NCBI GenBank assembly: GCA_039679385.1
Contig: JBDKVB010000031.1
Location: 1-64,000 of the forward strand
From: Armatimonadia bacterium
Lineage (GTDB): Bacteria; Armatimonadota; Zipacnadia; Zipacnadales; JABUFB01
Length of the DNA stretch: 64,000 nt
Direction of reading: 5' to 3'
Under the pieces are notes generated by a model. It was not told where the DNA came from and ran no database searches. It was given only the letters and a program-made list of their open reading frames with translations. Numbering within the stretch: position 1 is the stretch's first letter; every line of letters starts with the position of its first letter. Below, piece after piece: positions 1-64,000 of the stretch. The position numbers were made by a program, and so were the translations under genes.

Positions 1-4
1 CGCC

Positions 5-22
5 GCCGGAATCCGCACGCTC
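5..22. repeat. partial copy of intergenic palindromic repeat
   Basis: Eighteen bases, GCCGGAATCCGCACGCTC, are identical to the right arm of the hairpin at 11843-11860. Only one arm is inside the window, so the rest of the element probably lies to the left. The remaining bases up to about position 115 show no gene. Confidence 0.5.
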
Positions 23-115
23 CGGTCCGCAACTGCAGTGGATGCCCGACCGGCCCCAGGCAACCACCAAGGCCGGCGCCCGACGGTAGCACCCGAGCAA
101 ACATAGGCAGACGCT

Positions 116-997
116 TCAGGAGGTCGCTTCCGTGCTGGAGGCGGCCTCCTTTCGTTTGCGGAGGGCTGTGAAGAGGGTCGGGAGCAGGAAGGCGCAGGTG
201 AAACCGATCAGAGCATAGCGGAGGAAGTCGGCTGGAGCGCTGTCGCCCAGGAGCATCTTGACGCCGAAGCGGATGACCATGAGCGCGGAGAAGGCCAGGA
301 CGAACTTCAACACCTGCACGGGCAAGGAGGCCCGAGGATCATAGCCGCCCCGGGCCTCCAGGAGGACATAGCCGACCGCCGAGCCGAGGAAGGACCCGGC
401 GGCCAGGACACATACATCGACCTCTCGCCCCAGGAACCCGGCGACAAGTGAGCCGACGCAGATGACGAAGATCCACACCCGTGGCGTCCACTTCGCACCG
501 GCCAGTCCCCAGCCGCCGGCGATGATCAAGTAACCCAGCAACACCAGGCCGCCGATGGCCATTCCACCGACCACGTCGGCCGGCCAGTGCACCTGTAGAT
601 AGAGGCGCGAGAAACCGATCAGCAGGATCAGCAAGAGACATGCGAGGCGTGTGGACCAGCGCGAAGCACGGATTGCCATGAGGCCCCAGACCACGGTCGC
701 GTTCTGAGCATGGCCGCTGGGGAAGGAGTCTCCGGTCGCGGTACCCAGGCACATCGGGTGCAACTGATCCGGGAAGGCGACGAAGGGTCGCGGAGTGTGT
801 GCCACGAGCTTGACGGCACCGTTGAGGAAGGCGCTCGTAAGGAAGACGACAAACAGGTGGAAGCCGTAGCGGTGGCCGACGCACAGATAGATGACGGTCA
901 GAAGGACCATGTAGGCCACCTCTGAGCCGAGGAAGGTCGCCCCGGTGAAGAAGGCGTCGGTGAAGGGCGACCGCAGATGCTCTAGCCACTGCAGCAA
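116..997 (-). CDS. PAP2-family membrane phosphatase
   Basis: Integral membrane phosphatase of the type 2 phosphatidic acid phosphatase (PAP2) superfamily, likely acting on a lipid phosphate or polyprenyl pyrophosphate at the outer face of the inner membrane. The three signature motifs are visible in order: K63 with R70-P71 (AHTPRP), P93-S-G-H96 (FPSGH), and S130-R131 with H137 and D141 (SRLYLQVHWPAD). Several hydrophobic segments surround them, and about 130 residues with further membrane segments follow the core, which makes it longer than a minimal PAP2. The start is a TTG at 997 with no clear Shine-Dalgarno site. It was chosen because the family's usual N-terminal helix begins there. It is divergent from the next gene. 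The substrate cannot be read from the sequence. Confidence 0.85.
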   Translation of the reverse strand: MLQWLEHLRSPFTDAFFTGATFLGSEVAYMVLLTVIYLCVGHRYGFHLFVVFLTSAFLNGAVKLVAHTPRPFVAFPDQLHPMCLGTATGDSFPSGHAQNATVVWGLMAIRASRWSTRLACLLLILLIGFSRLYLQVHWPADVVGGMAIGGLVLLGYLIIAGGWGLAGAKWTPRVWIFVICVGSLVAGFLGREVDVCVLAAGSFLGSAVGYVLLEARGGYDPRASLPVQVLKFVLAFSALMVIRFGVKMLLGDSAPADFLRYALIGFTCAFLLPTLFTALRKRKEAASSTEATS

Positions 998-1185
998 ACC
1001 AAGACTGGACGTGCGTATCCACCTCGCTTCGGTTGGGCACAGATCGTGGGGCTGGTTCTTCGTCGCCGCGGGCCACCAGTCCTTTTCCGGAAGCAGGGAA
1101 GGACCGTGGAGTCGCGGAATTGCGTGGTTTGCGGTTGTCGTTGCAGTCTCGTGTAGACTGAACTGTCAAGCAAGGAGTTCATGCT

Positions 1186-2733
1186 ATGCCCCTGACTCGA
1201 GAGGCTATTGTTCGTGGCTTGCAGGAGCTGGGCGTTCAGCCCGGCATGGTGGTGATGGCCCATGTGTCCCTGTCGGCCTTCGGCGAGATTGAGGGTGGCG
1301 CCGACACGCTCATCCAGGCCCTGCTTGATGCAGTAGGCCCGCATGGCACGCTGTGCATGCCCGCGATGTCGGGCGAACAGCCCTTCAACGTGACGACCTC
1401 GCCCTCCAATACCGGCGTGGTGACGGAGCGCTTCCGCTCCTGGCCTGGTGTTGTGCGCGGGCTGCACCCGACACATTCGGCGTCCTGCCTCGGCCCGAAG
1501 GCGGAGGAACTGGTTCGCGGCCACATCGACCAGCCGACTGCCCTGGGACCCGAGTCGCCCTGGGGACGAGTAGCGCAGTTGCCCGAGGGCCACATCCTGC
1601 TGCTGGGCTGCGACCAGGACCGCAACACGCTGCTGCACTCGGCCGAGGAGGCTGTTGACGGGCCCTACCTGCACACGATCACGCGGGATTACCTCGACGA
1701 GAACGGCCTGCGGAAGACCAAGAGCCTGGCGCGGTTCCCTGGCCCGCATCGCGACTTCCTTGGCCTCGACGGGCTGTTCCGTGAGGCTGGGGCGATGAGA
1801 GTCGGCAAGGTTGGGCGGGCGATGTGCCGCCTGATGTCGGCGGGGAGGATCCTGGAACTCGCCACCGCCGCCCTGCGACGCGACCCGGCAGCGGTCCTGT
1901 GCACGAACCCCAACTGCCAGGACTGTGTGCGCCAGCGGTCCGACATCTTCCGTCACCGATTCGCGGCCGAAGACTTCACCCTCGCAGCCGTGGTGGATGA
2001 TCTCGGCTATCCGGTTGCCGATCTGGCCCAGGCGATTGCGCTGATCCAGAGCCAGGGCATCGACTGCATCGAGCTGGGCGAGCAGATCACTGAGCAGTTG
2101 GGGACCCTCGCTTCCGATCAGCTTCCGGCGGTCGCGCGGTCCATCCACAGCGCCGGCGCGAGTGTGTCGACGGTGAGCTATCCGGGTGGGCACAACCTCA
2201 CCGAGGCAATGCGCCATGCCGCCGACCTTGCCCAGGTGCTCGGAGCGCGGAGAGTGAAGCTGCCGCGAATCGGCCGCGAGGAGCATGAGAGGGAGGAAGC
2301 ACTGGAGGGCATCGCGGCCCTGGCGACGGAACTGGCTGCCGAGGGTCTCGAACTCCTGGTGGAGAACTGGGCCGGCTCGCTCTTCGACAACAGATCGACC
2401 TGCGAAGAGCTCGTGGCGCGAGTGCCCGGCGTGCGACTGGCCTTCAACCCGGCGCACTTTTGCCATGCCGGCGAGAAGCCCTTCCTGCAGACCTACTACA
2501 AGGGCAAGCTGAAGAGCTCTGTCGGGCAGTTGTACCTCAGCGACGGCTGCCGGCCAGGTGGCACGCCCTACACGCTGCCCGGTGAGGGACAGGGCGAAGT
2601 GAAGGAGCTGATGTCGATCCTACGCTGCCGCAGCTTCGACGGCACCTTCTGCCTCACCCTGGGCAACCGGACGGGCAGAGAGGCCTTCCTGGAGCACGCG
2701 AAGGCCTTCCGGCATCTGCTCGACACGCTGTAG
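1186..2733 (+). CDS. AAC(3)-like acetyltransferase fused to a sugar-isomerase-type TIM barrel
   Basis: Two-domain protein of 515 residues. Residues 1 to about 250 match the aminoglycoside 3-N-acetyltransferase (antibiotic_NAT) fold: a start like GLQELGVQPGMVVMAHVSLS, the HPTHSASCLGP segment, and ESPWGRVAQ followed by LLLGCDQDRNTLLHSAEE. A Cys cluster (LCTNPNCQDC) sits near residue 240. Residues from about 265 to the end resemble xylose-isomerase-like/AP-endonuclease-2 TIM barrels, with IDCIELGEQI, ELLVENWAGSLFDN and RLAFNPAHF. The ATG at 1186 has AAGGAG at 1172-1177. The N-terminal family includes many members without a known antibiotic substrate, so resistance should not be assumed. The barrel suggests a sugar or amino-sugar substrate, which is inference. 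A strong bidirectional terminator follows. Confidence 0.8.
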   Translation: MPLTREAIVRGLQELGVQPGMVVMAHVSLSAFGEIEGGADTLIQALLDAVGPHGTLCMPAMSGEQPFNVTTSPSNTGVVTERFRSWPGVVRGLHPTHSASCLGPKAEELVRGHIDQPTALGPESPWGRVAQLPEGHILLLGCDQDRNTLLHSAEEAVDGPYLHTITRDYLDENGLRKTKSLARFPGPHRDFLGLDGLFREAGAMRVGKVGRAMCRLMSAGRILELATAALRRDPAAVLCTNPNCQDCVRQRSDIFRHRFAAEDFTLAAVVDDLGYPVADLAQAIALIQSQGIDCIELGEQITEQLGTLASDQLPAVARSIHSAGASVSTVSYPGGHNLTEAMRHAADLAQVLGARRVKLPRIGREEHEREEALEGIAALATELAAEGLELLVENWAGSLFDNRSTCEELVARVPGVRLAFNPAHFCHAGEKPFLQTYYKGKLKSSVGQLYLSDGCRPGGTPYTLPGEGQGEVKELMSILRCRSFDGTFCLTLGNRTGREAFLEHAKAFRHLLDTL

Positions 2734-2779
2734 CACGGCGGACAGAAGACCGCGCAGCTAACCATCCGACCAAAGCAAA

Positions 2780-2824
2780 GCGCGGATCCGGCGGGCTCTG
2801 AAGAGTCCGGGGATCCGCGCTTTT
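2780..2824. terminator. bidirectional intrinsic terminator
   Basis: A perfect 10-bp stem, GCGCGGATCC (2780-2789) with GGATCCGCGC (2811-2820), is flanked by AAA on the left and TTTT (2821-2824) on the right. It lies between the convergent ends of the acetyltransferase fusion (2733) and the glycosidase (2847), so it can end transcripts from both sides. Confidence 0.75.
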
Positions 2825-2846
2825 GGTTGCGTATGGGCTGCCGGTG

Positions 2847-5800
2847 CTACGCCGGTTCGGGAACACTCAACTCGTAGTAGAGGGTGTTCGTGTCGGTGCC
2901 GACCTCAAAGATCAACTGTCCGGCCTCGTAGCGCGTCGGGACCTGCTTGAGACGCTTGCCGTCAGCGCCGATGGTCCAGACCTCCATGTCGCGCTGGGTG
3001 GTGCGGATCGACACCTGCGCCCGGATGGGCTCGCAGAGGATCGGCCCCTTGCCGGAGCTCACGGCCTTGGTGCGCATCAGGTTGTAGGTGAGGCCGGTGT
3101 TCTCGGCGCGACCGACGGTCGTCAGCAGAAGTCGCTCGCTGGTGCGAATCGGCGAGTCCGAGAGCGAACTCAGGGCCAGGGTCGCGAAGGGCGTCCGGCA
3201 GGTGACGGTAAGGTCGTCGGTCGACACCGCACCGACATCGCCGAGGTAGCCGAAGACCGCCTGGCTGCGGGGCGAGTTGATCTTGCCGATACGTTGCTTG
3301 ACGCTGCGCCAGATCTGGCCGGTGTCCGACTGCCGCAGGTCGTCGGTTGTGGCGGGCTTGTCACTGACCTGCAGGACCTTCGTGCCCGGAGCTGCCGGGG
3401 AGGCAGCACCCGCGGTGTCGACAAGCGCCCCTTCGATGCGGTCTTGCTCCACCAGGGCATTGTAGGGCGAGACGCCCCAGGGAGCGGGCGAGGCTGCACT
3501 CTGGGCAAGGTCGAGCGGGATCTGCACCTGCACGGCCTCCTTGGCCACAGAGACATCGCCACGCCGGAACATCAGCGCAGCATGGGGGAAGAGCCCGAAG
3601 CGTGCCGGATCGTTGAAGGTCTCGAAGGCGCCGCTGAGGTGCTCGATGGGCGTCGAGGAGCTGTGCCGGTAGGTGTAGACCGTGAGGCCGTTCCAGTCCT
3701 GTAGCGCCGACATCGCGCCCATCCAGCAGGGGAGCTCGGCTCGCCACTCGTTCGGCCAGGGCTCGTCCCATTCACTCACGAAGAAGGGCTTGCCGGCCAG
3801 TCGATTGAAGGCCAGGCCTCCGAAGAAGGTGGACTGTCCACCGACCATCGCCCGGTTCGCGACGGCACCGTCAGACGGGTGGTTCCAGTAGGTGTGGGAA
3901 TCGGTGTAGGCCATGTCGCGCAGCGCCGCCAGCAGCCCGGCGTTGCGGCTCCAGTTGCTCCCCGTCATCGGTACGCGCACCCCGACTTCCTCGCGCAGGT
4001 ACCGGCGCATCTCCAGGTAGTAGTTGCGCTGCACCTCGACGAGGAAGCGCATCAGGCTGTCGGTCATCCTGCGGAAGTCGATCTGCTCGGGCGGCAAGGT
4101 CACGCCGTTGCGTCGGGCCCAGTCGCGGTACATGGCCTCGAAGCGCGTCCGATAGGGCTCGAGGGTGACCTGCTGAGTGAACAGGTCGTTCTCGTTGGCA
4201 AACTCCATCATGGCGATGCCCGGGTCGTCCTTGTAGGCCAGCTTCGTGTAGGGGTTCACGTGCGTCCACAGGTTGTGCGAGAACTCCTTCTGCAGCTCGA
4301 TGAGACGCGGATCGAAGTTGGAGTAGGGCTTGCCGCAGGCCCCGAGTTCGCCGGGCTTGTCGACCCCGTCGCCCGTCTTGAAGTAGCGGTTCACAAGCTG
4401 GTCGAGGTAGATGTAGATGCCCTCGCGCTCCAGACAGTAGACCAGGTAGTCGAAGCGGTCGAGATTCTCGGGGTCAAACTCGCGGGTGTTGTCGGCGGTC
4501 TTCTTGAAGAAGTGGCGCTCGGCCCAGGGAGCGTCGGCATGATGGGTGCGGACGATGTTGACGCCGAAGTCTGCGAGGCGACGGGCGATCTTCTCGGCCT
4601 GGTCATGAGACGGGAAGTTCGCGCCTGCAGAGAAGCAGGTGCCCCAGAAGCGGATTGGCTCGCCGGTGTCGGAGAGGACGAACTTGCCGTCGCGGACCGT
4701 CACGAAGCCATGCTTGCCCGCGGGCTTGTCGTTGAGGAAGGCGACGGAGACCGGCGCGGAATCCCAGGGAAGGGTGTAGGCGAACCAGTCGGTCGTGTCG
4801 GACTTGTTGGTGGCAGCGGCCTCGTTGAGGACGATCTGCAGGGGTGAGTTGAGGGTGAAGGTGAAGGTGCGGTCGATGGTCTCACCGGCTGGAACCTGCC
4901 CGCCCTCCTCTTGACGGCGGAAGTTGAAGCGCAACTCGACATCGGTGCCGCCCCAGCCCCGTCCATCCTGGATCAGCAGGCTGCTGGGCTGATCGACCGC
5001 CAAGACGAAACCGTAAGGCTTGCCCGGCGCGACTTCGATTCGAGACACCTTGCCATTGTACAGGAAGTTCTCCTTGAGGGTCGTGGGGATGACGCTCTCC
5101 TTGGGTCCGTCGGGAGTCTGCAGCAGGAGGGGCTCACCGGCGTACTTGCTCAGCGAGAGGCTGAAGGAGGTCTGGTAGCCGTTGAGGGGCACGGCCTCGG
5201 GGAAGCTCAGCCGGTAGCGCAGGCCCAGGGAACCGTCTGGCTCCGCCGTCGCGGCTTCGGTGAAGTTCATGACGGCGGTACCGCCACCGGGGACTGCGAG
5301 AGAGCCGACCACGAAGCGAGCCTTGGAGGTGCCGGAAGCCTGGGCGTCGGCGGCGGTCTGCTCGGCGTAGGTCCAGTTAAGACCGTGGATGGCGAGCTTG
5401 GCCGACAGGAGGGTCTCGTCACGGGTGCCAAGGCGGAGCTCACCCTTGCTCTGCATCAGCACAAAGGGCTTGGTCAGGTCGAGCGAGAACGGCGGCGTCA
5501 TCTGTGTCACCACCTTCTCAACCTCGGCGGCCGGAAGGACCGCCACGTGGAAGCTGCGTCGTCCCTGCAGGCCGGGCATCACTCGGCCTTGCTGGAACAG
5601 GTGGAAGCGCACTTCGTACTCCTTCGCGCCAAACTGGCGGTTGTCCTGAACCATCACAGACCCGAGCACGTCGGAGGCGATGACCAGGCTGGTGCCGTCG
5701 CCCAGATCCGCGGTGAAGGCCGAAGCGTTGCCCGACAGGCCTGGTTCGCCGACCTTCGGGAGGGCGTACTCGGTCTTCTCCGGCGGCAGCGTCGCTCGTC

Positions 5801-6206
5801 TGCCCTCGAAGCGCGCACAGGGAAGGCTGAAGCTGACGTAGGCGCCCTGAATGTCGGTGGCGGCGGAGAAGTCCAGGGCATAGTCGAGCTTCGCGCCCTG
5901 TGGCGCTGCGCTGGTGGTCACCGTGTAATGCAGGCTGCCCTGGCAGTTCGCGGGCAAGGGCAGCTCGCCGGTGGTCACGTCGCCGGCGCGGGAGGCCTTG
6001 CCTCCGGAGGCGATGCTCGCCTGGCTCCAACCGGGGCCGTGCATGCTGATCGTGGCAGTAGTTAGCGGAGCCGAGTCGGAGAAGGATACGACGCCCGAAG
6101 GTCCAACCTGGAAGCTGACAGGAGCTGCCTGAAGGACCAGCGCGGGAGCGAGCAGGACCAGGATACCGCACAGGATCGGCAGGCCCTGGGGATGAGTGTG
6201 CGCCAT
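2847..6206 (-). CDS. large secreted GH5-like glycoside hydrolase
   Basis: Exported protein of 1119 residues. The start at 6206 is chosen over a longer frame (6290) because GGAGGT (6216-6221) lies 9 bases upstream and a signal peptide follows directly (hydrophobic core LCGILVLLAPALVLQ). Residues about 30-240 and 250-480 look like two copies of one beta-sandwich module, sharing a VQDNRQFG / IQDGRGWG segment followed by V(E)xRFxxF. A clan-A, GH5-like barrel occupies about 495-885. It opens with GEPIRFWGTCF, the likely acid/base Glu lies in MEFANEND near residue 672, and the likely nucleophile lies in VSEWDEPW near residue 811. The C-terminal 230 residues look beta-rich. It probably degrades a plant or microbial polysaccharide, but the substrate is unknown. 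It is far longer than a simple GH5 cellulase. Confidence 0.75.
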   Translation of the reverse strand: MAHTHPQGLPILCGILVLLAPALVLQAAPVSFQVGPSGVVSFSDSAPLTTATISMHGPGWSQASIASGGKASRAGDVTTGELPLPANCQGSLHYTVTTSAAPQGAKLDYALDFSAATDIQGAYVSFSLPCARFEGRRATLPPEKTEYALPKVGEPGLSGNASAFTADLGDGTSLVIASDVLGSVMVQDNRQFGAKEYEVRFHLFQQGRVMPGLQGRRSFHVAVLPAAEVEKVVTQMTPPFSLDLTKPFVLMQSKGELRLGTRDETLLSAKLAIHGLNWTYAEQTAADAQASGTSKARFVVGSLAVPGGGTAVMNFTEAATAEPDGSLGLRYRLSFPEAVPLNGYQTSFSLSLSKYAGEPLLLQTPDGPKESVIPTTLKENFLYNGKVSRIEVAPGKPYGFVLAVDQPSSLLIQDGRGWGGTDVELRFNFRRQEEGGQVPAGETIDRTFTFTLNSPLQIVLNEAAATNKSDTTDWFAYTLPWDSAPVSVAFLNDKPAGKHGFVTVRDGKFVLSDTGEPIRFWGTCFSAGANFPSHDQAEKIARRLADFGVNIVRTHHADAPWAERHFFKKTADNTREFDPENLDRFDYLVYCLEREGIYIYLDQLVNRYFKTGDGVDKPGELGACGKPYSNFDPRLIELQKEFSHNLWTHVNPYTKLAYKDDPGIAMMEFANENDLFTQQVTLEPYRTRFEAMYRDWARRNGVTLPPEQIDFRRMTDSLMRFLVEVQRNYYLEMRRYLREEVGVRVPMTGSNWSRNAGLLAALRDMAYTDSHTYWNHPSDGAVANRAMVGGQSTFFGGLAFNRLAGKPFFVSEWDEPWPNEWRAELPCWMGAMSALQDWNGLTVYTYRHSSSTPIEHLSGAFETFNDPARFGLFPHAALMFRRGDVSVAKEAVQVQIPLDLAQSAASPAPWGVSPYNALVEQDRIEGALVDTAGAASPAAPGTKVLQVSDKPATTDDLRQSDTGQIWRSVKQRIGKINSPRSQAVFGYLGDVGAVSTDDLTVTCRTPFATLALSSLSDSPIRTSERLLLTTVGRAENTGLTYNLMRTKAVSSGKGPILCEPIRAQVSIRTTQRDMEVWTIGADGKRLKQVPTRYEAGQLIFEVGTDTNTLYYELSVPEPA

Positions 6207-6301
6207 GACGAGGCCACCTCCGAGGGTGATGCTTTGAGTGCTGATAGGGTTCTTCGCAAGGAGAGGCATGTTGACCTCTTGGGGCGGCACCTCACCCCCA
6301 G

Positions 6302-6326
6302 CCCCTCTCCACGCGGTGGAGAGGGG
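6302..6326. repeat. GC-rich palindromic intergenic element
   Basis: An 11-bp perfect inverted repeat, CCCCTCTCCAC (6302-6312) and GTGGAGAGGGG (6316-6326), has a 3-base loop and is preceded by CTCACCCCCAG. The form resembles dispersed CTCACCCC...GGAGAGGGG hairpins known from several G+C-rich genomes. No T-run follows on the + side, so it is a weak terminator candidate at most. It lies between the divergent glycosidase and folP genes. Confidence 0.6.
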
Positions 6327-6426
6327 AGACGGCGACGGCGAGACGGCGTGAGCAGTGGACCGTCAGCTTCCCCACGGCGGCGGACAGGCCCCAGGGCTCA
6401 GCAAGGGAGAGCAGGACGTCGCTTTG

Positions 6427-6435
6427 TGCTATCAT
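6427..6435 (+). promoter_or_regulatory. extended -10 promoter element of folP
   Basis: TGC followed by TATCAT (6430-6435) fits an extended -10 box, with no recognisable -35. Transcription would begin close to the ATG at 6445, leaving almost no leader. The same TGTGCTAT core occurs at the cdaA promoter (46488-46495). Confidence 0.4.
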
Positions 6436-6444
6436 AGGGGCACT

Positions 6445-7371
6445 ATGAGCATGCCGAAAGCAGCACTGATCCCCCCGGTGCGGTTGCGAGATCGTGACCT
6501 GATCTTCGGAGCCCACACCTATGTGATGGGGATTTCCAACCTTACCGACGACTCCTTCTCGGGCAACGGACTGCACGGTGACGCCGCTGCTGCCCTCGAG
6601 GAAGCCCGGCGTTTCGTCGCTGAGGGTGCCGAGATTCTCGACCTGGGGGCGGAGTCGACACGGCCCGGCAGTGACCCGGTGCCGGTTGAGCAAGAGGTCG
6701 AGCGGATTGTGGCGGCTGTGGAGGCGATCCGCGGAGACAAAGACCCGCGAGTTGCGACGGTCCCCATCTCGATCGACACCATGAAGGCCCCGGTCGCCCA
6801 TGCAGCGTTGGAGGCCGGTGCCGACCTCCTCAATGATGTGTATGGCCTGCGCGGCGAGGGCATGATCGAGGTCTGTGCGGAGTTCGGCTGCCCGGTGATT
6901 GCAATGCACATGAAGGGCATGCCCCGGGACATGCAGGTCGCGCCGAAGTATGAGGACGTGGTGGCCGAGGTGAAGCAGTTCCTGGCCGAGCGGATTGAGG
7001 CCTGCGTCGCCGGCGGAATCGCGCGAGAGCAGATCATCCTTGACCCCGGCTTCGGCTTCGGCAAGACAGTGGGACACAACCTGGAGCTTATCCGGCGGCT
7101 GGCTGAGTTCCGAAGTCTGCAGCGGCCGATCCTGCTGGGTACCTCGCGCAAGTCGACGCTGGGGAAGGTCCTGGCACGGAAGGAAGTCGGTCCGCAGGGA
7201 GAGACCGTGACCGTGGACCTGCCGCCGGGAGAGCGGATCTTCGGCACGGCCGCAACCTGTGCCCTGGGAATCGCCCAGGGAGCCGATATCCTCCGAGTGC
7301 ACGACGTGGCGCAGATGGTTCAGGTGGCTCGGATGACAGATGCCGTCGTGAGAGGCTGGCCCGAGGCATGA
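6445..7371 (+). CDS. folP: dihydropteroate synthase
   Basis: Dihydropteroate synthase joins p-aminobenzoate to the pterin pyrophosphate in folate synthesis. The 308-residue protein shows the family landmarks: MGISNLTDDSFSGNG (the usual form is NVTPDSF, so the Pro is replaced by Asp), ILDLGAESTRPGS, ISIDTMKAPVA, NDVYGL, VIAMHMKGMP, ILDPGFGFGKT, LLGTSRKS and a final RVHDVAQM. Start ATG 6445 lies just after AGGGG (6436-6440); a second ATG six bases on (6451) has better spacing, and a longer frame back to 6355 lacks support. The TGA overlaps the next ATG by 4 bases, so translational coupling with the cyclo-ligase is likely. It heads a folate gene block. Confidence 0.95.
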   Translation: MSMPKAALIPPVRLRDRDLIFGAHTYVMGISNLTDDSFSGNGLHGDAAAALEEARRFVAEGAEILDLGAESTRPGSDPVPVEQEVERIVAAVEAIRGDKDPRVATVPISIDTMKAPVAHAALEAGADLLNDVYGLRGEGMIEVCAEFGCPVIAMHMKGMPRDMQVAPKYEDVVAEVKQFLAERIEACVAGGIAREQIILDPGFGFGKTVGHNLELIRRLAEFRSLQRPILLGTSRKSTLGKVLARKEVGPQGETVTVDLPPGERIFGTAATCALGIAQGADILRVHDVAQMVQVARMTDAVVRGWPEA

Positions 7372-7964
7372 AGTTTGACTCTGCCCAACTGAAGAAGAGG
7401 CTGCGCCGGGAGCTCTTGGCACGGCGCGCTGCGATGTCGGAAGAGGAGATCGCGGCCAAGAGCGAGATGATCCTGTTCCGCGTCGTACAGTCGTGGGAGT
7501 ACCAACAGGCCGCATCGGTGCTTCTGTATGCGAGCTTCGATTCCGAGGTGCGGACCCCGGCCATCATGCAGGCCACCATGCGGCACAGCAAGCGGCTGAT
7601 CCTGCCACGTGTCAACCGCAAGGAGCGAGGGCTGGACCTGTACTTCGTCGAGGAGCCGGACCGGCAACTCGCGCCCGGGACCTGGAACATCCCGGAACCC
7701 GTGCCGGAGCTGTGTGAGCCGGCCGGGCTTGCGGATGTTGACTGCATCATCGCCCCCGGCGTGGGCTTCGACATTCACGGCGGTCGCTTGGGCTACGGTG
7801 GCGGCTACTACGACCGGCTGCTCAACGCGCTGACACCGGAGCAGGCGAGGGTAGCGGTGGGACTGTGCTTTGAGGCGCAGATCGTCCGCGAGGTGCCGCG
7901 CGGGTTCTTCGATGCCTCGGTGTCGATTGTCTGCACCGAAGTGAACCTGATCGATAACCGCTGA
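7368..7964 (+). CDS. 5-formyltetrahydrofolate cyclo-ligase
   Basis: ATP-dependent cyclo-ligase (MTHFS/YgfA family) that turns 5-formyl-THF into 5,10-methenyl-THF and so returns a storage or inhibitory folate to the one-carbon pool. The 198-residue length is typical. Landmarks are the basic N-terminus KKRLRRELLARRAAMS, the VLLYASFDSEVRT segment, IPEPV in the middle, and the C-terminal IIAPGVGFD...GGRLGYGGGYYDR motif at about residues 124-153 that binds nucleotide and folate. It overlaps folP by ATGA and belongs to the same transcript. Its product is the substrate of the cyclohydrolase side of the enzyme encoded at 9646. Confidence 0.95.
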   Translation: MKFDSAQLKKRLRRELLARRAAMSEEEIAAKSEMILFRVVQSWEYQQAASVLLYASFDSEVRTPAIMQATMRHSKRLILPRVNRKERGLDLYFVEEPDRQLAPGTWNIPEPVPELCEPAGLADVDCIIAPGVGFDIHGGRLGYGGGYYDRLLNALTPEQARVAVGLCFEAQIVREVPRGFFDASVSIVCTEVNLIDNR

Positions 7965-8001
7965 GTGTCGGCGTCGGCAAAGGCCGCCGCCGGAGGTATT
8001 C

Positions 8002-8373
8002 ATGGGACGAGACCGGATTCGGATCGTGAACATGCAGTTCTTCAGCCACCACGGCGTCGACCCCAAGGAGCGCGCCCTGGGTGGCCGATTCTCCTTTGAT
8101 GTGGAGCTTGTGCTCGACCTGCAGTCCGCGGGAGAGACCGACGACCTGACCAAGACCGTGGACTACGCCGCCGTGTACCGGCTAATTGAGGGCTTGCAGC
8201 GCGGGCGCCAGTTCCTGCTGCTGGAAGCGGTAGCACACAACATCGCTCAGGCGATTCTGGCGGAGTTTGCCGTCGAGGAGGTCACCGTCAGGGCTCGCAA
8301 GCACAGCGTGCCCCTGGCCGGGATGATTGACTACACCGAGGTGGAGATCACTCGCAGCCGCAGGGAAGTGTGA
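8002..8373 (+). CDS. folB: dihydroneopterin aldolase
   Basis: Dihydroneopterin aldolase releases glycolaldehyde from dihydroneopterin to make the pterin precursor for folate. At 123 residues it has the normal length. It carries the expected start (RIRIVNMQFFSHHGV with E near residue 22), a DLTKTVDYAAVYRLIE segment, LLEAVAHNIAQAIL and a C-terminal VRARKHSVPLAG. The ATG at 8002 has GGAGGT at 7992-7997. It lies 37 bases after the cyclo-ligase and is likely co-transcribed. FolK and FolE are not in the window. Confidence 0.93.
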   Translation: MGRDRIRIVNMQFFSHHGVDPKERALGGRFSFDVELVLDLQSAGETDDLTKTVDYAAVYRLIEGLQRGRQFLLLEAVAHNIAQAILAEFAVEEVTVRARKHSVPLAGMIDYTEVEITRSRREV

Positions 8374-8482
8374 GCTCTGGGCGGGCAGACGCAACACACC
8401 GACCGTGCGCGGCTTGCCGGAGCAGTCACAGGGCCAAGGCCCGGGAGACACACCAGTACCGAGGATTCTGGGAGGGTGAGTC

Positions 8483-9622
8483 ATGCCGAAGGGAGACACC
8501 TGGCCGTCTGAGATCCAGGAGTATACGGAGCCGGAGACCGGCGTCCGCGTCCGTCGCCTCACGGGCAGCAGTGCCGACGATCATCACCTGTACTTCACCG
8601 CCAGCAGCTACACCGCCGACGGCAAGCACATCGTGTTCGGCTCCGAGCGCAGCGGGAAGTCCCAACTACACCTGCTGGACCTGGAGACCGGCAAGATTGT
8701 ACAGCTCACCGACGACGACAAGGTGCGCTCGCAGTCGTCGGTGGTGCATGGCGAGAAGAACCTGGCCTACTTCATCTGCGGCCAGCAGCTGCGGTCGGTG
8801 AACCTGGACACGCTGGAGGAGGAAGTGCTGTATGACTGCCCGGAGGGCTTCGGCATCGCCCTCCCGACGATCACGGCCGACGGCAGCCATCTGGCCTTCG
8901 CCTACTCAGAGAAGCTGACGCTGAGCACCGAGACCGGCATCATCTACAGCACCATGCACGAGCATTTCTTCCGCCGCCCGGCGAGCGTGATCATGCGCAT
9001 CGAGACGGAGACGGGCAAGGCTCTTGCCTGCTGGGGTGAGCACGCCTGGATCAGCCACGTGTGCATCCATCCGACGGATCCCGACTTCATCCTCTTCTGC
9101 CACGAGGGGAGCTGGGGCCACGTCAAGCAGCGCATGTGGACGGTTAAGGTCGGCGAGACTCCGGCCCAGGCCCACAAACTCTACGCGCAACAGAACAACG
9201 AAAGCGTCGGTCACGAGTACTGGACCCGCAACGGCGAGGTCGGCTTCCAGTGCTCGGTGCGGTCCGAGGGCGAGACCCTGGCCTTCGACTGCTTCGTTCG
9301 CCGCGACGGCACCTGGATCCGCCAGTACCTGTGGCCCAGCGGCCAGCGCGCCTCGCACATCCAGAGTAACTCGGACAACTCGCAGGTGGTCGGCGACTCC
9401 GCCTTCCTGGGGCCTGACGACGCCGATGGGCGTAACTGGATGGGCCTCATCACCCACGAGGAGGGGCGGTGCAAGGTAAGTCGCCTGTGCCGACACGACA
9501 CCTCGTGGAAGACGCAGATCAGCCATCCGCACCCGATCTACTCGCCGGATGACCGGTGCGTGCTCTTTACCTCGGACACGGGCGGAACCTGCAACGTGTA
9601 CGAGGCGCAGGTGCGAGAGTAA
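8483..9622 (+). CDS. oligogalacturonate lyase-like beta-propeller (PL22 type)
   Basis: Predicted seven-bladed propeller of 379 residues resembling oligogalacturonate lyase, which splits unsaturated pectin oligomers inside the cell. Blade-type repeats are visible early (YFTASSYTADGKHIVFGSE, LHLLDLETGKIVQLT). The metal-site motif near the C-terminus, QISHPHPIYSPDD at about 350-362, keeps the Gln-x2-His-x-His pattern that binds manganese in characterised PL22 enzymes; a further His in SHVCIHPTDPDF and GHEYW fits the catalytic area. There is no signal peptide, in line with a cytoplasmic enzyme. GGGAGG at 8470-8475 supports the ATG. It interrupts a folate gene run and is followed by a GTG-start folate enzyme. 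TolB-like propeller proteins are the alternative. Confidence 0.75.
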   Translation: MPKGDTWPSEIQEYTEPETGVRVRRLTGSSADDHHLYFTASSYTADGKHIVFGSERSGKSQLHLLDLETGKIVQLTDDDKVRSQSSVVHGEKNLAYFICGQQLRSVNLDTLEEEVLYDCPEGFGIALPTITADGSHLAFAYSEKLTLSTETGIIYSTMHEHFFRRPASVIMRIETETGKALACWGEHAWISHVCIHPTDPDFILFCHEGSWGHVKQRMWTVKVGETPAQAHKLYAQQNNESVGHEYWTRNGEVGFQCSVRSEGETLAFDCFVRRDGTWIRQYLWPSGQRASHIQSNSDNSQVVGDSAFLGPDDADGRNWMGLITHEEGRCKVSRLCRHDTSWKTQISHPHPIYSPDDRCVLFTSDTGGTCNVYEAQVRE

Positions 9623-9645
9623 CCCGAGAGGGAGGCGACGCCTCG

Positions 9646-10287
9646 GTGGTGCAGGCAAGGCTGACAGAGAGTACGGTTCGCGAGTACACGGCCCGGCTGG
9701 CTTCCGGTGAGCCGACGCCCGGTGGTGGAAGTGCTGCGGCGCTGGTGGGAGCCCTGGCGGCGGCGCTTGGCGAGATGGTCGGCAACTTCACCGTCGGCAA
9801 GGAGAAGTTCGCAGCGGTGGAGGAGGAGGTGCGGGCGATTCTGGCGGTGCTGACGGTCCAGCGGGAGAAGCTACTGGACCTCACGGACGAGGATGCCGCA
9901 GCCTATGCCGGAGTCGGCGCTGCCTATGCGCTGCCCAAGGGCACCGAGGAGGAGAAGGTCGCCCGGACAGCGGCGATTCAGGAGGCGCTGCGAGCTGCCG
10001 CCCAGGTGCCCCTGGCGGTCTGCGACGGCTGCCTGTCAGTGATGGGGACCCTGGAGGACCTGCGCGCCAGGGGGAATCCGAACCTGCTCAGTGACGTGGC
10101 GGTCGCCGCCGAGTTCTGCTGCGCGGCCATGCGCTGCGCCTGTCTGAATGTTGACGTGAACCTGGCGTACCTCAAGGACGAGGCCTACGTCGCCGAAACT
10201 CGCGCCGCGCTCGATGAGCGCAGGGAGTGTCTGGAGAGCGTATCACGTGCGCTCTTCGACCGGATCCTTGCGCAGATTCGCGGCTGA
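9646..10287 (+). CDS. fchA: formiminotetrahydrofolate cyclodeaminase / methenyl-THF cyclohydrolase family
   Basis: All-helical FTCD_C-family protein of 213 residues. Such enzymes act as formimino-THF cyclodeaminases or, as FchA, as 5,10-methenyl-THF cyclohydrolases. Diagnostic segments are LASGEPTPGGGSAAALVGALAAALGEM (residues about 16-42; not all in one motif), MVGNFTVGKEKF, LDLTDEDAAAYAGV and the closing NVDVNLAYLKD. The start is GTG at 9646 (or the adjacent GTG 9649), placed by GAGGGAGG at 9627-9634; the longer frame from 9556 lies inside the preceding gene. With the cyclo-ligase at 7368 it gives a route from 5-formyl-THF through methenyl-THF to 10-formyl-THF. Confidence 0.88.
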   Translation: MVQARLTESTVREYTARLASGEPTPGGGSAAALVGALAAALGEMVGNFTVGKEKFAAVEEEVRAILAVLTVQREKLLDLTDEDAAAYAGVGAAYALPKGTEEEKVARTAAIQEALRAAAQVPLAVCDGCLSVMGTLEDLRARGNPNLLSDVAVAAEFCCAAMRCACLNVDVNLAYLKDEAYVAETRAALDERRECLESVSRALFDRILAQIRG

Positions 10288-10407
10288 GGTCGTGTCCTGA
10301 GGAAGCCGTGAAGACCGACCTGCGGACCCTGGCAGGCCGTTGATACGTTCCCTGAGACCGGCCGTGATCACTGGCGCCGGCTATCTGGGATTCTGGGAGT
10401 GGTAGCC

Positions 10408-11706
10408 ATGGAGAGTAGCTTCCCGGTTGTGCAACTGGCCCTCGACTTCATCAACCTCTCGCAAGCTCTGCGAGCGGCGAAGGAGGCCGTGGAGGCTGGA
10501 TCAATCTGGCTGGAGGCGGGGACTCCGCTCATCAAGAGCGAAGGGCTCAATACCGTGCGGACGCTGCGCGAGCAGTTCCCCCACCATACGATCATCGCGG
10601 ACATGAAGATCATGGACGCGGGCCGCACCGAGGTGGAGATGGCGGCCAACGCCGGCGCGAACGTGGTGGCGGTTCTCGGCGCTGCCTCGGACTCGACGAT
10701 TGAGGAGTGCGTCGAGGCCGCGCAGCGCTACAGCGTGCAGATCATGGTCGACCTGGCCGAAGTGGCCGACCCGGTGGCACGAGCCGTCCGGGCCCAGGAG
10801 CTCGGCGCGCATATCATCGGCGTCCACTGCCCCATTGACGTGCAGATGCGCGGCGGCGACCCCTTCGAGACCCTGGCCGCCGTGGTGCAGGCGGTCACCC
10901 TTCCGGTCGCTGTAGCCGGCGGGATCAACTCGGAGACCGCTGCGACCGCCGTGAAGGCCGGCGCGAGCATCGTCATCGTCGGCGGCGCTATCAACAAGGC
11001 CCCCGACGCCGCGGCAGCCACGAGGCAGATTCTGGCGGCAGTGAGCACCGGAGTCGGCGTAGCCACCGACCTGTACAAGCGTGGCGGCCCCGAGAAGATC
11101 CGCGAACTCCTGAGCAAGGCCACGGCGGCCAATGTCTCGGATGCACAGCACCGCAAGGGCTGGCTGCCGGGGATCATGCCCCTCGACCCGGACATGAAGT
11201 GCGTCGGCCCGGTCTTCACCGTCTGGACCTACCCGGGCGACTGGAACAAGCCCGTGCAGGCCATTGACGCGGCGAACCCCGGCGACGTGCTGGTGATCGA
11301 TGTGCGCGGCGAAGGCCCGGCAGTCTGGGGCGAAGAAGCCACGAAGTCCTGCATCAGCAAGGGTCTCGCCGGAGTCGTGATCCACGGGGCCGCGCGGGAC
11401 TCCCGTGAGATCCGAGAACTGGGCTTCCCGGTGTTCTCGTCGCTGGTCTGCCCGGCAGCAGGCGACCCCAAGGGCATGGGCATGCATGGTGTGACCCTTA
11501 AGATCTCCGACACCGTGATTCGGCCGGGCGACTGGGTGATTGCCGACACCGATGGCGTGATCATCATCGCCCAGGAGAAGGCCGTGGAGACCGCCAACCG
11601 TGCCTCCGGCGTCGTTGAGCGCGAGTCGCGCGAGAAGACCGAGATCGACAAGGGCTCGACCCTGGGACGCGTCGCCGAACTGGAGAAGTGGGAGCAGAAG
11701 CACTGA
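10408..11706 (+). CDS. 3-hexulose-6-phosphate synthase fused to an RraA-like domain
   Basis: Fusion of 432 residues. Residues about 5-215 are a hexulose-6-phosphate synthase/KGPDC-type barrel (LALDFINL, WLEAGTPLIKSEG, ADMKIMDAGRTEVEMA, VHCPIDVQM, VAGGINSETA, IVGGAI), which would condense formaldehyde with ribulose 5-phosphate or run in reverse. Residues about 235-432 are an RraA/HMG-aldolase-like domain (PGDVLVIDVRGEG, WGEEATKSC, GVVIHGAARDSREI, PGDWVIADTDGVIII). The ATG at 10408 has GGGAG at 10395-10399; a GTG three codons earlier is possible. No separate phosphohexuloisomerase gene is nearby. Similar fusions are known in archaea and some bacteria, but the job of the RraA half is unsettled. 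Confidence 0.85.
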   Translation: MESSFPVVQLALDFINLSQALRAAKEAVEAGSIWLEAGTPLIKSEGLNTVRTLREQFPHHTIIADMKIMDAGRTEVEMAANAGANVVAVLGAASDSTIEECVEAAQRYSVQIMVDLAEVADPVARAVRAQELGAHIIGVHCPIDVQMRGGDPFETLAAVVQAVTLPVAVAGGINSETAATAVKAGASIVIVGGAINKAPDAAAATRQILAAVSTGVGVATDLYKRGGPEKIRELLSKATAANVSDAQHRKGWLPGIMPLDPDMKCVGPVFTVWTYPGDWNKPVQAIDAANPGDVLVIDVRGEGPAVWGEEATKSCISKGLAGVVIHGAARDSREIRELGFPVFSSLVCPAAGDPKGMGMHGVTLKISDTVIRPGDWVIADTDGVIIIAQEKAVETANRASGVVERESREKTEIDKGSTLGRVAELEKWEQKH

Positions 11707-11755
11707 GGCGGCATGAAACACGACCCACACGGCCTGGTCCACATCCCTAGGGCGC

Positions 11756-11860
11756 AGGGGCTCCGCCCCTACAACCCCGCTGGGGCCCAGGCCCCAGACC
11801 CCTCTTGCCGTGCGGATTCCGGGCAGAAGCTCCGCTTCCGCTGCCGGAATCCGCACGCTC
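11756..11860. repeat. compound GC-rich palindromic intergenic repeat
   Basis: The gap between the HPS fusion and panE holds a chain of hairpins: AGGGGC/GCCCCT (11756-11770), TGGGGCC/GGCCCCA (11781-11796), and a long one with arms GTGCGGATTCCGG (11810-11822) and CCGGAATCCGCAC (11844-11856), whose inside continues with CAG/CTG and AAGC/GCTT pairs around a 3-base loop. An 18-base part recurs at window position 5-22. This points to a dispersed non-coding repeat rather than a simple terminator, since no T-run follows. Confidence 0.65.
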
Positions 11861-11913
11861 TGGGCCGCCATCCTCTAGGTGGGTGGGTCCAACTGTGACC
11901 CGGGTTGGTTCGC

Positions 11914-12864
11914 ATGTGCGGTAACCCCAGGATCGTCATCGTCGGACCAGGAGCAATGGGCTGCGGGGTGTCTGCGCTGCTGCAGGAGCGCGGCGCCTCC
12001 GTGGCCCTGCTGGATCACCGGCCGGAACGTGCGGAATACCTCAAGGCAAGCGGCATCGACGTGCATCAGGAAGGGCAGTGGTGGAAGGTTCGCCTTCGCT
12101 GCTCGGCGCAGCCGACGGACCTCGGGACGCCCGACCTCGTGATCGTGCTGGTCAAGGCCTACGCGACCGCTTCTGCCGCTGAGACCTTGAGGCCTTGCGT
12201 GGGGCCGAACACCTCCGTGCTGACGCTGCAGAACGGGCTCGGGAACTGGGAGACGCTGCAGCGGGTGCTGGAGCCCGGCAGCAAGCGCGACAGCAGTATC
12301 CTGGCCGGGACGATCGTCATGGGTGCTGCGACGGAGGCGGTCGGCAAGGTCCGCATCTCCGGTGTGGGGCCGATTGTGCTGGGGTCACCGACCGGCGATC
12401 ACGACCGGGCACGGCGAGTGGCGGAAGAGCTGGCACGGTTCTGGCCACGGGTGCAAGCAGTCGAGGACGTGGAGGCGGCCCTGTGGCGGAAGGCAATCGC
12501 GAACGCTGCCATCAACCCGCTGACGGCGCTGCACGAGGTGCCGAACGGTCGCCTGCTTGAGGAACCCGATCTGCGAGCCGACCTGCGGAAGCTCGTGGAG
12601 GAAGCTGTGGCAGTCGCCCGGGCCTCGGGCATCGAGCCCTTTGAGGCAGACCCGATCGAGGCGGTCGAAGGAGTCTGTCGGCTGACCGCCGCGAACCACT
12701 CCTCTATGTTCCAGGACCTCTCGCAGGGCCGACGCACGGAGATCGACCAGATCAACGGGGAGATCGTGCGCCGTGGAGCGGCGGCCGGCATTCCCACGCC
12801 CCTGAGTGAGGCGCTGGTGGCACAGGTGAAGGCTCGCGAAGGAAGGTCACAGCAGAAACCCTAG
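11914..12864 (+). CDS. panE: 2-dehydropantoate 2-reductase (ketopantoate reductase)
   Basis: NADPH-dependent reductase that makes pantoate for coenzyme A synthesis. The Rossmann motif IVGPGAMGCG is at the N-terminus. Later landmarks are VKAYAT (nucleotide and substrate contact), LTLQNGLGNWETL, LWRKAIANAAINPLTAL with the catalytic Lys, and SSMFQDLSQGRRTEIDQING with the substrate-binding Ser and Glu. The 316-residue length is normal. Start ATG 11914 is preferred to TTG 11905, though neither has a strong ribosome binding site. Homologues of this fold also reduce other 2-keto acids, so the exact substrate is likely but not certain. It lies downstream of the palindromic repeat, 78 bases before the sugar importer. 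Confidence 0.88.
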   Translation: MCGNPRIVIVGPGAMGCGVSALLQERGASVALLDHRPERAEYLKASGIDVHQEGQWWKVRLRCSAQPTDLGTPDLVIVLVKAYATASAAETLRPCVGPNTSVLTLQNGLGNWETLQRVLEPGSKRDSSILAGTIVMGAATEAVGKVRISGVGPIVLGSPTGDHDRARRVAEELARFWPRVQAVEDVEAALWRKAIANAAINPLTALHEVPNGRLLEEPDLRADLRKLVEEAVAVARASGIEPFEADPIEAVEGVCRLTAANHSSMFQDLSQGRRTEIDQINGEIVRRGAAAGIPTPLSEALVAQVKAREGRSQQKP

Positions 12865-12942
12865 CGAACTGCTGCCTTCAGGGCGAGACTGGCCCCAGGT
12901 TCCTTGCAGAGCGCAGCCCGAAGTGCTTCAGGGGCGTGATCC

Positions 12943-14487
12943 ATGGTCAGCGCTTCCGTTGCCGAGCCGCAACCCTTGCTGGTGATGCGGCAGATCCGCA
13001 AGTCCTTCGCCGGTGTGCAGGCTCTGCTTGGGGTGGACTTCGAGGTGCGGGCCGGCGAAGTTCACGGGCTTGTCGGCGAGAACGGTGCCGGCAAGTCTAC
13101 TCTCATGCGTATCCTCAGCGGCGCCGTCCAGCCTGACGGCGGCGAGACCCTCCTCGACGGTATCTCGGTACGCTTCCCGACACCGCAGTCAGCACAGGCA
13201 GCCGGAGTGGCGATGATCCACCAGGAGCTGAGCCTCGTGCCCAGCACCTCGGTGGCGGCGAACGTTCTGTTGGGTCACGAGCCTCGGGGACGCCTCGGCC
13301 TGCTGGACCTGCGGGAGATGAACCGCCGCGCTGCGGAGCTGATGGTTGAGCTGGACACGCCGGTGGAGGTTACCCGGCGGGTCGAGGAGTTCAACATCGC
13401 CACCCAGCAGATGATCGAGGTTGCCAAGGTCCTCTCCCAGGATGCCCGGCTGATTGTGATGGATGAGCCCACGAGCGCCCTGGCCGAGGCCGAGGTGGAG
13501 AAGCTCTTCGGGATCATCCGCGCCCTGCGTGACCGGGGCGTCGCCATCGTGTACATCTCCCACAAGATGGAGGAGATCTACCAGGTCTGTGACCGCGTGA
13601 CGGTGCTGCGCGACGGCGAGTACATCGGCACCGCAGACACCCGGGAGCTTCCCCGCGAGCAACTCATTCAGTGGATGGTCGGACGGAAGATCGAGCAACT
13701 CTTCCCCAAGAGCCAGGCCCAGCGGGGCGAGGAAGTGTTGCGGGTCGAGGGCATGACGCTCGAAGCCGGAGACGGCACCGGTCGCAAGCTGGTCGACGAC
13801 GTCTCCTTCTCGCTACACGCGGGCGAGATTCTGGGGCTGGCCGGTCTGCGCGGGTCGGGTGCGAGTGAGTTGATGGGCTGCATCTTCGGCCAGTATGGCG
13901 GTCGCGCTCGCGGGAAGGTGCTGGTGGGCGGCGAGGAAGCCGGCATCCGCAACCCGTCCGACGCAATCCGGCAGGGCGTGGCGATGCTGACCAATGACCG
14001 CAAGGTGACGGGGCTCGTCCTGCCCATGTCGGTGCTGCACAACCTGACTTTGGCCTCGCTGCCGAAGGCGGCTCCGGGCGGAATCTTGCGCCGCAGTCGA
14101 GAGATGCAGATGGCGCAGCCGCTGGTGCAGAATCTGGCGATCAAGGCGGCCTCGCCGGACATCGAGGTCAACTCCCTGAGCGGCGGCAACCAGCAGAAGG
14201 TGGCGCTGGCGAAGTGGCTGATGACCGAGCCGCTGGTGCTGCTGCTGGATGAGCCGACGCGTGGGGTTGACGTGGGCGCCAAGGCCGAAGTCTATGAGCT
14301 GATGAACCGACTCGTGGCCGAGGGTAAGGGGATCCTGCTGATCACCTCGGAGCTGCCCGAGCTGCTGGCCATGAGCGACCGCCTCCTGGTGATGCATCGT
14401 GGCCGAGTGACCGCCGAACTGGGCCGTGAGGAAGCGACGCAGGAGCGCGTGATGGCGGCTGCAATGGAGGCAGGCCCCGATGCCTGA
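12943..14487 (+). CDS. sugar ABC importer ATPase, RbsA/MglA type
   Basis: Double ATP-binding subunit of a carbohydrate uptake-2 family importer, 514 residues. The first nucleotide-binding domain has an intact Walker A (GENGAGKST) near residue 48 and MDEPTSAL. The second has the usual degenerate P-loop (LAGLRGSGASELMG), a full signature LSGGNQQKVALAKW and LLLDEPTRGVDVG. This split of intact and degenerate sites is typical of RbsA-like proteins. The ATG at 12943 follows AGGGG at 12930-12934. It overlaps the permease by 8 bases. The sugar cannot be told from this subunit. Confidence 0.93.
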   Translation: MVSASVAEPQPLLVMRQIRKSFAGVQALLGVDFEVRAGEVHGLVGENGAGKSTLMRILSGAVQPDGGETLLDGISVRFPTPQSAQAAGVAMIHQELSLVPSTSVAANVLLGHEPRGRLGLLDLREMNRRAAELMVELDTPVEVTRRVEEFNIATQQMIEVAKVLSQDARLIVMDEPTSALAEAEVEKLFGIIRALRDRGVAIVYISHKMEEIYQVCDRVTVLRDGEYIGTADTRELPREQLIQWMVGRKIEQLFPKSQAQRGEEVLRVEGMTLEAGDGTGRKLVDDVSFSLHAGEILGLAGLRGSGASELMGCIFGQYGGRARGKVLVGGEEAGIRNPSDAIRQGVAMLTNDRKVTGLVLPMSVLHNLTLASLPKAAPGGILRRSREMQMAQPLVQNLAIKAASPDIEVNSLSGGNQQKVALAKWLMTEPLVLLLDEPTRGVDVGAKAEVYELMNRLVAEGKGILLITSELPELLAMSDRLLVMHRGRVTAELGREEATQERVMAAAMEAGPDA

Positions 14488-15535
14488 CCTCGCAGCCCCT
14501 GAAGGCAAGCCGGAGGAGCCTGGACGCCCGCCGAAGTCCGTGCCGGTGCGGTTGCTGGGGGTCCTCGACCGCTACCGTGGCCTGACGGCGCTTGCCGTCG
14601 TGTTCCTCCTCGGCGCCTGTGTCAGTCCCCGGAACCTCACTACCGCCCAGATCGTGTTCCTCACCCCCACGAATCAGTCCAACGTTCTCTTCGAGTACGC
14701 CGAGATCGGTCTGCTTGCCGCCGGGATGACTCTCGTGATCCTGACGGCGGGGATTGACCTGTCCGTGGGTTCGGTGCTGGGCTTCACGGCGACCATCTTC
14801 TCCTTCCTTCTGATCGCCAAGGGCTGGGCGGTGGTGCCGTCTGCGCTGGTGGCGGTCGTGGGTGGAGCGCTCTGCGGAGCGCTCAGTGGGATGCTGGTTG
14901 CGCGGCTGCGATTGCAGCCCTTCGTGGCGACTCTGGCGATGATGGCCGCTGCTCGGGGAGCGGCGAAGCTGGTGTCGGGCGGGATCAAGATCGCCAACGG
15001 CGCACAGCCCTGGTACGTGATGCAAGACGCGCCGCCGGAGGTCTTCACCTGGATGACGGCGCCGGTTGCCGGGGGTTGGCTGCGACCGGTGACGCTCGCC
15101 TTCCTGGCGACGCTGCTGGTCCTGGCTGTGGTGGTGCGCTACTCGCGCTTCGGGCGACACCTGTACGCGATCGGCGGCAATGAGGAAGCGGCACGGCTGT
15201 CGGGGATTGCTGTGCGCCGCTCGAAGGTCATGGCTTACCTGCTGTGCGGACTGACGGCGGGGATGGCCGGGGTCTGCAATGCCTGCCACCTGGGGTATGG
15301 TGACCCGGAGGCCGGGTTCACTTACGAGCTGGACGCCATCGCCGCCGTGGTCGTGGGCGGTACGAGTCTCATGGGCGGCCGAGGCGGGATGATGCTGACC
15401 CTCGTAGGGACGCTCATCATCGGCTATGTGAACAAGATCCTCAGCCTGCTCGGCTGGCAGGAGGCGCAACGGCTTCTGGCGAAGGGCCTCATCATCGTGC
15501 TCGCCGTGGTGATCCAGGAGACGAGGAGACGGTAG
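14480..15535 (+). CDS. sugar ABC importer permease, RbsC type
   Basis: Inner-membrane permease of the ribose-type importer, 351 residues with about ten hydrophobic segments. The family hallmark AAGMTLVILTAGIDLSVGS is at about residues 75-93, followed by SGMLVARLRLQPFVATLAMM and the cytoplasmic loop AIGGNEEAARLSGIAVRRSK. The latter part AVVVGGTSLMGGRGGM is also typical. It starts within the ATPase stop region (8-base overlap), which indicates translational coupling. The N-terminal 25 residues are Pro-rich and likely cytoplasmic. Confidence 0.92.
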   Translation: MPDLAAPEGKPEEPGRPPKSVPVRLLGVLDRYRGLTALAVVFLLGACVSPRNLTTAQIVFLTPTNQSNVLFEYAEIGLLAAGMTLVILTAGIDLSVGSVLGFTATIFSFLLIAKGWAVVPSALVAVVGGALCGALSGMLVARLRLQPFVATLAMMAAARGAAKLVSGGIKIANGAQPWYVMQDAPPEVFTWMTAPVAGGWLRPVTLAFLATLLVLAVVVRYSRFGRHLYAIGGNEEAARLSGIAVRRSKVMAYLLCGLTAGMAGVCNACHLGYGDPEAGFTYELDAIAAVVVGGTSLMGGRGGMMLTLVGTLIIGYVNKILSLLGWQEAQRLLAKGLIIVLAVVIQETRRR

Positions 15536-15645
15536 GAGTCGAGATCGGATTCTGGCAGCTTGTCGGAGAAGGATGTGACGGGCAGGCCGATCGCCGCAGG
15601 TTCGTGCAGGGCAGCCGCACCCACAACTAGACTGGGGGTATTTGC

Positions 15646-16692
15646 ATGAGACATGCTGCGTTGTTGGTGCTGATCGTCGCACTCGCCGTGTGCCTGCTGC
15701 TGACGGGTTGCTCCAAGGCCAAGCCGCCCTCGGGCGATACCGCAATCCCCTTCGGCAACTTCGACGAGCCCGGCGGGAGACCGAGCACGCTGGGGAACGA
15801 AGCTGCTGCCCCGGCGGAGGGTGGCAAGAAGTTCACTCTCGGCATGTCCCAGTGCAGCCTCAACGAGCCCTGGCGGGTTCAGATGAACAAGGACATCGAG
15901 GAGGCCGCCAAGGCGCATCCGGAGCTCACCGTCCTGTATAAGGACGCGCAGAACCAGGCAGAGGCCCAGCAGGCCCAGGTACGCGAGTTCATCTCCCAGG
16001 GCGTCAACCTGATCATCATCAGCCCCAAGGAAGCCAAGCCGCTGACCCAGCCTGTTGCCGAGGCCATGGACGCCGGGATTCCCGTGATCGTCCTGGACCG
16101 CAAGATCGAGGGCGACAAGTACACGTGCTTCATCGGTGGCGACAATGTGCTCATCGGCCGCGAGGCGGGCAAGTACCTTGTGAAGCTGCTCGGCGGCAAG
16201 GGCAAGATCGTCGAGCTCAAGGGTCTGGAGACCTCAACGCCCGCCGGGGAACGGCACAAGGGCTTCATGGAGGGCATCAAGGGCTCCCAGATCGAGATCA
16301 TCCATACCGCCGACTGCCGCTGGCTGGAGCCCAATGCCCAGAAGGAGATGAACTCGGTCCTCACCAAGTTCGCCCAGATCGACGCGGTGTATGGGCATAA
16401 CGACCCGAGCGCTCACGGAGCCTGGATGGCCGCCAAGCAAGAGGGCAAGGGCCGGGAGAAGACCATCAAGTTCATCGGGATCGACGCGCTGCCACACGAG
16501 GGCGTCAAGTACGTGGAAGAGGGGATTCTGGCCGCGACCTTCGAGTACAAGACCGGCGGCAAGGAAGCCATCGAGATGGCCGCCAGGATCCTCCAGGGCG
16601 AGAAGGTGCCGAAGAGCATCGTCCTGGGCACACGCCTGTTCACACCGGAAAACGTGAAGCAGGGCGGTCAGGAGATCAAGGTGGGGTCCTAG
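15646..16692 (+). CDS. sugar-binding lipoprotein of the ABC importer, RbsB type
   Basis: Substrate-binding protein of the ribose/galactose type-I periplasmic family, here as a lipoprotein: the signal ends in LLLTGC, a lipobox with Cys near residue 24. About 35 low-complexity linker residues follow, then the binding domain begins with FTLGMSQCSLNEPWRVQMNKDIE. Other landmarks are INLIIISPKEAKPLTQPV, IPVIVLDRKI, GGDNVLIGREAGKYL and AVYGHNDPSAHGAW. GGGGGT at 15634-15639 supports the ATG. It is 110 bases after the permease, so it may have extra expression of its own; TAGACT at 15628 could be a -10 box. The sugar is unknown. Confidence 0.92.
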   Translation: MRHAALLVLIVALAVCLLLTGCSKAKPPSGDTAIPFGNFDEPGGRPSTLGNEAAAPAEGGKKFTLGMSQCSLNEPWRVQMNKDIEEAAKAHPELTVLYKDAQNQAEAQQAQVREFISQGVNLIIISPKEAKPLTQPVAEAMDAGIPVIVLDRKIEGDKYTCFIGGDNVLIGREAGKYLVKLLGGKGKIVELKGLETSTPAGERHKGFMEGIKGSQIEIIHTADCRWLEPNAQKEMNSVLTKFAQIDAVYGHNDPSAHGAWMAAKQEGKGREKTIKFIGIDALPHEGVKYVEEGILAATFEYKTGGKEAIEMAARILQGEKVPKSIVLGTRLFTPENVKQGGQEIKVGS

Positions 16693-16700
16693 CCCCCGCC

Positions 16701-17309
16701 TCAGGAGGCTGCGGAAAAGCGGATAACGCGGTAGCCGCTCTTGACCTCCGCGGTCCGGGTGTCGGCGAAGCAGGGTGACATATCACGGGCGAGGGTCTTG
16801 ATTCCTTGCTTGGTTCGCCCTACTATCCACAGGGTCCCGCCGGGAGTGAGCCGCTTGCCGGCGTCCTCCAGCAGCGCCATGACCTGGACCTTGCCCACAC
16901 GGTAGGGCGGGTTGCACAGGATTGTGTCGAAGCGACGGTCGCCGAGGACCTCGAGGGCATCGCCGGTGAGGACCTCGGTATTGGCTAGTTGGTAGCGTTG
17001 GCAATTGGTGCGGGCCAGATCGGCGGCACGGGGGTTCACGTCGACCAGGGTAACCTGACTCTGCGGAGCCAGCACGGCCGCCAGGATACCGAGAAAGCCA
17101 TAGCCGCAGCCCAGGTCGAGAACGGTCTGGGCGGCCGAGACGTCAAAGGTGCGGGCAAGCACCATGCTGCCGGTGTCGATGCGCTCGCGGGAGAACACGC
17201 CCCGATCGCTCTGGAGCAGGAAGGTCTTGCCCCGGACTTCGACGCTGATTTCGACGGGATCGGGCTCGGACTGGGGAGCGCTGGAAAAGTAGTGATCGGT
17301 AGCGGGCAT
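16701..17309 (-). CDS. RsmC-like class I methyltransferase
   Basis: S-adenosylmethionine methyltransferase of 202 residues, close in layout to the catalytic half of RsmC/RlmG-type rRNA guanine methyltransferases. It has a pre-domain segment (DHYFSSAPQSE...TFLLQSDRGVFS), motif I VLDLGCGYGFLGI, an acidic VTLVDVN, and the substrate motif LCNPPYRVG, which is the NPPY type used for base amino methylation. The N-terminal pseudo-domain of RsmC is absent, as in many short bacterial members. The start is placed at 17309 (MPATDHYF); a longer frame to 17414 would run into the neighbour. A perfect TATAAT on this strand (17316-17321) lies only 6 bases upstream, so the message may be leaderless. The RNA target is not certain. 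Confidence 0.82.
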   Translation of the reverse strand: MPATDHYFSSAPQSEPDPVEISVEVRGKTFLLQSDRGVFSRERIDTGSMVLARTFDVSAAQTVLDLGCGYGFLGILAAVLAPQSQVTLVDVNPRAADLARTNCQRYQLANTEVLTGDALEVLGDRRFDTILCNPPYRVGKVQVMALLEDAGKRLTPGGTLWIVGRTKQGIKTLARDMSPCFADTRTAEVKSGYRVIRFSAAS

Positions 17310-17315
17310 AGGCGC

Positions 17316-17323
17316 ATTATAAT
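17316..17323. promoter_or_regulatory. shared -10 element between divergent genes
   Basis: The eight bases ATTATAAT contain TATAAT on the minus strand (17316-17321) and TATAAT on the plus strand (17318-17323). They could serve both the methyltransferase and the MBL hydrolase. No good -35 box is seen on either side. Confidence 0.4.
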
Positions 17324-17389
17324 ACCAAGTCCGCGGTGGCGGCCAAGGTTTTGGGTGGAGGGTAGTGAGGGATCGGAGGAGGTGAACCC

Positions 17390-18235
17390 ATGCTGGTGAC
17401 CCTGTGGGGCACACGCGGGTCGGTGCCTGCGCCCGGTGTCGGGACTGTGCGCTATGGCGGCAACACGTCCTGCGTGGAGATCAAGTTGGCAGACGGCACC
17501 GAGCTGATCCTGGATGCCGGGACAGGGATCCGCCGGCTTGGGAAGAAGTTGGTTGCAGAGGCCGGGCCGCGGCCGCTTTTCGTGCTGATGAGCCACGCCC
17601 ACTGGGACCACGTGCACGGGTTCCCGTTCTTCAAGCCCGCCTACGAACCGGGCTGGACGCTTCATGTCGCAGGCTCCTCGCGCTCCCTCAAGGCGATCAA
17701 GGACCTGCTGTACACGCAGATGAACGGGCTGAACTTCCCGGTGGAGTTCGGCGAACTGAAGGCCGAGATCGATTTCATGGCCCTCGGTGACACCGCCGCC
17801 TCCATCCGGACGGCGCGGCTGGAACTGGGGACCTGCGCCCATCCCGGCGGCTGCACTTCTTTCCGCATCGTCGAGGGTGGCGGAACGCTGGTACACATGA
17901 CGGACAACGAGCTCTCCGCACCGGCAAGCAAGGCCAAGGCCCATCGGGCGGAGCTCGTGGCCCTGTGTCGCGACGCTGACGTGCTGATTCACGACGCGCA
18001 GTTCCTGCCGGAGGAGCTTGCTCGTCACGCCGGTTGGGGCCACTCGACGTATCTGGAGGCGGTGGAGCTGGCCGCTGAAGCCGGTGCCAAGCGGCTGGTG
18101 CTCTTCCACCATGACCCGGATCGTACCGATGACCAGATTGAGGAGATCGAGCGGCTGGCTCGGGAGCATATCGCCCGGCAGGGCTACCCGCTGCAGTGTG
18201 AGGCAGCCCGTGAGGGCCTGGAACTGTGCATCTAG
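17390..18235 (+). CDS. MBL-fold metallohydrolase
   Basis: Metallo-beta-lactamase-fold hydrolase of 281 residues. The opening WGTRGSVPAPG...RYGGNTSCVEI and LILDAGTGIRRLG are typical of a branch of the RNase Z-like/PF12706 group. The metal motif is SHAHWDHVHG at about residues 64-73, with later ligands in MTDNE, DVLIHDAQF, GHST and LFHHDP. There is no signal peptide. The start ATG at 17390 has GGAGG shortly upstream. Family members include phosphodiesterases and histidine-kinase-associated sensors, so the substrate is open. Confidence 0.85.
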   Translation: MLVTLWGTRGSVPAPGVGTVRYGGNTSCVEIKLADGTELILDAGTGIRRLGKKLVAEAGPRPLFVLMSHAHWDHVHGFPFFKPAYEPGWTLHVAGSSRSLKAIKDLLYTQMNGLNFPVEFGELKAEIDFMALGDTAASIRTARLELGTCAHPGGCTSFRIVEGGGTLVHMTDNELSAPASKAKAHRAELVALCRDADVLIHDAQFLPEELARHAGWGHSTYLEAVELAAEAGAKRLVLFHHDPDRTDDQIEEIERLAREHIARQGYPLQCEAAREGLELCI

Positions 18236-18256
18236 GGCGGACCTTACTGTCGGCTG

Positions 18257-21200
18257 ATGCCACCACCTCTGCCGCCTGTGCCGACAGCTCCGGAACATCC
18301 TGACGCGAGAAGTCGTCGAACCCTCGCGCGACACCACTGGGGAACTACTCTGGTACCTCATCACGTGACACGTCCTGCCTGCCGACTACCGTGGCCGCTC
18401 AGCGGCGGACCTTCGCGAACAGCGCTTGCTGCGCTGTTCGTGCTTGTCCTGCTGCCCTTTGGCGGTGCGTCGCTGCCGACCTGGGCACAGGACTCGACGA
18501 CCCCGGAGACGCCCACTGCGCCCGAGGCCACGAAACCCGACACAACGGCCACTGCGCAGGGCGAAGCCAAGCCCACGACAGACGAAGGCAGCGGAACCGA
18601 GGAGCCGAAGGACGCCGAGGGCGACAAGGACAAGACCGAGCCCGAGGCCACCAAGCCCGCGGACTCCACTGCAACCACCACCGCCACACCCGCACCGACC
18701 ACCGAGCAGCCACCCGCTCCTCCTGCAGCGGGCACGGCACAGCCTGCGACTGCCTCCGGTCAGCCGCCCAAGGGCGGCACGCCCGGCGAGCAGAGCGCGC
18801 AGGGCAAACCCGCCAAGGCCCCTGCCGGCGAAGCCGGCGGCATCGAGGGCGTGTTCAGCAAGCTGGGCCTGTTCCAGGGCGTGTCGATCAGCGGGCAGAA
18901 CACCCTGACCCTCCAGGGCAACAGCCTCGAGGGCTCACAGACCGCCTACGAGACGCAACGGTGGGACACAGGGACCCTGGTGCGGCAAAGCAGTCTGCAC
19001 CTGGAGGGACCGGTCTGGAAGGAGCTGGCCTTCACCGCCGACGTCTCCAACAGCGGCTGGGGCACGAGCTACTCACGCTGGGTGGCGGGGTACGTCGGCC
19101 ATGACAGCGCGCTCCTGTACGGCGACCTGGACCTGAGCCTGTCGGGGAACGAGTTCGTCGAGTTCCGCAAGTCCACCAAGGGCTGGCAACTCGACCAGCG
19201 ACTGCCCTCCGACGGCTTCATGCGGGGGTTCTACATTCGCGAGAAGGGCGTCGTGCGGAACCAGACCTTCGTGGGGAACGACACTCCCGGGCCTTACTTT
19301 TTGACCTACACCCCGATCATCGAGGGTAGCGAGGTCGTGAAGGTCAACGAGAGCATCGTGCGGCTGGGCACGGACTACACCCTCGACTACGACTCGGGCC
19401 AGCTCACCTTCGAGCCCGTCAACGGCCAGTCGCGAATCATCAGCGCCTCGGACACCATCTCCGTCAGCTACCAGTCCCTGGGCTACCTCAACGAGGGGCC
19501 GGGCGCTATCTACGGGATGCGGGCCGAGATGCCCCTGATGAACGAACGGCTGCTGGTGGGTGTGACGACCCTGCAGCAGACCAGTACCGCCAGCGGCCAC
19601 GCCTCGGACACGGTGAGCTATCAGGAGGATATGTACACCGGGACGGGTAGCACCGGGCCCTTCGACACCAACTTCCGGCCGATCATCGCCGACGGCACGA
19701 GTGTTGTCTATCAGGGCGTGCGCAAGGTCATCGACAAGCCGCTGGTTGTCCTGGTAGACGGTGCCGAGCAGGTGGAGACGGTTGACTACGATGCATACCG
19801 GAGCATCGGCCGCGTCATCTTCCGGCGCGCAGTGCCGCCCACCTCGATGGTGATCCTCCGCTACTACTACAGCATCGATGACGAGAGCGCCAGCACGGGC
19901 GACAAGAAGCTGTGGGGCGTCGACATGTCCTACCAGCTCGCGAAGGGAACGAACGTGCTTCTGAACTGGGCCAACAGCTCCGGGGAGAAGTCCAGTTCGG
20001 ACGGCAGCGCCCTTTCGACCTCAGTGGACTTCAGCCATGGCCCCGTGCGGTTGGTTGGCGAGTACCGAAACGTTGACCCGACCTTCGGCTATGTGGACAC
20101 GGTGGGCTTCCAGCGCCACGAGAAGGGCACCAACTTCAGCGGCGAGTGGCGGCCCTCACGTTTCATCACTCTGACCGGCCGCCTCTCCAACCTGGACAGC
20201 GACAGCGGCTACTCCTTCGGCTACAGCGGCTACGGAGGGTCCTCCACCGCAAGCGCGATCGCGACCTCCGAGGCCGATACCGCAGCGACCTCCACAGCGC
20301 TGGACGTGAACGCCCAGCGGGCTGACTTCGGCTTCGAGCTGAACTACCCGAACCTGCCGCGCTTCAGCTTCCAGCGCAACACCATGGACAACACCAAGGC
20401 GTCCACCAGCGAGAGCCACTACACCACGGACTCGTACACGATGAACTGGGCGCCGACGGGGGCCAAGTACACCGCTCGCGCCAGTCTGAACCAGACAGCC
20501 CAGTACAGCCTCAGCGGCACGAGCGCGACCCGTCAGGGTAGCGACACCGACCAGCTTCAGACCTCTTTTACCTACAACCCCACCAGCAAGCTCTCCTTCT
20601 CAGCGAGCTTCAACCGCAACCAGTCCAGTGCCCTGGAGACGGTGAACCAGTCCTCCTCACACAGCACCCAACTCTCGGCGCACTGGGCGCCGAGCGACAG
20701 CCTCTCGATGGACCTGAGTCGCAGCATTTCGAAAACCGACGGGCGCGTGACCAGCAGCTACTACAGCAGCTACACGACGGCCGCAAGCGCCGTCCGCGAT
20801 GGGACTGTGGACACAGCGATCACTCCGGGTGGTGGCGGCACCGGTGGCGACGACGAAACGGAGACGCCCAGCAGCCAGGACATCAACGATCGGCTCACTC
20901 TGAGCTGGCGGCCCAACAGCAAGATGAGCTGGGATATGAGCCTCGGTCGCCGCAAGTACGTCAGCACGGGCAGTCAGGGCTACCTGGCCGACAGCAACCA
21001 GACCTCCTGGAGCCTGGGAGCGTCCTGGACCCTCTCGGAGGCCATGAATCTCAACCTGTCGGTGAGCTCCGACCGCACCGAGTACCTCGACGCGGGTGAG
21101 GGCACGGTCGACAACCGCTCCTACGTGTTCTCGACCAACTACCGCAAGCCGGGTGAACGCTGGGGCGCGGGGCTGACTCTGAACGTACAGGACGGCAGTA

Positions 21201-21865
21201 GTCCGACCTACGTGGGCACAGGACGGCTGCAGAAGTCGCGAATCGTGGCCACCAACCTGTTTGATGTCAGCGGGCAACTGTCCTACGACCTCAAGAAGGG
21301 GATCACGATCACCGGCAGCGCGGGCATCTCGGACTACTCCGGCGGCTACGCCGATTTTCGCAAGGCGAATGGCGAGGTCAAGATGCGCTACCAGCTCAGC
21401 GACACGACGGGGGTCGACTTAGGCTACCGGTTCATTCGCAACGTGTCGCGGCTCGGGCCTGACAGCCTGATCTTCGGCACCTCCAGCAGCGGCCAGAACT
21501 ACATAGCCAACACCTTCTCGCTGACGCTGAGCACGAACTTCCGCGGTGGCATCGGCGCGAGGGGCGCAGGCATGGGCTCCAGCGTCTCCAGCAGCCCGGG
21601 GACCTTCGGCGGCTACCAGTCGAGCCTGCAGCAGACCACCAGCGGCAGGAGCGGCTTCTCCAGCAGTGGCGGCTACGGGATGAGCCGATTCGACAAGCTC
21701 AGCAGCCAGACCCAGAAGCAGGAGAGCAGCCTCTTCAGCTCACCCTTCGGCGGCGGCGGCACCAGTGGCGGCGTCGGCGGATTCCGCAAGCGTCCGCAGC
21801 CCGGCGCCAAGGCTGCAGAGGTCGAGGACTGGATGACGCTGGACGACAACCTGTCCGCCTGGTAG
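18257..21865 (+). CDS. large exported beta-barrel-like surface protein
   Basis: Very large protein, 1202 residues in the longest frame, of unknown function. A hydrophobic signal (ALAALFVLVLLPFGG) begins about 55 residues in, so a GTG at 18365, which leaves a normal 20-residue n-region, may be the true start; neither start has a clear ribosome site. After cleavage comes about 110 residues rich in Thr, Pro, Glu, Lys and Ala, a likely periplasmic or wall-spanning linker. The rest is beta-rich. It includes the segment PGPYFLTYTPIIEGSEVV...DYTLDYDSGQLTF and then about 600 residues of alternating polar and hydrophobic strands with aromatic girdles, as in outer-membrane barrels. The tail is Ser/Gly-rich (SLFSSPFGGGG). 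It heads a run of three exported proteins. An outer-membrane channel or adhesin is inference. Confidence 0.6.
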   Translation: MPPPLPPVPTAPEHPDARSRRTLARHHWGTTLVPHHVTRPACRLPWPLSGGPSRTALAALFVLVLLPFGGASLPTWAQDSTTPETPTAPEATKPDTTATAQGEAKPTTDEGSGTEEPKDAEGDKDKTEPEATKPADSTATTTATPAPTTEQPPAPPAAGTAQPATASGQPPKGGTPGEQSAQGKPAKAPAGEAGGIEGVFSKLGLFQGVSISGQNTLTLQGNSLEGSQTAYETQRWDTGTLVRQSSLHLEGPVWKELAFTADVSNSGWGTSYSRWVAGYVGHDSALLYGDLDLSLSGNEFVEFRKSTKGWQLDQRLPSDGFMRGFYIREKGVVRNQTFVGNDTPGPYFLTYTPIIEGSEVVKVNESIVRLGTDYTLDYDSGQLTFEPVNGQSRIISASDTISVSYQSLGYLNEGPGAIYGMRAEMPLMNERLLVGVTTLQQTSTASGHASDTVSYQEDMYTGTGSTGPFDTNFRPIIADGTSVVYQGVRKVIDKPLVVLVDGAEQVETVDYDAYRSIGRVIFRRAVPPTSMVILRYYYSIDDESASTGDKKLWGVDMSYQLAKGTNVLLNWANSSGEKSSSDGSALSTSVDFSHGPVRLVGEYRNVDPTFGYVDTVGFQRHEKGTNFSGEWRPSRFITLTGRLSNLDSDSGYSFGYSGYGGSSTASAIATSEADTAATSTALDVNAQRADFGFELNYPNLPRFSFQRNTMDNTKASTSESHYTTDSYTMNWAPTGAKYTARASLNQTAQYSLSGTSATRQGSDTDQLQTSFTYNPTSKLSFSASFNRNQSSALETVNQSSSHSTQLSAHWAPSDSLSMDLSRSISKTDGRVTSSYYSSYTTAASAVRDGTVDTAITPGGGGTGGDDETETPSSQDINDRLTLSWRPNSKMSWDMSLGRRKYVSTGSQGYLADSNQTSWSLGASWTLSEAMNLNLSVSSDRTEYLDAGEGTVDNRSYVFSTNYRKPGERWGAGLTLNVQDGSSPTYVGTGRLQKSRIVATNLFDVSGQLSYDLKKGITITGSAGISDYSGGYADFRKANGEVKMRYQLSDTTGVDLGYRFIRNVSRLGPDSLIFGTSSSGQNYIANTFSLTLSTNFRGGIGARGAGMGSSVSSSPGTFGGYQSSLQQTTSGRSGFSSSGGYGMSRFDKLSSQTQKQESSLFSSPFGGGGTSGGVGGFRKRPQPGAKAAEVEDWMTLDDNLSAW

Positions 21866-21960
21866 AGGCATCGCGACAGCACCCCGGCGGAACCGGGGAC
21901 GCCTCCGGCCAGTCAACAGAGACATACCACCCGGACGCAGGGGAGCCAGGTCACACAACC

Positions 21961-24951
21961 ATGAGACTGAAGACGCAAGGGATTCTGTGGGTCGTCTACC
22001 TGACACTGCTCAGCGGCATCGCTGTGGCAGGGCCCTTCCGTAACGTGAGCAATGTGCCCTTTGCCTCGCGCTGCAACGGCCCGCAGGGCGCCATCGTGAT
22101 CGATGACAGCCGCCTTCAGACCGCGGCGGCCCGGACCTCGGCGGTGCAGGCTCAACACAGCGCGGCGAGTCTGGCGCCGGTGAAGGCCGGCTTCCGACGG
22201 CTCCAGCGTGCCGGCCTGAGCACGGGTCGCTTCGATCCGCGCTTCCCTCGCACCATCGTACATACCCGAGGCAGCAGTCTCGTCCTTCCCGACCTCGTGA
22301 AGACGCAGCAGGCCGGGAAGACCATCGGCGACCCCACGAACCAGATCACCTTCGCCTACAGCAACTGGAGCGACGCCGACCGTCTCACCCTCCAGTCCTA
22401 TCTGTCAACGGCCTACCCGAAGGCACGGCTCTACTACGGTCCGCCGGCCTTCAACATCACGGTCACGATCGTTCGCGATGATACGATCAAGGACATCCAG
22501 GGCGGCACCTACGACGTCTCGACCAATGAGATCCACATCCCCTCGCTCAGCGACAACGTGCCGGAAGATACCTTTGTGCTGCTTCTGCTCGTGCTGAAGG
22601 CCTTCCACGATGACGCCGCCCTGTTCTACGATGCCTGGGAAGACGGAATGGCCGGGGCTGCCGCCACAGCGATTCAGGTGCAGCCCGGCGTATCACCCGG
22701 TTTCGATCCCAAGGACCCGGGGCCGCTCTATGGGCTGTCCGTCTACGAGCCGCAGAATCACCCGAACCTGGGCAACTCGACCTTCTACCCCTCCAGCGGA
22801 TTCACGGGGATGCTGGTCTGGCGCATCGCCATGGCCCGCGCGGCCTGGCTGAAGTGCTGGATCGAGGACAGCACCTTCTTCTCCCGCTTCAACCAGGCGT
22901 ACTACAACGAGTACACGTCGTCCCTCGCCGGTGACACGCTGCGGCTGCGGGAGATCGCGGCCGGTGTCCTGCCCACTGTCGAGGGGATGGACTTTCAGGA
23001 CTGGTTTGTGCGCCAGTATGTCCTCGACACGAGCGTCCGGGCTGGTCTTAAGGAGTTCACCTGGAACATCCCGCTGGAGACAGCGGTGGCCCTGATCTGC
23101 GAGCACTACCTCACCGACGCCGACGGCGACGAGTCACCCCGTAGCGGCCAGGCGCGGACGGTCTACTGGAGCTACGACTTCAGCGTGAACCTCTACGCGG
23201 AAGAGGGCAACCTGATCGACATCTCCGCGACCGGCGAGACACCCGGCGAAGGGTTCCTGATCCCCACCTTCTTCAACATCGGCGGCGCGCAGCGGGTGAC
23301 GGTGCAGCTTGACCTCAACGGCCTGCGCAGCTACTACCCCTTCCCCTATGGCGTGCGGGGGTTCGATTCCAGCACCAACAACCTTTACGGCGCGGTGCTC
23401 AACACCACCTCGGGCACGATGGACGTCACCGGTGGCGCAGGCCTGAGCGGAACGAGTGTCTCCCGCGGGGTCTGGGGAGGACGTATCACGGTCTCCGACC
23501 TGTCGCCGCTGAAGCTGACGGCGACCTTCACCAACGGCAACGCGCAGACCGTGACGCGCCAGGTCAACGTTGGCTGGGATAGCTACATGGTCGTGCACGA
23601 CGGCGGCGCCCAGAACACCCTGGTCCACACCTTCACGAAGGGTGTGACGGGGCTGCAGATGATGAGCCTGCCGCTGACTCCTCTCTCCAGTTCGGCGGCG
23701 ACGCTTCTTGGCATCCCTTCGGCCGACCTGCTCCTCGCGAGCTGGGACCCGTCGCTGGGCTCCGACGGCAAGTATCGGGTCTGGCCGGACTGCGAGCCCT
23801 TCTCCCTTGGGACGGGTTTCTGGCTGCGGCTGCTCAACGACGTGACGGTGACGGTAAGCGGTGTTCCCGCCTCCACGACCGACCGCGTCAGCATCCCGCT
23901 GAAGCTGGGGTGGAACATGTTTGGGAGCCCGCGGCAGGATACGGTCCAGGTGGACGCGCTGAAGATACAGGTGGGGACGGATACCCCTGTGACCCTGGCG
24001 GAGGCCGTCACGAAGCGTTACGTGCAAGTGGGCATCTTCGGCTACACGGAAGGCGCCGGCTACCAGTTGGCGACGGAGGTAACGCCCTTCTCGGCGTACT
24101 GGATTCGCACGCTGGTATCCGCGGGCTGCCGGCTGGTCTTCGAGCCGGTCACCACGACGGCGGTGCAGTCCAGAGCTGTTCGGGCGCAGTCGCAGGCTTC
24201 CAGCAGCATTCCGGGCTTGGCCTGGAAGGTGCCGATTGTGGTGCAGTCCGGCTGGGTGCGCTCCGATCAGGCCTATCTGGGCGGCGTGAAGGGCGCAAGC
24301 GTAGGCACCGATGCGCTCTACGACATGCAGGCGCCTCCGGCCTTCGGGCCGGTCGTCACAGCCCGGTTCCTTCGCAGTGAACAGGGCGTTGAGCGGGCGT
24401 ACCTTACCGACGTGCGTCAGGCCGATGCGGCCGGGCAGACCTGGAGCCTTGAGGTGACCAGCACGCTCGTGGATCAGCCGCTGCGAATCTCGTGGCCCGA
24501 CCTGTCCTCCTTGCCCGCCGGACTGCGACCGGTCCTCGTGGACCCGACCACCGGCACACGAGTGTACCTGCGCACGACTCCCGGCTACGTGTTGCCTGCT
24601 ACGAGCACAGGCGTTAAGCGGCGGCTGCAGATCGAGATGTCCAGCACCACCACCGGCGGCCTGGTCGTGACGGCAGTATCGGCGAGGGCGACCAAGAGCA
24701 CCGTCGGCCTCGCCTACACCCTGTCGCGCGATGCCTCCGTCTCGGCCCGTGCGCTGAATATCGCAGGGCGTCAGGTGCGCCGACTAACAACGAGCCAGGT
24801 GCAGACCGCCGGGGCCAACTCTCTCGTCTGGAACCTGTGCAACGATCGCGGCACGCGAGTGCCGTCCGGCCTCTACCTGATGGAGATCGTGGCGCAGGCG
24901 GAGGATGGACAGAGCGTCCGAGTCCTGCGAGCCGTCGCAGTCAACCGGTAG
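21961..24951 (+). CDS. large secreted protein with degenerate peptidase-like segment and FlgD-type tail
   Basis: Exported protein of 996 residues with a clear signal peptide (ILWVVYLTLLSGIAVAG). Around residues 200-232 a segment VLKAFHDD...WEDGMAG lines up with gluzincin metallopeptidases, in which HExxH is followed by a WEEGMA-type third-ligand motif. Here LKAFH replaces HExxH, so catalytic His and Glu are missing. The middle has beta domains including a LGWNMFGSPRQ segment like those seen before surface-protein C-termini. The last 85 residues form a FlgD Ig-like module (ALNIAGRQVRRL, NSLVWNLCNDRGTRVPSGLYLMEI), common as a sorting or assembly domain in exported proteins. It lies 95 bases after the barrel-like gene, probably in the same operon. 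The function is unknown. Confidence 0.65.
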   Translation: MRLKTQGILWVVYLTLLSGIAVAGPFRNVSNVPFASRCNGPQGAIVIDDSRLQTAAARTSAVQAQHSAASLAPVKAGFRRLQRAGLSTGRFDPRFPRTIVHTRGSSLVLPDLVKTQQAGKTIGDPTNQITFAYSNWSDADRLTLQSYLSTAYPKARLYYGPPAFNITVTIVRDDTIKDIQGGTYDVSTNEIHIPSLSDNVPEDTFVLLLLVLKAFHDDAALFYDAWEDGMAGAAATAIQVQPGVSPGFDPKDPGPLYGLSVYEPQNHPNLGNSTFYPSSGFTGMLVWRIAMARAAWLKCWIEDSTFFSRFNQAYYNEYTSSLAGDTLRLREIAAGVLPTVEGMDFQDWFVRQYVLDTSVRAGLKEFTWNIPLETAVALICEHYLTDADGDESPRSGQARTVYWSYDFSVNLYAEEGNLIDISATGETPGEGFLIPTFFNIGGAQRVTVQLDLNGLRSYYPFPYGVRGFDSSTNNLYGAVLNTTSGTMDVTGGAGLSGTSVSRGVWGGRITVSDLSPLKLTATFTNGNAQTVTRQVNVGWDSYMVVHDGGAQNTLVHTFTKGVTGLQMMSLPLTPLSSSAATLLGIPSADLLLASWDPSLGSDGKYRVWPDCEPFSLGTGFWLRLLNDVTVTVSGVPASTTDRVSIPLKLGWNMFGSPRQDTVQVDALKIQVGTDTPVTLAEAVTKRYVQVGIFGYTEGAGYQLATEVTPFSAYWIRTLVSAGCRLVFEPVTTTAVQSRAVRAQSQASSSIPGLAWKVPIVVQSGWVRSDQAYLGGVKGASVGTDALYDMQAPPAFGPVVTARFLRSEQGVERAYLTDVRQADAAGQTWSLEVTSTLVDQPLRISWPDLSSLPAGLRPVLVDPTTGTRVYLRTTPGYVLPATSTGVKRRLQIEMSSTTTGGLVVTAVSARATKSTVGLAYTLSRDASVSARALNIAGRQVRRLTTSQVQTAGANSLVWNLCNDRGTRVPSGLYLMEIVAQAEDGQSVRVLRAVAVNR

Positions 24952-25010
24952 AGACAACGTCCAACTTCGACTTCACTCCGCGCACTCAGTGCGGCGGGAA
25001 AAGGCCCAAC

Positions 25011-26192
25011 GTGAGAATCGCCAGTCTCCGCATCCTGTGTCTGCTGATCCTACTCTCGCCCCTCGGGCTGCTCCTGAGCGGCTGCGGCGGCCTGCCGGCC
25101 GACAGTCAGATCACGGGCGGGATTGTGGTCTTCGCCGCCTTCGAGGGAACCTCCAGCACCGCCCCGCGCATCAAGACGACGGCGACGGTGATCCTCAACG
25201 GCGGCCGCTATGCCTTCAATGGTCCTTCCGGCCAGGACCTCATCGTGCGCAACATCCCCTTCGGCACGGAGGACCCGCCGAAGGTGCCGATGACGGTCAC
25301 TGCCCGCGGGTACAAGACTGTCTCGCAGCAAGTGGAGCTGTCCAAGACCACGGCGACCTATGTGGACCTGAGCATGGAGACCGTGGACCTGACCGCGACG
25401 GGCACGGTCTCCGGTATCGTGACCTCCACCACGGGGACACCCATCTCCGGGGCTGTGGTCACCTTCCACTCCACCGCCGACAGCACCGCAACGGACCTCC
25501 AGGGTTTCACAGACAAGGACGGTAAGTTTGTCGTCGGCGGGATTGCCCTCGGCTCCGCGGAGGCCACGGCGGAGGCTGCAGGCTACCTGTCCTCGACCCA
25601 GACCCTTACCGTGCAGCCTGATGCGACCGGCACCAATGCCGCCTTGAGCTACTCCCTGCTCAGCGGCGCCACCAAAGTGACCGTGCGTGGCGTCGTCAAG
25701 GAACTGCGCACCGAGGAGGTCCTGCCGGGCGCTACGGTCACCCTGGGCTCGCAGCCTTCAGTCACCACCGGCTCCGACGGGCGGTTCTCTGTGCCAGACG
25801 TGCTTGTGGGCACTCAGACCATCTCGGTGCGCCTCAGCGGCTATGACGACTACGATGCGGAGATCAACGTGCTGCCGGGCATGGGCGACGTGGTGGTGAC
25901 GGTCTCCAAGATCTCCAGCCTGCCGCCAACGCTTCCGTACACCATCGGCGGGACAGTCACCTTGCTCGGGGCGACGGACAACTCCGGTGCAGTGGTCACC
26001 GCCTACGACCTCGACCGCGGGATGCAGATGGCCAGCTACACGACGGGATCCGATGGGCGCTACTACCTGTTTGTCCCGGCGGGGCGCTACGAGGTCCGGG
26101 TCACGGTCGGCGCGCACAGCATCGCGAGGAACGTCACCTACCTGGGCGGCGGCCGGGTGATCGACGGGATCGACTTCGCGCTGACCCTGTGA
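25011..26192 (+). CDS. lipoprotein with carboxypeptidase-regulatory repeats
   Basis: Lipoprotein of 393 residues. The start is taken as GTG 25011 because it gives a signal peptide ending in the lipobox LLLSGC; the longer frame from 24837 overlaps the previous gene. At least three carboxypeptidase-regulatory-like (CarboxypepD_reg) modules follow: GTVSGIVTSTTGTPISGAVV at about residue 130, VTVRGVVKELRTEEVLPGATV at about 222, and YTIGGTVTLLGATDNSGAVV at about 310, each with a TGSDGRF- or DKDGKF-type turn. An earlier weaker copy begins near SQITGGIVVF. Such modules are prealbumin-like beta-sandwiches used as structural parts of surface or periplasmic proteins. It closes the three-gene exported set and may anchor or stabilise the other two; that role is inference. 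Confidence 0.72.
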   Translation: MRIASLRILCLLILLSPLGLLLSGCGGLPADSQITGGIVVFAAFEGTSSTAPRIKTTATVILNGGRYAFNGPSGQDLIVRNIPFGTEDPPKVPMTVTARGYKTVSQQVELSKTTATYVDLSMETVDLTATGTVSGIVTSTTGTPISGAVVTFHSTADSTATDLQGFTDKDGKFVVGGIALGSAEATAEAAGYLSSTQTLTVQPDATGTNAALSYSLLSGATKVTVRGVVKELRTEEVLPGATVTLGSQPSVTTGSDGRFSVPDVLVGTQTISVRLSGYDDYDAEINVLPGMGDVVVTVSKISSLPPTLPYTIGGTVTLLGATDNSGAVVTAYDLDRGMQMASYTTGSDGRYYLFVPAGRYEVRVTVGAHSIARNVTYLGGGRVIDGIDFALTL

Positions 26193-26273
26193 CGCCAGGG
26201 ACCGGGGCGTCCCTCCTAACGGCGACGCTTCGGCCGGGAGCCACTGCAGCCGACCGCTGTCAGGGGAGAGACC

Positions 26274-27413
26274 ATGCATGTCCTGGTCGTGTCCGTAGGC
26301 AACTCTCAGGGCACCTGTGAGGCGCTGATCTCACGGGGCCTGGACGTGTCTGCCCTGCGACCCGCGACCATCGACCTGGGCGACTTCGGCGGTCCGCAGC
26401 AGGTCTCCGGCGAGGGTCTCCCCTATCCCCTGTATACGCTGCCGGTCTTCCCACAGCGTCCCTATCCTTACAGTCTCTACCGCGGCGGCCTGCCACGGGT
26501 TCTGAAGCAGGCGAAGCCGGACCTCGTCTACTGCCTCGGTGAGCCCTCGGAGCTGGGTGTCGCACAGGTCGTCCGCCAGACCCGCAAGCTTCTCCCCCAA
26601 GCGCGAGTGGTGCTATACAGCTTCGAGAACCTGTCTCGCCCCTGGCAGGGCTTCCCCCGCTGCCTGCGCGGACGAGCCCTGGAGCAGACGGTTCCGCTCG
26701 TGGATGCGGTCGCGGCCTGCACCCAGACCTGCGCCGATTACTGGGCCGGCCTGGGGTTCCCTCCTGAGCGGACTCGCGTGGTGTACAACGGCGCCGACCC
26801 GGAGCATTTCCGCCGCCGAGAGTCAGCCGAGGTCCGTCGCGAGCTGGCTCCCGACGACGCCTTCCTGGTTGGCTACGTTGGCCGGCTGGTGCATGAGAAG
26901 GCTGTCGACGTGCTGCTCCGAGCGGTGGCCTCCCTGCCCGAGACCTTCCATCTTGCGCTTGTCGGACAGGGCGCCCTGGAGAACGACCTGCGCAGCCTCG
27001 CGCTGGGTCTGGGCCTCGGCAACCGCGTCTGCTGGCCGGGAAGAGTCAGTAAGGAGCAGATGCCCGAGTACCTCTCCGCCTTCGACGCGCTCGTCCTGCC
27101 CTCGCGAGCGATTCCGGTCTGGCAGGAACAGTACGGGATGGTGATGGTGGAGGCGATGCTGTGCGGGACGCCGGTAGTCGGGTCCTCCAGTGGCGCGATT
27201 CCCGAGGTGATTGGCGAGGCAGGGATGGTGTTCCCGGAAGAGGATGTGCCGGCCCTCGCCGCCGCTCTCCAGTCTCTCCAGCAAGACCCGCAACTAGGCG
27301 CCGACCTGGCAGGCAAGGGTCTGCGGCGTGCCCGGGAGCAGTTCACCTGGCAGGTCGTCTCCGACCGTCTGCTGGCCCTGTTCGAAGAGACGATCTCCCG
27401 CCCCAGACGCTGA
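26274..27413 (+). CDS. GT4-family glycosyltransferase
   Basis: Retaining glycosyltransferase with GT-B fold, 379 residues. The C-terminal half has the GT4 pattern VGYVGRLVHEKAVDVLL, then VLPSR...WQEQYGMVMVEAMLCGTPVVGSSSGAIPEV, which holds the two conserved Glu residues that bind the nucleotide sugar. The N-terminal half is the acceptor domain (KPDLVYCLGEPSELG). GGGGAG at 26263-26268 supports the ATG. It precedes the sugar-synthesis operon by 110 bases that contain a promoter, so it may belong to it in function but not in transcript. Donor and acceptor are unknown. Confidence 0.88.
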   Translation: MHVLVVSVGNSQGTCEALISRGLDVSALRPATIDLGDFGGPQQVSGEGLPYPLYTLPVFPQRPYPYSLYRGGLPRVLKQAKPDLVYCLGEPSELGVAQVVRQTRKLLPQARVVLYSFENLSRPWQGFPRCLRGRALEQTVPLVDAVAACTQTCADYWAGLGFPPERTRVVYNGADPEHFRRRESAEVRRELAPDDAFLVGYVGRLVHEKAVDVLLRAVASLPETFHLALVGQGALENDLRSLALGLGLGNRVCWPGRVSKEQMPEYLSAFDALVLPSRAIPVWQEQYGMVMVEAMLCGTPVVGSSSGAIPEVIGEAGMVFPEEDVPALAAALQSLQQDPQLGADLAGKGLRRAREQFTWQVVSDRLLALFEETISRPRR

Positions 27414-27457
27414 TCTCGCAACTTCCCCACAGGCGCTCTCCGGCACGAAGGACAGGA

Positions 27458-27486
27458 TTGTAAGGGCGTCTCCGCGCGTGTACAAT
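27458..27486 (+). promoter_or_regulatory. sigma-70-type promoter of the sugar cluster
   Basis: TTGTAA (27458-27463) and TACAAT (27481-27486) are separated by 17 bases. Transcription from here would cover the long operon beginning at 27524. The -10 box and its flank, GTACAATCCC, match those of the mnmG promoter. Confidence 0.62.
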
Positions 27487-27523
27487 CCCCTCACACAGAA
27501 CCCAACGCAGGAGGTCGGTTCCT

Positions 27524-29041
27524 TTGGCTGCGACGGACAAGATCCGGCCTCTGCCGGAGCTGGCGAAGCTGGTCGAGGGTCTCCATCGAGAGGGCAAGCG
27601 CGTGGTCCTCTGCCACGGCTGCTTCGACCTGCTGCACATCGGCCACCTGCGCTACCTGCAGAAGGCGGCCCGACTGGGCGACGTCCTCGTCGTCACGGTG
27701 ACCCCGGACCGCTTCGTTAACAAGGGCCCGCATCGCCCTGCCTTCCCCGAGGAGTACCGTGCTGAGGCCCTGGCCTCGCTGACCTGCGTGGACTACGTGG
27801 CGATCAACGAGACCCCGACCGCCGTAGAGCTGCTGGAGCTGCTCAAGCCCGATATCTACGCCAAGGGTGCGGAGTACCGGGAGAACCGCACACCGGAGAT
27901 TCAGCGCGAAGAGGCGGCTCTTGCGGCCACGGGCGGCGAGATGGCCTACATCGAGGAGGTCACCTCCAGCTCGACGGAGCTGATCAACCGGCACCTGTCG
28001 CCCTTCCCCGACACCACGACGCAGTACCTGGCTCACATGGCCGAGCAGTACGGACCGGGGCCGATCCTCGACTGCCTGGAGCGCTGCTCGCAGACCCGGG
28101 TGCTGGTCCTTGGCGAGGTGCGGATTGAGGAGTACTGCTACTGTGAGTCGCTGCAGCGTTCGGCCAAGGCTCCGCTGGTGGCGATGCGGTACCTGTCCGA
28201 GGAACGCTTTGCGATGGGCGCACCGGCCGTCGCGAACTACCTGGCGGAGTTCTGCGGCGAGGTGCGTCTGCTCGGCATGCTCGGGGCCGACAATCCGCAG
28301 GAAGAGTGGGTGCGCAGCCAGTTGAGCCCCGGGGTCGAGCCGGTGTTCCTTCACAAGCCGAGCGCGCCGACCATCACCAAGCGCCGCTACCTCGAGGCCT
28401 ACTTCGGCCAGCCACTCTTCGAGCTCTTCAACATGAACGACGAGCCGCTGGACGAGGAGGCCGAGGGCGTCCTGTGCGAGCAGGTGCGCGAGTTCGCGCC
28501 CGCCTACGATCTGGTGGTGGTGGCCGACTACGGTCTGGGTATGCTCACCGACAGGGCCGTCGAGGTCTTGGCCGACCAAGCGCGATTCCTTGCCGTAAGC
28601 CCGCAAGTGAATGCAGGTAACTTCGGCTACCAGGCCTTCACAAAGTACCCGCGGGCCGACTATGCCTGTCTCGCCGAGCAGGAGATGCGGCTGGAGTACC
28701 GCACGCGGTCGGGTGACCTGACGCCGCTTCTCGCAGACCTGGGGCGGAGACTCCAGGCGAAGCGCGTGGTCGTTACGCGGGGCAAGCATGGTGCGCTGGC
28801 CTGGAGCCCTGAGGCCGGAGTCCACGAAGCTCCTTCCCTTGCGGTGCGCGTGACGGACCGCATGGGTGGCGGCGATGCTTTCTTTGCGCTGTCCTCGCTC
28901 TGCGCCTATCAGGAGGCGCCGCTGGAGATCATGGCCTTCGTGGGGAACGTCGCGGCTGCCGAGGTGATCGCCTCCATGGGTGCCCGGGCGTCGCTGGAGA
29001 AGCTCCCCCTGCGCAGACATATTGAGTCCTTGCTCAAATGA
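27524..29041 (+). CDS. HldE-like nucleotidyltransferase/kinase fusion in reversed order
   Basis: Bifunctional protein of 505 residues with the two parts of HldE/RfaE in the opposite order. Residues about 10-160 are a cytidylyltransferase-like domain (CHGCFDLLHIGHLRYL with the HxGH motif, VTPDRFVNKGP, YAKGAEY, EEVTSSSTELI). Residues about 170-505 are a PfkB/ribokinase-like domain (GEVRIEEYCYC, LGMLGADNPQEEWV, VTRGKHG). The kinase anion-hole motif, normally GAGD, is GGGD in RMGGGDAFF near residue 448. The start is TTG 27524, set by GGAGGT at 27510-27515. It probably activates a sugar phosphate as an NDP-sugar in a surface glycan pathway; whether the substrate is a heptose is unknown, since no other heptose gene is seen here. 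Confidence 0.85.
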   Translation: MAATDKIRPLPELAKLVEGLHREGKRVVLCHGCFDLLHIGHLRYLQKAARLGDVLVVTVTPDRFVNKGPHRPAFPEEYRAEALASLTCVDYVAINETPTAVELLELLKPDIYAKGAEYRENRTPEIQREEAALAATGGEMAYIEEVTSSSTELINRHLSPFPDTTTQYLAHMAEQYGPGPILDCLERCSQTRVLVLGEVRIEEYCYCESLQRSAKAPLVAMRYLSEERFAMGAPAVANYLAEFCGEVRLLGMLGADNPQEEWVRSQLSPGVEPVFLHKPSAPTITKRRYLEAYFGQPLFELFNMNDEPLDEEAEGVLCEQVREFAPAYDLVVVADYGLGMLTDRAVEVLADQARFLAVSPQVNAGNFGYQAFTKYPRADYACLAEQEMRLEYRTRSGDLTPLLADLGRRLQAKRVVVTRGKHGALAWSPEAGVHEAPSLAVRVTDRMGGGDAFFALSSLCAYQEAPLEIMAFVGNVAAAEVIASMGARASLEKLPLRRHIESLLK

Positions 29042-30060
29042 GCCCCGAAGAGGTGCATGCTGTGCCTGAACTGAAGCGAGTGTTTGTGACGGGTGGCGCG
29101 GGCTACGTCGGTGCGGTCCTGGTGCCGAAACTCCTGGAGGCGGGCCATGAGGTGACGGTGCTCGATCTGTTCCTCTATGGCGACCACGTGCTGGAGGCCG
29201 TGAAGGACCATCCGGGTCTCAAGCTCGTGCGAGGAGACCTGCGCGACCAGGCCCTACTGCGAGAGGTTCTACCCGGCTCCGACGCCGTCATCCATCTGGC
29301 GTGCATCTCCAACGACCCGAGCTTCGAGCTTGACCCGGAGCTGGGGCGCTCGATCAACTACGACGCCTTCGAGCCACTGGTGAAGATCTCGGCCGACGGC
29401 GGGGTCAAGCGTTTCATCTACGCTTCCTCCTCCAGCGTCTATGGGATCAAGGACGAGGACAACGTCACCGAGAACCTGCCGCTGGAGCCCCTCACCGACT
29501 ACTCCAAGTACAAGGCGCTCTGCGAAGAGGTTCTCCAGCGCTACCAGTCGCAGGACTTCACGACGGTGACGGTTCGCCCGGCGACGGTTTGCGGCTACTC
29601 GCCCCGACTGCGCCTGGACCTCACCGTCAATATCCTGACCAACCACGCGGTCAATCGCGGGCGCATCACCGTCTTTGGCGGCTCTCAGCGGCGGCCTAAC
29701 ATCCACATCGGCGACATCACCGACCTGTACGTGGACCTGCTCGCACGGCCCGCCGCGCAAGTGGCCGGGAAGGTCTGGAACGCGGGCTATGAGAACCACA
29801 AGGTGAGTGAGATCGCGCAGATCGTGAAGGGTGTCGTGGGCAAAGCGGTCGAGATCGTCACCGAGCCCACCGACGACCTGCGCTCCTATCACATCTCCTC
29901 GGAGCTGATCCGGCGTGACCTCGGTTTCGTGCCGCAGCACACCATCGAGGACGCTGTGCGCAATCTTGTGGACGCCTTCGGGGCCGGGCTGATCCCCAAC
30001 CCCCTGGAGGACATCCGCTACTACAACATCAAAACCATGCAGGCCCTGCACATGAAGTGA
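29038..30060 (+). CDS. NAD-dependent epimerase/dehydratase (extended SDR)
   Basis: Extended short-chain dehydrogenase of 340 residues that acts on nucleotide sugars. It has the Rossmann motif VFVTGGAGYVGAVL, LDLFLYGD, the HLACISND segment, catalytic SSSSVYG with YSKYK about 20 residues later, and VRPATVCGYSPRLRLD. The sequence DxSFELDPELGRSINYDAF is like those of NAD-dependent epimerases near heptose and O-antigen genes. Its ATG overlaps the stop of the kinase fusion (ATGA), and it is 54 bases before the transketolase N subunit. The product sugar is unknown. Confidence 0.87.
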   Translation: MSPEEVHAVPELKRVFVTGGAGYVGAVLVPKLLEAGHEVTVLDLFLYGDHVLEAVKDHPGLKLVRGDLRDQALLREVLPGSDAVIHLACISNDPSFELDPELGRSINYDAFEPLVKISADGGVKRFIYASSSSVYGIKDEDNVTENLPLEPLTDYSKYKALCEEVLQRYQSQDFTTVTVRPATVCGYSPRLRLDLTVNILTNHAVNRGRITVFGGSQRRPNIHIGDITDLYVDLLARPAAQVAGKVWNAGYENHKVSEIAQIVKGVVGKAVEIVTEPTDDLRSYHISSELIRRDLGFVPQHTIEDAVRNLVDAFGAGLIPNPLEDIRYYNIKTMQALHMK

Positions 30061-30114
30061 GTGGGTCGCGAGGCGGCGGCGGAGGAGACCTCGGGCTTTC
30101 GGCATCGGAGGAAC

Positions 30115-30933
30115 ATGACCAAGACCTGTGAGCTGGAGAAGACGGCACGGGAGATTCGCGCCCGGTTAGTCGCCCTGTCACACGCTTCCGGGGCCCCGCA
30201 TCTGGGGTCCTCGCTGTCCTGCGTGGATATCCTCGTGGCGGCCTACTGGCGCGTCCTGCACCTCGACCCGCAGGCGCCCCAGGACCCACTGCGTGACCGC
30301 CTCCTGCTGAGCAAGGGCCATGCCGCGACCTCCCTGTACTGCGCTCTGGCTTACCGCGGGTTCTTCCCGGTGGAGATGCTCGACCATTTCGCCGAGCCCG
30401 GCTCCTGTCTGCCCGAGCATCCCAGCGCCTCCTGTGCGCCGGGAGTGGAGATCGCCAGCGGCTCGCTCGGGCATGGGTTGTCGCTCGGTGTCGGGATGGC
30501 TATCGCCGGACGCATCCAGCAGCAGGACTACCGCGTCTTCGTAGTGATGAGCGACGGTGAGTGCAACGAGGGGTCTGTCTGGGAAGCCGCGCTGATGGCT
30601 CCGGCGCAGAAGCTGGAAAACCTCGTGGCGATCATCGACTACAACAAGTGGCAGGCCACCGGGCGCAGCAACGAGGTGCTGGCCTTGGCGCCCCTGCGGG
30701 ACAAATGGGAGGCCTTCGGCTGGAGCGTCACCGAAGTCGATGGGCACGACCTCGACGCCCTCAGCGAGGCGCTGGGCAAGACTCCCGACGGGAGCGGCAA
30801 GCCCCGGACCATCCTTGCCCACACCGTGAAGGGCAAGGGCGTTTCCTTCATGGAAGACGACAACAACTGGCACTACCGCATCCCCACTGCCGAGGAAGTC
30901 GAGATGGCCAGGAAGGAGCTGGGGCTCACGTGA
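30115..30933 (+). CDS. transketolase-like N-terminal subunit
   Basis: Thiamine-diphosphate-binding half of a split transketolase, 272 residues. Seen are REIRARLVALSHASGAPHLGSSLS, the LLLSKGHAATSLY segment, GSLGHGLSLGVGMA, and the ThDP/metal motif SDGECNEGSVWEAALM (the first Gly of GDG is Ser) ending in IDYNKWQ. The ATG at 30115 has GGAGG at 30107-30111; a GTG at 30061 directly after the previous stop is a weaker choice. It is coupled to the C-terminal subunit through GTGA. Inside a polysaccharide cluster it more likely makes or moves a ketol unit on a special sugar than serves the pentose phosphate pathway; this is inference from context. Confidence 0.9.
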   Translation: MTKTCELEKTAREIRARLVALSHASGAPHLGSSLSCVDILVAAYWRVLHLDPQAPQDPLRDRLLLSKGHAATSLYCALAYRGFFPVEMLDHFAEPGSCLPEHPSASCAPGVEIASGSLGHGLSLGVGMAIAGRIQQQDYRVFVVMSDGECNEGSVWEAALMAPAQKLENLVAIIDYNKWQATGRSNEVLALAPLRDKWEAFGWSVTEVDGHDLDALSEALGKTPDGSGKPRTILAHTVKGKGVSFMEDDNNWHYRIPTAEEVEMARKELGLT

Positions 30934-31853
30934 GAAACGCTTTCGCTGCTGAGCTGCAGGCCCTGGCCGAGGACGGGTTCCCTGTGGTCTTGCTCTCCGG
31001 GGACATCGGCAACCGCCTCTTCGACAAGTTCAAGGCCGCCTTCCCCGAGCGCTTCTACAACTGCGGAGTGGCCGAGGCGAACATGATGAGCGTGGCCGCC
31101 GGGATGGCTTTCTGCGGCCTGCGCCCTATCAGCTACACCATCGCACCCTTCACGACCACACGCTGCTTCGAGCAGATTCGCGTGGATGTGTGCTATCACG
31201 ACCTGCCGGTGATCATCGCCGGAGTCGGCGCCGGATTGTCCTATGCCGCCAACGGACCGACGCACGAATCCTGCGAGGACATCGCCCTCTTGCGGGCACT
31301 GCCGAACATGACGGTCGTGTGCCCGGCGGACCCGCTGGAGGTCCGACTGGCCCTCCGAGCCGCGATGCAGCACGACGGACCGGTCTACCTGCGCCTGGGC
31401 AAGAAGGGCGAGCCGCCGCTGCACAAGTCGACGCCCAACTTCCAGATTGGCAAAGCGCTGACCCTTCGTCGTGGGACCGACCTGTGTCTGCTGGCGACCG
31501 GGAATATGGTCGCCGTCGCCCTGGAGGCGGCGCTGGTCCTGCGCCAGGAAGGGCTCTCGGCCCGGGTCGTCGACTTTCACACCGTCAAGCCGCTGGACGA
31601 GAAGGCGCTCAGAGACGCCTTCTCGCGCTTCCCGCTGGTCGCCACGGTCGAGGAGCACTCGGTGATTGGCGGACTGGGCGGAGCCGTCGCGGAATGGCTC
31701 GCGGATCATCCCGGGCTGCCCGGTCGTCTGGTACGCATCGGCACGCCGGATCGATTCCAGCACGAAGCCGGTGGCCAAAGCTACGTCCGCCAGTGCTTCG
31801 GGCTGACGCCTCAGGCTATCGCCGACCGCCTGCGTGGCTTTGCTTCGCAGTGA
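30930..31853 (+). CDS. transketolase-like C-terminal subunit
   Basis: Pyrimidine-binding and C-terminal half of the split transketolase, 307 residues. The catalytic Glu that activates the thiamine ring is in FYNCGVAEANMMSVAAGMA. Then follow YTIAPFTTTRCFEQIRVDVCYHD, the GPTHES loop, RLALRAAMQHDGPVYLRLGKKGEP and a C-terminal domain with VDFHTVKPLDEKAL and EHSVIGGLGGAVAE. The start is GTG 30930 overlapping the stop of the N subunit, so the two are made together. Split transketolases of this form are frequent in archaea and in bacterial capsule or O-antigen loci. Confidence 0.9.
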   Translation: MRNAFAAELQALAEDGFPVVLLSGDIGNRLFDKFKAAFPERFYNCGVAEANMMSVAAGMAFCGLRPISYTIAPFTTTRCFEQIRVDVCYHDLPVIIAGVGAGLSYAANGPTHESCEDIALLRALPNMTVVCPADPLEVRLALRAAMQHDGPVYLRLGKKGEPPLHKSTPNFQIGKALTLRRGTDLCLLATGNMVAVALEAALVLRQEGLSARVVDFHTVKPLDEKALRDAFSRFPLVATVEEHSVIGGLGGAVAEWLADHPGLPGRLVRIGTPDRFQHEAGGQSYVRQCFGLTPQAIADRLRGFASQ

Positions 31854-31917
31854 TTCCATCGCCTTGCTCCGGGGCCTGGCTCCCTCTTCCCACTGACTAC
31901 TTCACGAGCGTGCCGAG

Positions 31918-32970
31918 ATGAAGACTCTTGCTGCCGTACTGGTCGAAACGGGCAAGCCCCTCGAACTGGTGGAGCTGACGATTCCTGACCTTAAGCCGGG
32001 GCAGGTGTTGGTGGAGGTCGCCTTCAGTGGCGTGTGCCACACGCAGGTCCTGGAGGCTCGTGGTCACCGGGGCGAGGACCGCTACCTGCCCCACTGCCTC
32101 GGTCATGAAGGAAGCGGGACGGTGCGTGAAGTCGGCGCCGGCGTCACAAAGGTCAAGCCCGGTGACAGGGCCATCCTCTCCTGGATCAAGGGCTCGGGCA
32201 TGGACGTGCCCGGCTCGGTCTACGACTGGGACGGGAAGAGGGTGAACGCAGGCGGGATCACGACCTTCCAGCGCTTCGCCGTCCTCAGCGAGAACCGTCT
32301 CACTCCGCTCAGCGCCGAGGCCGGGACGGACTCCGTGTCGCTGCGTGATGCCGCGCTGATTGGTTGCGCGATCCCCACCGGCATGGGCGCAGTGCTCAAC
32401 ACGGCTCGTCCGCGTCCGGGTGAGAGCCTCGCGGTCTTTGGCATCGGTGGCGTCGGCGTCTGTACGGTGATGGCTGCCAGTCTCGCCGGTTGCGTGCCCC
32501 TGATCGCGGTCGATGTGCACGAGCACAAGCTCGATCTAGCCCGCAAGCTCGGCGCGACCCATTGCATCAACTCCGCGCAGCAGGACCTTGCCGCGGAGCT
32601 AACACGGGTCTGCCCCGGCGGACTGGACTTCGCCGTCGAGGCGACTGGGCGACCCGCGGTCATGCTCCAGGCGCTGTCCTGTGTGCGCAGCCAGGGCGGA
32701 GCAGCGGTCATCGTCGGCAATGCGCACTTCGGCGAGCAGTTGACGCTCGACCCGAGGCAGCTCAATCAGGGCAAGCGTCTTCTCGGCACCTGGGGCGGCG
32801 ACAACTGGCCGGACCGCGACTACCCGCGCTACTGTCGGCTGCTATCGGCGGGCAAGTTCAGCCTCGACCCGATCCAGTCCGAGCCCTATGCGCTGGCCGA
32901 CCTCAACCGTGCGCTGGAGGATCTCGAAGCCGCGCGAGTGCCACGTCCTCTGATCGACATGTCCCTGTGA
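31918..32970 (+). CDS. zinc-dependent medium-chain dehydrogenase
   Basis: MDR-family alcohol/polyol dehydrogenase of 350 residues. The catalytic zinc set is visible as GVCHTQ (Cys near 39) and GHEGSG (His and Glu), and the NAD site as VFGIGGVGVCTVMAASLAG. The structural-zinc lobe with four Cys is missing: the region after GDRAILSW is short and reads KGSGMDVPGSVYDWDG. Start ATG 31918 has no strong ribosome site. It sits between the transketolase and a HAD phosphatase. A parallel, not proof, is TarJ, an MDR ribulose-phosphate reductase paired with a cytidylyltransferase in polyol activation. Confidence 0.85.
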   Translation: MKTLAAVLVETGKPLELVELTIPDLKPGQVLVEVAFSGVCHTQVLEARGHRGEDRYLPHCLGHEGSGTVREVGAGVTKVKPGDRAILSWIKGSGMDVPGSVYDWDGKRVNAGGITTFQRFAVLSENRLTPLSAEAGTDSVSLRDAALIGCAIPTGMGAVLNTARPRPGESLAVFGIGGVGVCTVMAASLAGCVPLIAVDVHEHKLDLARKLGATHCINSAQQDLAAELTRVCPGGLDFAVEATGRPAVMLQALSCVRSQGGAAVIVGNAHFGEQLTLDPRQLNQGKRLLGTWGGDNWPDRDYPRYCRLLSAGKFSLDPIQSEPYALADLNRALEDLEAARVPRPLIDMSL

Positions 32971-32983
32971 AGGGTGCCCGTGA

Positions 32984-33589
32984 ATGCGGATCGGCATCGA
33001 CTTCGACAACACAATCGTGTGCTATGACCAGGTCTTCCATGCGGCGGCTCGGGAGCGCGAGCTGATTCCCGCCGAGGTGCCCGTCTCCAAGGAGGCCGTC
33101 CGCAACTACCTGCGCAGCATCGACCGCGAGGAGGACTGGACGAAGCTGCAGGGCTACGTGTACGGGCCACGGATGCGCGACGCCCTGCCCTTTGCGGGAG
33201 TGCTGGACTTCTTCGCCCGGTGCTCGGAGGCCCAAGTTCCGGTCTGGATCATCAGCCACAAGACACGCTACCCCTTCCAGGGGCCGCAGTATGACCTCCA
33301 CGAATCGGCGCGGCAGTGGATCGCCGATCACGGGCTCCTTGACGCCGACCGCGTGGGCCTGCCCGCCGACCACGTCTTCTTCGAGCTCACCAAGTCGGCC
33401 AAGCTGCAACGGGTGGAGCAGGTGAACTGCACTCATTTTATCGACGACCTGCCCGAGTTCCTCGCCGAGGAGGACTTCCCAGCGGCTGTGCAGCGGATCC
33501 TATTTGACCCGCAGAACCACCACCCGGGCGAGACACGCTTCCTCCGGGCGACCTGCTGGGAGCAGGTCTGGGAGCTCGTGAGGCCGTGA
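32984..33589 (+). CDS. HAD-superfamily phosphatase-like protein
   Basis: Protein of 201 residues with the HAD nucleophile motif IGIDFDNTIVCYDQ at the N-terminus (both Asp residues kept), a VWIISHKTRYPF segment that fits motif II, and CTHFIDDLPEFL as motif IV. A helical cap with LDFFARC precedes motif II. It probably removes phosphate from a sugar intermediate. Its stop overlaps the GTG start of the next gene, so the two are translationally coupled, suggesting paired work on one metabolite. Confidence 0.78.
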   Translation: MRIGIDFDNTIVCYDQVFHAAARERELIPAEVPVSKEAVRNYLRSIDREEDWTKLQGYVYGPRMRDALPFAGVLDFFARCSEAQVPVWIISHKTRYPFQGPQYDLHESARQWIADHGLLDADRVGLPADHVFFELTKSAKLQRVEQVNCTHFIDDLPEFLAEEDFPAAVQRILFDPQNHHPGETRFLRATCWEQVWELVRP

Positions 33590-34632
33590 CGACCCTAAGT
33601 TCGCCGCCGGCTGAAGTCCCGCAGGAGGCTCTTGCGTGCCTGCTCGCTCAGGCAGGCATGCGGGAGGACGCACGCGTCGAGGCAATCCCCGGCGGGATGA
33701 ACAACCGCGTCTTCCGAGTCACCTCAGGGCAGGGCGAGGCACTGCTGAAGGCCTACTTCCATCATCCGGAAGACCCGCGCGACCGCCTGGCGACGGAGTA
33801 TGGCTTCTGCGCCTTTGCCTGGTCACACGGGGTTCGCGCTCTTCCTCAACCACTGGCCGCCGACCCGGTGCACCATCTCGCGGTGTATGAGTTCGTGCAT
33901 GGGCGCAGGCTCAATCCGGGCGAAGTGACTGCCGACCACGTCGCGCAGGCCCTGGCCTTCTACCGCGATCTGAACCGATGCCGCGAAGACGCTCACGACC
34001 TGCCGGCGGCCTCTGAGGCCTGCTTCTCTCTCGCAGACCATCTCGCCACGGTTCAGCGGCGCGTGGATAGGTTGGCTGGAATCTCGGCAGCTGATCCCGT
34101 CGGCGCAGAGGCGGCGGACTTCCTCCGAGACGACCTTCTGCCTGCGTGGAAGGAAGTTGCTTCGGAGGTCCAGACCCAGGCCGCAACACGGGGCCTTGCA
34201 CTTGCAGAGCCCCTGAGCGATGCCGATCGTTGCCTGTCGCCCTCGGACTTCGGCTTCCACAACGCACTCCAGGAATCGGGCGGGCGTCTGCGGTTCCTGG
34301 ACTTCGAGTACGCCGGCTGGGATGACCCGACGAAGCTGGTGTGCGACTTCTTCCATCAGCCCGCGGTGCCTGTCCCGGCCGAGCATTGTGAGAGCTTTGC
34401 GCAGCAAATCGCCGAGAGCCTGGGCGATCCTGCCTACCACCGAGCGCGCTTCTCGCTGCTCATGCCGGTGTATCGCCTCAAGTGGTGCTGCATCCTGCTG
34501 AACGATTTCCTCCTGGCGGGTGGCGCACGAAGGCACTTCGCCCGGGTATCGGCGGAGGATCCGCAGACCCTGGCTCAGCGCAAGGCCCGGCAACTCGCCA
34601 AGGCTCGGGAGATGCTGCCGCGCTCGCTCTGA
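33586..34632 (+). CDS. aminoglycoside phosphotransferase/choline-kinase-like protein
   Basis: APH-fold kinase of 348 residues. An N-lobe GGMNNRVFRV with LLKAYFHHPEDPRDR fits the P-loop and ATP Lys. The catalytic loop reads LSPSDFGFHNAL near residues 216-227, where the usual HGDxxxxN has Ser in place of His but keeps Asp and Asn. FLDFEYAGWDDPTKLVCDFF holds the metal-binding Asp. The start is GTG 33586, within the previous stop. In this cluster it is likely a sugar or polyol kinase rather than a resistance gene. Similar Ser-type loops exist in uncharacterised APH homologues. Confidence 0.8.
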   Translation: MTTLSSPPAEVPQEALACLLAQAGMREDARVEAIPGGMNNRVFRVTSGQGEALLKAYFHHPEDPRDRLATEYGFCAFAWSHGVRALPQPLAADPVHHLAVYEFVHGRRLNPGEVTADHVAQALAFYRDLNRCREDAHDLPAASEACFSLADHLATVQRRVDRLAGISAADPVGAEAADFLRDDLLPAWKEVASEVQTQAATRGLALAEPLSDADRCLSPSDFGFHNALQESGGRLRFLDFEYAGWDDPTKLVCDFFHQPAVPVPAEHCESFAQQIAESLGDPAYHRARFSLLMPVYRLKWCCILLNDFLLAGGARRHFARVSAEDPQTLAQRKARQLAKAREMLPRSL

Positions 34633-34669
34633 TCGCCGTTCCACCGTCGCAAGGAAGGGGCTTCACCTC

Positions 34670-35671
34670 ATGCCATCGACCCGCAGGATCGTCGTCCTGG
34701 GCGCCAACTCCTTCTCCGGGCAGGATCTCGTCGACCTGCTGCTGGAGGACCCCGACAACGAGGTGATCGGCGTCAGCCGCTCGCCGGAGCGCACAGCCCT
34801 CTTCCTGCGCTACAAGCTCCGCGGCGATCTGGGCCGCTACCGCTACTACCAGTTCGATATGAACTGGGACATGCCCGCGCTGCTGCAGCTTCTGGATGCG
34901 GAGCGCCCCAACTGGATCATCAACTTCGCCGCCCAGAGCGAGGTGGCCCCGAGCTGGGAGCACCCCGAGCACTGGTTCGAGACCAACACCGTGTCGCTGG
35001 CGCACCTGGTGAACCATCTGCGGAGGCAGGACTACCTGGAGCGCTACCTGCACGTGTCCTCGCCGGAGGTCTACGGGACCTGCGTGGGTAGCGTCTACGA
35101 GGAGGCGCCACTCAACCCGAGCACTCCCTATGCAGCCTCGAAGGCGGCCGCCGACCTGCTGCTGGGCACCTACCGCAAGCAGTTCGACTTCCCGCTGCTG
35201 ACCGTGCGCTCGACCAACGTCTACGGAGCCCGGCAGCAACTCTTCAAGATCATCCCGCGCTCAGTGATCTACCTCAAGCTGGGCAACAGGATCCAGCTCC
35301 ACGGCGGCGGCGTGGCCGTGAAATCGTACATTCATGTGCGCGACATCTCTCGCGGCGAGTTGGCGATCCTGCAGCACGGGGAACCCGGCAGCCTGTACCA
35401 CCTCTCCCCCGATCAGGGCATTGCGGTGCGCGACGTGGTGCGGCTCATCTGCGAGCGGATGGGCGTTCCCTTCGAGCAGGCCACCACAACCGTTGAGGAG
35501 CGACCAGGCCAGGATGCTGCTTACGTGATCGAGTCGGAGCGTGCCCGCAAGGAACTCGGCTGGGCTCCGCAGATCAGCATCGAGGACGGCCTCGCCGAGG
35601 TCGTGCAGTGGGTCGAGGACTACTGGCGCGAGATCAGTTTGCAGTCGTTGGAGTACCAACACAGGGCCTAG
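34670..35671 (+). CDS. nucleotide-sugar epimerase/4,6-dehydratase (extended SDR)
   Basis: Extended SDR of 333 residues similar to dTDP-glucose or GDP-mannose 4,6-dehydratases. It has VVLGANSFSGQDLVDLL (a variant of the GxxGxxG motif), NFAAQSEVAPSWEHP, the catalytic SSPEVYG, YAASKAAADLLLGTY and RSTNVYGARQQLFKIIPR. The start is ATG 34670, set by AAGGAAGGGG (34651-34660); the longer frame from 34520 overlaps the kinase gene. The Thr-Asp-Glu triad of true dehydratases is not clear after SSPEVYG, so an epimerase is equally possible. It belongs to the same rightward operon. Confidence 0.85.
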   Translation: MPSTRRIVVLGANSFSGQDLVDLLLEDPDNEVIGVSRSPERTALFLRYKLRGDLGRYRYYQFDMNWDMPALLQLLDAERPNWIINFAAQSEVAPSWEHPEHWFETNTVSLAHLVNHLRRQDYLERYLHVSSPEVYGTCVGSVYEEAPLNPSTPYAASKAAADLLLGTYRKQFDFPLLTVRSTNVYGARQQLFKIIPRSVIYLKLGNRIQLHGGGVAVKSYIHVRDISRGELAILQHGEPGSLYHLSPDQGIAVRDVVRLICERMGVPFEQATTTVEERPGQDAAYVIESERARKELGWAPQISIEDGLAEVVQWVEDYWREISLQSLEYQHRA

Positions 35672-35715
35672 CGCCTTGTCTCTACAGAATCCGGAATCCA
35701 GGCAGGCGGTTAGCG

Positions 35716-36378
35716 ATGGCGTATGTAGATTTCCTGATGAAGCTGCACAAGTCCACAGCCCGCGACTACGTGGCGCGAGTGCTGGAGGCCGACAAGGCCG
35801 AGTGCGCCGAGGTGGCGACCCAGTTCGGCAGGGACTACTGGGACGGCGAGCGCAAGTACGGGTATGGCGGCTACCGCTACGACGGTCGCTGGCGAGCAGT
35901 GGCCGAGGACATGGTGCGCCACTACAACCTTCCGGCCGATGCGCGGATTCTGGATGTCGGCTGCGGCAAGGCCTTCCTGCTGTATGAGTTCACCCAGGTG
36001 CTGCCCGGCGCGACCGTGGCCGGAATCGACCTCTCGGAGTACGCCATCGCCAACGCCAAGGAGGAGGTACGCCCTTTCCTGCAGGTCGGCACGGCGGCTG
36101 ATCTGCCCTATGAGAACAACTCCTTCGACTTCGTCGTCTCTCTCAATACGATCCATAACCTGTATATCAACGAGCTGTGGGCAGCGCTCCAGGAGATTGA
36201 GCGCGTAGGCCGCGGGGCAAAACACGTTTGCATCGAGACCTACCGTAACGAGCGCGAGAAGGTGAACCTGCTCTACTGGCAACTCACGTGCCGGGCCTTC
36301 CACACCCCGGAGGAGTGGGAGTGGATCTTCGAGCAGGCCGGCTACAGGGGGGACTACTCCTACATCGTCTTCGAGTAA
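35716..36378 (+). CDS. class I SAM methyltransferase
   Basis: Methyltransferase of 220 residues. Motif I is ILDVGCGKAFLLYEF near residues 76-90, with GIDLSEYAIANAKE and VSLNTIHNLY as later motifs. The sequence before it, DYWDGERKYGYGGYRYDGRW, resembles family members found with O-antigen genes. The ATG at 35716 is used because the longer frame begins inside the upstream gene. It is the first of three methyltransferases in a row and probably modifies a sugar residue. Confidence 0.84.
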   Translation: MAYVDFLMKLHKSTARDYVARVLEADKAECAEVATQFGRDYWDGERKYGYGGYRYDGRWRAVAEDMVRHYNLPADARILDVGCGKAFLLYEFTQVLPGATVAGIDLSEYAIANAKEEVRPFLQVGTAADLPYENNSFDFVVSLNTIHNLYINELWAALQEIERVGRGAKHVCIETYRNEREKVNLLYWQLTCRAFHTPEEWEWIFEQAGYRGDYSYIVFE

Positions 36379-36389
36379 GGGAGGCGTCA

Positions 36390-37079
36390 ATGGGCGACAG
36401 GACTCGTGAGCCGCAGTACCAGCGGTGTGTACAGTTGCGGGAGGCCGGTCGGGTAGACCGCCTCGGCCTCATGTCCAACCAGGGATGGCATGACGATCCG
36501 AAGCGGTTGCTGTTCACCCTGGCTCGCTACAAGTTCGTCGCCAAGATGCTCTCGGGACGCAAGAACGTGCTGGAGGTCGGATGCGCTGATGCCTTCGGGA
36601 CGCGCGTCGTAGTCCAGGAGGTGCAGCACGTCACGGCCACCGACTTCGACCCGGTCTTCATCGCGGACGTTCAGGAGCGCATGGACGAGGAGTGGGCCTT
36701 CGACTGCTTCGTGCATGACATGCTCTCCGGACCGGTGTCGGGTTCCTTCGACGCGGCCTATGCGCTGGACGTGATCGAGCACATCGCGCCCGCGCAGGAG
36801 GACCTGTTCTTGCGCAACCTCCTCGCGTCGCTCGTACCGGATAGCGTGGTGATCCTGGGCACTCCCTCACGGGCCTCCGAAGCCTATGCCTCGCCACCGA
36901 GTCGCGAGGGGCACGTGAACCTCAAGGACGCACCGGCGCTACGCGACTTGATGGAGCGCTACCTCAAGCACGTGTTCCTCTTCTCGATGAATGACGAGGT
37001 CGTGCACACCGGCTTCTACCCCATGGCGCATTATTACCTTGCCCTGGGCTGCCAGGTGAAGGAGAGGCCGAATGGCTGA
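36390..37079 (+). CDS. class I SAM methyltransferase
   Basis: Second methyltransferase, 229 residues. VLEVGCADAFGTRVV is motif I, followed by ATDFDPVFI and AYALDVIEHI, and a VILGTPSRASEAYASP segment. GGGAGG at 36379-36384 supports the ATG at 36390. It differs clearly from its neighbour at 35716, so it is not a recent duplicate. It overlaps the next gene by 8 bases. Confidence 0.83.
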   Translation: MGDRTREPQYQRCVQLREAGRVDRLGLMSNQGWHDDPKRLLFTLARYKFVAKMLSGRKNVLEVGCADAFGTRVVVQEVQHVTATDFDPVFIADVQERMDEEWAFDCFVHDMLSGPVSGSFDAAYALDVIEHIAPAQEDLFLRNLLASLVPDSVVILGTPSRASEAYASPPSREGHVNLKDAPALRDLMERYLKHVFLFSMNDEVVHTGFYPMAHYYLALGCQVKERPNG

Positions 37080-38031
37080 GGGCCGCCCCTCCGGGGTATT
37101 TCAGAAGCTGCGGTACGCGCTCTGGTGGCGCTACTGGGTGTTCCTCCGCCTGCGGGCAACTCACCACCTGTCCTGGTCGACGCTTGGCCTCGCGCTCGAT
37201 CTTGATTCGGTCCTGCGGTCGCGAGTGGTGAGGTGGATTCTGCGATTCCGGCTTCGGGAGGCCGGAGACGGTCTGGTGGGGATGAAGGTCGGGAGTGCCC
37301 GCGAGTGGCTGCTTCCGGTCCGCAGGCACCTCCCCGCGCCGAAGGCCTTCGCCGATGTGTTCATATTCCTGTGGCTTCCCGTGTACCTTCTGGATGCCTA
37401 CGAGATGGAGCGGTTCCTGAAGCCCGGGATGACGGTGATCGACGGCGGCGCTCACGCCGGCGGGTTCTCGCGACTGGCCGGGGAGCTAGTCGGCCCCACG
37501 GGGAGGGTCATCGCCGTTGAGCCCTGCGAGGAGAACCTCGCTGCGCTGCGGCCGAACCTTGATGGGTCCGACGGCGCGCAGGTGACGGTTCTGCAAGGCG
37601 CCCTGTGGCAGGAGGACACCGACCTTGAGCTGCAACTCGCGGACACGAATCTGGGTCGGCAGGCCGTCAGTCAGGACAGGCGGCAAGAGGTCATCGGCAC
37701 CCTCAAGGTCAAGGCCAGGAGCATCGATCATATCGCCGCCGAGTTGGGCCTCGACCGCGTTGATCTGATCAAGCTGGACATCGAAGGCTGTGAGGCCGAA
37801 GCGCTGCGAGGGTCTGCCGAGGTCCTGCGTGTTCATCGCCCGGTGGTCATCACGGCCGCCTACCACAAGGCCGGCGACCTGCACGATCTCCCGGCGCTGC
37901 TTGCCGAGTTGACGACCGACTATCTGATCTGCCCTTACCAGGCCTATCCGGGCGCCGAGGTCCTGATCATGGCTGTCCCCCGGGAGCGTATCCCCGAGGG
38001 TCTTGAAGCTGCCAACCGGTTCACTGCGTAG
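37072..38031 (+). CDS. FkbM-family methyltransferase
   Basis: FkbM-type O-methyltransferase of 319 residues. The methyltransferase domain covers about 110-300: TVIDGGAHAGGFSRLAGE, GRVIAVEPCEENLAALRPN, then VDLIKLDIEGCEAEALRG, the diagnostic FkbM segment. About 110 N-terminal residues form a separate, Trp- and Arg-rich region. FkbM proteins methylate sugars and polyketides. The ATG overlaps the end of the previous gene by 8 bases. A TAG stop at 38029-38031 separates it from an RmlD-like frame that goes on in the same phase. Confidence 0.87.
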   Translation: MAEGRPSGVFQKLRYALWWRYWVFLRLRATHHLSWSTLGLALDLDSVLRSRVVRWILRFRLREAGDGLVGMKVGSAREWLLPVRRHLPAPKAFADVFIFLWLPVYLLDAYEMERFLKPGMTVIDGGAHAGGFSRLAGELVGPTGRVIAVEPCEENLAALRPNLDGSDGAQVTVLQGALWQEDTDLELQLADTNLGRQAVSQDRRQEVIGTLKVKARSIDHIAAELGLDRVDLIKLDIEGCEAEALRGSAEVLRVHRPVVITAAYHKAGDLHDLPALLAELTTDYLICPYQAYPGAEVLIMAVPRERIPEGLEAANRFTA

Positions 38032-38100
38032 CGCCGGCAGCGGACCGTCGTCACCGTACCTGCACTCACACCCAAAGCCGCGCAACGGGGGGCTCACCTA

Positions 38101-38964
38101 CTGTCTGCACACCTGGTCATCGGCGCTGACAGCACCCTTGGTCGGGCGCTCCTGCTTCGCCTTCAGGAGCTCGGTCTGCCCTGCCTGGGTACGACGCGTC
38201 GAGATGGCTCAACACCGGATCGCCTCCCGCTGGACCTTGCCGGGATCCCCGCCGACTGGCGGCCCCCGGAAGGTGTTGCCGTCGCCTATCTGTGCGCCGC
38301 CGTGACCTCCACGAACCAGTGCCGCAGTGACCCCGAGGGAACGCGCAGGACGAATGTGATCGGCACGCTGGCCGTCGCTCGTACTCTGCGAGAGGCCGGT
38401 GCGCACCTGGTGTTCCTCTCCACCAACCTCGTCTTCGATGGCTCAGTTCCCCATCAGCGAGCATACAGCCCAACCTGCCCGCAGACGGAATATGGCCGCC
38501 AGAAGGCTGAGGTGGAGGCGAAGCTACTGGAGCAACCGGGGGCTACGGTGCTGCGCCTGACGAAGGTCCTCACGTCGCACATGGGGTTGGTACAGGGGTG
38601 GCTGAGCGAACTGCGCGAGGGCCGGAGCATCCAGCCGCTCTCCGACCTTCCGCTGGCGCCGGTCAGCCTGCCACAGGTAGTCGAGGCCCTGTCCACCCTC
38701 GGCCTGCGACGTCCTGAGGGTATCTTCCAGCTATCGGCGCGGGACGACTTTGCCTACGCGGAGATGGCGCAACTGCTTGCAAAGGGCCTGGGAGTCGAAC
38801 CGGGGCTCGTGCAGCCGATCTGCTCGAAGGACGCCGGTCTGGACCTCGAGCATGTCCCCCGCTTCACGTCCCTGGACACTTCGCGGGCCGAGCAGGAACT
38901 CGGCTTCGCTGCCCCCGAAGCGCAGGCGGTTGTTCGCAGCGTCTTCGCGACGCCTTGCCGCTGA
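38101..38964 (+). CDS. RmlD-like nucleotide-sugar reductase, probable CTG start
   Basis: Rossmann-fold protein similar to dTDP-4-dehydrorhamnose reductase. In-frame translation upstream of the first usual start (GTG 38302) gives HLVIGADSTLGRALL, an evident NAD(P)-binding motif, and no stop back to 38031. No ATG, GTG or TTG is found there; CTG 38101, with GGGGGG at 38087-38092, is the best start and yields 287 residues. Later features are RRTNVIGTLAVARTL, FLSTNLVFDGSVPHQ and YGRQKAEVEAKLL with the YxxxK pair. The C-terminal LSARDDFAYAEMAQLL is also RmlD-like. Its stop is 3 bases from the end of the convergent ABC ATPase. Confidence 0.75.
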   Translation: MSAHLVIGADSTLGRALLLRLQELGLPCLGTTRRDGSTPDRLPLDLAGIPADWRPPEGVAVAYLCAAVTSTNQCRSDPEGTRRTNVIGTLAVARTLREAGAHLVFLSTNLVFDGSVPHQRAYSPTCPQTEYGRQKAEVEAKLLEQPGATVLRLTKVLTSHMGLVQGWLSELREGRSIQPLSDLPLAPVSLPQVVEALSTLGLRRPEGIFQLSARDDFAYAEMAQLLAKGLGVEPGLVQPICSKDAGLDLEHVPRFTSLDTSRAEQELGFAAPEAQAVVRSVFATPCR

Positions 38965-38967
38965 GGC

Positions 38968-39705
38968 TTAGGCGTCGGCCTGCGCAAGATACTCCTCGAC
39001 GACTTCGTCCGTCGGACCGTCACGCTGCACCAGGCCGCCCTCCAGCCAGATCACCCTCGTGCACAGGTTGCGGATGGCCGTCATCTCGTGCGACACCATG
39101 ACCAGGCTGCTGTTGCTCGCCAGCATCTGGCGCAGAAGCGTGTAGGCGCGATGCTGGAAGTGGGCGTCACCGGCGGTGAGGATCTCGTCCAGCAGAAGGA
39201 TCTCCGGCGCGAAGGTGATCGCGATGGCAAACCCCAGCCGCAGGCCCATCCCCGAAGAGTAGGACTTGAAGGGCACGTCGACAAAGTCGCCCAGTTCCGA
39301 GAGTTCGATGATCTCCTCCATGCTGGCGCGAACCACGCGAGGCGCGATGCCCATCAAGGCGCCGCTGAGGAGGATGTTGTCGCGACCGCTCAGCTCCGTG
39401 GCGAACCCGGCACCCAGCTCAAAGAGACCGCCGGCCGCGTAGCGCAAGCTGACCTCCCCGGCAGTGGGCACGTAGATCCCCGCCAGAATCCGCAGCAAGG
39501 TGCTCTTCCCCGAGCCGTTGCTGCCGATCACGCCAACAGCCTCTCCCGGGTTCACGGTCAAGCTGATGCCATTGAGCGCCCACAGGATATCCGTCGGGAA
39601 AGGCCGCAGCATGCGGGTGAAGACCCGCTTGAGGCTCGGCTGGCTCTCCCGCCGAATCATGAAACGCTTCTTCAGATCGTGCACCACAATCGCGGGCTCG
39701 CTCAT
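38968..39705 (-). CDS. polysaccharide-export ABC ATPase, Wzt/TagH type
   Basis: ATPase of an O-antigen/teichoic-acid type exporter, 245 residues. Walker A is GSNGSGKSTLLRILAG, the signature segment KSYSSGMGLRLGFAIA, and Walker B EILLLDEILTAGD. The N-terminal KKRFMIRRESQPSLKRVF is characteristic of this subfamily. There is no C-terminal carbohydrate-binding domain as in some Wzt proteins, so export need not depend on a cap. The start at 39705 has GGAG upstream and shares one base with the permease stop (TGATG); a longer frame to 39729 is less likely. Confidence 0.9.
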   Translation of the reverse strand: MSEPAIVVHDLKKRFMIRRESQPSLKRVFTRMLRPFPTDILWALNGISLTVNPGEAVGVIGSNGSGKSTLLRILAGIYVPTAGEVSLRYAAGGLFELGAGFATELSGRDNILLSGALMGIAPRVVRASMEEIIELSELGDFVDVPFKSYSSGMGLRLGFAIAITFAPEILLLDEILTAGDAHFQHRAYTLLRQMLASNSSLVMVSHEMTAIRNLCTRVIWLEGGLVQRDGPTDEVVEEYLAQADA

Positions 39706-40529
39706 CACACCATCTCCGGGAACTGCCACTCATAGCGGCGCCACACCAGGGTGCCCACGACCAGCAGCAGCGCCGCCCAGGCGATGGAGATGCCCAGGTA
39801 GCCGAAGTAGCCCGGCACCGGCCACTGTGCACCATGCAGCAGCGCCGTCCGGTAGCCGATGAATAGCGGCGCCAGCGGATTGCCGACGATGTAGAGCTCC
39901 TTCATCAGCGGGGTCAGGCGAGTGCTGTTCAGCACCTGCTCGACGGGATACAGGATCGGGCTCAGGAAGAACAACACCTGCAGCACCCAGGTGATGATGA
40001 ACTTCACGTCTTCGTAGTACATCTGCAGGGCCGACAGGATCATCAGCACACCGAGGGTCAGGCAGGCCTGGATAAACAGCAAGGGCAGGACCCACAGGAA
40101 GCACCAGTGCATGGTGACCGGGACCGCCAGGAACACCACGAGGAGCACGATGAAGCTCAGACTCATGTGGACGAAGTTCGAGCCCAGCGCGGCGGCCGGA
40201 AGCAGGATGCGGGGAAAAGGGTACTTCTTGATGAGCACCGCGTCCTTGATGAGGCACACGGTTCCGTCGCCGAGGGACTGCAGAAAGAAGGTCCAGGGCA
40301 ACAGGCAGGTCAGCAGCTCCACCGAGAAGTTCTTGATGGTGGAGCCCATGATGTACTTGAACACGATCGTCATGACGACGATCTGCATCAGGGGGTTGAT
40401 GAAGGACCACAGGAACCCGAGAGCGGAGTTCTTGTAGCGCAGTTTGAGGTCACGGCGGACCAGAAGCGTCACCGCCTGCACCCATACCCACGGTGCTACG
40501 GCTCCCCGGCCCCTTGTCGCTGCAGTCAT
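39705..40529 (-). CDS. polysaccharide-export ABC permease, Wzm/TagG type
   Basis: ABC-2 family permease of 274 residues with six predicted membrane segments. LVRRDLKLRYKNSALGFLWS is the conserved amphipathic entry, followed by NPLMQIVVMTIVFKYIMG, LLTCLLPWTFF and a late LFFLSPILYPVEQV. The start is ATG 40529 with GGGAG about 8 bases before; the frame to 40559 is longer but has no site. A promoter is seen at 40577-40605. It forms an exporter with the ATPase downstream and closes the sugar cluster from the opposite strand. Confidence 0.9.
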   Translation of the reverse strand: MTAATRGRGAVAPWVWVQAVTLLVRRDLKLRYKNSALGFLWSFINPLMQIVVMTIVFKYIMGSTIKNFSVELLTCLLPWTFFLQSLGDGTVCLIKDAVLIKKYPFPRILLPAAALGSNFVHMSLSFIVLLVVFLAVPVTMHWCFLWVLPLLFIQACLTLGVLMILSALQMYYEDVKFIITWVLQVLFFLSPILYPVEQVLNSTRLTPLMKELYIVGNPLAPLFIGYRTALLHGAQWPVPGYFGYLGISIAWAALLLVVGTLVWRRYEWQFPEMV

Positions 40530-40576
40530 GGAACACTCCCGCTTCGGGCTCTCTGCCAACTCGCACGCCGGGTCCT

Positions 40577-40605
40577 ATGATAGCGTAAGGCAGGCCTCCG
40601 CTCAA
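40577..40605 (-). promoter_or_regulatory. promoter of the ABC exporter
   Basis: On the minus strand TTGAGC (40600-40605) and TATCAT (40577-40582) are separated by 17 bases, about 48 bases before the permease start. Confidence 0.5.
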
Positions 40606-40722
40606 GCCTTGGGGGCCTGGCCTGTGGCCCGTCCCGTCACGCTCCTCCAGACCTGTAACACCCCCTTAACGCCTCGAAGCTCAATCCTTCCTCCAGCCAC
40701 GGTCATGTTTTGCCGAAGGCAG

Positions 40723-40750
40723 TTGATGGCGCCGCGCCGATACGTAGACT
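40723..40750 (+). promoter_or_regulatory. possible promoter of the pilin-like gene
   Basis: TTGATG (40723-40728) and TAGACT (40745-40750) with a 16-base spacer; both boxes are 4 of 6 matches. TAGACTG also stands before the genes at 1186 and 15646. Confidence 0.3.
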
Positions 40751-40803
40751 GTAACAAGTACAGTCGGAAACGCCCCTGCGCGGCACCTGGAGGGAGACGG
40801 ACG

Positions 40804-41004
40804 ATGGTCTCAGGGTTGCGTCGGCTCTGGCTCGACGACAGTGGACTCATTAGCGCGGAGGCTGCGCTGATGATCGCCGTGCTGGCAGTCGGAACCCTGG
40901 GCGCCCTTGTGGGCTTTGCCGAGCGCGCCGGTGACGCCCTGCACCATATGGGATCGCAGTACAGTGAGGTCGGCCGCGACGTGGTAGTGAACCCGCCGGG
41001 CTAG
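40804..41004 (+). CDS. small Flp-pilin-like protein
   Basis: A 66-residue protein with a short basic N-terminus, DDSGLISAEAALMIAVLAVGTLGALVG as a hydrophobic helix (two motifs joined: DDSGLISAEAALM and the stretch after it), and a polar tail. The Gly-x4-Glu arrangement before the helix resembles Flp/Tad type IVb prepilins and TadE-like proteins (usually GxxxxEYA). Here Ala replaces the Tyr, and the Gly-Leu-Ile-Ser-Ala-Glu segment is a possible prepilin peptidase site. GGAGGGAG at 40789-40796 supports the ATG; the longer frame from 40444 crosses non-coding sequence. No Tad or pilus assembly genes are in the window. A strong terminator follows, so it is a one-gene unit. Confidence 0.6.
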   Translation: MVSGLRRLWLDDSGLISAEAALMIAVLAVGTLGALVGFAERAGDALHHMGSQYSEVGRDVVVNPPG

Positions 41005-41030
41005 CTTGCCCCAGACTTACCCCGAATCCG

Positions 41031-41064
41031 AAGGCCGCCGATCTTCTCAGGTCGGCGGCCTTTT
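41031..41064 (+). terminator. intrinsic terminator after the pilin-like gene
   Basis: An 11-bp stem, AAGGCCGCCGA (41031-41041) and TCGGCGGCCTT (41052-41062), with a 10-base loop and TTTT at 41061-41064. The A-rich left side may let it also work leftward for the convergent gene ending at 41119. Confidence 0.85.
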
Positions 41065-41118
41065 CGCGTGTCTGCCTTGTGCCCATGCCGCGCGGACCGG
41101 CTGCTGATTCTGGAGACG

Positions 41119-41988
41119 TTAGCTGCCCTGAAGCACCACAGACGTCACGGAGCGCAGGGTCATCTTGACGGCCTGCTGCCCACCCGAGCCTGCGCCGAAG
41201 AGCTGCGGCAGCGCCATGGTCATCTCCGAATCCGAGGTGCCGTCAAAGCGCATCATGCGGCCCCGCTGGTAGTCGAAGTACCCGATCTGACTCCCGGTTT
41301 GCTTCCCCGAGAGGTTGAACAGATTCCCGGCCACCAGGCTCAGGTTCAGCGGAAGCTGGTAGTCGGTCTGCAGCCGCACGCACTCGCGACCCTCGAGCTG
41401 CACGTAGTCCAGCAGTGTCGTCGTGTACTGCAGCGGGATCTTCTCCCCGGCCTGCGTGGTCAGGTTCAGTACCTCCTGCCAGCGACTGCCCGGATGCAGC
41501 GGCTCTGCCGGGAACCCGGGACCTCTCAGGTCGCCGAAGAACTGGCCGACGTCGAACTGCATCTGCTGCAGCACGTCAGGAGCGCCGGTCGCTGGAGTGC
41601 CGGCCTGCTGGACGCGCTCGACCTTCGTGCTGACGATCGTGCCCGTGGGTGACATCACCGTGGTGATGACGGGAATCTGCAAGGACACCGGGAGGGCCTG
41701 GCCGGAGAGCGTCGCCGTGGTCTTGAGGTCCTCGATCCGATTCACGATGGTCATGTTCCCGCTGGTGTCCAGCGCGGTGCAGGTCATGACGTAGGTGAAC
41801 TCGGCGGTCATGTTCAGGGGCTCGATCTTGTCCAGCATCGTCACCGAGCCGGTGCCCGTGGTCGTGCACTGGTAGCGAAGCATCTCGCCTTTGGCCATCT
41901 TGTAGCGCAAGGACACGTCCGCCGAGAAGCCCGGGAGCGCGCCCAGAGTCAGCGTCAGGATGCACAGCAAACCAACGCGTCGGTACAT
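41119..41988 (-). CDS. exported protein of unknown function (DUF6263-like)
   Basis: Secreted protein of 289 residues with a signal peptide (LLCILTLTLGALPGFS). The body is beta-rich: LRYKMAKGEMLRYQCTTTG, EFTYVMTCTALDTSGNMTI, EPLHPGSRWQEVLNL and a C-terminal DYQRGRMMRFDGTSDSEMTM. The order of these parts resembles DUF6263, whose function is not known; the assignment is tentative. AGGAGGT (41998-42004), 9 bases before the ATG, is one of the best ribosome sites in the window. It is the last gene of the MoxR-DUF58-DUF4129 operon, 62 bases after DUF4129, which suggests a link to envelope maintenance. Confidence 0.6.
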   Translation of the reverse strand: MYRRVGLLCILTLTLGALPGFSADVSLRYKMAKGEMLRYQCTTTGTGSVTMLDKIEPLNMTAEFTYVMTCTALDTSGNMTIVNRIEDLKTTATLSGQALPVSLQIPVITTVMSPTGTIVSTKVERVQQAGTPATGAPDVLQQMQFDVGQFFGDLRGPGFPAEPLHPGSRWQEVLNLTTQAGEKIPLQYTTTLLDYVQLEGRECVRLQTDYQLPLNLSLVAGNLFNLSGKQTGSQIGYFDYQRGRMMRFDGTSDSEMTMALPQLFGAGSGGQQAVKMTLRSVTSVVLQGS

Positions 41989-42050
41989 GCCGAGTCCACC
42001 TCCTGCGTAAGTCCGAACGGATACTCAGGTTATACCCAGGCTTCGCGAGT

Positions 42051-43994
42051 CTACTCGCCGGAGGACGCTGCCGAGGACGCCGTCGGCCGCCGACCCAGGG
42101 TTGCATCAATGGCCGGGCGCAGTCGCGACCAGATGTCCCGCGCCTGGTCGACGAGGTCGCGGCCGACTTCGTTGGGGCTGTAGGTGGCGAAGACGTAGGC
42201 ACTGGTGATGCCCTGCGAATCCTCCTCCGCTACCCCGACGTCCGAGGGCACCGAGTGCAGGAACTCCTTCTCGGTCTGGTAGTCAAGGCGCGGGTAGCCC
42301 CGAAGGCCGCAGAAGGCCATGAAGGCCCGGTACACGTGCCGCACGATCTGGGCGGCGGTGAGATTCGCGGCGAGGTCGCGCTGGTCCCAGATGTCGGCGA
42401 AGGGGTCTTCCGGCAGGTCGCTGAACTCGTCCTCCCTGCGCCGACCGAAACCAAGCCAACGCCGCAGCCGCTCCAGCAGGGCCAGCAAGGCCAGCCACAA
42501 GGAGTAGAAGGGCGCAGCCATGGCCCTTAGCGCAGCCATCACCTGTTCGCGGTACCGGATCAGCAGGTAGATCAGGATCGCCAGCAGCAGCAGAAGCAGC
42601 AGCCACCACCAGTTCTGCCGGACACCTGAGCCCTGCGACTTGGCGGCCATGCGGCCCTGGGCACTGTCGGCACCACCACCGGAGGCGCCGGAGCTCTGCG
42701 TCTGCGTGTTGTCCTGGCCACCTCCACCGCCTCCTCCGCCACCACCACCTGCGCTGGCTCCCTGGCCGCCACTACCACCGCCACCGGAGGCACCGGTGCC
42801 CTGACCGCCACCGGAGGACCCGCTCTGCCCAGTGGTACCCGCGTCGGCGGCGGCACCGCGTCCACTGGTCTCGGGCTCCAGGCCCGGCGCACTGCTGCTC
42901 TCCGGGTGCGACTGCGCAAAGCCCCAACTGGGACCCGTCTGCAGCCCCGCCGACGGTGTCTTCACCCAGTCTGGCGGCTGGTACAACTCGCCCCGGGCAG
43001 GTCCGAATCCTGGCCCACGCGGCAGCGGAAGCGCCACGAAGGCAATGACCATCACCAGCGCCAGACTCGTGGCGATCCAGGTCGGCGTGAGGCCACGACT
43101 GGCGGCCAGACGACGCCGGCGCACGTCCATGCGAATCGCCGACAGATTCGTCAGCGCCAGCAGGAAGAGCGCAAAGAAGGTGTAGCCCGCCACATACCAC
43201 GAAGCGCGGTCGAAGCGGCGCTCATCGCCCAGGCTGTGAGCCGCCAGCCCAAAGCAGATCACCGCGAACACCGACACCCACAGCACTGCGCGGCCCGGAT
43301 GATGCGCCTTGCTCCGCCGTCCATTGCGCCGGACAGCCACGCCGTCGGCGAGATCCGTGTAGATGCCCTGGCTCAGCGCATACTGGAAGTTCTCCTCCAG
43401 CGTACACTCGCGCGTCACCCGGTCGGCCACCCACCAGACGAGCGCCAACAGCAGCAGATTCAGTAGGAAGGACGCCGTCGGCCCCCAGTCCGAGACGGCG
43501 TGGATGAAGGCGCCGTCACCATGCATCAGGGTGAAGTCCCAGGTGGCATACCCCGCAACCAGGGCCACAGCGACGCCCAGCAGATACGGGTACACGCGCA
43601 GCTCCGAGGCATAGCGAGAGTGCGCATACGCGCGGAACCACAGCCGCAGACGAGCGATCCCCACGGTGGCGGCCAGGAAGGCCGTCGCGAACATCCGCAG
43701 GCCGTTGCCGAGAACGCTGCCCTGCGGGTCGCGCCACTCAATCAGGAAGCACACCAGACACCCGAGCATCCCGAAGATGCCCAGGGGAATGGCCACTTCA
43801 GTCAGCCAGTCGAAGGCCGGCGTCTCGACTTCCAGCGCTTCCTGCAGGACAACAGGCATCGCCTCGGGGCCGCGCACCGGTGCCGCTGGAGCTGGCGGCG
43901 GCACGACTTGGGACGCAGGCTCCGAGGCGGCGACGGGCTCCTCCGCAGCCTCTGCTGAATCTACGTATTCGGCGTTCTGGTCGGGTATTTCCAT
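42051..43994 (-). CDS. DUF4129-domain membrane protein
   Basis: Protein of 647 residues. Residues 1-60 are acidic and Pro-rich; about eight hydrophobic segments cover 60-340. Next comes a low-complexity linker very rich in Gly, Ser and Gln with an 11-Gly run (about 390-480), then one membrane helix (WWWLLLLLLLAILIYLLIRY). The cytoplasmic C-terminus carries the DUF4129 segment (TAAQIVRHVYRAFMAFCGLR, TEKEFLHSVPSD). The start is ATG 43994 (GAGGAAT upstream); a longer frame to 44117 lies within the previous gene. The usual partner, a transglutaminase-core protein, is absent or fused in lost form: its cysteine-protease core is not recognisable here. It works with MoxR and DUF58 in an unknown membrane-associated process. 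Confidence 0.75.
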   Translation of the reverse strand: MEIPDQNAEYVDSAEAAEEPVAASEPASQVVPPPAPAAPVRGPEAMPVVLQEALEVETPAFDWLTEVAIPLGIFGMLGCLVCFLIEWRDPQGSVLGNGLRMFATAFLAATVGIARLRLWFRAYAHSRYASELRVYPYLLGVAVALVAGYATWDFTLMHGDGAFIHAVSDWGPTASFLLNLLLLALVWWVADRVTRECTLEENFQYALSQGIYTDLADGVAVRRNGRRSKAHHPGRAVLWVSVFAVICFGLAAHSLGDERRFDRASWYVAGYTFFALFLLALTNLSAIRMDVRRRRLAASRGLTPTWIATSLALVMVIAFVALPLPRGPGFGPARGELYQPPDWVKTPSAGLQTGPSWGFAQSHPESSSAPGLEPETSGRGAAADAGTTGQSGSSGGGQGTGASGGGGSGGQGASAGGGGGGGGGGGQDNTQTQSSGASGGGADSAQGRMAAKSQGSGVRQNWWWLLLLLLLAILIYLLIRYREQVMAALRAMAAPFYSLWLALLALLERLRRWLGFGRRREDEFSDLPEDPFADIWDQRDLAANLTAAQIVRHVYRAFMAFCGLRGYPRLDYQTEKEFLHSVPSDVGVAEEDSQGITSAYVFATYSPNEVGRDLVDQARDIWSRLRPAIDATLGRRPTASSAASSGE

Positions 43995-44025
43995 ATTCCT
44001 CGTGGGCCGTCGGATGCCCCGGGCC

Positions 44026-45309
44026 CTACAGGACGATGTTGTGCAGATCGCTGTCCTGGCGCAGATGCAACATGGGCACACCCAGGTTCGCCAGCATCGC
44101 CTGGGTTCGTGGCGCATGGACCTCGTTGTCGATCAGCAGCACGAGAACACTGAACCCCGTAGTCTTGAGACGGACGATCTCTCGCCCTAGTTCCTGCGGC
44201 ACCGACGGCACAATGAGAATCACCGTGTCCTCGCGTGGCCAGCCGTTGTACTCGCGGGACACCATCTCGGCCAGGGGTAGACCATCGCTGAGGCTGAGCC
44301 GGGCGAGGGACTCCATGATCGACAGAATGCTCTCTCCCCCACGTCGGACTTCCACCTCCACAGGCCGCAGCCGCTCGCTGTCATGCCGGCGCTCCAGCAT
44401 CTCCCGGGCCTCGTCGCGGTTCACGGCCTCGACGGAGAAGGGCTGCACCTCCATCACATCGGCGGCGTCGACACCGTTGCTCACCAGCCCGACCTCGACC
44501 CCGCGGGTTGCCAGATACGTCGCCAGGGAAGCGGCCACCGTCGCCCCGAACTCCGACCGCTCAAGGCTGCGCTCGCCACTCCAGGCGAGGGTGTTGAAGT
44601 CCAGCACCAGATTCGCACCGAGCAGGCAGGAGGGATCGTAGACCTTCGAGTGCAGGACGCCGGTCTTCGCGCTGGCCTTCCAGTGCACGCGACGGAGCGG
44701 GTCGCCATGCTGGTACTCGCGCACTCCGGCAATCCGGGTCGGGTCCTCGAAGAGTCTCATCTGCACCGTCGTCTCGCCCATGGGACGATGCGTCGGCACC
44801 GAGTACTTGTCGATCGGCGCAATGCGCGGGTAGACGGTGATGAACTCCGCCTTCGCCTCGGCCAGGTAGCGGCGGGTCAGACCGAAGAGATCACCCGACT
44901 CAAACAGCACCGGACCGACCCGGTAGTAGCCCCGGCGCTCACACCGCACCCGATAGCGCAGGGTGATCGCCCCGTGGGGACGCATGACCGTTGCTCGCGA
45001 GGCAGCTCCTTCCGTGACCCGCAGACCATCCCCCAGCAGGTCCTCCATCACCACCCAGGGCAGGAAGGTCGGCCTGGTGTTGCGCACGCCGACGGTGACC
45101 ACGCACTCGTCGCCGATCTGCGCCTGCCGCAAGCTGCAGTGGCGCTCGGTCGTGAGGCCATCCAGGCTCAGGTAGGTCATCAGGTACGAAAACAGCGCCA
45201 CCAGGCAGCCGGCGTAGAACACGTACCCGAAGAACCCGATGCGGAAGACCCACGCACAGGCCAGGAAGCCGATCACGGCGACGGCGAAATAGGTGCGGCG
45301 ACGTTTCAT
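44026..45309 (-). CDS. DUF58-domain protein
   Basis: Protein of 427 residues with two N-terminal membrane helices (YFAVAVIGFLACAWVFRIG, YVFYAGCLVALFSYLM), a beta-sandwich-like middle, and the DUF58 hallmark YQHGDPLRRVHWKASAKTG near residues 197-215. A vWA-like fold follows (LVLDFNTLAWSG, GVEVGLVSNG, ILIVPSVPQELG). The order MoxR then DUF58 is standard; MoxR ATPases are thought to act as chaperones for the vWA partner. Spacing is 49 bases from MoxR and 31 to DUF4129, consistent with one transcript. Confidence 0.87.
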   Translation of the reverse strand: MKRRRTYFAVAVIGFLACAWVFRIGFFGYVFYAGCLVALFSYLMTYLSLDGLTTERHCSLRQAQIGDECVVTVGVRNTRPTFLPWVVMEDLLGDGLRVTEGAASRATVMRPHGAITLRYRVRCERRGYYRVGPVLFESGDLFGLTRRYLAEAKAEFITVYPRIAPIDKYSVPTHRPMGETTVQMRLFEDPTRIAGVREYQHGDPLRRVHWKASAKTGVLHSKVYDPSCLLGANLVLDFNTLAWSGERSLERSEFGATVAASLATYLATRGVEVGLVSNGVDAADVMEVQPFSVEAVNRDEAREMLERRHDSERLRPVEVEVRRGGESILSIMESLARLSLSDGLPLAEMVSREYNGWPREDTVILIVPSVPQELGREIVRLKTTGFSVLVLLIDNEVHAPRTQAMLANLGVPMLHLRQDSDLHNIVL

Positions 45310-45358
45310 GGAACCACCATCGGCAGCAACTCACCCGTCAGGTGTGCCCGAGGAGCGG

Positions 45359-46309
45359 TTAGCCCTGCCGCGTCTTCTCGATCGGGGCCGGCACCGTCTC
45401 GATGAGGGCCTCGACAATGTGCTCGGCGCCCTGCCCGCGCAGTCTGGATTCGGGCGCGACGATCACGCGATGGCACAGCACGGCCTGCACCATGTACTTC
45501 ACATCATCGGGAGTGGCGAAGTTCCGTCCCTCCACGGCCGCCAGGGCCTGCGCCGTCCGGTACAGGGCCATCGAGGCACGCGGGCTGGCGCCCATCACAA
45601 GGTCGGGGCTGTGCCGCGTCGCATGGACCAGCCGCACCACGTACTCACGCACCTTGTCATGCAAGAACACGTTGCGCACTTCTGCCTGCGCCACCGTCAG
45701 CTCCTCCACCGTCACGACCTGCCGGAGCTGGTCAATGGGATGGGCCAGCCGCAGGCGCTCCAGCATGACGTTCTCATCGGAGAAGGAGGGGTAGCCAATG
45801 CTCATGCGGATCAGGAAGCGGTCGAGCTGCGCTTCGGGCAAGGGGAAGGTTCCCTCATGCTCAATGGGGTTCTGGGTCGCGAGGACCATGAAGGGTCGTG
45901 GCAGCGGGTAGGTCTCACCGTCGGCGGAGACCTGGCGCTCTCCCATGGCCTCCAGCAGTGCCGACTGCGCCCGAGGAGTAGCGCGGTTGATCTCGTCGGC
46001 GAGCAGGATCTGGTGGAACACCGGGCCGGCGCGGAACTCGAACTCCGTGAGCTTTTGGTTGAACACCGATACGCCGGTCACGTCTGAGGGCAGCAGGTCC
46101 GGCGTGCACTGCACCCGGGCGAAGCTGCAGCCGAGAGAACGAGCCAGGGCGCGAGCCAGCATGGTCTTGGCGACGCCGGGCACGTCCTCCATCAGGACAT
46201 GACCTTCGCACAGCAGGGCCACCAGCGCCAGGCGAATCTGGTCGCGCTTGCCCACCACCACCTGCTCTACGTTCTCGATCACCTTGCGCGCAAAAGCAGC
46301 TACATCCAT
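45359..46309 (-). CDS. MoxR-family AAA+ ATPase
   Basis: AAA+ ATPase of 316 residues. Walker A is EDVPGVAKTMLARALA near residues 41-56, Walker B with sensor features ILLADEINRATPRAQSALLEAM, then FMVLATQNPIEHEGTFPLPEAQLDRF as sensor 1. The start is ATG 46309 with GGGAGGT 9 bases upstream, better than the longer frame to 46351. It is the first gene of the leftward operon and is divergent from cdaA. MoxR proteins help assemble or activate vWA-domain partners such as the DUF58 protein next door. Confidence 0.93.
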   Translation of the reverse strand: MDVAAFARKVIENVEQVVVGKRDQIRLALVALLCEGHVLMEDVPGVAKTMLARALARSLGCSFARVQCTPDLLPSDVTGVSVFNQKLTEFEFRAGPVFHQILLADEINRATPRAQSALLEAMGERQVSADGETYPLPRPFMVLATQNPIEHEGTFPLPEAQLDRFLIRMSIGYPSFSDENVMLERLRLAHPIDQLRQVVTVEELTVAQAEVRNVFLHDKVREYVVRLVHATRHSPDLVMGASPRASMALYRTAQALAAVEGRNFATPDDVKYMVQAVLCHRVIVAPESRLRGQGAEHIVEALIETVPAPIEKTRQG

Positions 46310-46467
46310 GGACCAAGACCTCCCGGACGGCCGCCGATCTGAGGGAAGCAATCCTGCGGCCCGACCACAATCCAGCAGATTCTGCCTATTTCACCCGCCG
46401 CTCCCTCTCCACCTGCGTCGACGGCATAAGGCGCCTTCAAGCGTCCCGGGCCTCACAGGTCCGTGGT

Positions 46468-46497
46468 TTGACGCTCCCGGAGGCCCTGTGCTATAGT
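46468..46497 (+). promoter_or_regulatory. sigma-70-type promoter of cdaA
   Basis: TTGACG (46468-46473) and TATAGT (46492-46497), each 5 of 6 to consensus, with an 18-base spacer and an extended TGC before the -10. A small hairpin (AGACGC/GCGTCT, 46501-46517) would lie at the 5' end of the message. Confidence 0.7.
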
Positions 46498-46547
46498 GCG
46501 AGACGCAGTTCGCGTCTGCGACACGGCGGCCCTTTGTGGGACCCTAG

Positions 46548-47366
46548 ATGGTACTCTGGCAGACAATTCTCGACACCCTTCGACACGTCACCTGGGTTGA
46601 CGTGGTTGATGTAAGCCTCATTGCCTACATCACCTACCGTCTCGCCCTCGCCCTCCGCGGGACACGCGTCGTCTCCCTGATTCGCGGGATTCTCGTCGTG
46701 GCCGCCCTACTGTGGCTCAGTACCGGCCTTCCCACCTTCAACTGGATCCTTCGTCGCGTCCTCCCCACCGGCGTCATCGCTCTCATCATCATCTTCCAGC
46801 CCGAACTGCGCATGGCCCTCGAGCGCCTGGGACGCGGTCGCTTCCTGCATCTGGGCTTCGGCATCTTTGAGATGCACGGCGAGCTCGTCGAACGCGTCGT
46901 CAGTGAGGTCATGGACGCCTGCGAGGAGTTCTCGGCTCGTCGCATCGGCGCACTGATCGTCTTCGAGCGCGAGGCCAGCCTCATCGACATCACCCGCACC
47001 GGCAAGACCATCAACGGCACGGTTTCCTCCGAGCTGATTGCCACGATCTTCTCGCACCACAGCCCTCTGCACGACGGCGCCATCGTCATTCGGGACGACC
47101 AACTGATCGCCGCGGGCTGTGTGCTGCCGCACTCTGAGAACCCCGGGCTGTCCGTAACCACCGGCATGCGACATCGCGCTGCCCTGGGGCTGTCTGAACG
47201 CACCGATGCCGTCTGCGTCGTCGTCTCCGAGGAGACCGGCGGCATGACTCTCGCCTTCGAGGGCACGCTGACGCCTAGCCTGGAACGAATCCAGCTCACC
47301 GAGCGCCTGCTTGAGCTCTTCGAGTCCGACAAGCGCTCCACCAAGCTATTCTTCTGGAGAAAGTAA
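46548..47366 (+). CDS. cdaA: diadenylate cyclase CdaA
   Basis: Membrane-bound diadenylate cyclase that makes c-di-AMP from two ATP. Three N-terminal membrane helices (residues about 18-82) lead to the DAC domain with FQPELRMALERLGRG, the DGA motif in SPLHDGAIVI (about residue 175) and the RHR motif in GMRHRAALGLSE (about residue 208). The 272-residue length equals that of well-studied CdaA proteins. The ribosome site before ATG 46548 is weak, but the promoter is strong. It is followed after 48 bases by cdaR, its usual regulator; glmM, often third, is not here. Confidence 0.95.
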   Translation: MVLWQTILDTLRHVTWVDVVDVSLIAYITYRLALALRGTRVVSLIRGILVVAALLWLSTGLPTFNWILRRVLPTGVIALIIIFQPELRMALERLGRGRFLHLGFGIFEMHGELVERVVSEVMDACEEFSARRIGALIVFEREASLIDITRTGKTINGTVSSELIATIFSHHSPLHDGAIVIRDDQLIAAGCVLPHSENPGLSVTTGMRHRAALGLSERTDAVCVVVSEETGGMTLAFEGTLTPSLERIQLTERLLELFESDKRSTKLFFWRK

Positions 47367-47414
47367 CGCCTCCGGGCCGCCCTTTTACGCCCGGGATACC
47401 ATACGGTCCTGAAT

Positions 47415-48617
47415 ATGCTACGCGCAATCTACTCAGCCATCCGTCATGAGTTCGGCCTCAAGCTGGTCTCCGTGCTTGCGGCCGTCTCCCTGTGGCTGTA
47501 TGTCATGAACACCCAGGACCCGGTGCGCACTGAGAGCTACGAGACCCAGATCAGTGCCGTCAACGTGCCGGCGGGCCTTGTGGTTACCCAGACACTTCCG
47601 GAGAGGGTGCGGTTCACCGTCAAGGGCCGCCTCTCCGAGTTGCACAAGGGCCAGGCGGCGACGATCCACGTAACCGCCGACCTGACCAACTGCAAACTCG
47701 GCCGCAACCAGGTCCAGTTGACGCTCATGGGTATGCCTGAGCGCCTCGTTCTGGGCGGCATTGACCGACGCACCGCTCAGATCTGGCTGGACAACCTGGA
47801 CACCCGCAAGGTCCCGGTTCGGCCCATTCTCTCAGGGCGACCGCGCGACGGAATGCGGTTCTCGGAAACGCCTTCTGTTGAGCCGGAGGAAGTGGAGCTC
47901 ACCGGTCCGGCGCAGACCCTCAGCAAGGCCTGGGGAGCTGTGGCCCGCGTCGACGTCAGCAAGGCGCGTCCCGGCGAGAGGGTTCGCGTTCAGGTCGTCG
48001 CGGTGGACGACGAGCGCCAGCCTCTCCCCGCCCTGGCAGCGCGACCGGAGTTCGTCGAGGTCATCCTGCACGAGATGGCCACGCAGTCCCGCCGTGTGCC
48101 CGTGCATGTGAGCCTCACTGCGCCACCCAACGGCTACGTTGTGGGTGAAGTACACTGCGATCCGGCGGAGGTGACGGTGCACGGCCCTGCGGCAGCGATC
48201 GAGGGCATCACTTCCGTGAGCACCACCCGCCAGGATATCAGTGACCTGCGCGGCAGCCGCTTAGCCCAGGCAAAGCTGACACTGCCATCAGGGGTCACAG
48301 TCGAGGGCGACGTGGCCGAGGTGAAGGTGCAGATCACGGTTCGGCCGAAGCCGCAGGGCGTTGGAGGGCAAGCCCCGTCCGAGGCCGAGCCGGGAACTCC
48401 GACGACCCCGGAGCCCTCAAAGCCGGGGGGCACTCGTCCCTCGACTGAACCCCCGTCGAACACGGGGGAGCCGCAGGAGCAGGGGACCAAGCCTCCTGCC
48501 CATCCCGAGCCGGCGCCGAGTACCAAGCCACAGCCGAAGCCTTCCGAGAAGCCGGCCGATAGAGCTTCCGCTGAGCGCCAGGAGGTGAGTCGCCGCCCGC
48601 ACCCCGCGGCATTGTGA
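47415..48617 (+). CDS. cdaR: CdaR-like YbbR-domain protein
   Basis: Regulator of CdaA with one N-terminal membrane helix (FGLKLVSVLAAVSLWLYVMN) and an extracytoplasmic part of YbbR repeats. They begin near VNVPAGLVVTQTLPERVRFTVKG, VPVRPILSGRPRDGMRF, and VPVHVSLTAPPNGYVVGEV, with VTVHGPAAAIEGI and VELTGPAQTL as typical repeat ends. About 80 C-terminal residues are Pro, Glu, Lys and Thr-rich, which CdaR of model species lacks, perhaps a wall- or periplasm-spanning tail. It shares the cdaA transcript. In known systems it senses something outside the membrane and tunes c-di-AMP output. Confidence 0.87.
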   Translation: MLRAIYSAIRHEFGLKLVSVLAAVSLWLYVMNTQDPVRTESYETQISAVNVPAGLVVTQTLPERVRFTVKGRLSELHKGQAATIHVTADLTNCKLGRNQVQLTLMGMPERLVLGGIDRRTAQIWLDNLDTRKVPVRPILSGRPRDGMRFSETPSVEPEEVELTGPAQTLSKAWGAVARVDVSKARPGERVRVQVVAVDDERQPLPALAARPEFVEVILHEMATQSRRVPVHVSLTAPPNGYVVGEVHCDPAEVTVHGPAAAIEGITSVSTTRQDISDLRGSRLAQAKLTLPSGVTVEGDVAEVKVQITVRPKPQGVGGQAPSEAEPGTPTTPEPSKPGGTRPSTEPPSNTGEPQEQGTKPPAHPEPAPSTKPQPKPSEKPADRASAERQEVSRRPHPAAL

Positions 48618-48756
48618 CTTCGCAGTACGCACCGTCTCAGGTTCTCGGAGGGGGCGGTCTTTCCGCCCGACCTGCTGAAGGTGCAGCTTCGCACTACAAC
48701 TCACAGCACGGGCCCTGCAATGCAGAGGGTCGCCGCCAACAAAGGGGGGTCGTTTG

Positions 48757-49881
48757 GTGGCAAACACCTCAATCGCCGACGTTCTGGCATTGCTCGGGGG
48801 GCCGGGCCTGGAAGACGTCACTTCTGATGCGCGGGGGCGCTTCAGGACGTTTCTGTGCCAGCCTAAGTGGTCTCCCGAGGACTTGCGTGTATGGATCGAC
48901 GAGTGCATGGAACTCGCCTGCCGGGCGCATTCCGAGTACTACTTCGCGCTCCAAGACCTCATCGTCAGCATCGGCATCCACCTCGGATTCGAGGTGGAGT
49001 TTGGCGCATATACAAGCACCGATCCGGGGTGGCCCATTCCTTACGACGGACGCTGGCGCGCGATTACCGGCGAGGACATCGTCGTGGAGGTCAAGAGCTC
49101 GCCCTGGCCGCTCGGTTGCACAAACCAGTTGGGCAGCTACATGGAGGAGTACCGCCGCGGTTGCCCTCCGCAGCATCCACAGGTGCTCGGCATCTACGCC
49201 ATCGGCACCGGGGACTTCTCCGGCCTCATCGACCAGATCAAGGGCAGCGACTACCGAAACCGTCTCAAGGTCATTTCCTTCCACGATCTTCTCCGTCTAT
49301 ACTCCCTGCGCAACACTCTCGCCCGACAGATGCCCATGGAGCGCATCTACCAGGTCCTCCAGGACCTCCTGATGCCCCTGGAGAGCGTCAACGTCGGCAG
49401 CCTCGTCGACATCATCCAGGGCGTGGCCGGAGTCTCCTGGCACACTCCCGAAGAGGACGCCCCTGCCGAGCCGACCCGCCACTGGCGGCGCTCTGAGTTG
49501 CGGGAGTTCCTCGACGAGTGTCAGCCAAACCAGCTCGCCATGCTCCTGGCCCTGGCCACTTCCCAGGACCAGATGGCGGCGACCGAACTGCTGCGTCGCA
49601 TGAGGGTTCTGGCGCCGTCGATCCCGGGACTCGATGCACGGCAGGCCTTCTCCGCCAAGACCATCGGCGGTGCACGCAGCGGCCTGTCAAAGCGCGAGCA
49701 AATCCTCGACAAGGACAGCGTGATCGAGAGCTTCAACGGTCAGTACTGCCTGCGCGAGGACTACCGGCAGTGGGTGTATGAGTGGCTCAAGTGCCGTGGA
49801 ATTGTGCCGATCTCGGCCGAGCTCAACCTGGAGCTCGACGGTCTCTTCGCGGAGGCCCAGTGCGCCGGCGCCGCTGGATGA
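48757..49881 (+). CDS. orphan protein with PD-(D/E)XK nuclease-like motif
   Basis: Protein of 374 residues not assigned to a named family. Residues about 60-112 follow the PD-(D/E)XK layout: helix YFALQDLIVSIGIHLGFEVE, then PYDGRWRAITGEDIVVEVKSS, giving Asp-x13-Glu-x-Lys and a strand of the kind that holds the metal. The next 110 residues look alpha/beta (HPQVLGIYAIG, RLKVISFHDLL), and the C-terminal 140 residues look helical and may be a DNA-binding or winged-helix part (REFLDECQPNQLAMLLALAT, LSKREQILDKDSV). The start is GTG 48757 behind a G-run (48744-48749); TTG 48754 is possible. No methylase or restriction partner is adjacent. Nuclease activity is a prediction from the motif alone. Confidence 0.55.
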   Translation: MANTSIADVLALLGGPGLEDVTSDARGRFRTFLCQPKWSPEDLRVWIDECMELACRAHSEYYFALQDLIVSIGIHLGFEVEFGAYTSTDPGWPIPYDGRWRAITGEDIVVEVKSSPWPLGCTNQLGSYMEEYRRGCPPQHPQVLGIYAIGTGDFSGLIDQIKGSDYRNRLKVISFHDLLRLYSLRNTLARQMPMERIYQVLQDLLMPLESVNVGSLVDIIQGVAGVSWHTPEEDAPAEPTRHWRRSELREFLDECQPNQLAMLLALATSQDQMAATELLRRMRVLAPSIPGLDARQAFSAKTIGGARSGLSKREQILDKDSVIESFNGQYCLREDYRQWVYEWLKCRGIVPISAELNLELDGLFAEAQCAGAAG

Positions 49882-49922
49882 GCGGAACCCGGGGCGCCGT
49901 CAGCCACGTACCCTAGACCAAA

Positions 49923-49982
49923 CAGGGGACCCGTGGTGCTGCGCTCTCCCTTGAGAGCCTCTGCAGCACCACAGGTCCCCTG
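49923..49982. terminator. long inverted repeat, probable terminator for the leftward epimerase
   Basis: Arms 49923-49942 and 49963-49982 pair over 20 bases with one mismatch (C49932 against A49973). Reading leftward the stem is followed by TGTTTGG, so it best serves the epimerase gene that ends at 50015. It may also block readthrough from the orphan gene ending at 49881. The loop holds a further CTCTC/GAGAG stem. Confidence 0.6.
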
Positions 49983-50014
49983 CCCTTCAGCTTTCACCAC
50001 GATCTACGACGGTG

Positions 50015-50947
50015 TTACTTCGCCGCCTGCCCAGACCGCACGTAGTCGACCGCAAGCTGGCAGCCCTGCCGGAAGTTCACGCTCGGCTCCCAGCCCAGGA
50101 CCTCCTTCGCCTTGCGGGCGTCCAGCGCCGTCCGGCGGATCTCACCCTTGCGCTCCTCGGCGTACACAGCGGGCTTCGCGTAGCCCGTCGCGGCCGCGAT
50201 CGCATCGTAGACTTCCTGATCGGCGGTCTCGACGCCCGTGCCGATGTTGAAGATGTCGTTGTCGCCACGGGTCAGGGCCAGCACGTTCGCCTGCACTACA
50301 TCGCCCACGTATACGTAGTCTCGCGTCTTGTCGCCCTTGCCGAAGATACGCGGCTGCTCGCCGCGCAGCATCATCCCAGAGAAGATGGCCGTTACCCCGG
50401 CCTCACCGTGGGGGTTCTGGCGGGGCCCATAGACGTTGGCGTAGCGCAGCACCGTGTAGCGCAGCCCGTCATTGTAGTTGTACAGCCACAGGTAGTGCTC
50501 GACCGTGTGCTTGGAGATCCCATACTGGGAGATCGGGTGGATGCCCGCCGTCTCCGGCGCAGGCATGATATCCGGCTCACCGTAGCACGCGCCGCCGCTG
50601 GAGGCGTAGATGACCTTCTCGATACCGTTGCGCAACGCGGCCTCAAGCAGGTAGATGCTCCCCACGATATTGGTTGCCGCATCGAAGGCCGGGTCTTCCA
50701 CGCCCCTGCGCACATCCATCTGCGCCGCGTGATGGTTCAGGATCTGTGGCCGCTCCGTCGCAAAGACGTCGAGCACGCGGTCCCAGTCGCGGATATCCAC
50801 TTCATACAGCCGCGCCCGGGGATCGATGTTCTCCCTGCGCCCCGTCGACAGGTTGTCCAGGATCGCGACGTCATGGCCCTCGGCCAGATACCGATCCACG
50901 ATATTGGAGCCGATGAATCCGGCTCCGCCAGTCACCAGAATCTTCAT
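50015..50947 (-). CDS. NAD-dependent nucleotide-sugar epimerase (UDP-glucose 4-epimerase-like)
   Basis: Extended SDR of 310 residues. It has ILVTGGAGFIGSNIVDRYL, LDNLSTGRREN, the HHAAQMDVRRGVEDP segment, catalytic ASSGGACYGE and YGISKHTVEHYL, RYANVYGPRQNPHGEAGVTAIF, and RDYVYVGDVVQAN. This pattern is close to GalE-like epimerases of the short bacterial type, which act on UDP-glucose or UDP-N-acetylglucosamine. The start is ATG 50947 with GGAG upstream; a longer frame to 51055 is not supported. It stands alone, away from the sugar cluster at 26-40 kb, with its own terminator. Confidence 0.9.
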   Translation of the reverse strand: MKILVTGGAGFIGSNIVDRYLAEGHDVAILDNLSTGRRENIDPRARLYEVDIRDWDRVLDVFATERPQILNHHAAQMDVRRGVEDPAFDAATNIVGSIYLLEAALRNGIEKVIYASSGGACYGEPDIMPAPETAGIHPISQYGISKHTVEHYLWLYNYNDGLRYTVLRYANVYGPRQNPHGEAGVTAIFSGMMLRGEQPRIFGKGDKTRDYVYVGDVVQANVLALTRGDNDIFNIGTGVETADQEVYDAIAAATGYAKPAVYAEERKGEIRRTALDARKAKEVLGWEPSVNFRQGCQLAVDYVRSGQAAK

Positions 50948-51093
50948 GACACTAGCTCCTTCAGGGGCGCCCAGTGCGCCCGGCTGCTGCCTCAAGCCTG
51001 TCTGAGCCCGTGGTCCTCCGACCTCCTGCGGCCTTCGCAGGCGATGCCTTCCCAACCTTCGGCAAGGTCATCGCCCAGGCTCTCAGCCAGTTT

Positions 51094-51122
51094 AGGGTAG
51101 CACATTACGGGGCATACGACAA
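51094..51122 (-). promoter_or_regulatory. possible promoter of the epimerase
   Basis: On the minus strand TTGTCG (51117-51122) and TACCCT (51094-51099) with a 17-base spacer and TGC before the -10. The -10 matches only 3 of 6. Confidence 0.3.
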
Positions 51123-51152
51123 AGGGCATTGCGTGGCGGTGACCTTTTCGGG

Positions 51153-51182
51153 TTGACGAAACCGCGCCCTAGGCGTTAGGAT
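51153..51182 (+). promoter_or_regulatory. promoter of the two-repeat exported protein
   Basis: TTGACG (51153-51158) and TAGGAT (51177-51182) with an 18-base spacer, about 65 bases before the ATG at 51248. Confidence 0.45.
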
Positions 51183-51247
51183 AGACGATGCGGTGGGTCC
51201 GGACTCGTGGTCGGAAGCCCCTGAGCCAACGCTTTGGAGGCGTTCAC

Positions 51248-52015
51248 ATGAAACATGCCGTGACCTTGATTGCCGTCCTCGTTGCCATGCTGTCCTGCGT
51301 TGCCGCCTCTTGCGCCGTCCCCAACGAGATCGTGTTCTGGGGCGACGACCGCGAGAAGCCGCCCGCCGACGTTGAGGGTTTCGCCCCCGGCGTCGCGCCG
51401 ATCCAGCTCGACGCCAGTCTCTTCTTCCGCATCCACACACCGGCTGCCGGCTACACAATCGCCCAGCGCGAGGCCATTGTCCTGCGCCGCATCGTTGAGG
51501 CCATGGCCAGCGGCACCATCGCGCCGGTCTACGTCGACAGCCTTCGTAACCGTCCGACCGTCTACGTTGGCCGCTACCGACTGGTTACGGTCTACCCGGC
51601 CGATGTCGCTGCTGCTGGTGCGCCCTCTGCCTACGCGCTCGCCGGCAAGTGGGCTGACGGGGTCCGCAAGGGCCTCCAGGTCACTGCCCCTTCCTGGTGT
51701 GTCGGGAACGGTCCTTGCCCAGTGAAGCTTGGCGGCAAGACCCTCTTCAACCTCGCCGGCCCTGCCGATTATCCGACTGTCAGCGCCCGTGCAGGAGCCG
51801 TCTACGCGAAGTTGGCTGAGATCCGCACGAACCTGGACCCGGCCCAGGTAGCGATCACGCCCAACGTTGACAGCCTGGTTATCACCTACATGGGCTATGC
51901 GGTCGTCACCGTGACACCGGCCGACGCCAAGGCTGCTGGGACTACCCTTCAGGCGCTGGCGAATCAGTGGGTCGCCAACCTTCGGGCTCTGGCCGCCACT
52001 CCGGCAACCAACTAG
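51248..52015 (+). CDS. exported protein with two tandem repeat domains
   Basis: Exported protein of 255 residues. ATG 51248 has GGAGG at 51236-51240 and a signal peptide follows (LIAVLVAMLSCVAASC). Two copies of a domain of about 75 residues are seen, near 67-145 and 172-250: each begins with an R-x-x-x-I/V helix, goes on to a strand with VYVGRYRLVTVYPADVAAAG or MGYAVVTVTPADAKAAG, and ends in ALAxxWxxxxRxxL. The same element is familiar from the extracytoplasmic N-terminal part of some mechanosensitive-channel-like proteins; here no channel part is present. A Cys pair, WCVGNGPC, lies between the repeats. The function is unknown. Confidence 0.65.
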   Translation: MKHAVTLIAVLVAMLSCVAASCAVPNEIVFWGDDREKPPADVEGFAPGVAPIQLDASLFFRIHTPAAGYTIAQREAIVLRRIVEAMASGTIAPVYVDSLRNRPTVYVGRYRLVTVYPADVAAAGAPSAYALAGKWADGVRKGLQVTAPSWCVGNGPCPVKLGGKTLFNLAGPADYPTVSARAGAVYAKLAEIRTNLDPAQVAITPNVDSLVITYMGYAVVTVTPADAKAAGTTLQALANQWVANLRALAATPATN

Positions 52016-52100
52016 GATCAGCCGCGGCCGCTGCTTCTCTGCTGTGGCCCCGACCGTCTGCTGCCAACGGCCCCTTCTGGGCCTCTCTGGTGCTTTGTCC

Positions 52101-52131
52101 CGCGCCGACATTCCCCGTGAGTGTCGGCGCG
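52101..52131. terminator. hairpin after the two-repeat protein gene
   Basis: Perfect 10-bp inverted repeat CGCGCCGACA (52101-52110) and TGTCGGCGCG (52122-52131) with an 11-base loop. It lacks a T-run, so termination is uncertain. It lies in the leader region of thiL; no TPP-riboswitch core was recognised there. Confidence 0.4.
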
Positions 52132-52195
52132 TTCGCCATGCGCAGAGCCGCCGACGGCAGCTTCGCGCAGCGATAACTGCAGGAAACTCGCGATA

Positions 52196-53212
52196 ATGGA
52201 AACACTACGTGATCTTGGTGAATTCGGAGTCATCGCGCGCGTCGCGCAGATGGCAGGCGCTCCTCCGGAAGCCGTCTCCCAGGGAATCGGCGACGACTGC
52301 GTCGTCCTTGACCTCGGCGGTCCGGAGAAGCTGCTGGCAACCACGGACGCCGCTCTGGAGACCCGCCACTTTGACCTGGCGTGGATGACGCCCTTTGAGG
52401 CGGCCCAACGATCCGTCGCGGGGGCCCTCAGTGACATCGCGGCGATGGGCGGCCGGCCCTTCATCTCGCTGTGCACTGCTATGCTTCCACAGTCCGGCGA
52501 GGCGCGGGAGGCCCTGGAGTTCCTGCGTGGCGTTGCCGAGACGACCAGACGTTACGGTGCTCCGCTCGTCGGCGGTGACACGATCTCGGGCATCAACCAC
52601 TACCTGATCGATCTCGTCGTTCTTGGTTGGGCGGAACGGCCCTGGCTGCGTTCGGGAGCCCATCCCGGTGACCGGCTTCTCGTCACCGGGTCTCTCGGCG
52701 GGGCCGCGACTGCGGTAAGTCTGGCCCTGAACGAGCCTGCCAGGCTCAAGGAAGCCCGCTTTTCCGAGCTCCGGCGCCGCTTGGTTGACCCCACTCCCCG
52801 CCTGGCCGAGGCAGCGGTCCTCGCCCGCACCGGCTTCGTCCATGCTGCCATCGACATCAGCGACGGGCTGTACCAGGACGCGGGACACATCGCTCGCGAA
52901 AGTGACGTCCACCTGTCCCTTGAGGCGGCGAGACTCCCGGTCCCCGAGGCTGCGCTGGTCGCGGGTGAGTTGCTTCCTCCTCGTGCCCCCTGGTGGCCGG
53001 CCACGAGCGGCGAGGAGTACGAGCTGCTGCTGGCCGTCGACCCCGATTGTGTGGCGCTTCTGACCTCCCTGCTGCAAGAGGGTGGGCTGGCTCCCCTTAC
53101 GGAGATAGGGACCGTCCGCCAGGGCGAGGGCGTGTCTATCGTGCGGGAAGATGGCAGCGAGGTGGAGATGGAGCGCGGCGGCTGGGACCATTTCCGGCCT
53201 CCGACGACCTGA
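52196..53212 (+). CDS. thiL: thiamine-monophosphate kinase
   Basis: ThiL phosphorylates thiamine monophosphate to thiamine diphosphate, the cofactor needed by the split transketolase in this window. The 338-residue protein has GEFGVIARV at the start, QGIGDDCVVLD with the metal-binding Asp pair, TTDAALETRHFDL, ALSDIAAMGGRP, the VGGDTI motif, and AIDISDGLYQD, then TSGEEYELLLAV. The start is ATG 52196; the ribosome site is weak (AGGA 13 bases away). The longer frame from 52121 runs into the hairpin region. Confidence 0.93.
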   Translation: METLRDLGEFGVIARVAQMAGAPPEAVSQGIGDDCVVLDLGGPEKLLATTDAALETRHFDLAWMTPFEAAQRSVAGALSDIAAMGGRPFISLCTAMLPQSGEAREALEFLRGVAETTRRYGAPLVGGDTISGINHYLIDLVVLGWAERPWLRSGAHPGDRLLVTGSLGGAATAVSLALNEPARLKEARFSELRRRLVDPTPRLAEAAVLARTGFVHAAIDISDGLYQDAGHIARESDVHLSLEAARLPVPEAALVAGELLPPRAPWWPATSGEEYELLLAVDPDCVALLTSLLQEGGLAPLTEIGTVRQGEGVSIVREDGSEVEMERGGWDHFRPPTT

Positions 53213-53357
53213 GGCAGCTATTCAGGGGCCGCATCGGGGCCCGGACCTGCCGTCCTCTCCCCCGCCTCAGCCGGGGTTGTCTTGCGTTACTCAATAACTC
53301 CTATGGGAGCTCCTACCCGGTAGTTGTTGGATTGCCTTCTCTTGCGGATTCGCAATC

Positions 53358-53669
53358 ATGTCATCACTCGGTCCGACAATCGGAATGGCCATCCTCGGCT
53401 ACCTGGCGGGTGGAATCCTCGGTAAGCTCTCGATGCGTGCGTTCCGCATGGTCGTCTTCGTCGTGCTTCTGATCTTGGCGCTGGAGCTCATCGGATACCA
53501 CTTTTCCGGCCTCTACTGGCAGTCCCTCCGCGAGCATGCGGCTGCAGCCGCCAAGTCCGTCCACGCACCGGCCACGCACACCTGGCGGCTGCTGACCATC
53601 AATCTCCCCCTCACCGCCGGCGTGCTCCTTGGGCTCGTGCAGTCAATCCGCGGAGCACGCCGCAGGTAG
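53358..53669 (+). CDS. small FUN14-like membrane protein
   Basis: Membrane protein of 103 residues with hydrophobic stretches near 5-22 (IGMAILGYLAGGILG), 29-48 (MVVFVVLLILALELIGY) and 80-98. The order, a Gly-rich first helix followed by a helix ending in LIGYHFSG and a terminal Gly-containing helix, resembles FUN14-family proteins, whose bacterial role is unknown. It starts 145 bases after thiL and is followed by a strong terminator. The ribosome site is not evident. Confidence 0.55.
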   Translation: MSSLGPTIGMAILGYLAGGILGKLSMRAFRMVVFVVLLILALELIGYHFSGLYWQSLREHAAAAAKSVHAPATHTWRLLTINLPLTAGVLLGLVQSIRGARRR

Positions 53670-53709
53670 GCCTCCCTTCCCTTCTCTCCCCCTTCTTGCC
53701 CTGACACGA

Positions 53710-53749
53710 AAACGCCGGAACCCCTGGGACATCGGGGCTCCGGCGTTTC
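53710..53749. terminator. bidirectional intrinsic terminator
   Basis: AAACGCCGGA (53710-53719) pairs with TCCGGCGTTT (53739-53748), with an inner CCCC/GGGG pair. A-run on the left and TTT on the right fit termination from both sides, between the FUN14-like gene and the convergent oxidoreductase. Confidence 0.8.
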
Positions 53750-53804
53750 ATAGCTGGTCCTGGCTCTGGTCTGGTCGACCCAGAACAGCCCGATCGGTTT
53801 CTCC

Positions 53805-54851
53805 CTACTTGAGGGTGATCTCTTTGCCCTTCTCGCCCGACTTGTAGATCGCGTCGAGGATCTTCTGGGTGTCGACGGCCTGCTCGCCGGGGACCGGTGA
53901 GGGCTCGCCCTTCTTGAGTGCCTCGACGAACTGTCGGATCTCCTCGGCGTGCTGCGCAATCCCGCGGTAAGGGTTGACCTGCGGCGTGGCGTTCATCAGT
54001 GCACCGGCGTCTTCGCGCACGAGTGTTAGCGGATTGCTCTGCATGCCCCCCTTGGTCCCCGCGAGGCATACGTTGTTCGTGCCCTCAGCGATGTTCAGGG
54101 CCCAACTGGCCTCGAGCGAAATCGCCGCGCCGTTCTCGAACCGGATGAACCCGGCTGCGAAGTCCTCGGGCACCGTGTAGCGCTTCGGGTCGTGCTTCAT
54201 GACTGACGGCTTGTCCGAGATCTCTAGCCAGGTGCCCGCCGAGACGGAGACCGGCTTCGGGTGCCCCATCAGGTGCAGGCACAGGTCGAGAACGTGCACG
54301 CCGATGTCATAGCACGGGCCACCGGCCGACATGTCCTTGACGATGAAGGCGCCCCACGCAGGCACGCCACGCGGTCGAAGCATGCTCGCCCGAGCCCAGT
54401 AGATCTCGCCCAGGTACCCGGCGTCTACCCAGTTTTTCATCAGCAGGGCGGGCTCCGAGAACCGCATGCTCTGCGCGACCATGAACATCTTGCCGGCCTT
54501 GTTCCCGGCGTCGGTCATTTCCTCGGCCTGCTTGGCGGAGATCGCGATCGGCTTCTCGACGATGACGTTGCAGCCCGCCTTGAACCCGGCGATCACGGGA
54601 TCCCGGTGGTAGCAGTTCGGCGTGCAGACGTCGACGATGTCCAGCTCGACCTTCTTGAGCATCTCGTTGTAGTCGGTGAAGACCATATCGTCGGAGATGC
54701 CGGCCTTCGCCGCTGCGGCCTTCGCGGTTGCCTCATTGATGTCGGCTACCGCGACGATCTCGGCGTCCGGCAGGGCCATCCAGCCGGGGAAATGGGCGTT
54801 CTGCGCGATGCCGCCTGAGCCCACGAAACCGACCCGGAACTTCTTTGCCAT
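53805..54851 (-). CDS. Gfo/Idh/MocA-family oxidoreductase
   Basis: NAD(P)-dependent sugar-type dehydrogenase of 348 residues. The N-terminal Rossmann motif is VGFVGSGGIAQNAHFPGW, with IVAVADIN, DIVDVCTPNCYHRDPV and the family hallmark VEKPIAI at about residue 97. The C-terminal half is the substrate domain (DIGVHVLDLCLHLMGHPKP, with His and Asp in the expected catalytic area). The start is ATG 54851, behind GGGAGGAA; the longer frame to 54962 overlaps the cupin. It shares a transcript with the cupin, so both may act on one sugar. The substrate is unknown. Confidence 0.9.
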   Translation of the reverse strand: MAKKFRVGFVGSGGIAQNAHFPGWMALPDAEIVAVADINEATAKAAAAKAGISDDMVFTDYNEMLKKVELDIVDVCTPNCYHRDPVIAGFKAGCNVIVEKPIAISAKQAEEMTDAGNKAGKMFMVAQSMRFSEPALLMKNWVDAGYLGEIYWARASMLRPRGVPAWGAFIVKDMSAGGPCYDIGVHVLDLCLHLMGHPKPVSVSAGTWLEISDKPSVMKHDPKRYTVPEDFAAGFIRFENGAAISLEASWALNIAEGTNNVCLAGTKGGMQSNPLTLVREDAGALMNATPQVNPYRGIAQHAEEIRQFVEALKKGEPSPVPGEQAVDTQKILDAIYKSGEKGKEITLK

Positions 54852-54943
54852 AACCGTTTCCTCCCTATTCACGACCTCATCCAACCTTCTCAGGCTGGTT
54901 GGGCCCCACTTCCCCACCGCACGCAGGAACTCCTTCTTGTCTC

Positions 54944-55300
54944 CTAAGGTTCTTCGTCGCACAGATACTCGTCAGACGCATCGAAGGGCGGCACGGTTGC
55001 GATGACGGCCTTTAGGCTTCCGATCGCGCGGTGCGCCACGCCGGCCGGGATATAGATCGTCGTGCCCGGGCGCACCTCGTGCAGTGCGCCATCGAGCTCG
55101 ATCTGCCCCTCGCCCTCTAGTATATGGTACACCTCGGTCGTGACCTGGTGGTAGTGCTTCCTGGCTCCGCCAAGATCGGTCACGTGCAGGCCGAGGATCG
55201 CCTCATCTGCCGCCGTAATGATCCTTCGGCTCTCCCCACAAGGACACGGGACCGGCGCTACCTCGCTCACGTGACGCACAATCGAAATCCGTTTCTCCAT
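54944..55300 (-). CDS. cupin-domain protein
   Basis: Single-domain cupin of 118 residues. Motif 1 is KHYHQVTTEVYHILEGEG (two His and Glu, then His) and motif 2 is PGTTIYIPAGVAHRAIG, so the metal ligands are complete. A Cys pair (VPCPCGESRR) precedes the barrel. GGGAGG about 8 bases upstream fixes ATG 55300; a longer frame to 55402 would cross the divergent mnmG promoter. It lies 92 bases before the oxidoreductase start on the same strand. Small cupins like this include sugar isomerases, dioxygenases and binding proteins. Confidence 0.85.
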   Translation of the reverse strand: MEKRISIVRHVSEVAPVPCPCGESRRIITAADEAILGLHVTDLGGARKHYHQVTTEVYHILEGEGQIELDGALHEVRPGTTIYIPAGVAHRAIGSLKAVIATVPPFDASDEYLCDEEP

Positions 55301-55374
55301 TTCGGCGCCTCCCTGCTTGCTTTGCTGGTCCTTCGACTTCCTGCCGCGGAGGACCTTCTGTTGGAGCCGCGGTC

Positions 55375-55403
55375 TTGCCGGTCCCCCGATACTGTAGTAC
55401 AAT
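55375..55403 (+). promoter_or_regulatory. sigma-70-type promoter of mnmG
   Basis: TTGCCG (55375-55380) and TACAAT (55398-55403) with a 17-base spacer. The start of transcription would be about 15 bases before the ATG at 55424. The -10 and flank are the same as at 27480-27489. Confidence 0.55.
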
Positions 55404-55423
55404 CCCTACGGTTGACCCCGACA

Positions 55424-57184
55424 ATGCCCACCCCCTCGGAACTCGACGGTCAGGTCGTTGTGATCGGCGCCGGTCACGCCGGCTGCGAGGCTGCGCTCGC
55501 GGCGGCACGGCTGGGGGCTGCGACTGTACTCGTGACTCCCACCCTCGATGCCATCGCCGCCATGCCCTGCAACTGCAGCCTTGGCGGACCGGCAAAGGCC
55601 CACCTGGTGCGCGAGATCGACGCCCTCGGCGGCGAGATGGCCCGAAATGCGGATCGGACCTTCACCCACCTGCGCGTTCTGAACACCACGAAGGGCCCTG
55701 CTGTCCAGGCGCTCCGCGTTCAGGCCGACAAAGCTCTCTACCGTACGAGCATGAAGTCGGTCTTGGAAAATCAAGCGCATCTGGGCGTTGTTCAGGACAC
55801 GGCGGTCGATCTCCTCACCGAGGGCGGTCGCATCACGGGCGTTCTCGGACGTTCCGGCATGACCTATGCCGCTCAGGCGGTCGTCATCGCCACGGGGACC
55901 TTCCTTCATGGCGAGATACACCTCGGAGAGGTCCGTTACGCCTCGGGCCGTGCAGGTGAGGCGGCAACCACCCACCTGGCGGACAGTCTCGCCCGCTTGG
56001 GCTTTGCCTTGCGCCGGTTCAAGACCGGCACTGTGCCCCGGGTGCTTCTCTCCAGTCTGGATCTCTCTGAGACGCGCCTTCACCCGAGCGACGTACGCCC
56101 TCTACGCTTTGCGTGGGAGCGCGTAGCCCGTCCGACGCGACCGCTGCTCGCCTGCCACATTACCTCCACAAATGAGCAGACCCATGCGGTTCTCCGTGAC
56201 AACGCCCACCGCTCAGCGCTCTGGAGCGGCCGAATCGTCGGCACCGGGCCCCGCTACTGCCCCTCGATCGAAGCGAAACTGCTTCGTTTCCCCGACCGGC
56301 GCTCTCATCTGGTGTTCCTCGAGCAGGAGGGCTGGGATACGCAGGAGGTGTACGTCCAGGGGCTGTCGAACAGCATGCCCGCCGACGTGCAGCTCGCCAT
56401 GCTCCATACGATTCCCGGGCTTCGTCGGTGCCGCATGACCCGCCCCGGGTACGCGATCGAGTACGACTGCATCGACGCCCGTGTGTTGGACCGGACCCTT
56501 GGCTTTCCCGGACTGCCGGGGCTCTATCTCGCCGGTCAGATCAACGGCTCCTCCGGCTACGAGGAAGCGGCAGCGCAAGGGCTTGTGGCAGGAATCAATG
56601 CAGCGGCCTTCGTTCTCGCTCGCGAACCCCTTTGCCTCACCCGCGCAGACGGCTATATCGGCGTGCTCGTTGAGGACCTGACATCCCAGGGGTGTGATGA
56701 GCCCTACCGTATGCTCACTTCACGCGCCGAGCACCGTCTACTCTTTGGCCAGGACACCGCCTGGTACCGCCTGGCCCCTCTTTCCGAGCGCATCGGCCTC
56801 GTGCCGCAGGACCGCCTTCGCCAATGGCGCGGCAACCACCCCGAGACCGCCGTTCCTGGGCCGTCCCGCCTGCCTGTTGAGCCGCATCTACTCGCCTATT
56901 CCCATTCCCGCGAGACCTGTGAGCCGTATCTTGCCCGGGAATCCTCTCGCGCCCGGCGTTTGGATGCAATGCGGGGCCTTCCCATTCCGGAGAACTTCGA
57001 TTATGCTTCCTTACCTCTCCGCGGAGAGGCGATCGACCGGCTCTTTGCGGCCAAGCCCGACAACATCGCCCAGTTGGCCCTGATTCCCGGCCTAACGCCC
57101 GCCGATGTTGCCACCGTCTTCGCCGCGGCCGCCAGACCAGTTCCTTCCGTACCCGCCGACCCGGACCTGAGGGACGCTTCATGA
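55424..57184 (+). CDS. mnmG: tRNA uridine-5-carboxymethylaminomethyl modification enzyme MnmG
   Basis: FAD-dependent MnmG (GidA), which with MnmE puts the carboxymethylaminomethyl group on wobble uridine of certain tRNAs. The FAD motif VVVIGAGHAGCEAALAAARLG opens the protein; CNCSLGGPAKAHLVREIDALGGEM, LNTTKGPAVQALR, TGTFLHGEIHLG, FKTGTVPRV and CHITSTNEQTHAV follow, then LYLAGQINGSSGYEEAAAQG and PYRMLTSRAEHRLLF. The C-terminal DNIAQLALIPGLTPADV fits the MnmE-interaction part. At 586 residues it is a little shorter than the usual 620. It overlaps rsmG by ATGA. A longer frame from 55124 would cover the divergent cupin. Confidence 0.95.
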   Translation: MPTPSELDGQVVVIGAGHAGCEAALAAARLGAATVLVTPTLDAIAAMPCNCSLGGPAKAHLVREIDALGGEMARNADRTFTHLRVLNTTKGPAVQALRVQADKALYRTSMKSVLENQAHLGVVQDTAVDLLTEGGRITGVLGRSGMTYAAQAVVIATGTFLHGEIHLGEVRYASGRAGEAATTHLADSLARLGFALRRFKTGTVPRVLLSSLDLSETRLHPSDVRPLRFAWERVARPTRPLLACHITSTNEQTHAVLRDNAHRSALWSGRIVGTGPRYCPSIEAKLLRFPDRRSHLVFLEQEGWDTQEVYVQGLSNSMPADVQLAMLHTIPGLRRCRMTRPGYAIEYDCIDARVLDRTLGFPGLPGLYLAGQINGSSGYEEAAAQGLVAGINAAAFVLAREPLCLTRADGYIGVLVEDLTSQGCDEPYRMLTSRAEHRLLFGQDTAWYRLAPLSERIGLVPQDRLRQWRGNHPETAVPGPSRLPVEPHLLAYSHSRETCEPYLARESSRARRLDAMRGLPIPENFDYASLPLRGEAIDRLFAAKPDNIAQLALIPGLTPADVATVFAAAARPVPSVPADPDLRDAS

Positions 57185-57783
57185 GTGTTTCACGTGAAAC
57201 AATCGACGCCGGCCTTCCCCTCGACCCCGCAGCGATGTCGCGCCTCCGCGACCTGGCGGCCTGGATTGCCCGGATGGCCTATCCGCTGGGCCTGACCAAC
57301 TATGGGGACGCCGAAACGGTCCTTCAGGAGGCCATTCTCCCGACTGTGGCCCTCCTTCCGCTGCTTCCGACCCCACTCACGGGTTCCTGGGCCGACCTCG
57401 GCCCAGGTTCGGGTGCCATCGGCCTCACTCTCGCACTGCTCGAGCCGGGGATCACGGTCGATCTGCTCGATCGTCGCGAGCGGGTCATCGCCTACCTGGA
57501 CCTGTCCCTGGCGCATCTGGGCATCTCCAATGCCCGCGCACGCCAGACCGACCTCTCCGTGCGCAAGCCCGTGCCCGGCACTTGGGACGGAGTCGCCTTC
57601 CGCGCCTTCGGACCGCCCGCCACGACCCTTGCGTTGGCGGCGTCATTGTCCCGCTCGTGGGTGTCTGCCTGGCACAGCCCGCAGACCGTCGCGTACCAAT
57701 CGCCACCGGAGCCGCTCACTCTCGTATCGCAGCGCCCGACCACGTCTCCCGGCCTGCTTTGCAGCCTTTTTCGCCGCAAATAG
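57181..57783 (+). CDS. rsmG: 16S rRNA (guanine527-N7)-methyltransferase RsmG
   Basis: RsmG (GidB) methylates G527 of 16S rRNA. In 200 residues it has LTNYGDAETVLQEAILPTV, motif I WADLGPGSGAIGLTLAL, DLLDRRERVIAYLDLSLAHL and AFRAFGPPATTLALAA. The C-terminus is short and diverges from the common pattern, lacking the usual Gly-rich end. The ATG overlaps the mnmG stop. Codons 2-7 spell a perfect parS site, so the N-terminus VSRETI is dictated by that site; this placement is common in bacteria. Confidence 0.9.
   Translation: MSVSRETIDAGLPLDPAAMSRLRDLAAWIARMAYPLGLTNYGDAETVLQEAILPTVALLPLLPTPLTGSWADLGPGSGAIGLTLALLEPGITVDLLDRRERVIAYLDLSLAHLGISNARARQTDLSVRKPVPGTWDGVAFRAFGPPATTLALAASLSRSWVSAWHSPQTVAYQSPPEPLTLVSQRPTTSPGLLCSLFRRK
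57186..57201. promoter_or_regulatory. parS: parS centromere site
   Basis: The 16 bases TGTTTCACGTGAAACA are a perfect palindrome and equal the parS consensus bound by ParB. They lie in the first codons of rsmG, 1.4 kb before parB. No second copy was noticed in the window. ParB would load here and spread over neighbouring genes for chromosome segregation. Confidence 0.93.
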
Positions 57784-57793
57784 ACGCTCTTGC

Positions 57794-57802
57794 TGTGGAT
57801 AA
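57794..57802 (-). promoter_or_regulatory. DnaA box
   Basis: TGTGGATAA on the plus strand is the exact complement of the consensus DnaA box TTATCCACA. It lies in the 62-base gap between rsmG and parA, with a weaker CGTGGAAAC six bases further on. A single box is not an origin, but with parS nearby it suggests closeness to oriC. Confidence 0.5.
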
Positions 57803-57845
57803 CCTCGTGGAAACTGTTGGTGATCGTGCCGTAGGAGGCCCAGGA

Positions 57846-58628
57846 ATGGCTGAGTGCATCGCCATCGTCAACCAGAAGGGCGGAGTGGGGAAGACCACGA
57901 CCGCCGTCAATCTCGCCGCCTGCGCCGCGCTTGAGGGTCAGCGCGTGCTGCTTGTGGACACCGACCCCCAGGGAAACGCGACGAGCGGTCTCGGAATCGA
58001 CCGCAGCAAGCTAGACCTGTGCGTCTACGACCTGCTCACCGACGACGATCTCCAGGAAGACGCTGCTGAGGCGCTGCGCATGGTCACCCTTGAGACCGCG
58101 GTGGACAACCTCTCTCTCATCCCCGCGACCATCGATCTTGCGGCCGCAGACCTCTCTCTCGCCAATGCGATCGCGCGAGACACCCGACTACGGACGATTC
58201 TGCGCCCCGCAATGGACCTCTACGATGTGATTCTCGTGGATACCGCCCCGTCCCTCGGAGTTCTGACGATCAATGGGCTCGCAGCGGCCCAGGGGGTTCT
58301 CATTCCCATCCAATGCGAGTACTATGCCCTGGAGGGTCTTTCTCAGCTTCTGAAAGTCATCCGGCTTGTCCAGGCCCAGCTCAACCCTGTTCTCAGCGTT
58401 CGCGGCGTGGTTCTCACCATGTTCGACGGCCGTGCAAATCTCGCCCTTGACGTTGCCGAGGAGGTCCGCAAGCACTTCGGCGACAAGGTATGCACTCGCG
58501 TCGTACCTCGCAACATCCGACTTGCCGAGGCGCCCAGCCACGGACTGCCCGCTGTCGTCTATGACCCGTCCTGCCGCGGTTCGAAAGCATACTGGGACGT
58601 TTTCCGGGAGGTATTCCCCTATGCGTAG
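57846..58628 (+). CDS. parA: chromosome partitioning ATPase ParA (Soj)
   Basis: Deviant Walker ATPase of 260 residues. The P-loop NQKGGVGKTTTAVNLA carries the signature Lys before the Gly pair, LLVDTDPQGNATSGLG is motif A', and LYDVILVDTAPSLGVLTING is Walker B. The 260-residue size and lack of an N-terminal HTH mark it as a chromosomal Soj-like protein. GGAGG at 57834-57838 fixes ATG 57846; the longer frame from 57582 lies inside rsmG. It overlaps parB by 8 bases. It moves ParB-parS complexes apart after replication. Confidence 0.96.
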   Translation: MAECIAIVNQKGGVGKTTTAVNLAACAALEGQRVLLVDTDPQGNATSGLGIDRSKLDLCVYDLLTDDDLQEDAAEALRMVTLETAVDNLSLIPATIDLAAADLSLANAIARDTRLRTILRPAMDLYDVILVDTAPSLGVLTINGLAAAQGVLIPIQCEYYALEGLSQLLKVIRLVQAQLNPVLSVRGVVLTMFDGRANLALDVAEEVRKHFGDKVCTRVVPRNIRLAEAPSHGLPAVVYDPSCRGSKAYWDVFREVFPYA

Positions 58629-59490
58629 GCGTACACTTGGCCGAGGCCTCAGTGAACTTATCTCCGGCGACACCACCACGCCGACCCGGTCGGTGCTGGA
58701 AGTGCCCGTCAATCGCCTCTCGCCTAATCCGATGCAGCCACGTCTCGAGATCGACGGCGAACGCCTGGAGGAGCTCACCCTCTCCATCGAGTCCCACGGC
58801 GTCCTTCAGCCGATCACCGTTCGGCGCGTCGGCGAGGACTACGAGATCATCGCCGGCGAACGCCGCTGGCGGGCAGCCCAGCGCGCGGGCCTGCAGTCGG
58901 TCCCGTGTCTGGTTCAAGACGTCACGGACGAGGAATCGCTGCAGCTCGCGCTCATCGAGAACCTGCAGCGCGAGGACCTCAATGCTGTGGAAGCCGCCCG
59001 CGGGTACCGCCGCCTCCAGTCCGACTACCATGTCACGCAGGAACAGCTAGCAAGCATGATTGGCAAGAGTCGCTCGGCCATCGCCAACACTCTCCGCTTG
59101 CTCGAGTTGCCGGCCGCAGTTCAGGTGGCAATCCAGTCCGGGCTCATCACGGAGGGGCATGGTAGGGCCCTGCTGGCCCTTGGGGCAGATCCCGAAAGGC
59201 TTCTCGCGCTCTTCCAGCTCGTGGCCGAGGGCAACATGACCGTTCGCGAGACCGAACAAGCCGTCCGTGACCTCCAGGAGGCCAAGCCGGACACGGCCCC
59301 GAAGCCTGAACGCCCGGGCCCCGTCCGCGTCGACCCGAACCTCAAGGACGTCCAGGACCGGATCCAAGGCGCGCTCGCCACCAAGGTCAACGTCAAGCCA
59401 AACGCGCGTGGTGGGGGGAGAATCGAGGTCTTCTACTCCAACAACGAGGAATTCGACCGCCTACTGGAGCTCTTCCTGCTCATTTCCTGA
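58621..59490 (+). CDS. parB: chromosome partitioning protein ParB (Spo0J)
   Basis: ParB of 289 residues, a CTP-dependent clamp that loads at parS. The N-terminal RRRTLGRGLSELI resembles the ParA-stimulating start of Spo0J. The catalytic region has ITVRRVGEDYEIIAGERRWRAAQ (the GERRxRA box near residue 80) and LIENLQREDLNAVEAARGY. The HTH that reads parS is VTQEQLASMIGKSRSAIANTLRLLEL. The C-terminal dimer domain ends in VFYSNNEEFDRLLELFL. Its last 30 bases overlap the end of the convergent gene at 59461. Confidence 0.96.
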   Translation: MRRRTLGRGLSELISGDTTTPTRSVLEVPVNRLSPNPMQPRLEIDGERLEELTLSIESHGVLQPITVRRVGEDYEIIAGERRWRAAQRAGLQSVPCLVQDVTDEESLQLALIENLQREDLNAVEAARGYRRLQSDYHVTQEQLASMIGKSRSAIANTLRLLELPAAVQVAIQSGLITEGHGRALLALGADPERLLALFQLVAEGNMTVRETEQAVRDLQEAKPDTAPKPERPGPVRVDPNLKDVQDRIQGALATKVNVKPNARGGGRIEVFYSNNEEFDRLLELFLLIS

Positions 59491-60420
59491 GGCCGCACGA
59501 CCCGCCACAACCTGCCACTCCGCCTCTCCGAGCACCTGCACATCGCTTCCGTAGGACACTGTCACCTTGTACTTGGCCGGGGGCAGTGCTTGGCCCTTGC
59601 CGGGCGCGAGCCAAGCGGTCCCACTACCCTCCGCTGCCTTCACGGGAACGCTGCACCGTGCGGCGGCTAGTTCGTGGCCTTCGCAGTACCAGCGCACCGT
59701 GAAGGCCGCGCCCACGTCCGCGCCCTGGAAATTGAACACCGCCCACACCTTCTCGGTGCCCTCGAAGTCCGCCCCAGGGCTCACTGCCTTGCCCTGTGCG
59801 TCCGTGCCCCGTGCCGTCTGCAGCCTCGTGATCCTCGTCTCGATGGTCGGCGGCTGCTCCTGGGCCAGTATCTCCTGCGCCTTCGCCGCTGTCGTGAAGG
59901 AGCCGCGTGCCACGCGTTGTCCGGAACGCGTCACCTCGACCTCGCCCACACCCGGCCCAAAGGTCTTGCCCCCGGCGGCCCGCAACTCAACGTGGGCCAC
60001 GATTCCCAGTGCCGGCAGGCGACCCAACCCCACGGGCATCTCGCCCATCGGTCTCGCCTGCCACCACCACTCGGCTCGCAGGGCTCCCTGATCGCCCTTC
60101 GGCAATAGGGCGTACCCGTGCACCTCGGCCGCTTCCGCCGGGAGGAGCGGCGCGCCGCAGGCGGCAAGCGCGGCTTGCGGCCCAAAGACCATCACGCCGG
60201 GCGACAGCGCCGGACTCACCGGCGTCCCAGTCCCAGCACTGGTGGCTGGCCGCGCAACCCCGGCAGACGGTCTTACTCCGGGCTGCGAGGGGAGCACGTG
60301 CCCCGCCAGGACTCCAACCAAGACTCCAACCGACACCAGGATCGCCCAACCCCAGGCCTTGAGCGTGAACCCGGGCGGGGGAGAGGCGCTCGTTCTTGCT
60401 TCGCCGCTATGCGCCGTCAT
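59461..60420 (-). CDS. membrane-anchored protein with Ig-like C-terminus, function unknown
   Basis: Protein of 319 residues: a short cytoplasmic start, one membrane helix (AWGWAILVSVGVLVGVLAG, about 23-41), a Pro/Ser/Thr-rich stretch, then an extracytoplasmic part. About residues 195-310 look like an Ig-type beta-sandwich (EKVWAVFNFQGADVGAAFTV, WYCEGHELAAARC, LPPAKYKVTVSYGSDVQVLG). It overlaps its upstream neighbour by ATGA and parB by 30 bases tail to tail. It is the last gene of the serS operon. No family could be named. Confidence 0.6.
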   Translation of the reverse strand: MTAHSGEARTSASPPPGFTLKAWGWAILVSVGVLVGVLAGHVLPSQPGVRPSAGVARPATSAGTGTPVSPALSPGVMVFGPQAALAACGAPLLPAEAAEVHGYALLPKGDQGALRAEWWWQARPMGEMPVGLGRLPALGIVAHVELRAAGGKTFGPGVGEVEVTRSGQRVARGSFTTAAKAQEILAQEQPPTIETRITRLQTARGTDAQGKAVSPGADFEGTEKVWAVFNFQGADVGAAFTVRWYCEGHELAAARCSVPVKAAEGSGTAWLAPGKGQALPPAKYKVTVSYGSDVQVLGEAEWQVVAGRAASGNEQEELQ

Positions 60421-61484
60421 CGCCCCGCAACCTCCACGAGGTCTGCTGCGCTGCCGCGCTGGAACCCGGCCTGCGCCCCAAGCTCATCGCCGCTGATGCG
60501 AGCCTCGGCACTCCAGACGCCCTGCGCGTGACGGCCGGTCATGCGTCCGCCCGGTACCGGCACCCGAACGCTCACACCCGAGCCGGGCAGCAGGTCTGCG
60601 CTTGCGAGCCCAGTGGGGGAGAGCAGGCCCCCGTGCTGGTCCCACGTCGCGCCAGAGGGCTCCCGCAGCGTCAGACGCAGCTCGCCCGGCGGACGTACCG
60701 CCTTCGTTCCCGAGTTCGTAACCACCAGCTCTAGCTGCACAGTCTCCTCTTGCGAAATCCGCCTACGGTCCGCAGACAGGTACAAGGATAACCGCCCCTC
60801 TTCCGACAAATCGCGTACCTCAAGAGGTTTAACCCTCGGCAGCCCGCCTTCGTCCATGCCAACCCTTCCAGTCACCCGCAGCGCCCGCCCCAAGGCCGAA
60901 ATCGGTGCCGGCACCGGCACCGTTTCGGCGTATTCTTGGGTACTGCAAGAGATAGACCCGTCCGATCCCAGCACAAACCCATCCTCCAACTGCTCAGGCG
61001 TGGTCGCAGTGGGGCAGAGGTGTGCAGCGGATCGTCCCAGATTGCGGCCATCAAGCTGCACCATCTTGTCCCGCCATCGTAAGGGTGCCGCCAGGATCTC
61101 GCGGCAGGTCGTCTTCACTGGCCCCGGCCCGAGCCAGGGCAGCCGCAGGTCCAGGGTCCGAAGGGCCGGCTGCCACACGCACAGGCCCCCACAAAGCTGG
61201 GCCAGTCGCCGTGCCGGCGCGTAGGCAGTGCCTGCATGCATAGCACAAAAGCTACCTCCCTCAGGAGGTAGCTTTCTGACAATCTCAAATTGATAGGTCT
61301 TGCGGCCGGCGTGCAGCACCACGAAGGCCTTTGTGCCGCTCTTGCGCTGTTCCACGCTCGCACCGGCGCGCTCACAGACGGTCCGCAGGGGCACGCAGAC
61401 ACTCCCCTGCAGCAGTCCCGCGGGGCTCGGGAGGTCTACCTGGACCCCGTTCAGCAGCAGCACAACGGCTACCAGCCCGCTCAT
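60417..61484 (-). CDS. exported protein with copper-amine-oxidase-N-like domain
   Basis: Protein of 355 residues. A short hydrophobic start (SGLVAVVLLLNG) leads into a domain of about 100 residues like the copper-amine-oxidase N-terminal (stalk) domain: VCVPLRTVCERAGASVEQ, TAYAPARRLAQLCGG. Residues about 120-225 could be an OB-fold (MVQLDGRNLGR, RALRVTGRVGMDEG). Residues about 235-350 look like an Ig/BsuPI-type sandwich (ETVQLELVVTNSGTKAV). A GGAAGG site 6 bases before ATG 61484, which lies 10 bases after the serS stop, ties it to that operon. The function is unknown; a cell-wall or envelope role would fit. Confidence 0.6.
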   Translation of the reverse strand: MSGLVAVVLLLNGVQVDLPSPAGLLQGSVCVPLRTVCERAGASVEQRKSGTKAFVVLHAGRKTYQFEIVRKLPPEGGSFCAMHAGTAYAPARRLAQLCGGLCVWQPALRTLDLRLPWLGPGPVKTTCREILAAPLRWRDKMVQLDGRNLGRSAAHLCPTATTPEQLEDGFVLGSDGSISCSTQEYAETVPVPAPISALGRALRVTGRVGMDEGGLPRVKPLEVRDLSEEGRLSLYLSADRRRISQEETVQLELVVTNSGTKAVRPPGELRLTLREPSGATWDQHGGLLSPTGLASADLLPGSGVSVRVPVPGGRMTGRHAQGVWSAEARISGDELGAQAGFQRGSAADLVEVAGR

Positions 61485-61494
61485 CGCGCCCTTC

Positions 61495-62769
61495 CTACGC
61501 AGGCGGGATGATCTCGGACACGCCGCCCATGTACGGCCGCAGGACCTCCGGCACTACCACCGAACCGTTGGCCTCCTGGTAGTTCTCCAGGACGGCGGCC
61601 AGGGTGCGTCCGGCGGCCAACCCGGACCCGTTCATCGTGTGCACGTACTCCGGCCGCGCGTTTGCCTCCGAGCGATACCGCGTGTTGCAGCGCCGTGCCT
61701 GGAAATCGCCGTACTGGCTGCACGAGGAGATCTCCAGCCACGTGTTCATGCCCGGCATCCACACCTCCAGGTCGAAAGTCTGGCGTGACCCGAAGCCCAT
61801 GTCACCGGTGCACAGCGCGATCCGACGGTAGGGCAGGTCCAGCATCTCCAGCATGGTCTCCGCGTTCCGCGTCAGCTTCTCCAGTTCCTCGTCAGCCTGC
61901 TCGGGCTTCACGAACTTCATCAGTTCGACCTTATGGAACTGGTGCTGCCGCACAATGCCTCGGGTCTCGCGACCTGCCGACCCGGCTTCGCTGCGGAAGC
62001 ACGGCGTGTAAGCGGTGTAGCACAGCGGCAGGAGGTCGCCCTCGATGATCTCGCCCTGGTGCAGGTTGGTCAGCGGTACCTCGGCCGTCGGGACCAGATA
62101 GTACCCCTCACGGGTCTTAAACAGGTCCTCCTCGAACTTCGGCAGGTTCCCGGTGCCAATCAGCGCGGTCTCGCTGGCCAGGAAGGGCGGGAATACCTCC
62201 GTATACCCATGCTTGCGCGTGTGCGTGTCCAGGAAGAAGTTCAGGAGCGACCGTTCGAGCCGGGCACCGAGCCCCAGGTCACAGACGAAGCGGGCGCCGG
62301 CAATGCGGGCGGCTCGCTCGAAGCTGAGAATGCCCAGTCGCTCGCCGACCTCCCAGTGACCCTTGGCCTCGAAGTCAAACTGCCTCGGGGTGCCCCAGGA
62401 CTTGACCGGCACGTTCGCCGACTCGTCCGGACCAACCGGCACTTCCGGCTTCGGCACGTTCGGCACCTCAAGCATGAGGCGGTCGAACTGCTCCTCGACT
62501 TCGCCCAACTCCTGCTCCATGGCCGAGATCTTGCCCGAGAGTTCCGCTACCTTGGTCTTCAGCGGCTCAGGATCGCCACCGGAGCCGATCACCTTCCCGA
62601 TCTGTCTAGAGAGGTCGTTCTTCTCCGCACGCAAGCCCTCCACGGCCAGCAGCTCGCGCCGTCGGGATTCGAGCCCAATGAGGCGGTCGAGGTCGAAGTC
62701 AGACCTTCGATCAGCCAGGGCTTTCCGTACGGTTTCCGGTTCCTCTCGAATCAGTCGTCGGTCCAGCAT
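61495..62769 (-). CDS. serS: seryl-tRNA synthetase
   Basis: Class II synthetase that charges tRNA-Ser, 424 residues as expected. The N-terminal coiled coil (about 30-105) binds the long arm of tRNA-Ser. Motif 1 is around GYTEVFPPFLASETALIGTGNLPKF, motif 2 is PCFRSEAGSAGRETRGIVRQHQF, and motif 3 is NGSGLAAGRTLAAVLENYQ. TAEVPLTNLH and EISSCSQYGDFQARR are further SerRS signatures. It heads a leftward operon with two exported proteins of unknown role. Confidence 0.97.
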   Translation of the reverse strand: MLDRRLIREEPETVRKALADRRSDFDLDRLIGLESRRRELLAVEGLRAEKNDLSRQIGKVIGSGGDPEPLKTKVAELSGKISAMEQELGEVEEQFDRLMLEVPNVPKPEVPVGPDESANVPVKSWGTPRQFDFEAKGHWEVGERLGILSFERAARIAGARFVCDLGLGARLERSLLNFFLDTHTRKHGYTEVFPPFLASETALIGTGNLPKFEEDLFKTREGYYLVPTAEVPLTNLHQGEIIEGDLLPLCYTAYTPCFRSEAGSAGRETRGIVRQHQFHKVELMKFVKPEQADEELEKLTRNAETMLEMLDLPYRRIALCTGDMGFGSRQTFDLEVWMPGMNTWLEISSCSQYGDFQARRCNTRYRSEANARPEYVHTMNGSGLAAGRTLAAVLENYQEANGSVVVPEVLRPYMGGVSEIIPPA

Positions 62770-62803
62770 GGAAGGCGCACATCCTTTACAGGGGGCCGCT
62801 GCC

Positions 62804-63850
62804 TCAGCGACCTTGGAATGCGACGAACAAGAACACCAAGTATAGCGGCAGCCCCAGCATCAGCACCACGGGGCTCAGTCGCCGCGACACACGCAGGTTC
62901 ATGTACACAATCAGCCCGGAGACCAGGGCGATCACGGCTGACGCCAGGGCCGGGACATTCAGCGCCCAGGGCGTCAGGGCGATGCCGATCCCCGCGGGGA
63001 TGCAGCTCTGGAAAACCATCGCACCGGTGATGTTCCCTAGTGCCAGGGTGTCCTTGCCCTGGCGCACCCAGAGGATGCTGTTGAACTTCTCCGGCAACTC
63101 CGTGGCGATCGGGGTCACGATCAGCGACAGTACCAGCGGCGAGATCGATACCGCCTTCGCTACGTGCTCCAGGTTCTGGACGAACAGATGCGCCCCGAGG
63201 ATGATCGCCACGAGTGCGATGAACACCTGTGAGAGGATGAAGCGCAGACGCGGATTGCCCTCGGTTCCAGACTGCAGGTACAGGGCGCGTAGCTCTTCCT
63301 CGCCCTGATCTTCCTCGCGCCGCAGGTGCCGCCAGACGTAGTAGGCGTAGGCACCAAGCAGGAACACGACCACAACGCCGCGCAGCAGGGACTCGAGGTA
63401 GGGGAGAGTCGCCGAATAGGGCGCCAGCAAGGGCAGCACCAGCGACGTCCCGACCGCCACCGTGTACACGCAAAGAAAGTACACGAGATCCTGCGACAGC
63501 GTGCTCTCGTCCACGCTTATTGCGGTGCCGCTGGAGCGCCGCTTGGCGAAGAGCACCACCGAGAGCCCCGTCACGAAGGCCGCCAGTGTGGCCAGCATGA
63601 AGGGGGCGCCCAGAATCGCCCCGATCCCGATATCCTCAGCCGCGTCACCACCCACCAGGAGAATGGCTACGACGGGCACCAGCGTCTCAGGCAAGGCCGT
63701 TCCTACTGCCGCCAGAACGCTGCCAACCACGCCCTGCGACAGGTGGAGTTTGCTGCCGAACCACTCAATGCCATTGGTGAATAGCTCGCAGCCCGCCAGG
63801 ATGATGACCAGCGCGCCGAGAGCCTTGAGGAGCGGCAATGCGATTTCCAT
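62804..63850 (-). CDS. sodium/calcium exchanger-like membrane protein (CaCA family)
   Basis: Cation antiporter of 348 residues with about ten membrane segments and the two inverted alpha repeats of the CaCA superfamily: GSVLAAVGTALPETLVP with GAILGAPFML in the first half, and VTPIATELPEKFNSI with GNITGAMVFQ in the second. A charged loop (RREEDQGEEELRALY) separates the halves. It is 34 bases upstream of serS on the same strand. A perfect TTGACA (63885-63890, minus strand) stands before it, but no good -10 box is seen at the right distance. The last 150 bases of the window hold no other gene I can support. Confidence 0.88.
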   Translation of the reverse strand: MEIALPLLKALGALVIILAGCELFTNGIEWFGSKLHLSQGVVGSVLAAVGTALPETLVPVVAILLVGGDAAEDIGIGAILGAPFMLATLAAFVTGLSVVLFAKRRSSGTAISVDESTLSQDLVYFLCVYTVAVGTSLVLPLLAPYSATLPYLESLLRGVVVVFLLGAYAYYVWRHLRREEDQGEEELRALYLQSGTEGNPRLRFILSQVFIALVAIILGAHLFVQNLEHVAKAVSISPLVLSLIVTPIATELPEKFNSILWVRQGKDTLALGNITGAMVFQSCIPAGIGIALTPWALNVPALASAVIALVSGLIVYMNLRVSRRLSPVVLMLGLPLYLVFLFVAFQGR

Positions 63851-64000
63851 ACTTGGGGTCTAGGTTCTCCGATGGTCGCCGCCTTGTCAAGAGCCGAGCC
63901 CGTCACCGCCCCTGGCCTGCCCGCTCCTCGGCGCAATCAGCGGCGTATGCTCCCGACCTTCGACGCTCTCTAGCCCTTCATCACAGCTACGGGTCGCAGA

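Follow-up and report, generated by a model that had tools for sequence, protein, structure and literature searches.

A putative bradyrhizose-type operon with a modified split transketolase in an armatimonad bacterium

What kind of sugar could be made by an operon that combines a split transketolase with a nucleotidyltransferase-kinase fusion and faces a glycan exporter is the question raised by the 64,000 nucleotides analysed here (the window; Armatimonadia bacterium, GenBank assembly GCA_039679385.1, contig JBDKVB010000031.1). The original prediction of one rightward operon was confirmed, all named genes being present on the + strand at 27524-38964 with the expected domains (Pfam or NCBIfam profile matches; fold and motifs for the HAD protein). 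Adjacent genes as far as the FkbM gene overlap by 4-8 bp or are separated by gaps of 0-92 bp, in agreement with the predicted borders that overlap or lie a few dozen bases apart.

The operon begins with the fusion of a nucleotidyltransferase (HxGH motif, CTP_transf_like) and a PfkB kinase (NTK, 27524..29041), followed by an epimerase-type SDR (SDR1, 29038..30060) and the transketolase, of which the ThDP-binding half (TKN, 30061..30933) matches Transketolase_N and the pyrimidine-binding and C-terminal half (TKC, 30930..31853) matches Transket_pyr and Transketolase_C. Next come an MDR zinc alcohol dehydrogenase (31918..32970, PF08240/PF00107), a HAD phosphatase (32984..33589), an APH-family small-alcohol kinase (33586..34632), a second SDR (SDR2, 34670..35671) and a class I methyltransferase (MT1, 35713..36378), which was recognised by its profile match and in the locus survey as a conserved cassette member. 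Two accessory methyltransferases, one of class I (MT2, 36471..37079, profile match) and one of the FkbM type (37072..38031, PF05050), precede an RmlD-like reductase (profile match). The latter gene is present as predicted, but the ORF called at 38302..38964 is too short at its 5' side: the frame is open upstream of 38302 and encodes a Rossmann-type GADSTLG motif, with the real start probably upstream, at about 38100. No ATG, GTG or TTG start was found in this extension. The Wzt ATPase (38968..39729, PF00005) and the Wzm permease (39705..40559, PF01061) are encoded on the - strand, convergent to the operon. A GT4-type glycosyltransferase gene directly upstream (26274..27413, + strand, PF00534/PF13439) probably belongs to the same glycan locus, judging from its position.

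The original prediction knew of no named sugar with a pathway that uses exactly this set of enzymes. The set does, however, match a published operon of eleven genes, including gdh, that has been linked to the bradyrhizose O-antigen of photosynthetic Bradyrhizobium (Busset et al. 2016, PMC4743980). Window genes are reciprocal best matches, in almost collinear order, for nine of these, with identities of 25 % (NTK), 46 % (SDR1), 63 % (TKN and TKC), 58 % (MDR), 44 % (HAD), 49 % (APH), 41 % (SDR2/Gdh) and 58 % (MT1). The compared Bradyrhizobium operon comprises exactly eleven genes from NTK to MT1, in agreement with the publication; the published gdh primers match within its SDR2 homologue with 1-2 mismatches, and the published ORS278 rfaL primer has an exact match 35 kb away in the same genome. 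In a TKC tree, the window protein and the bradyrhizose-operon proteins form one clade (support 95/94), with the other Bradyrhizobium type outside it. Wzm/Wzt genes are found near both operons, and the window Wzt is 37 % identical to that beside the ORS278 operon.

The two operons differ in that SDR2 stands behind APH in the window and before TKN in Bradyrhizobium, the window operon, from another phylum, adds the MT2, FkbM and RmlD-like genes, and the GmhA and NTP transferase genes of the Bradyrhizobium operon have no counterpart at 27524-38964. Since these two are not universal in the clade (hereafter type A), they were treated as accessory; the window holds all nine core genes and a transketolase of the ORS278-operon clade. 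The match goes halfway towards refuting the original prediction: the gene set has a published counterpart, but the chemistry of that operon is not described in PMC4743980, where the genes of bradyrhizose synthesis are called unknown. The link of operon to sugar itself comes from an insertion mutant in which the O-antigen is missing altogether and polar effects are possible, and it is only assumed by the authors (PMC4743980).

The transketolase retains the four active-site His in TKN, and the catalytic Glu and H473 in TKC, as in the pentose phosphate pathway enzyme, whereas the sugar-phosphate site residues S385, H461 and R520 and the acceptor residue D469 (E. coli numbering) are replaced by R, G, K and N, respectively. 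Among the cassette TKCs, H461 and D469 are replaced in all and R520 in nearly all; the one canonical copy is that linked to FabG in locus L124. Catalytic residues are retained despite this family-wide replacement on the acceptor side. The possibility that the cassette enzyme is the cell's only transketolase was rejected, as the genome contains eight Transket_pyr genes, among them another split transketolase and a full-length one with 51 % identity to E. coli TktA, both with all canonical residues. The pentose phosphate pathway does not account for the gene set, and the predicted ThDP-dependent pathway for a nucleotide-activated surface sugar, beside an ABC glycan exporter, is supported.

The domain order of NTK is opposite to that of HldE, it scores below the HldE cut-offs, and its PfkB motifs read GGGD and AMG where GAGD and AGG are expected. 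The low identity of NTK (25 %), this altered motif and the lack of in-operon GmhA and NTP transferase suggest that the starting sugar may differ from that of Bradyrhizobium. A canonical HldE (G000:C124) and a GmhA-like gene (G000:C48) are encoded elsewhere in the window genome, whereas a single GmhB query of that genome, run with no positive control, gave no match. The best PDB match of SDR1, in which the SDR motif YxxxK is present as YSKYK, is 6vo6 (E 3.8e-39), which we take to be Cj1427, and SDR1 is accordingly labelled a putative NDP-heptose C4-dehydrogenase from sequence. The Campylobacter NDP-heptose pathway with the C4-dehydrogenase Cj1427 (PMC10680097) resembles the present one also in the GmhA-, GmhB- and HldE-like companions of sister loci, but has none of the ThDP, MDR and HAD/APH steps of the window operon. 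SDR2, the homologue of gdh, carries (S/T)PEVYG in 26/26 orthologues in place of DEVYG, lacking the Asp-Glu pair of dTDP-glucose 4,6-dehydratase, and scores below the NCBIfam cut-off.

Conserved co-occurrence in other genomes, proposed as a check in the original prediction, was found: a core of seven genes is seen again, in unchanged order, in another armatimonad and in many phyla, which makes the set more than a chance assembly. All nine type A genes occur together in 16 surveyed loci besides the window, and SDR1 orthologues of 64-73 % identity were found under about 18 phylum-level names. The transketolase pair is present in 40 of the 80 SDR1 loci and a pyruvate-E1-type pair, which takes its place directly after SDR1, in 14, with both together in none (hypergeometric P 1.5e-5 if loci are independent); HAD and APH accompany the transketolase and never E1. 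In a survey starting from APH, 29 of the 31 loci had TKN at no more than 10 kb, and 28 had HAD. Type B sister loci have the transketolase without MDR and SDR2 and carry DegT, C24 and C29 genes, and they also contain the NCBIfam 'sporadic carbohydrate cluster' families TIGR04323 and TIGR04324, which have no assigned pathway and are absent from the window operon. A literature search returned nothing on this cluster name, nor on a transketolase with Bradyrhizobium O-antigen heptose. The E1-type and DegT-type operons may be modular ways of using one keto-sugar intermediate.

The E1 pairs are a known class of keto-sugar branching enzymes: AviB1/AviB2 and Pau11/Pau12 (alpha-keto acid dehydrogenase E1 alpha/beta) are ThDP heterodimers for which addition of a two-carbon unit to a 4-keto sugar has been proposed, with acetyl as the donated group where a ketol would be expected from the window transketolase. 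Keto-sugar branching has also been proposed for the split transketolases of miharamycin and amipurimycin (review PMC12247030), to which the window pair is likened by description, not by sequence; those 13 sequences belong to Streptomyces secondary metabolism, whereas the window type occurs in surface-glycan loci of many phyla with HAD, APH and MDR.

The HAD protein, which no Pfam or NCBIfam profile recognised at cut-off, was supported as a phosphatase by its modelled HAD fold (deoxyribonucleotidase-like by fold search, at class level only) and by family motifs that are all kept. The APH protein has the choline/MTR/aminoglycoside kinase fold (fold search, class level only) with invariant catalytic Asp/Asn/Asp, and the two are fused in one genome (G072). 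As to HAD substituting for GmhB, GmhB-like and HAD proteins occur together in several loci. Of nine type A loci that lack GmhA/GmhB, four, including two near-identical ones, have lost the PfkB Asp, compared with none of the 35 loci that have these genes. APH as a replacement for a dead PfkB kinase was rejected, and since most APH loci have an intact PfkB, APH probably has another role.

These observations are best explained by a bradyrhizose-type operon in an armatimonad, far from rhizobia, to which, together with the following route, we assign a probability of about 0.6. A nucleotide-activated heptose would be supplied by NTK, or by the GmhA and HldE that other parts of the genome encode, and oxidised at C4 by SDR1 to a 4-keto-heptose. 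The split transketolase, with its altered acceptor pocket, would transfer a two-carbon ketol onto the keto or aldehydo sugar. An intramolecular aldol closure would come next, either made possible by oxidation or reduction through MDR and SDR2 or preceding these steps. HAD and APH may handle a phosphate required only in the transketolase branch; MT1 would add a methyl group, MT2, FkbM and the RmlD-like enzyme would decorate, and a glycan containing the branched or ring-fused C9-C10 sugar would be exported through Wzm/Wzt. Homology, gene order, co-occurrence, residue patterns and the clade are observations, from which the reactions, the C4 site, the ring closure and the sugar's identity are inferred. 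Bradyrhizose is a ten-carbon, bicyclic surface sugar in which C1 is able to form a ring with O4, O5 or O9. This places C4 within the carbocycle, the position expected from heptose C7 + C2 + C1; sugars of this kind are probably composed of a heptose and a two-carbon unit from a modified transketolase. Transketolase action on keto sugars is so far a proposed reaction, and this counts against the explanation, as do the assumed link of operon to sugar and the possibly different starting sugar.

The same data would be accounted for by a branched sugar without ring fusion, in which the transketolase puts a glycoloyl group on C4 of an NDP-keto sugar and the ketone in the branch is then reduced by MDR. 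Once the methyltransferases have acted, the product would be a heptose or hexose with a 4-C branch, and bradyrhizose ring closure would fall to other genes. This is the simplest product for the E1-pair and type B loci, but the window has MDR and SDR2, the markers of the bradyrhizose-type clade, and none of the DegT, C24 and C29 genes, so that we regard it as unlikely here. Less probable still is a mixed locus in which NTK and SDR1 make one NDP sugar and the transketolase, MDR, HAD, APH and MT1 a separate small substituent; HAD-APH-TKN-TKC-MT1 without SDR1 in L124 and some APH-first loci would suit it, yet in most loci both blocks adjoin in one operon, and a homopolymer of bradyrhizose would not call for an additional substituent.

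The order first predicted is very improbable; it would lead from a ketose phosphate, the transketolase product, through reduction to a polyol phosphate by MDR and phosphate shifts by HAD and APH to an NDP-polyol formed by NTK. MDR enzymes include polyol-phosphate dehydrogenases, and the window MDR weakly matches galactitol-1-phosphate dehydrogenase, while the nucleotidyltransferase domain is distantly TagD-like. However, many loci have NTK and SDR1 but no transketolase, GmhA- and GmhB-like genes often taking its place, and the NTK substrate is therefore independent of the transketolase; exchange of the latter for an E1 pair directly after SDR1 fits a step downstream of activation. The changed phosphate-site residues and the match to an operon linked to a non-polyol sugar also argue against this order.

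For bradyrhizose, an orphan sugar, the comparison delimits a core of nine genes and gives most of the enzymes a testable role, and bradyrhizose-like sugars are predicted in about nine phyla. It also provides dozens of candidate transketolases for nucleotide-sugar ketone or aldehyde acceptors, a reaction so far only proposed. More tentatively, and with the odds somewhat against it, many phyla, small-genome cyanobacteria among them, may share a general route to bradyrhizose and other ring-fused surface sugars of ten carbons, with transketolase action on a nucleotide-bound keto- or aldehydo-heptose followed by aldol closure. If true, nucleotide-sugar chemistry would gain a new way of forming carbon-carbon bonds. 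The relatives of the gene set in many phyla make the building route of such sugars testable.

All genes listed in the original prediction for the operon (27524-38964) were found in ORF and domain searches of the window, with domains and spacing as described, except that the RmlD-like reductase gene, though present, is longer than the ORF assigned to it and has no standard start codon. Its frame is open across 38029-38301 with no ATG, GTG or TTG start there, which reflects either a CTG start or a sequence error. The co-occurrence of these families in other genomes was also borne out. Among 151 genomes searched, only one beyond the window combined a full-length match to the nucleotidyltransferase-PfkB fusion (NTK) with any match to the APH-like kinase (APH). 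In this genome (G072, Fimbriimonadaceae, Armatimonadota) the matches cluster within about 7 kb, in the window order NTK, SDR1 (a putative NDP-heptose C4-dehydrogenase), the transketolase halves TKN and TKC, the zinc alcohol dehydrogenase MDR, the HAD phosphatase and APH, with 45-71 % identity. This Fimbriimonadaceae operon (L041:9473-11023) encodes the phosphatase and APH kinase as one fused protein of 516 amino acids, and its NTK has the PfkB motif GASE, not GAGD.

A second survey, with the APH family in place of SDR1 as the query, covered three samples: 291 Armatimonadota genomes yielded two full-length cases, a cyanobacterial phylum sample of 386 genomes 11 matches, and 385 Alphaproteobacteria about two dozen. 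Of 31 APH neighbourhoods among these, 29 have TKN within 10 kb, 28 HAD, 25 an SDR1 of at least 40 % identity and 24 NTK. Small cyanobacterial genomes (1.7-2.8 Mb; L180-L185) carry divergent NTK/SDR1/TK/HAD/APH operons.

Strong APH matches occurred in 74 of 243 Bradyrhizobium genomes; about 14 score lower and represent a second type. To this type belong three genomes that are presumably ORS278, BTAi1 and B. oligotrophicum S58; in the first, the rfaL primer published for ORS278 has zero mismatches. Insertion in gdh abolished the bradyrhizose O-antigen, and gdh sits about 40 kb from rfaL in an eleven-gene operon that is conserved among photosynthetic strains and that the authors assumed to synthesize bradyrhizose (Busset et al. 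2016; PMC4743980). In the surveyed Bradyrhizobium loci, the published ORS285 gdh primers bracket one segment of the SDR2 homologue. This gene and rfaL are 35 kb apart, and the run to which it belongs has exactly eleven genes: NTK, NTP transferase, SDR1, GmhA, SDR2/Gdh, TKN, TKC, MDR, HAD, APH and the methyltransferase MT1. Nine of the eleven pair with window genes as reciprocal best hits. In the TKC tree, the eleven-gene-operon sequences and the window fall in one clade of 34 sequences (support 95/94) from Armatimonadota, Planctomycetota, Poribacteria, Nitrospirota, Cyanobacteriota, Chloroflexota, Elusimicrobiota, Verrucomicrobiota and Bradyrhizobium. The TKC of a sister operon type (type B), including DegT-bearing Bradyrhizobium operons, forms a separate group (100/100).

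Neither GmhA nor the extra NTP transferase of the Bradyrhizobium operon is present in the window operon; elsewhere the 5.6 Mb draft host genome has a GmhA-like gene and a canonical HldE. The PfkB motif of the window NTK is altered, likewise in other bradyrhizose-type operons without GmhA, and the activated sugar could therefore differ.

TKN keeps all four active-site histidines and TKC keeps R358, E411 and H473 (E. coli numbering), but the window TKC has S385 replaced by R, H461 by G, D469 by N and R520 by K. Throughout the cassette TKC family H461 is lost (replaced by G, in some short TKC2 variants by A), as is D469 (to L, N or Q), the sole exception being a canonical-looking second pair in L124. 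This FabG-adjacent split transketolase with canonical residues is on a Solidesulfovibrio plasmid (L124:5914-7682). The host's own full-length and split transketolases retain every canonical residue. Because positive charge stays at the site, a phosphorylated donor is still possible for the cassette enzyme. In TKC2 variants (L068, L090, L095, L110, L119) the second half, 165-185 amino acids, is too short for the Transketolase_C domain; their transketolase follows two DegT genes and adjoins a radical SAM or GT2 gene. HAD (D6, D8, S91, K140, D154, D155) and APH (D221, N226, D239) both look active, judging from their motif residues, and SDR2 is missing the dehydratase Asp.

Bradyrhizose is a bicyclic, inositol-fused, ten-carbon sugar, and ring closure from C1 can be to O4, O5 or O9; C4 is therefore a carbinol in the six-carbon ring C4-C9, with the chain C1-C3 attached. 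Exactly this ring would result if a two-carbon unit linked C4 and C7 of a heptose (C1-C7); one further carbon would make ten, and the Bradyrhizobium operon has a single methyltransferase. Transketolase could attach the unit initially either at a C4 ketone that SDR1 supplies or at a C7 aldehyde, for which MDR is a possible source, and ring closure would follow by an aldol step. In this inferred 7+2+1 scheme the place and nature of C10 are tentative. SDR1 resembles PDB 6vo6, which we take to be Cj1427. Cj1427 oxidizes GDP-heptose at C4 (PMC10680097).

A genome-wide scan with SDR1 found at least 80 loci (63-73 % identity) under about 18 phylum-level names. Gene-order maps of 80 SDR1 loci among the matches listed showed a shared front end (a cluster-C4 SDR, NTK, a GmhA-like SIS protein, a GmhB-like phosphatase and SDR1) and, behind it, a back end that came in several kinds: transketolase with HAD, APH and MT1, plus either MDR and SDR2 or DegT and clusters C24 and C29; a pyruvate-E1-type alpha/beta pair (E1); or DegT aminotransferases. 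Type B operons contain members of TIGR04324 and TIGR04323, two NCBIfam 'sporadic carbohydrate cluster' families (e.g. L115:16618-17836). On the Pseudomonas aeruginosa plasmid NZ_CP147627.1 (L123), an SDR1 homologue (49 % identity) neighbours a stand-alone nucleotidyltransferase, DegT, GNAT, a class III aminotransferase and GH65; the group may be a related amino-sugar cluster. Within these 80 loci, transketolase was present in 40, E1 in 14 and both in none, and HAD and APH accompanied transketolase and not E1; statistics on these counts take related loci as independent cases and serve as an indication only. If the product of SDR1 is a keto sugar, all three back ends would be understandable.
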